A DNA stretch of 27,315 nt from a virus. The DNA lies in the IMG/VR virus record IMGVR_UViG_3300042521_000446, positions 1-27,315 of that record; one strand, written 5' to 3'. The notes beneath the pieces were generated by a model. That model was given only the letters and a program-made list of their open reading frames with translations. It searched no databases and had not been told where the DNA came from. Every line of letters begins with the position of its first letter. The stretch's first letter is position 1. The position numbers and the translations under genes are program-made. Positions 1 through 27,315 of the stretch are shown piece by piece.

Positions 1-58
1 TCACACCAAAGGTGCGCGTGCCTTGGTAGTTCCAGCTAACACGGTCGCCGCGTTTCAC
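1..58 (-). CDS. 5' fragment of small DUF2945-like protein (runs off the window)
   Basis: The first 19 codons are visible, from a GTG that forms a GTGA overlap with the stop of the upstream 22-aa gene. The visible residues begin VKRGDRVSWNYQGTRTFG. This resembles the start of the small DUF2945/hypervariable-A1 family (K-x-G-D-x-V-S-W-N-Y), whose function is unknown to me. It is the most downstream visible gene of the leftward packaging/head operon. The rest lies outside the window, so length and C-terminus are unknown. Confidence 0.5.
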   Translation of the reverse strand, partial: MKRGDRVSWNYQGTRTFGV

Positions 59-123
59 TTTTTCTTGCCTCCTTTCTTAGGCATGGGCTTTTGAGGCTTG
101 GCTGGTCCGGTGTACTTAGGCAT
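55..123 (-). CDS. 22-aa basic small protein
   Basis: A 22-codon ORF beginning MPKYTGPAKPQ and ending in a lysine/glycine run (KKGGKKK). It starts 4 nt after the stop of the upstream 47-aa gene, and its TGA overlaps the GTG of the next gene as GTGA. Tight packing on both sides is the main argument that it is translated. Very basic micro-proteins of this type recur near phage head genes; nucleic-acid binding is possible but unproven. Confidence 0.55.
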   Translation of the reverse strand: MPKYTGPAKPQKPMPKKGGKKK

Positions 124-127
124 GGCC

Positions 128-271
128 TTAGCGCTTGGGTTTACGTTTGCGGCTTTTGCCGGCTTTTGCGTACGCGATGGCTGCCGCTTGGGCTGGCGTT
201 TTGCCGGCCTTGATCTCGCGGCGGATGTTCTCCGAGATGACCTCCTGAGACTTACCGCGCTTTAACGGCAC
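128..271 (-). CDS. 47-aa basic conserved phage protein (GTG start)
   Basis: A GTG-initiated ORF of 47 aa reading VPLKRGKSQEVISENIRREI, then KAGKTPAQAAAIAYAKAGKS and a terminal R/K-rich run. It matches a recurring small phage protein pattern (MPLKKGKS..vIs.NI..E.kaGkp..QAvAIAl), usually located near head genes. It overlaps the end of the MuF-like gene by 20 nt. A predicted central helix followed by a highly basic tail suggests nucleic-acid or head-interior association, but no function is established. The start is inferred from the family pattern and not from a strong Shine-Dalgarno. Confidence 0.7.
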   Translation of the reverse strand: MPLKRGKSQEVISENIRREIKAGKTPAQAAAIAYAKAGKSRKRKPKR

Positions 272-1475
272 CGTATCGAGCCCGCAACTGATCCAAGGTT
301 AGCTCTGACCCATCGTCGCGGACCAGCTTGGCGAGTGCGTTTTGCGGTCCATACTTTTCAGACAGCTTGCGAAAATAAGGGACTTTGCCCGCGCCAAGCG
401 CGGTTGCTTGGCGAGCTAGTAGATCGGCGTCCGTTTCTCCTGGCCGCTTTGCCTTTAGCCATTCTCCGTAACTAACGTTTGCCGGCACCATGCCGCCTGC
501 TGCAGCGCGTTTACTCGGCGGCGGCGGGGCAAAGCCTAAGGCGTCATAATCGATCACCGGAACGGTCGTGCTGCGACAGTTGAAGTGCTGCGGCGGCGTT
601 GGACCCTTGCCGTATTCAAACTCTTGGCCATCCAGCGCCCGGCAGATCGCGCTGGTGCGGGTGTCAAGCGTAGCGACGTACCGATAACGCGGTGTGATGT
701 CCTGGTTCGCCTCGTACACCTGCTGGCTGGCGGTATTGGCCACTTGATTGATGCTCGTGCGAACGAGGGCGATGACTTGATTGTCGGCTACGGCTGTTGC
801 CTGCCCGCCTGCGGCGATAAGCTGCTTGACGGTTTTGGCCTCCTCGCCAAACTGCAGGCTGCCGATCAGCCGCTTAGCAATAGCAGGAGTCGGCTCGCCG
901 GTCAGCAGTCCTTGGCGGACGACCTGCGAGAACCGCTCGGCTTGATCAACGGCAATGCCACGGAACGCCTTGCTGACCACCTCGCCATTGGGCAACGTGA
1001 TCGTGGCACCTTGGGCAGCGGTCAGGCTGAAAGTTGCCGGTGCGCCCTGCACTGCGGCGAACAGGTCATCACTAAGCGCCACCACGTTGATTTGGGTTGG
1101 GTCAGTTGTGACCACCGACTGCGCAAACTGCGGGCTGATCTCCACGGTGCGTACTGCATCACGGGCACCAGCAGGCAATGCACGTTGCAACTGATCGGCC
1201 ACAAACTCAGACTGCAACTGCGCGATGCCCTGCAGCTCGGTTGCGGTTATTTCGGTTGCGTCACCAGCCCAGGTTGCAAGGCTGTCCTTTAGCTGCGCAA
1301 GGATCGCCCGCAGTCTGGCAGCCTTGACCGGAGCGGCTAGCTCATCAATAGTGCGGAGCTGATTGACCGCATCAATGATGATGTCGTTATAGGCATTGAT
1401 GATGCGCCGGCCAACGCTATTGCTGAACCTGTTTAGGTCAATGGCGTTGCGGTATAGCGATTCTGGTGTTGACAT
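252..1475 (-). CDS. MuF-like phage head morphogenesis protein
   Basis: 407 aa. Residues about 262-308 carry the hallmark of the Mu gpF/SPP1 gp7 minor head protein family: RYVATLDTRTSAICRALDGQ, then GPTPPQHFNCRSTTVPV, with the paired cysteines of the fold (C278, C300). Family members are minor head proteins made next to the portal and present inside or at the neck of the capsid; some are linked to DNA injection. The N-terminal 250 residues are mostly helical and poorly conserved. The ATG overlaps the preceding stop as TAATG. The order terminase, portal, MuF supports the call. The C-terminal about 95 residues after the MuF motif show nothing recognised. Confidence 0.9.
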   Translation of the reverse strand: MSTPESLYRNAIDLNRFSNSVGRRIINAYNDIIIDAVNQLRTIDELAAPVKAARLRAILAQLKDSLATWAGDATEITATELQGIAQLQSEFVADQLQRALPAGARDAVRTVEISPQFAQSVVTTDPTQINVVALSDDLFAAVQGAPATFSLTAAQGATITLPNGEVVSKAFRGIAVDQAERFSQVVRQGLLTGEPTPAIAKRLIGSLQFGEEAKTVKQLIAAGGQATAVADNQVIALVRTSINQVANTASQQVYEANQDITPRYRYVATLDTRTSAICRALDGQEFEYGKGPTPPQHFNCRSTTVPVIDYDALGFAPPPPSKRAAAGGMVPANVSYGEWLKAKRPGETDADLLARQATALGAGKVPYFRKLSEKYGPQNALAKLVRDDGSELTLDQLRARYGAVKAR

Positions 1476-1684
1476 TAGATGATGCCTAGCTGATCGGGGC
1501 GGTACTGCGACCTGATGCTTACATCAGCACCACGGGCAAGGGCGCCGTTAACCGCTGCCGCAAAGGCCTCATAGCCATTTTGGCCGTCCTCGTACAGCAC
1601 CACTTGGTCTACCTCATCAGCCTTGCCGCCTTTGTAATACTTCATGCGCACAATGGCCAGGATGTTATCCGGCAGCTCGCACAT
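1475..1684 (-). CDS. Small hypothetical protein between portal and MuF genes
   Basis: 69 aa from ATG at 1684 (MCELPDNILAIVRM...), ending in a TAATG overlap with the MuF-like gene. The frame is open further upstream through the end of the portal gene. An alternative ATG at 1735 would give 86 aa (MIWVEPKKPRKP...) and a 38-nt overlap with portal. The shorter form begins just after the portal stop and is preferred, but neither has a clear Shine-Dalgarno. Content such as YYKGGKADEVDQVVLYEDGQNG looks like a small mixed alpha/beta protein. Function unknown; the position suggests a head-assembly accessory. Confidence 0.65.
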   Translation of the reverse strand: MCELPDNILAIVRMKYYKGGKADEVDQVVLYEDGQNGYEAFAAAVNGALARGADVSIRSQYRPDQLGII

Positions 1685-1697
1685 GGTGTAATCAATT

Positions 1698-3137
1698 TCA
1701 GGTTTCCTCGGTTTCTTCGGCTCCACCCAGATCATCACTGCTATCAACCAGTCTGTCAGGACGTCCAGCATCCGATAGGTCAAGCCCCGCATTGGATGTG
1801 GCCTCCAGCTCCTCGTCCACATCAAAGTTATCGCCCAACACGTCGCCTTCCGCAAGCTCGCGGAGCAATGTCTCCTGCGAGATGGTGCCAGCGGTGTACA
1901 GCGACAGCAGCGCGGCGATGTCCTGCGGTTCAAGGCGTGCGCCGAGGAAGTCACGGTTGACGTAGGCGCTGCCGGCGGCAGTGGCATTGCCGAGGTACTG
2001 CGCGTGAAACTGCAGGCAGTTGTCGATCATGTCCTGCATGTTTTGCGCAATCACCATCATGGTGCTGTCGCCTTGGCTGCGGTCAATGCGCTTTGCCTCA
2101 GCGGTCTCGGCGCTCAGCTTCTGACCTAGCACTGCGGACAGGCCAAGCTCATTGATCTGCAACGCAAGCTGCTCAAGCCGGCGGAACTGCGCCTCGAAGC
2201 TGCGGCCTGCTGGTTCGATGTACTCAGCGCGGCCTTCAGCAGGAAATGCAATCGCCTCGCCGGGTCCGGCTGATACTTCCTCAGCGCTTGACGGGAAGCC
2301 GAACAGCGCCAGCATGGGCACCGCTGAGACATGGAGGATATTGTCGAGGTCTGACTGGATCTGATAGGTCTTTAGGTTCAGCTCTGCGATGTCTTCCAGC
2401 GGCGGGCGCGACTCCATAAAACCATGCCGTTGCGCGTAGGCAATGCTGAACGGGATTTGGCTAAGGCTGGTGCGGCCTTCATCGACAACGGTGAACTCAC
2501 CGCTGTCCTGCTTGCGGTGGATGCGGTACTCGCCAGGCGTTAGGACACGAACCTGCTCGACGGCTTTCTCGCCAAACTCGCCATCTGGCACTGTGACCAC
2601 TTCCGATAGCCGCAACTGGGTCAGCACTTGCTTGCCCTCTTGCGTCTCGGTGCGCCAGCCAAGGATCTGCCGGGGCGTGTAGGTCACCCAATAGGGTCGA
2701 CCCCCATTAGCCGGTGCATCCACCAATGTACCAATGTGGCCATAACGGACCATTTTGCGGGCTGCTTCATAGGTCCAGACATTGAGGTCATTGCCTTGCA
2801 GGTCTACGTCGAATAGTTGCTCGCGGATTGCGTCGGCGGTGTCATCCAGTCGGACGGGCTTGCGGGTCAGCATGCCGGCCAACATGCGCTCTAGGCGGAT
2901 GTAATACGGCGGGCAGACGCTACGAGCTAGGCGGTTGTCGTAGGACTCGTCTAGCTCGCGTGGTTCTTGCGGCAGGTAACGGCGATGCTTCTTGCGCATG
3001 CCGTAGGTGCCCTGCAGCAGATCCTCGATCAGGATCCAGTGTGGCTCTTGCGCGTACCAGCTTGTATTAGGGTCATTGACCTTCGATACGGTGCGCTGCG
3101 CTAGCGGCCGGTCATACGCATTAAAGCCTGTATACAC
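1698..3137 (-). CDS. Phage portal protein (DUF4055-like)
   Basis: 479 aa. The N-terminus (W-H-W-I-L-I-E-D-L-L-Q-G-T-Y-G-M-R-like segment, then YLPQEPRELDESYDNRLARS and a segment ending LAGMLTRKPVRL) matches the DUF4055 class of dodecameric portals as I remember it. The central region has LNLKTYQIQSDLDNILHVSA and the characteristic GPGEAIAFPAEGRAEYIEP stretch. The C-terminus (QDIAALLSLYTAGTISQETL) resembles the portal clip/wing helices. The final about 40 residues are acidic. A portal forms the DNA channel at the capsid vertex and the docking ring for TerL and the neck. It lies between TerL and MuF-like genes, as expected. Assignment to portal is strong; the exact family name is from memory. 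Confidence 0.9.
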   Translation of the reverse strand: MYTGFNAYDRPLAQRTVSKVNDPNTSWYAQEPHWILIEDLLQGTYGMRKKHRRYLPQEPRELDESYDNRLARSVCPPYYIRLERMLAGMLTRKPVRLDDTADAIREQLFDVDLQGNDLNVWTYEAARKMVRYGHIGTLVDAPANGGRPYWVTYTPRQILGWRTETQEGKQVLTQLRLSEVVTVPDGEFGEKAVEQVRVLTPGEYRIHRKQDSGEFTVVDEGRTSLSQIPFSIAYAQRHGFMESRPPLEDIAELNLKTYQIQSDLDNILHVSAVPMLALFGFPSSAEEVSAGPGEAIAFPAEGRAEYIEPAGRSFEAQFRRLEQLALQINELGLSAVLGQKLSAETAEAKRIDRSQGDSTMMVIAQNMQDMIDNCLQFHAQYLGNATAAGSAYVNRDFLGARLEPQDIAALLSLYTAGTISQETLLRELAEGDVLGDNFDVDEELEATSNAGLDLSDAGRPDRLVDSSDDLGGAEETEET

Positions 3138-3166
3138 GACCGCTAACTGCTGACAATGATGTCAGT

Positions 3167-3310
3167 TTACGGCTTCAGCCCCTGATGGCAGGCCGGGTGG
3201 TTGTGATGCGCTTGCACGGCCTGGTCACGGCCGACGCTGATGCCAACGCCGTACATCATGAACAGCAGCGTCAGGGCTGCAAAGCGATTGAGCCAGGGGT
3301 TGGTGGTCAT
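3167..3310 (-). CDS. Small single-pass membrane protein
   Basis: 47 aa from ATG at 3310: MTTNPWLNRFAALTLLFMMY continuing to GVGISVGRDQAV. The frame is open further upstream, but that extension is GC-rich shadow sequence overlapping terL, so the internal ATG is preferred. Residues about 9-29 form one hydrophobic membrane segment, followed by a His-containing hydrophilic tail. It sits between terL and portal on the same strand. Holin or membrane-accessory roles are possible, but location away from the lysozyme argues against the main holin. Function unknown. Confidence 0.6.
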   Translation of the reverse strand: MTTNPWLNRFAALTLLFMMYGVGISVGRDQAVQAHHNHPACHQGLKP

Positions 3311-3381
3311 GGTTGGGATGGTAGGTGGGCGGCCGACTGGCCGTGAGCAAAAGATACCAGCGTTTGCCGCCGTGGTCAACC

Positions 3382-4731
3382 CTAGTAAAGCCGAATGCCC
3401 GTGCTCCGGCCAGCGCCAGCGTGCAGCGGGTTGAACTCGCGCCACACCAGGTAGCCGAGCGCGTCGTTCATGTGGTCAAAGCCCGCGTCCTTGTCCGGCT
3501 CGCCCTTGTCGGTGTAGCACTGCAGCTCTAAGCATTCGATGACCCGCTTGCAAGTTTCTGACACCTGCAACCTGACCTGCCCTTTGCCGTTTTCCAGCAA
3601 AGCCTGAACAGCAGCCACCCGATCACGAACGGGAGGATTTGCTCGCGGTGACTGGTTGGACATGCCATAGCTCTCAAGGATCTGCACATCGGTCTGGCTT
3701 GCGTTGGTGCTGCGGTTGCCGCCGCTGGCATCTGGGTAGGCGTACATCCGCCTATCGGGGTAGCGCCTGATCACCTCCTGCGCCAGTGCGTCGGTGTCGT
3801 GGGCGCCGCTGATCTCATCAATCACCAGCAGGCTGCTGCCAATCCTGATAGCGATCACCGCCGACATGTTGCCAACGTTAAAGTCAACGCCAACCCTTAG
3901 GGGTTCGCGGTCAGTATCCGGCAGCTCGCTGACCACATGCTTCGCCCGGTCGAAACGGTCATAGACCTGCCCGGTTGTCAGGTTGACAAACTCTCCGTCT
4001 AGGTACGCCCGCAGCAGGCTTGGGTCGTAGTTGGCTTCCAGCCGCTCGATGAAATCCGGTGGTAGGTGCGGATTGTCAACGGTGCGCATCTTGATCAGAT
4101 GCCGGTCAGGCCTTGCCTTGGCCTCGTCGCTGCCGAAGGTGTTCCACATCCACCGGAAGCCCTCTGGCGTCGATGCCGCGCCAAACTGCCGGACATTGCC
4201 GCTGCGGAGTCGGCCAAGGATTTTGGGGAATGCCTTATTAGCAATGCTGGGCGTCACCGTATCAATCTCATCAGCCAGCACCCAGGCAAGGTTTAAACCG
4301 ATGATGCGGCTCCAGTTCTCAAAGCTGCGGCACAGGATCTTGGTGTCACCGCCCGGCAGGTGCAGCATGTACTCCGGCAGCGGGCTAGCCCTGAAGGTGT
4401 ACGGGATGTCGTACGCCTCTAGAAACGCCTCGAAGTCCGTCTGCCAGATGTCGCGGATCAGCGGTCCGGTCGGCTCCATGACGCAGCCGATAAAGCCCTG
4501 ATTGACCGCCGCCAGCATCACCGCTTTGGCGCATAGCGCCCTGGTCTTGCCAGCGCCATACCCCGCGCTGATGCCAAGGATCTGCGTTGCGGTGTCATCG
4601 ACAAACGCAAGCTGGCCGGGGTGCAGGTCGCTTCTGATACGCGCAAGCAGGGCATCTACATCAGTCAGCTCACCGCCGTGGTTGAGCTGCATGAGCACAT
4701 GCCCTTCACGGGCTGCAGCAAGAATGCTCAT
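3382..4731 (-). CDS. terL: Terminase large subunit (ATPase/nuclease)
   Basis: 449 aa DNA-packaging motor. Walker A is GYGAGKT (57-63), Walker B is VLADEID (151-157), and the coupling motif is ASTPEG (186-191). The C-terminal RNase H-like nuclease shows GVDFNVGNMSAV (D283), VIDEISG (E306), YPDASGG (D334) and a final FDHMNDALGYLVW (D419, D423). These acids would coordinate two metals to cut concatemeric DNA while the ATPase drives translocation into the prohead at the portal. Start ATG forms an ATGA overlap with terS. Length is normal for the family. All catalytic residues appear intact. Confidence 0.96.
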   Translation of the reverse strand: MSILAAAREGHVLMQLNHGGELTDVDALLARIRSDLHPGQLAFVDDTATQILGISAGYGAGKTRALCAKAVMLAAVNQGFIGCVMEPTGPLIRDIWQTDFEAFLEAYDIPYTFRASPLPEYMLHLPGGDTKILCRSFENWSRIIGLNLAWVLADEIDTVTPSIANKAFPKILGRLRSGNVRQFGAASTPEGFRWMWNTFGSDEAKARPDRHLIKMRTVDNPHLPPDFIERLEANYDPSLLRAYLDGEFVNLTTGQVYDRFDRAKHVVSELPDTDREPLRVGVDFNVGNMSAVIAIRIGSSLLVIDEISGAHDTDALAQEVIRRYPDRRMYAYPDASGGNRSTNASQTDVQILESYGMSNQSPRANPPVRDRVAAVQALLENGKGQVRLQVSETCKRVIECLELQCYTDKGEPDKDAGFDHMNDALGYLVWREFNPLHAGAGRSTGIRLY

Positions 4732-5051
4732 GAGCAGAGCTGCGCCAGTTTGGCTGCGGTATTGATCGCACCAAGGGCAATGTGATACTGCCCAGCCCGC
4801 CTAGCTTCCATCTGCAAAGTGCTGCACTGGCTCAGCAGATCAGCCACCATTTGCGGGCGTTCAATGTCCCAATCAGCCTTGAGCTGGTCGCGGGCCATTG
4901 CGAGGTATTTATCGCAAGACCGTTCACCAACCCCCCAATTTTCGGCAGCATAGCGAACACAGTCAGACCTGCGCCCACCACTTGCAATGATGCGAGCAAA
5001 GCGTTGAGCGCGTAACTGAGTTTCTGCTTGTGTGCCCTTGGGGGCGGCCAT
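4728..5051 (-). CDS. terS: Terminase small subunit (putative)
   Basis: 107 aa, directly upstream of and overlapping terL by ATGA. Residues about 10-60 (LRAQRFARIIASGGRRSDCV, then a helix ending SCDKYLAMARDQL) look like the helix-turn-helix DNA-recognition part of small terminases. The C-terminal part is helical (LLSQCSTLQMEARRAGQYHI), as in the oligomerisation region. Small terminases recognise pac/cos sites and stimulate TerL. Sequence alone is weakly diagnostic; the position immediately before terL makes the call. Its ATG overlaps the methyltransferase stop as TAATG, coupling packaging to the DNA-modification/replication genes upstream. Confidence 0.8.
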   Translation of the reverse strand: MAAPKGTQAETQLRAQRFARIIASGGRRSDCVRYAAENWGVGERSCDKYLAMARDQLKADWDIERPQMVADLLSQCSTLQMEARRAGQYHIALGAINTAAKLAQLCS

Positions 5052-6238
5052 TAGAACGCCTCCTTTGTTTCCTCAAGGGTAGCGAGCTTGCCGGTAAATG
5101 CCTGCCACCGTTGAACGATCACGTCGCAGTAGGCGGGGTCGAGTTCCATGAGGCGGGCATGGCGATGCTGGCGTTCGCAGGCGATAAGCGTGCTGCCACT
5201 ACCGCCAAAAAAGTCAAGGATGACGTGTCCGCGTTTTGTGGTGGTATCAAGTGCCAGCTCAGCGAGGGCTACTGGCTTTTGCGTTGGGTGAACGTAATCC
5301 GTCGCACGGTCCTTGCCAATGTCCCAAACAGAGCCGATGCGCTTTCCGGTGAGGGATGCGCCCCTGTTGAAAACCAGCGCAATCTCATGGTCTGTCAAAT
5401 AGGTTTTCTGGAGGTCGCCAATGCCACCGCCGCCTTTATCCCATACGACCATGTTAGTCAAGGGTGCAAAGTCTTTAGTCGCATCTAACCACTGATCAAG
5501 GACTTTCCAGGTTGTCCAGATAAAGCAGAAGCCAGAGGAGAAGGCAGTGGCGAGTGGGATCCAGTCAGTGATGATCTTGTCATCGTTTTCCAGTACTGCG
5601 AACTTAGCTGACTTTGTTCGCATGTTGGATTGATAGCTCATCCCATAAGGCGGATCAGTGAACACCATGTCGGCCTTCTGCCCATCCATCAACCGCTCAA
5701 CAGCTAGCACGTCAGTGCTATCCCCGCAAAGCAAGCGGTGATCGCCAAGGATCCAGAGGTCGCCAAGCTTGGTGACCGGCTCTTCTGGCGCCTCAGGTAC
5801 ATCATCGGCATCGGTCAAACCCTCGGCGGGTAACTCCTCAACGGTGCCAAGGATCTCGGCTAGGTCATCGGCGTCAAACCATGGCGCTAAGTCATGCTCT
5901 GCGCTGAGCTGCTGCAGCATGTCCTTGTCCCAATCAGACAGGTCACTGGTGCGGTTGTCGGCCAAAGCGAGGCCGATCTTCTCGTCTTCGGTTAAGCCCG
6001 TGCGCTTGACAGCGATGATTTCGGTGCCATCGGTTTCGATGACCCGGACATTCTTGATGCCTGCTGCCTTGGCGCCTTCAATGGTGCCGTTACCAGCAAG
6101 GATGCGGTTCTCTTCGTCGATGACAATGCTGCGTGCGGCACCAAAACGCTGCAGCGACTCAGCAATGAGCTTGGCTGAGCGGTCTGTCCGCTTGCGGGCG
6201 TTTTTGTGATCGGACTTTAAATCCTTGATGGATGTCAT
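5051..6238 (-). CDS. ParB-domain DNA methyltransferase (N4/N6, beta-type order)
   Basis: 395 aa. Residues about 1-130 form a ParB/Srx-like N-terminal domain (IAESLQRFGAARSIVIDEEN, then RILAGNGTIEGAKAAG). The methyltransferase domain carries catalytic TDPPYGM (194-200), HPTQKPV (317-323) and the AdoMet-binding LDFFGGSGSTLIACE (341-355), followed by ELDPAYCDVIVQRW. DPPY before FxGxG is the beta-group order of adenine-N6 or cytosine-N4 methylases. It likely modifies phage DNA, for host-restriction evasion or marking. No partner restriction enzyme is adjacent. Start overlaps the dnaN stop as ATGA; its stop overlaps terS as TAATG. The specific base methylated cannot be told from sequence. Confidence 0.93.
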   Translation of the reverse strand: MTSIKDLKSDHKNARKRTDRSAKLIAESLQRFGAARSIVIDEENRILAGNGTIEGAKAAGIKNVRVIETDGTEIIAVKRTGLTEDEKIGLALADNRTSDLSDWDKDMLQQLSAEHDLAPWFDADDLAEILGTVEELPAEGLTDADDVPEAPEEPVTKLGDLWILGDHRLLCGDSTDVLAVERLMDGQKADMVFTDPPYGMSYQSNMRTKSAKFAVLENDDKIITDWIPLATAFSSGFCFIWTTWKVLDQWLDATKDFAPLTNMVVWDKGGGGIGDLQKTYLTDHEIALVFNRGASLTGKRIGSVWDIGKDRATDYVHPTQKPVALAELALDTTTKRGHVILDFFGGSGSTLIACERQHRHARLMELDPAYCDVIVQRWQAFTGKLATLEETKEAF

Positions 6239-7275
6239 TCTCTGATTTGCACCGGCATGACCAGGTAGGTCATACCAGTTTTGTCTGCTGGCTGCAATGT
6301 TACAGGGGTCGTGGCTGAATTGGCCGAAAGCAGCACGGCTTCGTTACCGCGCATGGCTTTGAGGCCATCAAGCAGGTAATGGACATTGAACGCCCATGCG
6401 CCGGTGCCGTCGCCGTCGTAGTCAAGGCGCTCCTTGCCATTGTTGGCATCAGCCTCGGCGGTGATGACCACATAGCCATCGACTGCAGTGAGCTTGACAA
6501 CTGAGTTGTGCGCCTCTGCGATCAGCGCGACACGCTCCAGGCACCGGGCAAAGCGGTGCCGGTCCAGGGTCATGGTGTGCTCAAAGCTGGCGGGCACCAG
6601 CGCTGCCACATCGGGGTACTTGCCATCAAGGATGCGGCTGTAGATGGTGATGCCATCACCGGCATCGATGACGGCCTGACCGGCTGCTGCTGCCACGGTG
6701 ACGGTGCGATCCTGCAGCAGCTTCATCGTGCTGGCGGGTAGCACCAGGTCAATGCCGTCTGGTAGCGCTACGGGGATGCGCATGAGCCGGTGGCCGTCAG
6801 TGGCCTCCATGTAGCCGGCTGCCATGTGAATGCCGGAGAGCATGGCCTTGCTGATGTCGGTACTGCAACACGGCAGGCAGGCGCGTACACCGTCGGATAG
6901 CGATAGCTCAGCGCCAGGTGCCTCTACAACGGGCATGGCGGGGAAATCCTCAGCATCCATCGCTGCAAGGCCGTAGGACGCGCCACAGGCCGTCAGAGCG
7001 CCATCTGACAGGGTGAGCACCTCGCCATCCTCAAAGCGGCTTACAAGCCCCGCTAGCAGCCTGTGCGGCAACGCGACGGTGCCAGGTGCCTCTACAGCTG
7101 CGGGGACCGTGACGCTGATGCCAAGGTCCAGGTTGAAGCCGGTGACGGTCATGGTTGCGCCATCGGCAGCAAGCAGGCAGCAGCTCAAGATCGGGTGGCT
7201 GTTGCTGGTGCTGATGGCTGGGGCAATGGTGCGTAGCGCATGGGCGAGGTCGCCCTGTGTGGTAATGAGCTTCAT
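6235..7275 (-). CDS. dnaN: DNA polymerase III beta sliding clamp (DnaN-type)
   Basis: 346 aa from ATG at 7275 (MKLITTQGDLAHALRTIAPA). Upstream codons are open, but this ATG makes an ATGA overlap with the DUF3310 gene and matches the family start. Three clamp repeats are visible: an N-terminal SNSHPILSCCLLAADGATMTV, a central SGIHMAAGYMEATDGHRLMR, typical of domain II (a T-DGHRL segment), and a C-terminal TGMTYLVMPVQIRE, matching the bacterial YVVMPMRL-type end that lines the partner-binding pocket. Length is slightly below the usual 360-370. The ring clamps DNA and tethers the polymerase. Clamp-encoding phages of this bacterial type are uncommon. No phage polymerase is in the window, so it would act with the host enzyme or with one encoded outside. 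Confidence 0.92.
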   Translation of the reverse strand: MKLITTQGDLAHALRTIAPAISTSNSHPILSCCLLAADGATMTVTGFNLDLGISVTVPAAVEAPGTVALPHRLLAGLVSRFEDGEVLTLSDGALTACGASYGLAAMDAEDFPAMPVVEAPGAELSLSDGVRACLPCCSTDISKAMLSGIHMAAGYMEATDGHRLMRIPVALPDGIDLVLPASTMKLLQDRTVTVAAAAGQAVIDAGDGITIYSRILDGKYPDVAALVPASFEHTMTLDRHRFARCLERVALIAEAHNSVVKLTAVDGYVVITAEADANNGKERLDYDGDGTGAWAFNVHYLLDGLKAMRGNEAVLLSANSATTPVTLQPADKTGMTYLVMPVQIRE

Positions 7276-7475
7276 TGGTGCAGGTGTGTGAGATACCAAG
7301 CAGCCTTGGCTAGGTCAATGTCGCCAGCCTTAAGCCTCTCGCGCCAGCAGTATTTCATAACATTGCCTTTGATGTAACCGCGCCATTCCTCTGGTGTGAG
7401 TGCTGCGCGGATTGCATCAATGCATTCAATGCTGCTGCTGGTGTAGTGACTTGGGTGGTCAACGGGATCCGACAC
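7272..7475 (-). CDS. DUF3310 family protein
   Basis: 67 aa: VDHPSHYTSSSIECIDAIRA, later YIKGNVMKYCWRERLKAG and DLAKAAWYLTHL. This is the conserved pattern of DUF3310, a small protein commonly found among phage nucleotide-metabolism and replication genes (V-x-HPxHY, ECID, GN-x-K-Y-x-WR). Complete with both halves of the motif. ATGA overlap couples it to dnaN. Biochemical role not established; association with deoxynucleotide metabolism has been suggested by context only. Confidence 0.88.
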   Translation of the reverse strand: MSDPVDHPSHYTSSSIECIDAIRAALTPEEWRGYIKGNVMKYCWRERLKAGDIDLAKAAWYLTHLHQ

Positions 7476-7671
7476 TGGCCGCTTGGGTGAGGTAAAGGAT
7501 TATGCGGTCGTAATCAGCGGCAAAGCTGGCGACCAGTTCAGCAGGGATGGGCACGCCGTCATCGGTGGCATTATCCACAACTGCGGCGGCATAAGCAAGT
7601 GCATGGTCCATGGTGTCGCTGAGGCGATTCAGGACTGGTTGCTGCTTGGGTGAGGTGTTGACGAGATCCAT
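7459..7671 (-). CDS. Small hypothetical protein
   Basis: 70 aa from ATG at 7671. A second ATG at 7611 would give a 50-aa product beginning MDHALAYAAAVVDNATDDGV. It overlaps the RHH gene upstream by 43 nt (or not at all with the shorter start) and the DUF3310 gene by 17 nt. Acidic, mostly helical, with no motif I recognise. Overlaps and codon-like composition support translation; function unknown. Confidence 0.6.
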   Translation of the reverse strand: MDLVNTSPKQQPVLNRLSDTMDHALAYAAAVVDNATDDGVPIPAELVASFAADYDRIILYLTQAASVGSR

Positions 7672-7904
7672 GTGATGACATAAGCGACAAGCTGCTCAAC
7701 CATGCGGCGTGGGATGTCCCCGCGCACATTGGTAAGCGCATCGGACACTAGCCGGTGATAACCAGCAACGGTAAGGCCACTGTCGCAATTCGACACCAAC
7801 GCCCGGCTGCGGATCAACTCCGCACGGGACAGCCCAGCCGCTGCGGCCTGCTGGTCTAGTGCCAACAGGTCAGGCTCTTCAAAACGGACTTTGACTTCAC
7901 GCAT
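7629..7904 (-). CDS. Ribbon-helix-helix (CopG/MetJ-like) DNA-binding protein
   Basis: 91 aa. The first about 45 residues fit an RHH fold: a beta strand REVKVRFEE, helix LLALDQQAAAAGL, then S-RAELIRSRAL, where the turn and second helix begin. RHH proteins dimerise and insert the paired beta strands in the DNA major groove. The remaining half is helical (YHRLVSDALTNVRGDIPRRM) and may be an oligomerisation tail. It is the first gene after the repeat-rich non-coding stretch at 7905-8190, so it is a reasonable candidate to bind those repeats. That link is inference. Confidence 0.7.
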   Translation of the reverse strand: MREVKVRFEEPDLLALDQQAAAAGLSRAELIRSRALVSNCDSGLTVAGYHRLVSDALTNVRGDIPRRMVEQLVAYVITWISSTPHPSSNQS

Positions 7905-7936
7905 CAGGCGGGCTCCAAAGGCGGCAGATTAGGGCA

Positions 7937-8190
7937 TGTCCCACCCAAAACGCAGGTAGGGCAGAAGTGGGACAGGGCAGTTCCCATGCAGCGCAGGCGT
8001 TCTCGGCATCCGTCCTACCTTCCTCTCCTACTCTTAAAGAGTAATAAAAAGAAGAGAAGGAAAGGGCGCGTAGGGGATTCTGCGAAGTAGGTAGGACACT
8101 GGCAGGTAGGGATGATTGCCCCAAACCTCTTGCGCCAGAAAGGATCTCAGGGATTTTGAGGTAGGACACCATCCCCACCTAGGTAGGACA
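7937..8190. repeat. Cluster of AGGTAGGACA repeats in a 286-bp non-coding stretch
   Basis: Three exact plus-strand copies of AGGTAGGACA lie at 8089-8098, 8159-8168 and 8181-8190. One-mismatch or partial copies are AGGTAGGGCA at 7954, AGGTAGGG at 8104 and AGTGGGACA at 7966. Inverted forms are CGTCCTACCT at 8011-8020 and TGTCCCACC at 7937. A 15-bp inverted repeat (8029-8043) sits in the middle. The copies lie between the primase-helicase stop and the next leftward gene. Iteron-like origin, operator array or a decayed repeat-coding 3' tail are all possible. Confidence 0.65.
8029..8043. repeat. 15-bp palindrome TACTCTT-A-AAGAGTA
   Basis: A perfect inverted repeat with 7-bp arms and a single central base, AT-rich, in a GC-rich genome. 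Flanks are also partly complementary (CCTTC.CTCT on the left, AGAGAAGG on the right), so a longer imperfect hairpin of about 50 nt can form. It lies within the AGGTAGGACA repeat cluster. It could be an operator or an unwinding element; lack of a following T-run on the minus strand makes a simple terminator unlikely. Confidence 0.5.
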
Positions 8191-10233
8191 TCACCGCCGG
8201 TAGACGTAAGCCCTGCTTCCGCCGATACTGCCTCGGTAACGCCTGTAACCCAGCCGCTTGAGCACGTCCGCCACTTGCATCTGATCACCCCTGCTTTGGC
8301 GTTCAACGGGCTTTTTAATGGCATCGGTGAGCAACTTCTCAGTGGTAATGTCCGTAAGTGGATTCTTCTTTAACCAAGCTTCAATTTCAGCCTGCCAAGG
8401 ATTGTCCACGACGTAAGATTCGTTTTCGCTTGCAAGCAGGCGTTCCATGTCAGCAGGCAGCCTGCTGGTCTCACCATTGCGGTATGCAGCAACAGCGGCG
8501 GACCATATTGCATCACGCTCCAGTAATAGCGCGGCGGTGTCAATTTGGTCAGCCTGCGTCTTGGTTGTGGGTATGACCCAGAACCGCCGGTTGCCAGTTT
8601 CATCCACCAAAAAGCCGGTGGTTCGGTTAGTCGTGCCAACAATGATTCCGCGCCTAGGGAATGCTTCAGTTGACTTGCCGTAAGGCACGCGGAACATATC
8701 AACCGCCTGCGATAGGAACGCTTTGACTTGACCGGCGTGCTTGCGATTGGTTACATGGTCAAGCTCTGCCCACTCCATAATCCAAGAGCGGTGTAATACC
8801 ATCAGGTCATCTTTTGAGCTGATGTCACCTAAGGCATCACTGAAGAAGTCACCGGCAAGGCAGTTCCAGAATGATGACTTGTAAGCGCCTTGGTCGCCCA
8901 TGATCACGCAAGCGGTATCGTGCTTGCAACCAGGGTTGTAGGCACGTGCAACTGCACCGATGAGCGTGCGCTTTAGCATTTCGTCGTAGATGGTGCCTGG
9001 CGTGTCACTAGGTCGCAGGTAGCCAGTGGACAGCGCTTCGATGTAAGCAGGCGCAACGGTTGCGGCAACGCGGTCGAGGTACTCGACAACCGGGTCATAA
9101 GGCGACTCGTTAGCCACCTGCACAATGCAGTCCAGGGCAACCTCCTTGGAGACCTTGTAACCCATCTCTGCCAGGGTGAGGTAAAACCGCTCGGCGCCTT
9201 CAATGGGAGCGCCGTCTACTTCAATGCGCTGGGTGAAGGTGTTGTAGCGGTAGGCGCTGTCGCCGTGCCGCAGCAGGTTGAGCAGCTCTGCAGCATTCAT
9301 CGGCTGCAATTGCGGGTTCACCGCTGACGGCGGCTGCTTGCTTGCAGGCCGCTCACGGCGGACAGGCTCAAGTTGCTGCCGCCCGCGCCAACCATCTTGC
9401 TTGGCCAGTTGACCAAGGGTGCCAAGGGTGATGCCACCGCCAGACTTGAAGCCGCGCCACTTGTGTTCGCAGTCACCGGGCTTGAACTTGGATGACTGCG
9501 CTGACCAGTTGATCCAGTCAGCCAGCAGGGCATCGTCGACGCTGTGTAGTGCCATGCCCACCTCAAGCCACTGGTCATAGTCATCAGCGCGGCTGGGTTG
9601 CAGCGCTTCGAGGTATGACCGCGCTCGCGCTGTGTCGTCACTGCCGGCAGCAGTCATCAACGGCAACGGCGCCTGCACAGGCTGCCGTAGCATCCGCGCT
9701 AACAAATCCGCCGGTGCCTCAGCAATGTCCACATCGCTTGGCGATCGACCTGGCACCCAGCTATAGCCAGAGGTCAACGGGTGCGCACCGGCAATGACGG
9801 ACTGGCAGCCATCCCAGCGCAGCTCAACCTGTTCGGGCTTGCCTTCGCTGTCAATGACGCCAGTTTTGTACTTACGAGTGCGGATGTCTGCCCAGTACTG
9901 CTGAGGCACTTGGTAAATGATCTGAAACCGCCCGTCGCGGCCACTGGTTACGGTCCAAGACTGCGGCAACGAGCTGACCGGGATGCCCCATTCATCGAAC
10001 AGCCGCGACGCGGACTTGCCGTCATGGTCAACGAACAGCAGGCCACCGCTAAGGGTGCCGCAACAAACGCCAATTGCCTTGGCGCGGCCAGACTTCAGCT
10101 CATTGCCAAGCTGAGCGCGAGTGATGTGGCCATCCTGCCAATCTTTGATGTATGGCCGTTTTTCGCCATCAACTGGCACATAAGACCAGTCACGTGGCAG
10201 CTTCATGAGCTGCGCCAACAGGTCACTGCTCAT
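8191..10233 (-). CDS. Primase/helicase: bifunctional prim-pol N-terminus, PriCT-2, VapE-type helicase
   Basis: 680 aa. Residues about 10-180 resemble the bifunctional primase-polymerase domain (GVCCGTLSGGLLFVDHDGKS, acidic pair at D69/D71). Residues about 200-265 match a PriCT-2 linker (ARSYLEALQPSRADDYDQWL, then WRGFKSGGGI). The C-terminal half is the virulence-associated-E/VirE-type SF3-like ATPase: Walker A MGDQGAYKSSFW (445-456), Walker B SWIMEWAELD (483-492), sensor IVGTTNRTTGF (531-541) and ETGNRRFWVIP (545-555, arginine finger). It probably primes and unwinds at the phage origin. The start overlaps the 57-aa RHH gene as ATGA. No separate phage DNA polymerase is in the window. Confidence 0.9.
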   Translation of the reverse strand: MSSDLLAQLMKLPRDWSYVPVDGEKRPYIKDWQDGHITRAQLGNELKSGRAKAIGVCCGTLSGGLLFVDHDGKSASRLFDEWGIPVSSLPQSWTVTSGRDGRFQIIYQVPQQYWADIRTRKYKTGVIDSEGKPEQVELRWDGCQSVIAGAHPLTSGYSWVPGRSPSDVDIAEAPADLLARMLRQPVQAPLPLMTAAGSDDTARARSYLEALQPSRADDYDQWLEVGMALHSVDDALLADWINWSAQSSKFKPGDCEHKWRGFKSGGGITLGTLGQLAKQDGWRGRQQLEPVRRERPASKQPPSAVNPQLQPMNAAELLNLLRHGDSAYRYNTFTQRIEVDGAPIEGAERFYLTLAEMGYKVSKEVALDCIVQVANESPYDPVVEYLDRVAATVAPAYIEALSTGYLRPSDTPGTIYDEMLKRTLIGAVARAYNPGCKHDTACVIMGDQGAYKSSFWNCLAGDFFSDALGDISSKDDLMVLHRSWIMEWAELDHVTNRKHAGQVKAFLSQAVDMFRVPYGKSTEAFPRRGIIVGTTNRTTGFLVDETGNRRFWVIPTTKTQADQIDTAALLLERDAIWSAAVAAYRNGETSRLPADMERLLASENESYVVDNPWQAEIEAWLKKNPLTDITTEKLLTDAIKKPVERQSRGDQMQVADVLKRLGYRRYRGSIGGSRAYVYRR

Positions 10234-10403
10234 GACTCGCGGCGTCCCGTAGCAGGCAGCAGGCCTTGCTTGTCAAGGCGCATGGCCTGCTCGACTACGA
10301 GTCGCAGCACGGCACTACGGGACAAGCCAGCGACGCGACGGGCATCAAGCCAAGCAAGCTGTTCAGCCGTGAACTGGACCGAAAGCGGGTGAGCTAGCTC
10401 CAT
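10230..10403 (-). CDS. 57-aa ribbon-helix-helix protein, first gene of leftward operon
   Basis: A short ORF from ATG at 10403: MELAHPLSVQFTAEQLAWLD followed by ARRVAGLSRSAVLRLVVEQA. The pattern (beta strand LSVQFT, helix AEQLAWLDARRVA, then G-L-S-R-S-A-V-L-R helix) is a classic CopG/Arc-like RHH domain. The stop overlaps the primase-helicase ATG as ATGA. It is the first leftward gene, 17-20 nt from a candidate promoter containing a dyad, so autoregulation of the divergent control region is a natural inference. Confidence 0.75.
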   Translation of the reverse strand: MELAHPLSVQFTAEQLAWLDARRVAGLSRSAVLRLVVEQAMRLDKQGLLPATGRRES

Positions 10404-10420
10404 GGGTTTTAGCGGTGGGC

Positions 10421-10449
10421 TTGCGCAGCCTAGCGCTTTTTGCTAAGGT
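10421..10449 (+). promoter_or_regulatory. Rightward promoter candidate for HNH/helicase operon
   Basis: TTGCGC (10421-10426) and TAAGGT (10444-10449) are spaced by 17 nt, and a TG extension precedes the -10 (TGC before TAAGGT). Predicted start about 10456, 16 nt before ATG at 10472. A near-perfect dyad, CCTAGC (10429-10434) and GCTAAGG (10442-10448), lies inside the promoter and could be an operator for the RHH protein. Confidence 0.5.
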
Positions 10450-10454
10450 TGCAA
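10427..10454 (-). promoter_or_regulatory. Leftward promoter candidate for primase-helicase operon
   Basis: On the minus strand, TTGCAA (10454-10449) and TAGGCT (10432-10427) are separated by 16 nt, with predicted start near 10420 and the RHH ATG at 10403. Both boxes deviate from consensus at one or two positions. It physically overlaps the rightward candidate. Confidence 0.45.
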
Positions 10455-10471
10455 GGCCACCAGCAGTGCCA

Positions 10472-10981
10472 ATGACCAAATCAGTCCCATTACCACCTCT
10501 TGAGGTGATTACAGAACTTATTCAGTACGATCAGGAAACCGGATTTTTTTCTTGGAAAAAGGCTGCAGGAGGAAAAACTGCAGGAGCCGAAGCTGGTTGT
10601 ATTGATGCCAATGGATACAAGCGCATCAGGATTAATGGCCGCAAATATCAAGCGCAAAGACTGGCTTGGCTATTGGCGACAGGAGAAGACCCTGGCGACT
10701 TTCATGTTGACCACATTAATTCAAATCCAAGTGACAATTCATTTGTTAATCTTCGGTTGGCAAGTAATACAGAAAATGCCTGCAATCGCGGCGCTCCAAA
10801 AAATAGCAGCAGCGGCTACAAAGGCGTAAGCTGGAAAAAATCGAAAAACAAATGGAATGCGCAAATACAATCAAATGGCGTAAAAAAGAATCTTGGATAT
10901 TTTGATACGGCAGAGGATGCTCACGCCGCTTATTGCAAAGCATCTCAACAGTTGCACGGAGTTTTTGCTAGAGGATTATGA
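10472..10981 (+). CDS. HNH endonuclease with C-terminal AP2 DNA-binding domain
   Basis: 169 aa from ATG at 10472; the frame is open from a GTG at 10415, but that would overlap the promoter. HNH core at residues 79-98: VDHINSNPSDNSFVNLRLAS (D80-H81, N89, N93). An AP2-like module follows at 115-158, containing GYKGVSWKKSKNKWNAQI and later YFDTAEDAHAAYCKA. HNH-AP2 proteins are typical free-standing homing endonucleases of phages. The gene is visibly more A/T-rich than its neighbours, consistent with recent acquisition. It overlaps the helicase start as ATGA, so it is the promoter-proximal gene of the operon. Confidence 0.92.
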   Translation: MTKSVPLPPLEVITELIQYDQETGFFSWKKAAGGKTAGAEAGCIDANGYKRIRINGRKYQAQRLAWLLATGEDPGDFHVDHINSNPSDNSFVNLRLASNTENACNRGAPKNSSSGYKGVSWKKSKNKWNAQIQSNGVKKNLGYFDTAEDAHAAYCKASQQLHGVFARGL

Positions 10982-12345
10982 ACCTCCGCCCCTACCAGCA
11001 ACAACTCATCACCGATATCCGCCTGCAGTACCAGCTCGGCAAGCGCACAGTGCTAGCAGTGCTGCCAACCGGCGGCGGCAAGACGGTGTGCTTCAGCTAT
11101 ATCGCCCAGTCCGCCGCCAAAAAAGGCAACCGCGTCTGCATACTTGTCCACCGCGCAGAGCTGCTGGACCAGGCCAGCCGCAGCCTTACGGCTATGGGCG
11201 TGACGCATGGCCGCATCGCAGCAGGCCGCAACATGGACCTAAGCCATGCGGTGCAGGTGGCCAGTGTGCAGACCCTTGCCCGGAGGCTGCACAAGCTGCC
11301 GGGGGAGTTCTTTCAGCTCTTGGTGGTGGACGAGGCGCACCACACCAATGCAGGCCAGTGGGCGACGGTCATTCGCCATTTCCAAATAGCGCACGTTTTA
11401 GGAGTGACAGCGACGCCATGCCGTGGTGACGGTCGTGGGCTTGGTGACCACTATGAGGCCATGGTGCAGGGCCCCAGCGCTGCGTGGCTGACCGATAACG
11501 GCTACCTAGCCAATGCTCGCGTGCTGGCACCGCCGGGGTTTGACACTGCCGGGCTGCGCAAGAAGATGGGCGACTTTGACGCCAAGCAAGCAGAGGAGCG
11601 CGTCGGGACCATCATGGGCGACTGCGTTAGCCACTACCGCAAGCACCTGGCAGGGCAGACAGCTATCGCCTTCTGCTGCTCAGTGGCGCATGCCGAAGCG
11701 GTTGCGGCGCTATTCATGTCCCAGGGCATCCCAGCCGCCAGCATTGATGGCACCATGACCACCGACCAGCGCAGAGACCTGTTAACAGCATTGGGCACTG
11801 GCCGCATCAAGGTGCTGACCAGTTGCAGCTTGATTGGCGAGGGCGTAGACGTGCCCAGCGTCGGCGGCTGCATCCTGCTCAGGCCAACGCAGAGCGTCAG
11901 CCTGCATTTGCAAATGATCGGCCGCTGCCTGAGGCCAAGCCACGGCAAGACCGCTGTGGTGCTGGACCATGTGGGCAACACGCTCAGGCTAGGGCATCAC
12001 CTTGAGGACCGCGACTGGACACTGGATGGTGCCAAAAAGCGCGACCGCGAGCAAGCGCCCAGCGTCAAGGTGTGCCCGGTGTGCTTCGCTACCAGCATGA
12101 GCGCCACACAGGTCTGCCCTGACTGCGGGCATGTGTTCGCCCCGCAGGAGGCCAGGGAGCTAAAGGTGGTCGAGGGTGAGCTGCAGGAGTTGCAACGCCA
12201 GCAACGCCGCGAACAAGGCAACGCGCAAACTCTGCAACAACTCATTGCGCTAGGTCAGCAAAGAGGCTACAAAAACCCGGTGGCATGGGCAAAGCATGTT
12301 CTGGCCGCCCGTCAAACCAAAGGACAATGGAGCAAAGTCAAATGA
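10978..12345 (+). CDS. DEAD/DEAH-box superfamily 2 DNA helicase
   Basis: 455 aa SF2 helicase of the ResIII/RadD-like type. Q-like start LRPYQQQLI (3-11), motif I PTGGGKT (30-36), motif Ia-like LVHRAELLDQA (57-67), motif II VVDEAHH (116-122), motif III GVTATPCRGD (142-151), motif V-like IGEGVDVP (286-293) and motif VI QMIGRCLRP (312-320). C-terminal Cys4 zinc ribbon CPVC...CPDC (366-383). Likely ATP-dependent remodeling of replication or recombination intermediates. ATGA overlaps at both ends show tight coupling. Confidence 0.93.
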   Translation: MNLRPYQQQLITDIRLQYQLGKRTVLAVLPTGGGKTVCFSYIAQSAAKKGNRVCILVHRAELLDQASRSLTAMGVTHGRIAAGRNMDLSHAVQVASVQTLARRLHKLPGEFFQLLVVDEAHHTNAGQWATVIRHFQIAHVLGVTATPCRGDGRGLGDHYEAMVQGPSAAWLTDNGYLANARVLAPPGFDTAGLRKKMGDFDAKQAEERVGTIMGDCVSHYRKHLAGQTAIAFCCSVAHAEAVAALFMSQGIPAASIDGTMTTDQRRDLLTALGTGRIKVLTSCSLIGEGVDVPSVGGCILLRPTQSVSLHLQMIGRCLRPSHGKTAVVLDHVGNTLRLGHHLEDRDWTLDGAKKRDREQAPSVKVCPVCFATSMSATQVCPDCGHVFAPQEARELKVVEGELQELQRQQRREQGNAQTLQQLIALGQQRGYKNPVAWAKHVLAARQTKGQWSKVK

Positions 12346-12902
12346 CAGTAGCAGCAACTAGCAAACGCGATTCGTGGGTTAATCGCGCCTGGTATGTGCA
12401 GCCTGAGACAGCAAACCGCTTAAAGTCTTATGTCAACAGACAGCAGGAAAATGGGATAAACATTGATGCAAGTGATGTCGTAAATGAAGCGCTAGCAGCA
12501 TTTTTAAGTAACAATGCTGCAACGCCAAGTGAACCAGCATCTGAGCTTGCTGACTTAGTTGATCTTGTGGTCAGCCTTAAAAATGATATTGAAGAATTGC
12601 AGAAATGGCGCAAATCGCAAGTTGCGACGGAAGAGCAGTGGGTCGAAGATTTGCGCTTAAAAATTAAACGAGCACATGGACGTGGTTGGGTTATTAGAGC
12701 AATGGCAAAAACAAAACTTAATCCAGACGGCAGGTGTCAGTTGACTAGAATTGCAGAAAATAGAAAACGAACGTCTGTTATATTGCCTTTGAGTTGGATA
12801 GAAAGCGAATCTAAAGCAATCTTTGAAATTGTTGATCATATTTGCACAATGCACAAGCAAAAAGGATTATCATTGCAAGACGCACTTAAGAGTTATTGGT
12901 GA
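12342..12902 (+). CDS. RHH/coiled-coil protein with integrase-arm-like C-terminus (uncertain)
   Basis: 186 aa from ATG at 12342 (ATGA overlap with the helicase stop); longer in-frame starts exist upstream. Residues about 13-55 look like an RHH-type DNA-binding unit (AWYVQPETANRLKSYVNRQQ, then INIDASDVVNEALAAFL). Residues about 70-115 are a coiled coil. The final 70 residues (containing CQLTRIAENRKRTSVILPLS, then a WIESESKAIFEIVDHI helix) remind me of the N-terminal arm-binding domain of cyanobacterial tyrosine integrases, but no catalytic domain follows. The gene is A/T-rich relative to flanks. Function is unknown; DNA binding is a fair inference. Confidence 0.6.
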   Translation: MTVAATSKRDSWVNRAWYVQPETANRLKSYVNRQQENGINIDASDVVNEALAAFLSNNAATPSEPASELADLVDLVVSLKNDIEELQKWRKSQVATEEQWVEDLRLKIKRAHGRGWVIRAMAKTKLNPDGRCQLTRIAENRKRTSVILPLSWIESESKAIFEIVDHICTMHKQKGLSLQDALKSYW

Positions 12903-13327
12903 GCGAGCAACGCATCCAGCAGGAAATCCGGCTAGCCATCAGCCACGGTGATATTAAGGTGTTCCGCAACAACACCGGCACCCTGCGCGACCAGCATGGC
13001 CGCCCTGTGCAGTTTGGCCTGGCCAAGGGCAGTGCTGACCTGATCGGCTGGCGGACGGTCACCGTCACCCCTGAGATGGTCGGCACCCAGGTGGCTGTGT
13101 TTCTCAGCATCGAGGTCAAGACACCCACCGGCAGGCTCAGGCCAGAGCAGCAGCAGTGGCTTGATGCGGTGCAAGCTGCCGGCGGCATTGCTGGCGTGGC
13201 ACGCAGCGTTGAGGATGCCCAACGGTTGACCATGCGTGACCAGGGCGGTAGTATCACTTCAGCCACAAGCCGGATGCATGGCCCGGAGTTAGTCCTGTCA
13301 GCGACGAAGGCTGACCATCACCCATAA
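12899..13327 (+). CDS. VRR-NUC domain nuclease
   Basis: 142 aa from GTG at 12899, which forms a GTGA overlap with the preceding stop; an in-frame TTG lies 3 nt earlier. The PD-(D/E)XK-type core is visible: QQEIRLAI helix, GLAKGSADLIGWR (D47), SIEVKT (E72, K74), QQQWLDAVQAAGG and AGVARS. VRR-NUC proteins are structure-specific nucleases, often beside phage helicases. The last about 30 residues after QRLT are encoded by the first copy of a 50-bp repeat and look unlike the family, so the 3' end may be an extension by readthrough. Confidence 0.87.
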   Translation: MSEQRIQQEIRLAISHGDIKVFRNNTGTLRDQHGRPVQFGLAKGSADLIGWRTVTVTPEMVGTQVAVFLSIEVKTPTGRLRPEQQQWLDAVQAAGGIAGVARSVEDAQRLTMRDQGGSITSATSRMHGPELVLSATKADHHP

Positions 13328-13375
13328 GCCGGATGCAGGGGCCGGAGATAGTCCCGCCGACGACGCAGGTCGGCC
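13267..13375. repeat. Imperfect 50-bp direct repeat, 59-bp period
   Basis: Copies at 13267-13316 and 13326-13375 both begin AAGCCGGATGCA and match at 39 of 50 positions by my count without gaps. Copy 1 encodes the C-terminal tail of the VRR-NUC protein and copy 2 begins at its stop. The rest of 13328-13424 has no ORF. Confidence 0.75.
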
Positions 13376-13424
13376 GCCTCGGGGGTCGGGCGTTACCTGA
13401 CCTCATCCATTCCCCTCACCACGC

Positions 13425-13452
13425 TTGACCACGGCGGCACATGGTGTAGGAT
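13425..13452 (+). promoter_or_regulatory. Sigma-70-type promoter for the second rightward operon
   Basis: TTGACC (13425-13430) and TAGGAT (13447-13452) with 16-nt spacing. Predicted transcription start near 13459, giving a leader of about 47 nt before ATG at 13506. It is the best consensus match I noticed in the window and lies in a gap following the VRR-NUC gene. Confidence 0.6.
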
Positions 13453-13462
13453 ATGTGCATCA

Positions 13463-13498
13463 GGGGGCAAGACCCCCACTCGGCAGCCCGGAGGCTGC
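13463..13498 (+). promoter_or_regulatory. Two tandem hairpins in 5' leader
   Basis: GGGGG-CAAGA-CCCCC (13463-13477) is followed by GCAGCC-CGGA-GGCTGC (13483-13498). Both stems are perfect. The second ends 7 nt before the ATG at 13506, so it occupies the ribosome-binding region. There is no T-run, so a Rho-independent terminator is unlikely; a transcript-stabilising or translation-controlling leader fits better. Confidence 0.55.
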
Positions 13499-13505
13499 GC
13501 TTCAG

Positions 13506-13757
13506 ATGCTGATCCTTCAGGAAACTGGTACTCCGTTTACTGAGGCACAGCTTGATGCTGCTTTTGCCAAGGTTGCCGATCCTGCCGATTGGCGCAATCC
13601 CATCAACTACGCAGTTGTTGACCGGGACGAAGTGCACGTCACCGTTTCTGCAATCGGTTACTACACCGCTGCGCCTGTCACGGTGAAGGATCTGGGCTGG
13701 AATGACGAGTTCATGATCTTTTCTCCGGGCTATCGACTGGGACCTGCCGGGGCTTGA
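13506..13757 (+). CDS. Conserved-looking small hypothetical protein
   Basis: 83 aa from ATG at 13506 (MLILQETGTPFTEAQLDAAF). The frame is open to 13425, but that part overlaps promoter and hairpins, so the internal ATG is the start. Predicted order: a helix (TEAQLDAAFAKVAD), then beta strands (VHVTVSAIGYYTAAPVTVKD) ending with EFMIFSPGYRLGPAG. No domain recognised. First gene after the promoter and hairpin leader, so likely early and abundant. Confidence 0.65.
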   Translation: MLILQETGTPFTEAQLDAAFAKVADPADWRNPINYAVVDRDEVHVTVSAIGYYTAAPVTVKDLGWNDEFMIFSPGYRLGPAGA

Positions 13758-13817
13758 CCCACGCGGCCAACCGGGAGCCGCACCCAATCCCGGCACCATT
13801 CCACCCGCTTTAACACC

Positions 13818-13997
13818 ATGACAACCACAATTGCCCTGTTGACCGCCTTGCTGCTGCTACCACTGCTGGTTCTGCTCTGGGCAACGGAGTCAACCGAGCA
13901 ACGCGCCAAGCGACTGCGCGGCTACGGCTGGACGCAGCGCCGCATTGCGGAGCACATGCACATCAGCCGTTACCGCGTCCGTCTAGCACTGGCGTAA
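13818..13997 (+). CDS. Membrane-anchored helix-turn-helix micro-protein
   Basis: 59 aa. Residues 5-21 are a very hydrophobic segment (IALLTALLLLPLLVLLW), then TESTEQRAKRLR, then a Hin/resolvase-like helix-turn-helix: GYGWTQRRIAEHMHISRYRV. A single N-terminal membrane span plus a C-terminal HTH is unusual; similar small proteins recur, to my memory, in cyanophage genomes. It lies 60 nt after the preceding gene. Role unknown; tethering of DNA to the membrane or a membrane-regulated DNA-binding activity are possibilities. Confidence 0.7.
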   Translation: MTTTIALLTALLLLPLLVLLWATESTEQRAKRLRGYGWTQRRIAEHMHISRYRVRLALA

Positions 13998-14004
13998 AGA
14001 AAAC

Positions 14005-14027
14005 GGGGCGGCCACACCAACCGCCCC
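14005..14027. promoter_or_regulatory. GC hairpin in the gap before the 66-aa gene
   Basis: GGGGCGG (14005-14011) and CCGCCCC (14021-14027) form a perfect 7-bp stem with a 9-nt loop. No T-run follows on the plus strand; on the minus strand the stem is followed by GTTTTCTTT, which would suit a leftward terminator, though no leftward gene is upstream of it here. More likely a leader or intercistronic mRNA-stability structure. Confidence 0.5.
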
Positions 14028-14051
14028 ACCTCAACACACCGCGTTAATTCT

Positions 14052-14252
14052 ATGACCGACTCAGACCGCTACTGGACTTTCATCACTGCAGCGCAGTATG
14101 CCGGTAACTTCTTTACCGCCTTGGCTGAAGCCGGCCTCAAGGCTGACCCGATCAACCGCGAGCGCCTGCTGCTGGCATTCCCGGAGATTTACGCAACCTA
14201 TGGCCCTAGCAGCCGGCTGCACCGCAAACTGCGCGAGGGGGTGGAAGCATGA
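14052..14252 (+). CDS. Small hypothetical protein upstream of exonuclease
   Basis: 66 aa (MTDSDRYWTFITAAQYAGNF, ..., [14 protein letters not shown]). Helical, ATGA overlap with the RecE-like gene. No known domain recognised. The conserved coupling to the recombination pair suggests an accessory of that module, but nothing in the sequence proves it. Confidence 0.7.
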   Translation: MTDSDRYWTFITAAQYAGNFFTALAEAGLKADPINRERLLLAFPEIYATYGPSSRLHRKLREGVEA

Positions 14253-15043
14253 CCATCTCTAGTGCCGACTATCACGCCGACCCAGCCGTCAGCGCCAGTC
14301 ACCTCAAAGCGGTAATGCAATCGCCTTACCACTATTGGGCGCGATATCTGGACCCGCATCGCTTGCCGGTTGAACCGACAGCAGCGATGAAGCTAGGCAG
14401 CTTGGTGCATTGCGCCGTGCTGGAGCCTGATGAGCTGTCATCCCGCTATGGCGTCTGCGGGCCACGCAACACCAAAGCAGGCAAGGAACAGGCTGAGCAG
14501 ATGGCTACTGCTGGCATCGAAGCCGTAACGGCCGGCGACATGCTGACCGCTAACTGCATGGCCGATAGCGTCCGACGGCATCCTGCTGCATCAGCGCTGC
14601 TCGCTCATGGCAAGGCTGAGCAGTCGTTCTGGTGGGATGACCTGCCAACAGGACTGCGCTGCAAATGCCGCCCAGACTGGTATCAAGGCAGCACCATCGT
14701 TGACCTGAAGACATGCCAAGACGCCAGCCCTGCAGCGTTTGCGCGTAGCGTGGCGACCTTCGCCTACCACGTCCAGGCAGCGCATTACCTCGCTGGTTTG
14801 CACGGTGCTGGCCGGTTTGTGTTTATCGCAGTGGAAAAGACTGCGCCGTATGCGGTCGCCGTTTACGAACTGGACCATGCCGCTATGGCACTAGGGCGGA
14901 CCATGCGCGATAATGCACTGGACGTGATCGCCACCTGCAAGGCCGCTGACATGTGGCCCGGCTACGGCGACACCTCAGTCCAAACGCTCAGCCTGCCCGG
15001 CTGGGCACTTAATGCCAACCAGCAATCACCCATCGAGTTCTGA
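14249..15043 (+). CDS. RecE/YqaJ-like PD-(D/E)XK exonuclease (DUF3799-like)
   Basis: 264 aa. N-terminal [20 protein letters not shown] and [12 protein letters not shown] followed by [15 protein letters not shown] are typical of the exodeoxyribonuclease VIII/DUF3799 group. Catalytic core: CKCRPDWY (D143), TIVDLKT (D152, K154), and [14 protein letters not shown] (172-184, Q176 helix). Digests dsDNA 5' ends to give 3' tails for annealing. TGATG overlap with the annealase gene next door makes a Red-like pair. Confidence 0.9.
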
Positions 15044-15789
15044 TGTCAACCGCTATCACCCTTTGGACCCCAGAGCAAACGCAGCTTATTAGCAGCACCA
15101 TTGCGCCAGGCTGCAGCAATGATGAGCTGCGGCTGTTCGCCTATGCGTGCCAGCGCACTGGCCTTGACCCATTCAGCAAGCAGATTTACGCCATCAAGCG
15201 TGGCGGCAAGATGACCATTCAGGCCGGCATTGACGGTTTGCGTGCCATTGCCGAACGCACCGGACAACTAGACGGCAGCGAGACGTACTGGTGTGGTGAT
15301 GAAGGCGAATGGCGCGACGTATGGCTCTCCAGCAAGCCGCCCGCTGCAGCTAAGACCATCGTGCATCGCAAAGGCAGCCAACACCCTTTTATTGGTGTTG
15401 CCCGCTTTGCTGACTACAACGCCGGCCAAGGGCTGTGGTCCAAAATGCCAGCCGCCATGATTGCCAAATGCTCTGAGGCGCTGGCGCTTCGTAAGGCATT
15501 CCCTGCCGACATGTCTGGTGTGTACAGCACCGACGAAATGGACCAAGCCGAGACTGTTACGGTCACGCCAGCTGAGCAGGTCAAGCTGCCTGCTACCACC
15601 AAGGTAGACAGCAGCAAGACGTTCACCGCTGGTAAGGCGGCCATCGCTAAGGCCAAAACCCTGCAGGATCTAGAAGACCTGCAACCGCGTATGGCGGCAC
15701 GGCTAGAAGCCGGTGAGATCAGCCAAGAGCAGCACGATCAACTTTTGCAACTAATGCTTGAAAAAGAGAATGAGTTATCTGACAACTGA
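15043..15789 (+). CDS. bet: Bet/RecT-like single-strand annealing protein
   Basis: 248 aa. Matches the lambda-Bet pattern: [40 protein letters not shown], a central [13 protein letters not shown] segment, then [22 protein letters not shown] and [13 protein letters not shown]. The protein would anneal ssDNA produced by the neighbouring exonuclease. C-terminal about 70 residues are a variable linker plus helix ([20 protein letters not shown]). Length is near that of lambda Bet (261). Confidence 0.93.
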
Positions 15790-15976
15790 GCAACTAGCCG
15801 AGCGTTGGGGCCTCAAGCCGTCCAGCATTAAGTCTCAACGATTACGCGGCCAAGGACCTAGCTATTACACAGTCCCGAGGCTAGGATGTCCACTCGGCCA
15901 GTCCCGCGTCAGGTACAACCTGCCTGATGTACTGGCCTTTGAAGAGACCCATTCCATTACACCAATCAACCCATGA
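15770..15976 (+). CDS. Small HTH (MerR/excisionase-like) protein
   Basis: 68 aa from ATG at 15770 ([20 protein letters not shown]); a TTG at 15758 is the alternative. [20 protein letters not shown] is a winged-HTH start of the excisionase/HTH-17 kind, with a wing around [14 protein letters not shown]. It overlaps the annealase end by 20 nt and the ssb start by ATGA. No integrase is nearby, so a true excisionase role is doubtful; a small transcriptional or recombination-directing protein is more likely. Confidence 0.75.
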
Positions 15977-16323
15977 GTTTGTATGCTTCCGGCGTCGTGC
16001 GCATTATTAGCGAGCCGCAAATTAAGTTTTTTGATTCCGGTACTTGTGTTTGCAACTTTGGTGCAGGCATTCAGGAAGGCAAAGATAAAGATGGCAACTA
16101 CATCAACAATGCAATTGACGTAGAGGTCTGGGGTAAAGGCGGTCAAATGATTGCCGACAACTGCAAAAAAGGCGACAGCATCATGGTTACCGGCGGCATT
16201 CGCCGTCAGGACTGGCAGGATAAGGAGAGCGGCGCTAAGCGCTCTAAGCATGTGCTGAACGTCACCCGGTTTGAATACCTGCCGCGTGCTGCTGCTGCTG
16301 CTAGCGAGGAGTCTGCATTCTGA
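15973..16323 (+). CDS. ssb: Single-stranded DNA-binding protein
   Basis: 116 aa OB-fold. VVRIISEPQIKFFDSGTCVC, then FGAGIQEGKDKDGNYINNAI, DVEVWGKGGQMIADNCKKGD and SIMVTGGIRRQDWQDKESG follow the SSB core order. The C-terminus (AAAAASEESAF) ends in a short acidic-Phe tail resembling the DDDIPF tip that recruits partner proteins, though weakly acidic. It would protect ssDNA during replication and recombination. ATGA overlap upstream and TGATG with the next gene. Confidence 0.92.
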   Translation: MSLYASGVVRIISEPQIKFFDSGTCVCNFGAGIQEGKDKDGNYINNAIDVEVWGKGGQMIADNCKKGDSIMVTGGIRRQDWQDKESGAKRSKHVLNVTRFEYLPRAAAAASEESAF

Positions 16324-16475
16324 TGAACCAAACCAGCCTTGAAGCTGCATTCAAGGAGTGGTGGGAGGCGTCCTACGGGCGCCCTCCTGGCACCCATGCA
16401 GTGATGACCCATGCCGCCTTTGCGGCCCATGTCCTTGAGTTGATGGAGCTTATCAGTGAACAACCCAATAGCTGA
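16323..16475 (+). CDS. 50-aa conserved small protein
   Basis: Starts by TGATG overlap with the ssb stop: MNQTSLEAAFKEWWEASYGR and later HAVMTHAAFAAHVLELMELI. Helical, acidic-amphipathic, of a type I recall in cyanophage early regions. The next gene starts inside it at GTG 16456, overlapping 20 nt. No function known. Confidence 0.7.
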   Translation: MNQTSLEAAFKEWWEASYGRPPGTHAVMTHAAFAAHVLELMELISEQPNS

Positions 16476-16608
16476 CCAGCAACGGCAGGACTACTTGGAG
16501 TGGTTGTATCACCACTATGGCCGCACCTGCGAAACCTACACCGGGCTGTATCAGCAGCGCATTGCTGATTTGGTAAAGCGCGACATGGAGGAGGCCTTGG
16601 ATGACTAA
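16456..16608 (+). CDS. 50-aa conserved small protein (GTG start)
   Basis: GTG-initiated: VNNPIADQQRQDYLEWLYHH, then GRTCETYTGLYQQRIADLVK, ending ALDD. The run YLEWLYHHYGRT-x-ETYTGLY is a pattern I recall from cyanophage small proteins. It overlaps the downstream ATG at 16601 by 8 nt. Function unknown; it may act with its neighbours in the ssb operon. Confidence 0.65.
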   Translation: MNNPIADQQRQDYLEWLYHHYGRTCETYTGLYQQRIADLVKRDMEEALDD

Positions 16609-16843
16609 CCTCTCCCCTGCCGCGCAACAAGTGTTCTGGGAGTTCAACCGCGCCGCCAGCGGCAAGCCGGATGACTGGCATTACCTGCCCGCGATTGCCG
16701 CCGCTCTGCGAGCTGCTGCGGATCAGGTGCAGATGAACACGCCATTAGGTGACACCGACGCTGATGCAGGCGTGTTCGCCGCACATCACGCCATTCGCGC
16801 TCATTTTCTCGCCATCGCTGCCGAGCTAGAGGGCAATGCCTAG
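16601..16843 (+). CDS. 80-aa small hypothetical protein
   Basis: Starts MTNLSPAAQQVFWEFNRAAS and ends in a long helix (AAHHAIRAHFLAIAAELEG). Contains an AIAAALRAAADQV helix typical of small phage proteins of this class. 8-nt overlap with both neighbours. No domain assigned. Confidence 0.7.
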   Translation: MTNLSPAAQQVFWEFNRAASGKPDDWHYLPAIAAALRAAADQVQMNTPLGDTDADAGVFAAHHAIRAHFLAIAAELEGNA

Positions 16844-17126
16844 CCCGCGCATACCAACGCAGCGCGGTCGCAACTACACGGTGAACATTCGCATGAGCCG
16901 CGAGGAGATTGAAGCTGCCCGCAAACTCGGCGGCGGCAACATCAGTCAAGGCTTCAGGCACGCCATTCGCTATGCGACGGATCGTGACATGAAGCCGGTG
17001 ACGCTTACAACGCTGCTGCGTTCGGCTGCCGTCCTTGCCCAAGATTTAGAAGATACATGCAAGCAATTCAGGTCCGATGCTATGAGCCGAGTTAGACGTG
17101 CCAGCAGTTCAAGTCCGATGCCCTAG
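16836..17126 (+). CDS. Basic RHH-like protein
   Basis: 96 aa. Residues about 12-50 (NYTVNIRMSREEIEAARKLG, then NISQGFRHAIRYA) fit a beta strand followed by two helices of an RHH fold; the N-terminus is basic. The C-terminal 20 residues are Ser/Arg rich. It is the third RHH-like reading frame in the window. The next gene starts at GTG 17098 within it. Confidence 0.65.
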   Translation: MPSPRIPTQRGRNYTVNIRMSREEIEAARKLGGGNISQGFRHAIRYATDRDMKPVTLTTLLRSAAVLAQDLEDTCKQFRSDAMSRVRRASSSSPMP

Positions 17127-17331
17127 CTGCTCATGCCAGCAGACGTATGTCGTTATGACCAATCAATTGGCTGACGGTACGATTGTTAGGCGTCGCCGCT
17201 GCGATGGGTGTAATCACCGCTGGTACACCAAGCAACCGGCAGAAATTCAAATTTCAAAGTATGACCTGAAATGGTCAGCATCTAAGCACTGCACTGGTAA
17301 ACACGTTATCGACATCAATGATCCTATCTGA
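17098..17331 (+). CDS. Zinc-ribbon protein
   Basis: 77 aa from GTG at 17098. VRCPSCSCQQTYVVM and RRRRCDGCNHRWYT give a four-cysteine zinc ribbon (C8, C11, C35, C38) like that at the start of NrdR-type repressors. The tail is polar with no ATP-cone domain. Might bind nucleic acid. Stop is 11 nt into the dcd gene. Confidence 0.75.
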   Translation: MPAVQVRCPSCSCQQTYVVMTNQLADGTIVRRRRCDGCNHRWYTKQPAEIQISKYDLKWSASKHCTGKHVIDINDPI

Positions 17332-17872
17332 CACCGAAATCGAAGACCTGATCGTCACTCAGGGGATGGTGCAGGGCCATGACCCAGAGCTGATCAATCC
17401 TGCCAGCTTGGACCTGCGGCTTGGCAACCTGATCATGCTCGAATCGGTCCAAGGGCACCAGATGATTCCGCTTGACATCAGCGGTTACACCGTGGAGCAT
17501 CCATACGAGTTGGTGCCTGGTCAGTTTGTGCTGGCCCAGACGGTGGAGACCTTTTACATGCCGGAAGATATCGCCGGCCTGTTCTTCCTGAAGTCAAGCC
17601 GCGCTAGGGAGGGCTATGAGAACCTCCACGCCGGCTATGCCGATCCCGGCTGGAATGGCAGCACGCTAACGCTAGAGCTGAAAAACGCCCGTCAGCTGCA
17701 GCCGCTGCCCATTTACCCAGGGCTCAAGATTGGTCAGATGGTGTTTTTCCGCATGAGCCAGCAGCCAGCGCTGAGCTATGCGCAGGTTGGGCACTACAAC
17801 AATGACAAGCTAGTGGCTGCCTCCAAGCAGTTCCTCGGCCGCAGCCAAATGCCAAGGCTCGATGCTGCATGA
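17318..17872 (+). CDS. dcd: dCTP deaminase (dCTP deaminase/dUTPase superfamily)
   Basis: 184 aa. INPASLDLRLGN (26-37) and the core KSSRAREG (92-99), HAGYADPGWNGSTLTLELKN (104-123) match dCTP deaminase; E120 stands 23 residues after R97, the same spacing as catalytic E138 and R115 of E. coli Dcd. It would convert dCTP to dUTP (or dUMP if bifunctional) for dTTP supply. Its last 63 nt are also covered by the antisense 80-aa ORF. Confidence 0.93.
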   Translation: MILSDTEIEDLIVTQGMVQGHDPELINPASLDLRLGNLIMLESVQGHQMIPLDISGYTVEHPYELVPGQFVLAQTVETFYMPEDIAGLFFLKSSRAREGYENLHAGYADPGWNGSTLTLELKNARQLQPLPIYPGLKIGQMVFFRMSQQPALSYAQVGHYNNDKLVAASKQFLGRSQMPRLDAA

Positions 17873-18052
17873 GCGCATCGCCTCGGCAGCTAGCCACTTA
17901 ATCTGCGAGCGCTGGCTAGCCTCCTGCTCAGCCAGTAGCAAGCTGTACTCAAGTAACGCATTCCAATCTTTTGCTGCATGTAGCTGGCGCAACATGTTAG
18001 CGTTGGCAGCGCCGTGGAACTGTGCTTCCATTGTGTGAACTAATGGATTCAT
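17810..18052 (-). CDS. Antisense helical protein between dcd and sigma genes
   Basis: 80 aa from ATG at 18052; in-frame upstream starts (18055, 18070) would run into the sigma gene. MNPLVHTMEAQFHGAANANM, then a region with QLHAAKDWNALLEYSLLLAE and QRSQIKWLAAEA reads like a genuine amphipathic protein and I recall similar small cyanophage proteins. It fills the 181-nt gap between two rightward genes, overlaps dcd tail-to-tail by 63 nt and starts 2 nt from the sigma ATG in the opposite direction. Function unknown. Confidence 0.65.
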   Translation of the reverse strand: MNPLVHTMEAQFHGAANANMLRQLHAAKDWNALLEYSLLLAEQEASQRSQIKWLAAEAMRSCSIEPWHLAAAEELLGGSH

Positions 18053-18053
18053 C

Positions 18054-19067
18054 ATGGCCGACAGCATCAAAGACTACCTCAACAGTATCGCCAAATATCC
18101 ACTACTGACACCGCAACAAGAGATACAACTCGGCAGGCGTGTCATTAGATGGCAAGAATTAAGACAATGCGACAGGGAGCTAACCCGTGATGAGCAACGC
18201 GAGTTGCGAAGCGGTGAACGCGCTAGGCAACGGTTTATTAAGTCCAACCTGCAGCTTGTAGTCCATGTAGCCCGCAAGTACGACAAGCGCAGCAATAAGA
18301 CGCTTGAGTTGATGGACTTGATCCAAGAGGGCAATATCGGCCTTGCGCGTGCGGTTGAGCTATTCGACCCGTCACGCGGTTACAAGTTTTCAACTTATGC
18401 CTATTGGTGGATCAGGCAAGGCATTACGCGGGCATTGATCCAGCATGACTCCATAATTCGCCTGCCAACCAGTTTGCATGAGATGCTGTACAAGATAAAC
18501 CGCACCATGCAGGATCTAAGCCATAAGATCGGCAGACAGCCAACCATGAGCGAAATATCTAACGCACTGGATATGGATGTAGAAGAACTGTCATACTTGT
18601 TAAAGCAAACCTATAAAGTGACAAGCCTAGACCAGCGTGTTGCTGACACCGAGACCACATGCATCGGTGACAACATTGCTGACCCTAACTACGACAATGA
18701 CCTGATAGAAACCCGGCAAGAGATACGCGAATTGATGGATTGTTTTAACAAATACTTAGACCCGTTGACCAAACAGGTAATCCATGCCAGAAACCTTGCG
18801 CGGCCTGTCACCTGGGCGCAACTTGAACAACAAACAGGCGTCAGCCGCACCAAGCTGCAAAACCTAGAGCGTCGTGGCATTAGCCGCCTTCGTATGCTGA
18901 TGAGCAACCCATTAAGCAATACCCCGCTTGGCCATGTCGAAACCAACAATCAGCCGCTATCAGGATGTATGGAGGGTTTGCTTCAACGGTATGTGCCGAG
19001 AGCACAGGCAGCAGTGGCAAGCACTGATTTTTTACCATCAGATGCTCAATCAACCAACCAATCCTGA
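18054..19067 (+). CDS. RpoD-family (cyanobacterial group-2-like) sigma factor
   Basis: 337 aa. Region 1.2 DSIKDYLNSIAKYPLLTPQQ (3-22), regions 2.1-2.4 with SNLQLVVHVARKYDKRS, MDLIQEGNIGLARAVELFDP, YKFSTYAYWWIRQGITRAL (about 64-129), region 3 SLHEMLYKINRTMQDLSHKI, and a shortened region 4 (LDPLTKQVIHARNLARPVTW, then SRTKLQNLERRGISRLRML, 236-283). Region 4 is present but divergent from the usual LREREVL...GVSRERVRQIE. Likely redirects host RNA polymerase to phage promoters. The last about 50 residues are low-complexity-like and overlap another ORF. Confidence 0.92.
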   Translation: MADSIKDYLNSIAKYPLLTPQQEIQLGRRVIRWQELRQCDRELTRDEQRELRSGERARQRFIKSNLQLVVHVARKYDKRSNKTLELMDLIQEGNIGLARAVELFDPSRGYKFSTYAYWWIRQGITRALIQHDSIIRLPTSLHEMLYKINRTMQDLSHKIGRQPTMSEISNALDMDVEELSYLLKQTYKVTSLDQRVADTETTCIGDNIADPNYDNDLIETRQEIRELMDCFNKYLDPLTKQVIHARNLARPVTWAQLEQQTGVSRTKLQNLERRGISRLRMLMSNPLSNTPLGHVETNNQPLSGCMEGLLQRYVPRAQAAVASTDFLPSDAQSTNQS

Positions 19068-19110
19068 ATCTTTAGAACGCGATCAACAGACCACGAATCT
19101 TGACGGCTAA
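18934..19110 (+). CDS. Possible small protein overlapping the sigma gene 3' end
   Basis: 58 aa from ATG at 18934: MSKPTISRYQDVWRVCFNGM followed by CREHRQQWQALIFYHQML. It reads in a different frame from sigma (134-nt overlap) and extends beyond it. The Trp/Cys/His-rich core looks more protein-like than the sigma tail in the same DNA. It also overlaps the end of the opposing HNH gene. I do not recognise it; either this or the sigma tail may be incidental. Confidence 0.45.
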   Translation: MSKPTISRYQDVWRVCFNGMCREHRQQWQALIFYHQMLNQPTNPESLERDQQTTNLDG

Positions 19111-19345
19111 ACCATTCGCGCCATTCCTCGCTGCCTTTCTTACGGTTGCAATTCTTGCACGCCGGTACAAGATTGCAAGCAACAGTAGCGCCACCTTTAT
19201 GACGTGGCTTCACATGGTCTAGCGTGTCAGCCGGGGCGCCGCAATACGCGCATGTATGGCCCCATGCTTCAAAAATTTGCTGTCTAAATTGATGCTTTGC
19301 GCTGCGTTTTGATACGAGGTTGGAGCCATCAATCAAATGATCCAC
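19046..19345 (-). CDS. Small HNH endonuclease
   Basis: 99 aa. Zinc/HNH core: CAYCGAPADTLDHVKPRHKG (C32, C35, D43, H44), GATVACNLVPACKNCNRKKG (N58, C63, C66). The domain occupies residues about 30-72. HNH nucleases of this size frequently cooperate with terminase or act as free nickases. The 5' end overlaps the 60-aa gene by 17 nt and the 3' end is convergent with the sigma-region genes. Confidence 0.92.
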   Translation of the reverse strand: MDHLIDGSNLVSKRSAKHQFRQQIFEAWGHTCAYCGAPADTLDHVKPRHKGGATVACNLVPACKNCNRKKGSEEWREWFSRQDSWSVDRVLKIQDWLVD

Positions 19346-19511
19346 GCAGTTCCGGGATGGGTAACACCTGAACCGTGAGGCCCAGGACGTGATCGTTGGA
19401 CGGCGCTAGCTCAGTGAGCCGCGCCACGAAATTGTCCGATACCTCTTCTGGGTCGTCGTCTTCAGATTCCACCACAATGGTGTACTCAATCTCAAGGACG
19501 TACTGTCTCAT
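19329..19511 (-). CDS. 60-aa acidic hypothetical protein
   Basis: MRQYVLEIEYTIVVESEDDD followed by PEEVSDNFVARLTELAPSND. One beta-hairpin (YVLEIEYTIVVE), an acidic loop, a helix and a final strand. ATGA overlap with the metallophosphoesterase and 17-nt overlap with HNH. Resembles small phage proteins of unknown function. Confidence 0.7.
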   Translation of the reverse strand: MRQYVLEIEYTIVVESEDDDPEEVSDNFVARLTELAPSNDHVLGLTVQVLPIPELRGSFD

Positions 19512-20359
19512 ACGGTTGGCCTGCAGGAGATGTCAACGCCGCCGCGCTCTCGTGGCCGCAGCGTTAGCCATATCCCGCCAAGTGACTTAGGCATTACGAT
19601 GCGCTCAATCGCCCAGCCACCAGTAGCGCCAAACTCCTGCTTGTAGGTGCCGGTTTGCAGGTGCCAGCGCTGCTCAATCCATGCCTTGCCGTTTTCTGCG
19701 ATGCGGTAGCACGGGTGTGCCACAATGCTGCGCTCGTGGTTGTGGCCGTTAAGCATGATGTCTGCATCAGGTGCGATCTGCGCGTAGCGGCCGCCACCCA
19801 TGGTGCCTTTGGTGACGATGCCGCCCCATGCGCCGTGGTGGAAGAACAATGTGCAGCGGCGTGTACGGCCGGCTGACTGCCGGAACGCAAACCGCACAAA
19901 GCCCTGGTATCCCATGTGTTCGGTAACCGCGCCATCGTTGCGCATGAGCCTGACCACGTTCTCTAGCGGGTCGATCTCTTGATTGTTGAGCACGGCAGTC
20001 TCGTGGTTGCCGTCGCCCATCATCAGGATCATGTCACCGTATGGCCGGAGCAGGTCGGCTGACTCGCGGAACACCAGATCAAAATAGTTGCCGCCAAGAT
20101 GCTCTGGCCTGATGTCGCCCTTGCTGCCGCGCCGATCCTTTTTGCCTTGCATCAGGCAAAGCACGTCGCCAAACATCAAAGCATGGCCGCCAATCGCCTT
20201 GCACTCATCCAAGTGCTGCAGCAGCAGCTTGCGGTTGCACTTTGGGTTATCTAGGTGGATGTCCGACAGCAGTAGAAAGGTTGCTTCTTCCTTGGTGCTG
20301 TTGTACGGTATCCGTATCTCCAAAAGCTCTGGCGATACTCGCGTAGACGTGATCGCCAT
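19508..20359 (-). CDS. Calcineurin-like metallophosphoesterase
   Basis: 283 aa. Metal-site motifs in order: LLSDIHLD (31-37; D33, H35), FGDVLC (63-68; D65), MGDGNHE (114-120; N118, H119), FFHHGAWGG (172-180) and NGHNHE (204-209). All five blocks of the binuclear metallophosphatase fold are intact. Substrate is unknown: nucleic acid, nucleotide or protein phosphatase are all possible. Located between lysis and HNH genes, overlapping the 60-aa gene by ATGA. Confidence 0.92.
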   Translation of the reverse strand: MAITSTRVSPELLEIRIPYNSTKEEATFLLLSDIHLDNPKCNRKLLLQHLDECKAIGGHALMFGDVLCLMQGKKDRRGSKGDIRPEHLGGNYFDLVFRESADLLRPYGDMILMMGDGNHETAVLNNQEIDPLENVVRLMRNDGAVTEHMGYQGFVRFAFRQSAGRTRRCTLFFHHGAWGGIVTKGTMGGGRYAQIAPDADIMLNGHNHERSIVAHPCYRIAENGKAWIEQRWHLQTGTYKQEFGATGGWAIERIVMPKSLGGIWLTLRPRERGGVDISCRPTV

Positions 20360-20387
20360 GCCGTTGGTAGCGGCTTACACAGGCAGT

Positions 20388-21446
20388 CTAATAAGGCCAA
20401 GTGAGACGCGGCCTGCCTTGACGGATGCCGGTATGGATAAAGCCCTTGGGTGCGCCTAGTCCAGTGCTGTATGGCCAATGCTTGACGCACCAGTCCTGCA
20501 GCTTGTAGATGTCCACGCCGTTGATATACCAGTCAACTGCACCCACGCCAGGCGCATTAAATAGGTGCTCGCTGCCGCTGGCACCACCTACCTGCCGATT
20601 GATGATTGCTGGTCTGTAACCCGACGTGATGATGAGCGGCTTGTTGCCAAATGCACCACGAGCGCGTTCTAGGAATGCTGCCAGCTCAGCTGCGGTATCT
20701 ACTTGGTACTGGTGATCAAAGCGCCGTGCCTCTTGGTCTAGCGCAAACTCACCGATTCGGATGTGCGGCGTGATCCGTGCGCTGAACGGACTGCTAGGCG
20801 TCAGTTTGGCTGCTCCCTGCTGCTGATCGCCAACCCACAGTCTGCCTTCTGCCTGCCGGCGACGTAGCAAACCAGCCTCGACGCTGGTGCCGGGGTTGCG
20901 ATACAACAGCATCGCTGCTGGCACCCCTGCCCAGTCCTTCTCTTTCAGGCGCTTGCTGATCGTCTCGAATCCTTCGGATCCGTAGAACCCGCTGCCCAGG
21001 TTGTAGGCAAAGCTAATCAGCGCACATTGCTGGTTGCCGCTCATGGCATTCCAAAACGGCACCGTCGCACGCAGCTTGGCGGCAATGCGGTCTATCTCAA
21101 GTTCAAGCAGGCTGCTGGCTTCAATAACTGTAATCTTGTCGCCGCGTTGCACCTTGCGGCCATCGCTGTACCTGGTGGTGCCATAGCCGATGGTCCACGG
21201 GTCGCCGCCGCTAAGCGGATCAGGGTAAGCGCTTAGGTGGCAGCCCTCAAACTCTTTTATCAGCTTTATCGCTGGCCCATAATTATGCAGCTTGCCGCCT
21301 TGCTGCCAGGTTTTGTACCAGGCTTGGTCCCTATTCAAGATTGCAGGCGCAACCTTTAACAGCTCTGCTTCCAATTCAGAGATGGCCGCCATCTGATGCG
21401 GCGTGCCGTGCTTGTAGTACCGGAACAGGTCGCTCAGTTTGACCAT
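20388..21446 (-). CDS. Endolysin: GH24 lysozyme fused to M15-like peptidase
   Basis: 352 aa with two catalytic domains. Residues about 57-205 are a T4-type GH24 lysozyme: IKEFEG (E67), YPDPLSGGDPWTIGYGTT (D76, T85), later SFAYNLGSG. Residues about 225-352 are an M15_3-like carboxypeptidase: ITSGYRPAIINRQVGGASG, SEHL (H294), AVDWY (D305) and FIHTG (H338) with zinc-binding spacing. It would cut glycan strands and peptide stems for lysis. No signal peptide is seen, so release by a holin is likely. Its start overlaps the 67-aa gene by 13 nt. Confidence 0.92.
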   Translation of the reverse strand: MVKLSDLFRYYKHGTPHQMAAISELEAELLKVAPAILNRDQAWYKTWQQGGKLHNYGPAIKLIKEFEGCHLSAYPDPLSGGDPWTIGYGTTRYSDGRKVQRGDKITVIEASSLLELEIDRIAAKLRATVPFWNAMSGNQQCALISFAYNLGSGFYGSEGFETISKRLKEKDWAGVPAAMLLYRNPGTSVEAGLLRRRQAEGRLWVGDQQQGAAKLTPSSPFSARITPHIRIGEFALDQEARRFDHQYQVDTAAELAAFLERARGAFGNKPLIITSGYRPAIINRQVGGASGSEHLFNAPGVGAVDWYINGVDIYKLQDWCVKHWPYSTGLGAPKGFIHTGIRQGRPRLTWPY

Positions 21447-21637
21447 GGTGACTTGATCTCCATTGCACCGCCAAGTAGGCGGCTATCTCCGGTTTGCAGT
21501 GTGTCGTCTACCGGGTGATGCGTAATCACCGGCTCAGGGCCTACGGGCTGCGCTGCGTGCCAGTCCGCTTCGGCTTGGTCTAGCTTGGCCGGCAACTGGG
21601 CCTCGAATCGCTGTTTGCGAATAGCGAACGAGGTCAG
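21434..21637 (-). CDS. 67-aa lysis-region protein with apparent CTG start
   Basis: The frame reads TSFAIRKQRFEAQLPAKLDQ, then WHAAQPVGPEPVITHHPVDD, ending KSPWSN. The only upstream in-frame stop is a TAG about 70 nt before, and no ATG, GTG or TTG lies between it and this point. CTG at 21637 forms a CTGA overlap with the 46-aa gene, exactly analogous to the ATGA and GTGA joins elsewhere here. The coding-like content (helix, Pro-rich linker, basic helix) supports it. No domain recognised; position and length suggest a spanin-like or lysis accessory, unproven. Confidence 0.6.
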   Translation of the reverse strand: MTSFAIRKQRFEAQLPAKLDQAEADWHAAQPVGPEPVITHHPVDDTLQTGDSRLLGGAMEIKSPWSN

Positions 21638-21774
21638 CGCTTTTTTGCCTTCAACAGGTTCAGCACCTGAAACACCAGCTGCACAATGCTGTTGCTCTTC
21701 AGTGGGCTAATCGCGATCAGCTCGCTAGCAGCAGCGACGATGATCCAGAAGGCGGGATGAGAAAGGAAGTCCAC
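21634..21774 (-). CDS. 46-aa membrane protein (holin candidate), GTG start
   Basis: GTG at 21774: VDFLSHPAFWIIVAAASELI, then AISPLKSNSIVQLVFQVLNL and LKAKKR. One hydrophobic segment (FWIIVAAASELIAI), a polar KS-N-S turn, a second amphipathic helix and a basic C-terminus resemble small phage holins. It lies 4 nt after the 82-aa membrane protein and overlaps the CTG-start gene. I infer a holin or holin-accessory role from its position beside the endolysin. Confidence 0.7.
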   Translation of the reverse strand: MDFLSHPAFWIIVAAASELIAISPLKSNSIVQLVFQVLNLLKAKKR

Positions 21775-21778
21775 TGGG

Positions 21779-22027
21779 TTAGCGTGTAGGCCGTGCCTCA
21801 AGCATAGTCACGCGCTGCTCAACGCCATTAAGACGTGAAAAAGTTTCCTTACGGTCCTCCTTGATGTCCTTATGCAGCACCTCTAGCTGTGTGGCAATAT
21901 GCTCTACGGCAGCGGTCAGTCTAATTACAGCTTCGCGTGCTTCATCGTTGCGACGGCTAAAGCCCATCGCGCCCATCGCGGCAACGGAGATCGACGCTCC
22001 AGCAATAGCAGCGATGACCTCGATCAT
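21779..22027 (-). CDS. 82-aa membrane/coiled-coil protein (XhlA-like layout)
   Basis: MIEVIAAIAGASISVAAMGA is a hydrophobic N-terminus (about residues 3-22), and the rest is a coiled coil (EAVIRLTAAVEHIATQLEVL, DIKEDRKETFSRLNGVEQRV). This layout resembles hemolysin XhlA-like accessory proteins and spanins, with transmembrane orientation reversed from XhlA. It sits upstream of the holin candidate. Exact role unknown. Confidence 0.7.
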   Translation of the reverse strand: MIEVIAAIAGASISVAAMGAMGFSRRNDEAREAVIRLTAAVEHIATQLEVLHKDIKEDRKETFSRLNGVEQRVTMLEARPTR

Positions 22028-22036
22028 GTAATCAGT

Positions 22037-22174
22037 TTAACGACCCTGCCCGCGCAGCTTTTTGCGGCCACGACGTCGCGGCCTGGAGCGCTGCCCTTGC
22101 CCTTGGCTGGTTGTCTTGGGGACAGGATCCTTGCGGACGGTGCCGCTTAGACCAGCCTTTGCTTTTACTGCCAC
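22037..22174 (-). CDS. 45-aa very basic protein, GTG start
   Basis: VAVKAKAGLSGTVRKDPVPK, then TTSQGQGQRSRPRRRGRKKL and RGQGR. The GTG at 22174 overlaps the preceding gene's stop by 10 nt. The pattern (LSGTVRKDPxPKTTSxGxGQ, basic tail) is one I remember in cyanophage genomes. Unstructured and highly basic, so possibly DNA- or virion-associated; function unknown. Confidence 0.7.
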   Translation of the reverse strand: MAVKAKAGLSGTVRKDPVPKTTSQGQGQRSRPRRRGRKKLRGQGR

Positions 22175-22494
22175 GGGACGCCAGCTTCAACGGTCGGAAA
22201 CTGCTGGTCTACGATCCGTGCAGCGAGCGCTTCCTCGATCTCGGTGACCTTATCCGGGCCAAACTTGTCCTTGACCCACTGAACGCAAAGCTCTTGGGTG
22301 AGCTGGCTGAACGGGATCATGCTGCCCTCAGGACGCTCCAGACCCATGGAGCCATAGGCACCGGAGTTGTAGGGATTGCCTTCGGGGTCAACGTCATCAG
22401 AGATGCCCACCACCGTCCAGTGCGCGGTAAAGACGTAACCGTCCGAAACCTCGCGTTCTAGGTTGGCGATGGCCCAGTTGTAGGTGATGCTCAT
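22165..22494 (-). CDS. Conserved phage protein (DUF7936-like)
   Basis: 109 aa: ITYNWAIANLEREVSDGYVF, TAHWTVVGISDDVD, then YGSMGLERPEG, LTQELCVQWVKDKFG and GVPWQ at the C-terminus. The W-x-I-x-x-L-E-R...DGYVFTAHW...AYGS-x-GLERP pattern is shared by a phage family that I believe is DUF7936. Function not known. It lies in the late/tail-lysis region. Confidence 0.8.
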   Translation of the reverse strand: MSITYNWAIANLEREVSDGYVFTAHWTVVGISDDVDPEGNPYNSGAYGSMGLERPEGSMIPFSQLTQELCVQWVKDKFGPDKVTEIEEALAARIVDQQFPTVEAGVPWQ

Positions 22495-22541
22495 GATGCT
22501 GTGTGGTTGGTGGGAGTCTAAGACGGGTGTCTAGTGAAGGT

Positions 22542-22554
22542 GACTACGAGGCTT
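22542..22554. repeat. 13-bp direct repeat, copy 1 (GACTACGAGGCTT)
   Basis: GACTACGAGGCTT at 22542-22554 recurs at 23710-23722. Both copies lie at the 3' ends of leftward genes. Confidence 0.6.
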
Positions 22555-22837
22555 TGATGTGGTCTTCAAGGATGTTGGATGCCTTGAACCGCAGGATCGC
22601 GCCGCCAACGCTGAGATGGTGGTTATCAGCCTCACGACGGAACCACGTCACCACCTCCTCTGCAAGCTGAAGCATCTGCTGATCCACGGCAGCGCGTTCG
22701 TCTTCATTCAGCAGCCCGTAGTCATGCCGGTATCTCATACCCATGTTTGGGATGAGCTGCCGTTCCCACGGGGCGGGCTGATTCAGGACACGCCTAGCAC
22801 GGCGGTTCGATAACCATTGTCGAATGATTCGGACCAT
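22544..22837 (-). CDS. 97-aa hypothetical protein
   Basis: Starts MVRIIRQWLSNRRARRVLNQ and contains WFRREADNHHLSVGGAILRF. Basic N-terminus, long helical middle (EDERAAVDQQMLQLAEEVVT). No motif recognised. Its stop lies inside a 13-bp repeat shared with the tail-fibre gene's 3' end. Confidence 0.6.
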   Translation of the reverse strand: MVRIIRQWLSNRRARRVLNQPAPWERQLIPNMGMRYRHDYGLLNEDERAAVDQQMLQLAEEVVTWFRREADNHHLSVGGAILRFKASNILEDHIKAS

Positions 22838-22874
22838 TTTGGTGACATCAACAAAAAGGTTTTAGTGGGAATGA

Positions 22875-23195
22875 CTAATGGGCGTAACGAGCCAAAACAG
22901 CTTGGGCGTACTCCAGCGCAGCGGTGTTGAGCGCCACGCGAAAGATGCCGGGTTCGACTTTGCCGCCGGTTGCGTCAGAGCAGACCTTGGCCGCGTAGGA
23001 AAACTCATCCCGCATGGTCTCAGGCATCAGCTCCAGTAGCTCCTCATCCGTAGGCGCCACCGGCTCGGGCTGGGCTAGGGCGGCTCGGGCTTTGGTCGCC
23101 AACGCATGAGTTTCGCGGCGATCATCCATTAGGAGCTGGCGGTAATGATCAAGCTCGTCAGCCATGCAGGCGCACAGCTCTCGGAAGTCAGTCAT
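22875..23195 (-). CDS. 106-aa hypothetical protein
   Basis: From ATG at 23195 (MTDFRELCACMADELDHYRQ), which overlaps the upstream mini-gene stop; a TTG 12 nt upstream is less likely. Predominantly helical with a Pro-rich linker (AQPEPVAPTDEELLELMP) and a helix at the end (VALNTAALEYAQAVLARYAH). Resembles short, modular cyanophage hypotheticals with the same MTDFREL start. Function unknown. Confidence 0.65.
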   Translation of the reverse strand: MTDFRELCACMADELDHYRQLLMDDRRETHALATKARAALAQPEPVAPTDEELLELMPETMRDEFSYAAKVCSDATGGKVEPGIFRVALNTAALEYAQAVLARYAH

Positions 23196-23269
23196 TTGAA
23201 GTGCCAATCAACGATAATGATGAAAATAATCAAGACGGCAGAAAGTACCGTGGACTGGTAATCAGTCAT
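23192..23269 (-). CDS. 25-aa membrane peptide
   Basis: ATG at 23269: MTDYQSTVLSAVLIIFII then IVDWHFK. One membrane span of about 16 residues. Its start overlaps the upstream stop by 8 nt (ATGACTGA) and its stop overlaps the next ATG as ATGA, so it fills the gap exactly. Conservation of position, if found, would confirm it. Confidence 0.55.
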   Translation of the reverse strand: MTDYQSTVLSAVLIIFIIIVDWHFK

Positions 23270-23618
23270 CAAGTTGCTCCAGTGCGTGGCGGATAATGTC
23301 TGCTTGGCCTGAGCAAATCCCCTCTGGCGGGACGTCATCGGCCATTTTGACGGCTTCAGAAAGTGCTTGTAACGCCTGCTCCTTCAAGCTCTGCGGCTTG
23401 GGGCGGCGGGCGGCGCGGAGTTTTTCACTCCAGAACCCATCATTCAAATTGTCCAGTGCCTCACAGCACACCTCCAGCTCCTGGTCGGCGCCCCATTGGG
23501 CGGCGCGGACAGCAACCCAGTTAATTGGACCACATGGGTCTTGTTTGGCTTGGTCGTACCACTGCTGCACCAGCTCCGGCGGCGGGGCAATGGGATACCT
23601 GTAGTCTTCTTGGGTCAT
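23262..23618 (-). CDS. 118-aa conserved cyanophage-type protein
   Basis: MTQEDYRYPIAPPPELVQQW, later AVRAAQWGADQELEVCCEAL, then LRAARRPKPQSLKEQALQAL. The order Y-R-x-P-I-x-P-P-P-E-L-V-x-Q-W ... A-A-x-x-G-A-D-Q-E-L-E-x-C-C ... R-A-A-R-R-P-K-P is one I recall in cyanophage or freshwater Synechococcus prophage proteins. Function unknown. Preceded by a hairpin leader and a possible -10 element. Confidence 0.7.
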   Translation of the reverse strand: MTQEDYRYPIAPPPELVQQWYDQAKQDPCGPINWVAVRAAQWGADQELEVCCEALDNLNDGFWSEKLRAARRPKPQSLKEQALQALSEAVKMADDVPPEGICSGQADIIRHALEQLDD

Positions 23619-23640
23619 GGTTTCTAGGGAACTGTGGCCA

Positions 23641-23668
23641 GGGGCAGGAGCCGCAAACTCGCTGCCCC
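23641..23668 (-). promoter_or_regulatory. Hairpin leader with possible -10 box
   Basis: GGGGCAG (23641-23647) pairs with CTGCCCC (23662-23668); the stem continues as GAG/CTC around a single bulge. On the minus strand a TATAGT sequence (23677-23672) would start transcription about at the base of this stem. The -35 box is not clear. Same design as the leader at 13463: the transcript would begin with a GC hairpin before the ATG at 23618. Confidence 0.4.
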
Positions 23669-23709
23669 ACCACTATAAAGCTGGGCTGGCTATCTGCGTT
23701 AGTGAGTAG

Positions 23710-23722
23710 GACTACGAGGCTT
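23710..23722. repeat. 13-bp direct repeat, copy 2 (GACTACGAGGCTT)
   Basis: Second exact copy, 1.17 kb from the first, adjacent to the tail-fibre stop. Could be a recombination scar or a small conserved 3'-end element. Confidence 0.6.
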
Positions 23723-25436
23723 AGCAAGCCATCAGCACGCAGGGCACGCAGTAGCTGCCATCGTCATAAGTGCAGGTGACGTGAGTTGAAGTCACCTTGG
23801 CGACGGTCTTGCTGCGGATGATGTCATCATCTTGGGGCTTGGCCGTTCCATCACCAGCGGACATGAGTAGATCACCGCGTTGCACCGTGACGCCATCGGC
23901 AATGCGGATGATGAAGTCACCCGTCATCGCGCAATAGAAGTCGTCGGTGTAGGTGTCGTCGTCGTCATCCCAGGCTTGGAACACGCCGGCCACGTTGGGG
24001 TCGCCTTCCACATCTGAGACTTTCATGCGGTTGAGCTGTTCGTTTTCTTCCTCGCCCCAGGCGCACATCTCGTCGATGTTGCTCAGCACGGTGCCGCGTA
24101 AGATTTCTTCGCGGGTTGCGCCGCCAGGCAGCTGCGACCAGCGGGAAAGGTGAGCACCGTTGTAGCTAACGGTGGTGCCAGAGACGGAGATAGACCCTTC
24201 TGAAACATCAGCTTGATAGAACAATACAAGGTCACCATCATCCACGCCTCTGTTGACAAACAACGCAGGATTGCTATTTCTTTTTGTTATTAACCATCCA
24301 GCACTGCCGCCTGTTTGAACGCCAAGTGTACTCGCCGAACCATCTGGAGTACATCCAAAACCAATAGATCCAAACGAGTTTATCCTCATCCGCTCCGTCG
24401 GGCTGCTCGCTCCGGCGGCGGTAGTGCTGAAGACCAGCCTGCCCGGCATGTCGTTATTGCCGGGCGTGCCGTCTACAAAGGCTTCAATTTTTGCGCCGGA
24501 CTGGTTTAAGTCAGTTCCGTCATCACCGGCAAACCAAAGCCCTCCAAGCTGGTCATTATTCTGGACAACTGTATAACTTCCGTAGGTGGTATTTCTGCTT
24601 TTTGCCAGCATAATTACTGGAGCAAACTCGTTATTTGCGCCATAAAACCAAGTTTGCGCGTAAGATCCGAATGCACTTGAATTGACCTGTACTGCTGCTC
24701 CGGTGACCGTTGAAAGGACCGGAACGCTAGAAGACGTGTTAACTAAAAAACGACCTGATGTATCGACCCTGCATCTTTCAGTGTTGCTGACGTATAGACC
24801 CAAAGGATGAGCAGTTTCTGTGCCAAGAACTGCGGCGCCATCGTAAACATAAAAGGCGCTTTTCTGCGAACTGTCACTAGAGGACAGCCGAATCCCGCCA
24901 CTTCTTGTAGTTGTAGGTCCTTGGATTTCAACCGTTGTTACATTACTTCCCAAGGAGCTAGGCGCAGCAGTGCCAATCCCTACCGCTTCTGCTGACGCAT
25001 CAACAAAGAAAAGCGAAGAGTTTGTATCGCCTTCAATGCGGAAATCATAATTAGCGCCGCCATCGTTGAACACCACCTCGCTGGTGCCCCATTCGACGCG
25101 CTCGACGCCGTTGGTTGCGATTGCAAGCTGATCAGCGCTTGGGCTATAGATGCCCGTATTCAGGTCCGACGCGAACGCCAAGCCAGGGGCCGAGACCGTA
25201 CCTGCCTCAATGGTTAGCGTGCCATCCAGTTCTCTCAGTGTGATCCAAGCGTTGTTGGCAGCATTGCGTAGCTTGAGCAGCCCGGTGCTGGTATCAGCCC
25301 ACCACTGGTAGGCATACATCGTTGCTGGCTCTGTCGCGCCGCTGTTGTTGCTGACGATCGCGGCCAGCGCGTTGTTCAGGTCAGAGCGGACAGCAGCACC
25401 AGTGCCGTTCGCGATGACGTAATCGTGTTGAGCCAC
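23721..25436 (-). CDS. Tail fibre/tip protein with conserved cyanophage-type C-terminus
   Basis: 571 aa from GTG at 25436. The N-terminus (HDYVIANGTGAAVRSDLNNA) and WWADTSTGLLKLRNAANNAW are the repeated collar motifs of tail-fibre proteins. The middle contains fold-repeats of beta type (GIGTAAPSSL, LRVSSSD-like, GRFLVN, MRINSFG). The last about 170 residues (HLSRWSQLPGGATREEI, SDVEGDPNVAGVFQAW, CAMTGDFIIRIADGVTVQRG, DLLMSAGDGTAKPQDDD and the end CVPCVLMAC) form a C-terminal module I recall from cyanophage fibres, with Cys at 552, 560, 563 and 571 or close. It likely contacts the cell surface or acts as an intramolecular chaperone. Confidence 0.9.
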   Translation of the reverse strand: MAQHDYVIANGTGAAVRSDLNNALAAIVSNNSGATEPATMYAYQWWADTSTGLLKLRNAANNAWITLRELDGTLTIEAGTVSAPGLAFASDLNTGIYSPSADQLAIATNGVERVEWGTSEVVFNDGGANYDFRIEGDTNSSLFFVDASAEAVGIGTAAPSSLGSNVTTVEIQGPTTTRSGGIRLSSSDSSQKSAFYVYDGAAVLGTETAHPLGLYVSNTERCRVDTSGRFLVNTSSSVPVLSTVTGAAVQVNSSAFGSYAQTWFYGANNEFAPVIMLAKSRNTTYGSYTVVQNNDQLGGLWFAGDDGTDLNQSGAKIEAFVDGTPGNNDMPGRLVFSTTAAGASSPTERMRINSFGSIGFGCTPDGSASTLGVQTGGSAGWLITKRNSNPALFVNRGVDDGDLVLFYQADVSEGSISVSGTTVSYNGAHLSRWSQLPGGATREEILRGTVLSNIDEMCAWGEEENEQLNRMKVSDVEGDPNVAGVFQAWDDDDDTYTDDFYCAMTGDFIIRIADGVTVQRGDLLMSAGDGTAKPQDDDIIRSKTVAKVTSTHVTCTYDDGSYCVPCVLMAC

Positions 25437-25464
25437 AACTTACAAGACAGGCAGTGTCTACACT

Positions 25465-27315
25465 TTAAACGCCCTTGCCAAATCCGACTGCACTCCACAG
25501 GAAGTTCCTGTCAACTGCGGTGCCACTACTGTTCCTGAAGGTGACATCAAAGCCTGTGCTGGTCACGTTGGTGACGTTGAAGTAGTCACCTGTTGCAAGG
25601 TTCTGGGCCACAATGCCGACGCTGGGCAGGTAAGCATTGATGCCGCCCAGGCTGGCAGTGCCGGTAAAGAACGCTTTGTCAAACGTGATGGACTTGGTGC
25701 CTGCCGTGCTGGCGACCGCTCCAACCGATTGCTCAGTCCTGCGCTGGAACGTTGCCTCATAGCCCAGTTCATCAATCAAGATGTTCTCTGCTGGGTCATT
25801 GCTAGTCAGCTCTGCCTTGAACTGGAAGCCACGGCCAAGGAAGGTGCCATTGACGAACTCCTGCCAGCTTGTCCAGGTTGGCGTGCCGCTTGGGTTGTCG
25901 CTGGTACGCCGCAGGTACAGCTTGCTATTGACCGAATCGATCACACCGCCGTCCCAATCAGACCAGTCATCAACCAAGCCATTACGACTGTCGATCAGGT
26001 CGCTAGGGAAAAATCCGCGAGTGACAAAGAACCTAGTCAGGTCAACCGAATACGAAGCGCCGAGGTCCAAGGTTGCATTGAACTCATAAGTGCCTGTCCC
26101 AACCGTGTCACCGATGAAGTCCATCACCGGCAGCAGGTCAAAGTCCACCACGTCATCAATCTCCTCATCCCCGTCAAGGGTGAGGGCGTCATAGTCCTCG
26201 TTGTAGAACACGTCCGTCTTGTTGCCCTGGAATGGCGGCACATCCGCATCCTCACGCCTTGACTGCACCAGCAGCCGTCCAAGCGCATCAGGAAAGTCAA
26301 CGATGACGCTGGTTTCTGCTGCAGACTGTCGGCCGCCGTCATCCTCAAACTTGACCAGGATCTCACCCTCGACCAGCGGCACAATTGCTTCCGTGTTGTG
26401 GCCTGCGATCGCAGGGATCAGGTCAACGCTGTTGCTCCATGTGCCAGTGCCATTCGTAAGGTTGGTGTGCCTGATGTGAACACGGCCAGCCACCTTCACG
26501 TCTAGATCAACCGTTGCATCCCACCGCAGGCGGGCGCTGTTAGCGCTAATGGCCTCAATCGTCAGGTTTTGCACGTTGCCGGGAGATGCCGTCTTGCCGA
26601 TCAGCGCAAACTGTGCCGTTGCAGTGGAGCTGATCCGTCCGGTAAGGCCAATGCTGACGATTTGGACGTACAGCGTCCCAGCACGCAACCCAGTCAGCCG
26701 GATCGACGGTGATGTGGTCTCCAGTTGCTGCCAGTTGTCATTGTCAATCTTGTACTGCAACCGATAGTTGACCGCCTTGATGGCGCGGTTGGCAACAATC
26801 CTGACGGTTGGCTCAATCCAGCTCAGCTCAAAAGCAGTAAGCACGTTGGAGCCGTCAACGTACAGGTGCTCAGTGCCATCAATGCTGCTCGGCGGATCAG
26901 GTGCAGGTTCAACGATTGGTTCCTGCGGGATGGTGTTCGGATCGGTCAGGCCGCCATCGCCTACATCACGGAACGACAGCTTTAGGTCCGATTCAATCGC
27001 GGCATAGATGCTGGCGTTATATGACAGCGCCGTGATGCCGTAGATGCCGTCTTCACCCTCGGCAACCGTGATGACACGGAACTGCTGCGTTTGCGTGCCG
27101 GTGCTTTGGATAATCCAAATGCTCTGCGGATTAGGAGCTTCGCTGAATGCACTGCTGACCGTGACCACACTGCCCGCTAGACCGCTGATGCTGCGCGTTT
27201 CGACCAAGCCCGTAGGCAGCAGCACGCTGATGGTTGGGCTTCCTCCCAAGGTGGGAGCAGAATCAAGCGTTACGGTCGTCGTCGTTGCTGCGCTGATCCT
27301 GCCGCCCTGCCTGCT
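25465..27315 (-). CDS. Tail-tip (host-specificity J-like) protein, C-terminal part
   Basis: At least 617 codons, open to the right edge; there is no convincing start in the window, so it is a partial gene. Recognisable segments are LAGSVVTVSSAFSEAPNP, IYGITALSYNASIYAAIESD, then at least two fibronectin-III-like modules (SNVLTAFELSWIEPTVRIVA, NVQNLTIEAISANSARLRWD). The C-terminal part is beta-rich with WQEFVNGTFLGRGFQFKAEL. These are the order seen in central tail-tip proteins of the lambda-J type. It would form the tail tip and adsorption apparatus with the fibre gene 28 nt downstream. Confidence 0.85.
   Translation of the reverse strand, partial: SRQGGRISAATTTTVTLDSAPTLGGSPTISVLLPTGLVETRSISGLAGSVVTVSSAFSEAPNPQSIWIIQSTGTQTQQFRVITVAEGEDGIYGITALSYNASIYAAIESDLKLSFRDVGDGGLTDPNTIPQEPIVEPAPDPPSSIDGTEHLYVDGSNVLTAFELSWIEPTVRIVANRAIKAVNYRLQYKIDNDNWQQLETTSPSIRLTGLRAGTLYVQIVSIGLTGRISSTATAQFALIGKTASPGNVQNLTIEAISANSARLRWDATVDLDVKVAGRVHIRHTNLTNGTGTWSNSVDLIPAIAGHNTEAIVPLVEGEILVKFEDDGGRQSAAETSVIVDFPDALGRLLVQSRREDADVPPFQGNKTDVFYNEDYDALTLDGDEEIDDVVDFDLLPVMDFIGDTVGTGTYEFNATLDLGASYSVDLTRFFVTRGFFPSDLIDSRNGLVDDWSDWDGGVIDSVNSKLYLRRTSDNPSGTPTWTSWQEFVNGTFLGRGFQFKAELTSNDPAENILIDELGYEATFQRRTEQSVGAVASTAGTKSITFDKAFFTGTASLGGINAYLPSVGIVAQNLATGDYFNVTNVTSTGFDVTFRNSSGTAVDRNFLWSAVGFGKGV

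What the first reader, a model, noticed from the sequence alone, without database searches (positions are those of the whole stretch)
7937..8190. Iteron-like AGGTAGGACA cluster with a central palindrome next to the primase-helicase
Three exact 10-bp copies and several degenerate direct and inverted copies lie within 254 bp, around a 15-bp AT-rich inverted repeat. The stretch has no convincing gene. Direct repeats plus an easily melted dyad beside a replicative primase-helicase are what a phage origin often looks like. An RHH gene at the downstream side could instead use the repeats as an operator array. A third possibility is a decayed 3' end of the primase-helicase coding region, since the copies translate as CPT/VLP-like strings.
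Basis: partly seen in the sequence, partly recalled or inferred. Interest (0 to 1): 0.6.

Follow-up and report, generated by a model that had tools for sequence, protein, structure and literature searches.

The report
Cyanophage replication origin beside its primase-helicase
The repeat cluster is very probably the phage's replication origin: repeated docking sites around an easily melted centre, which the neighbouring primase-helicase appears to recognise with its tail domain, because the repeat sequence and two amino acids of that domain change together across related phages.

Summary
The 254 bp between the primase-helicase stop codon (8191) and the RHH gene carries about 8 copies of an iteron around an AT-rich core, far above chance.

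Relatives settle what it is. In 116 distinct flanks from the first scans, the same position 3' of the primase carries such arrays: mean 8.9 iterons per 330 bp, against 1.35 in primase coding DNA. Left copies face one way and right copies the other. The iteron sequence differs by lineage, but follows the primase's C-terminal winged helix, not the rest of the protein. Iteron base 6 (A versus C/T) tracks wing residue 665 in 58 of 60 representatives, through about 15 changes on a tree built without that domain, and in 20 of 21 held-out loci. Base 3 tracks residue 674, less strictly.

The RHH gene lies downstream in only 9 of 60 representatives. No reading frame is conserved.

Best explanation: an iteron origin of the SaPI/PICI kind, also annotated 3' of the primase in phage Sfi21, bound by the initiator's C-terminal domain. 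The kind is known; the cyanophage family and the wing-residue/iteron-base correspondence appear new. Binding and replication were not tested. The central palindrome is not conserved; the AT-rich core is.

The parts
8191..10233 (-). Primase-helicase (initiator), 680 aa: N-terminal primase part, PriCT-2, VapE/SF3-type helicase, C-terminal winged helix
   Evidence: PF05272 E=5e-64 and PF08707 E=6e-24; phmmer hit to SaPI5 PriRep1 7pds E=3.6e-27; full-length model best PDB match 7pds E=1.4e-20 over 442 columns
8194..8448 (-). Coding DNA of the C-terminal winged-helix domain (residues 596-680); wing residues R665 and R674 are the proposed base readers
   Evidence: AlphaFold model: three helices and a beta hairpin E664-670/E673-679; covariation
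7937..8190 (.). Predicted replication origin (iteron array with AT-rich core), directly 3' of the initiator gene
   Evidence: and conservation in relatives
8182..8190 (-). Iteron, direct: TGTCCTACC
8171..8179 (+). Iteron, inverted, degenerate: ATCCCCACC
8160..8168 (-). Iteron, direct: TGTCCTACC
8105..8113 (-). Iteron, direct, degenerate: ATCCCTACC
8090..8098 (-). Iteron, direct: TGTCCTACC
8034..8063 (.). AT-rich core (77% AT in 30 bp; fewer than 0.1% of 30-bp windows of the record are as AT-rich), candidate melting site
8029..8043 (.). 15-bp palindrome TACTCTTAAAGAGTA overlapping the core; not conserved in most relatives
8011..8019 (+). Iteron on the far side of the core, inverted: CGTCCTACC
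7955..7963 (-). Iteron, outer, direct: TGCCCTACC
7937..7945 (+). Iteron, outer, inverted: TGTCCCACC
7629..7904 (-). RHH gene (91 aa) downstream of the array; not a constant neighbour and probably not the binder
   Evidence: NikA-like PF21983 E=4e-5, below the curated cutoff; downstream in 9 of 60 representatives

Best explanation
7937-8190 is the phage's replication origin. The C-terminal winged-helix domain of the adjacent VapE/SF3-type primase-helicase binds iterons of the form nnnCY[ACT]ACCT (here TGTCCTACCT), with the wing hairpin (residues 665 and 674) reading bases 6 and 3. Two iteron sets in opposite orientation load two helicase rings that open the AT-rich core at about 8034-8063; the N-terminal primase part then starts DNA synthesis. 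Shown here: the iterons, their orientation, their conserved position 3' of the primase, and the covariation with two wing residues. Inferred: physical binding, double-ring loading, melting, and that replication starts here.
For: Arrays occupy the same place in 116 distinct flanks (mean 8.9 motif hits per 330 bp versus 1.35 in primase coding DNA), with position and orientation kept while the sequence changes. Orientation flips across the core: left 142 direct/55 inverted, right 70/167 over 58 representatives. Base 6 versus residue 665: 58 of 60 representatives concordant, top of 492 variable primase columns; 15 changes of each on a tree built without the C-terminal domain, independent pairs 9:0 with p=0.004; held-out loci 20 of 21. 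Base 3 versus residue 674: R with C 24 of 26, L with T 11 of 12, Q with G 8 of 9, held out 12 of 15. Iteron similarity follows the C-terminal domain after correcting for the rest of the protein (partial r 0.425, 0 of 999 permutations), not the reverse (-0.11). The model is a winged helix with both residues on the wing. Best whole-protein structural match is SaPI5 PriRep1. Precedents: SaPI Rep uses its C-terminal domain on iterons directly downstream of its gene, and the Cch2 C-terminal domain binds such a site (PMC7581432); PICI origins lie 3' of rep with two iteron sets flanking an AT-rich region (PMC6092414); Sfi21 has an annotated 302-bp origin directly 3' of its primase; phiFL4A, APSE-1 and PS3 show 9-11 iteron copies 3' of their VapE primases.
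Against: No binding or replication experiment. GC skew gives no clear inflection at the array in this window. The window itself carries R674 with T at base 3 in its exact copies, against the base-3 rule, and the L140/L215 group (LGYRKRR) and L357 break the base-6 rule. 28 of 172 loci were too mixed to call. The motif filter fixes C4 and ACC and excludes G at base 6. Related sequences are not independent; only about 10 well-supported switches exist. Iterons could also serve copy control rather than initiation.
Confidence: 0.87

Rival explanations
1. The iterons are a control or incompatibility site bound by the primase-helicase (like the second iteron site of phage P4), while initiation happens elsewhere.
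For: The binding evidence (covariation) does not by itself show initiation; from general knowledge, P4 has a second iteron site besides its origin. A free-standing winged-helix ORF homologous to the C-terminal domain sits beside the array in L029-L031, as a copy-control partner might.
Against: It is the only such cluster in the window; it has an AT-rich core between opposed iteron sets; sites with the same layout are functional origins in PICIs and one is annotated as an origin in Sfi21. The window is a fragment, so a second site outside it is not excluded.
Confidence: 0.06
2. The repeats are an operator array for the adjacent RHH gene.
For: An RHH gene starts about 32 bp beyond the last iteron in the window, and also lies downstream in its clade.
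Against: RHH lies downstream in 9 of 60 representatives; elsewhere the array is followed by unrelated genes. RHH proteins with the same EIKVRF strand go with different iteron bases (L017 versus L055). No sigma-70-like promoter in the region. In S-LBS1 an RHH-like short ORF (our reading) precedes the primase while the array still follows it.
Confidence: 0.04
3. The array is a DNA packaging (pac) site.
For: The large terminase gene is a few kb away in the window, and the S-LBS1 record begins with its small terminase next to the array.
Against: The neighbours change among relatives while the primase stays; the iteron sequence follows the primase C-terminal domain.
Confidence: 0.02
4. The region is a decayed 3' end of the primase or a small gene.
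For: ORFs of 93 and 96 aa overlap it; in L038, L040 and L047 the primase ends a few codons inside the first iteron.
Against: No conserved frame among relatives; conservation is in spaced motifs on both strands.
Confidence: 0.01

Closest known systems
SaPI/PICI replication origins (Rep or Pri-Rep plus ori)
   Same: [quoted passage not shown] nearest solved relative is SaPI5 PriRep1.
   Different: Here it belongs to tailed phages, probably of aquatic cyanobacteria, with iteron family nnnCY[ACT]ACCT; no replication test.
Streptococcus phage Sfi21 origin (annotated 302-bp non-coding origin)
   Same: Non-coding, AT-rich, repeat-flanked stretch directly 3' of the primase gene.
   Different: Unrelated repeat (GTTAC/GTAAC, by eye) and no significant BLASTP similarity between the primases.
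Phage P4 alpha protein and its winged-helix origin-binding domain
   Same: Primase-helicase with a winged-helix origin-binding domain (cited in PMC10516667).
   Different: No P4 sequence was tested; its iterons and two-site layout were not compared.
SCCmec Cch2 helicase and its putative origin
   Same: C-terminal domain binds repeats directly downstream of the gene (PMC7581432).
   Different: Only three 5-nt iterons there; no fused primase.
Synechococcus phage S-LBS1 (MG271909)
   Same: 52% identical primase and an iteron array (GCCTAACCT type) 3' of it.
   Different: Iteron base 6 is A with K665 in S-LBS1, C/T with R665 here; a term search of the genome paper finds no mention of iterons or repeats and no replication origin.

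Membership tests
SaPI/PICI-type iteron origin | Lies immediately 3' of the initiator gene | tested here: met
   Window 8190/8191 and 116 distinct relatives
[quoted passage not shown]
   left 142 direct/55 inverted, right 70/167; core median AT 0.70
SaPI/PICI-type iteron origin | C-terminal domain of the initiator recognises the iterons | tested here: inconclusive
   Covariation strongly supports it; binding not tested
SaPI/PICI-type iteron origin | Initiator plus origin replicate autonomously | not testable with these tools
   Needs a mini-replicon assay
SaPI/PICI element itself (satellite) | Carried by a satellite island that uses a helper phage | tested here: not met
   The window encodes its own large terminase, clamp, RecT and sigma factor and long structural-size ORFs; it reads as a phage, not a satellite
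VapE/SF3-type primase-helicase | VapE-like and PriCT-2 domains above curated cutoffs | tested here: met
   structural match to PriRep1
Classical iteron plasmid origin (RepA/DnaA type) | DnaA boxes within the origin | tested here: not met
   The only DnaA-box-like site in the window is at 7571, outside the array
RHH operator | Array travels with the RHH gene | tested here: not met
   RHH downstream in 9 of 60 representatives

The most novel reading that the evidence does not exclude
These phages hold a natural recognition code for a primase-helicase origin: wing residue 665 sets iteron base 6 (R with C/T; K, Q or S with A) and residue 674 sets base 3 (R with C, L with T, Q with G), and the C-terminal domain plus origin is exchanged or re-specified as one unit, many times. 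PICI-type origins would then be a general tailed-phage feature rather than a hallmark of satellites.
Probability: 0.7. Interest if true: 0.62.

Novelty: new member of a known kind. Interest (0 to 1): 0.55.

Why it matters
It places a candidate origin in a large family of uncultured phages and one cultured cyanophage, and offers a directly testable two-residue code for how a self-loading primase-helicase picks its origin. [quoted passage not shown] the same layout is seen here in many tailed phages. Rapid iteron change could reflect pressure from origin-targeting rivals, as reported for PLE and ICP1 (PMC8263062); that link is inference.

Tried and rejected
GC skew: uninformative in the window; in S-LBS1 the cumulative minimum falls at the array, but that is also the record's end, so weak. 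RNA families: none. Promoters and terminators: none. Central palindrome as a conserved element: rejected. RHH operator and decayed coding: rejected. A fold search with the C-terminal domain alone gave only weak generic winged-helix matches (best E 0.13; PriRep1 E 0.49), so the fold is taken from the model and the whole-protein match. Iteron base 5 had no clear partner residue. Three other phages with related primases (RcWhiteOak, LPPA36, PPpW-3) show no array directly 3' of the primase, so the layout is common but not universal. Literature searches found no report of this code, but most subscription papers are not covered.

Full report
Observation. The window is a 27,315-bp virus record. Between the stop codon of a 680-aa primase-helicase (8191-10233, minus strand) and an RHH gene (7629-7904, minus) lie 254 bp with three exact AGGTAGGACA copies and several degenerate ones. 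One 9-mer occurs six times with up to one mismatch; shuffles of the region reach at most four, and only one of 201 sampled 270-bp windows of the record reaches five. The 15-bp palindrome is at 8029-8043, overlapping an AT-rich core (77% AT over 8034-8063, matched by fewer than 0.1% of 30-bp windows).

Relatives. The primase found 80 related loci in IMG/VR in the first scan, and further scans with other family members raised the set to 172 distinct family loci with enough 3' flank. The nearest cultured relative is Synechococcus phage S-LBS1 (52% identity), and one hit lies in a Cyanobium metagenome-assembled genome, so the host is probably a picocyanobacterium (inference). In the first 116 distinct flanks nearly every one has an iteron array starting at or just after the primase stop; motif hits average 8.9 per 330 bp against 1.35 in 690 primase-coding windows (a few loci with divergent motifs, such as L137, L138 and L106, score low by this fixed motif). 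The iteron differs by lineage: TGTCCTACC in the window, TACCCCACC, TGCCCTACC, CGCCTAACC, TTGCCAACC, TTTCCAACC and others. Position and orientation are kept: left of the AT core 142 direct and 55 inverted copies, right of it 70 and 167.

Who binds. Scanning 492 variable columns of the primase alignment against iteron base 6 (A versus C/T) in 60 representatives under 90% identity, residue 665 ranks first (58 of 60 concordant). This residue was first seen by eye; the scan and the later tests followed. On a tree made without the C-terminal domain, base and residue class each change 15 times, and in independent pairs on supported branches they change together 9 times and never oppositely (p=0.004). 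Base 3 tracks residue 674: R with C (24 of 26 callable), L with T (11 of 12), Q with G (8 of 9); its tree test is weaker (median p 0.06). Rules fixed on this set were then applied to loci fetched later whose C-terminal sequences were new: base 6 correct in 20 of 21, base 3 in 12 of 15 (one of the 12 is S with G, which has thin backing in the first set). Iteron similarity correlates with C-terminal-domain identity after removing the rest of the protein (partial r 0.425; none of 999 permutations), and not with the rest of the protein after removing that domain (-0.11). The AlphaFold model makes this domain a winged helix, with 665 and 674 on the two strands of the wing hairpin (664-670, 673-679). 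The covariation is strongest in the wing, which suggests that the wing reads bases; this is inference.

What it is not. The RHH gene is downstream in only 9 of 60 representatives, all from the window's part of the tree; elsewhere the array is followed by unrelated genes, and RHH proteins with the same EIKVRF strand accompany iterons with different base 6. No frame is conserved.

Mechanism and known kin. The whole-protein model best matches SaPI5 PriRep1 bound to DNA, and phmmer finds the same entry. [quoted passage not shown] PICI origins show two iteron sets flanking an AT-rich region 3' of rep (PMC6092414). The Sfi21 record annotates a 302-bp origin directly 3' of its primase, and phages phiFL4A, APSE-1 and PS3 carry 9-11 iteron copies 3' of their VapE primases. 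So the element is a new member of a known kind. The likely sequence of events, inferred: winged helices bind the two opposed iteron sets, helicase rings assemble on each side of the core, the AT-rich core melts, and the primase part starts synthesis, with host or phage factors completing the fork.

Limits. Nothing was tested at the bench. The window itself breaks the base-3 rule (R674 with T3 in its exact copies). A few lineages (L140, L215, L357) break the base-6 rule. 28 of 172 loci were too mixed to call. The motif definition fixes part of the iteron, and relatedness limits the number of independent events to about ten well-supported ones. GC skew does not help in this window.

Noticed in passing
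L030:8322-8576 (also L029, L031): A free-standing winged-helix ORF of about 60-85 aa, homologous by eye to the primase C-terminal domain (same R at the 665 and 674 positions), sits between the array and the RHH gene, its stop overlapping the RHH start. It resembles a stand-alone partner such as P4 Cnr.
   Followed up: partly
IMGVR_UViG_3300044733_000695 (L007 at 1-11172; L365 at 47026-54089): One 73-kb contig holds two different primase-plus-array loci of the family, with different iteron types: two phages joined, a double prophage or an assembly join.
   Followed up: no
L081 (MG271909):34261-34387 and 34515-34641: The S-LBS1 record ends inside its iteron array with an exact 127-bp direct repeat, possibly an assembly artefact, so its copy count near the end may be inflated.
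   Followed up: partly
window 18054-19067 (+): Phage-encoded sigma-70 family factor (regions 1.2, 2 and 3); S-LBS1 carries an annotated cyanobacterial RpoD-like one.
   Followed up: no
window 6235-7299 (-): Phage-encoded DNA polymerase III beta-clamp homologue close to the predicted origin.
   Followed up: no
L165, L166, L162: Phages phiFL4A, APSE-1 and PS3 carry prominent iteron arrays 3' of their VapE primases (TGGATAC, GTTGTTACA and GGTCACCCC types) that are not among the annotated features shown.
   Followed up: partly
L163 (PPpW-3): No array 3' of the primase, but another 330-bp window of the locus reaches 13 copies of one 9-mer; its place was not examined.
   Followed up: no
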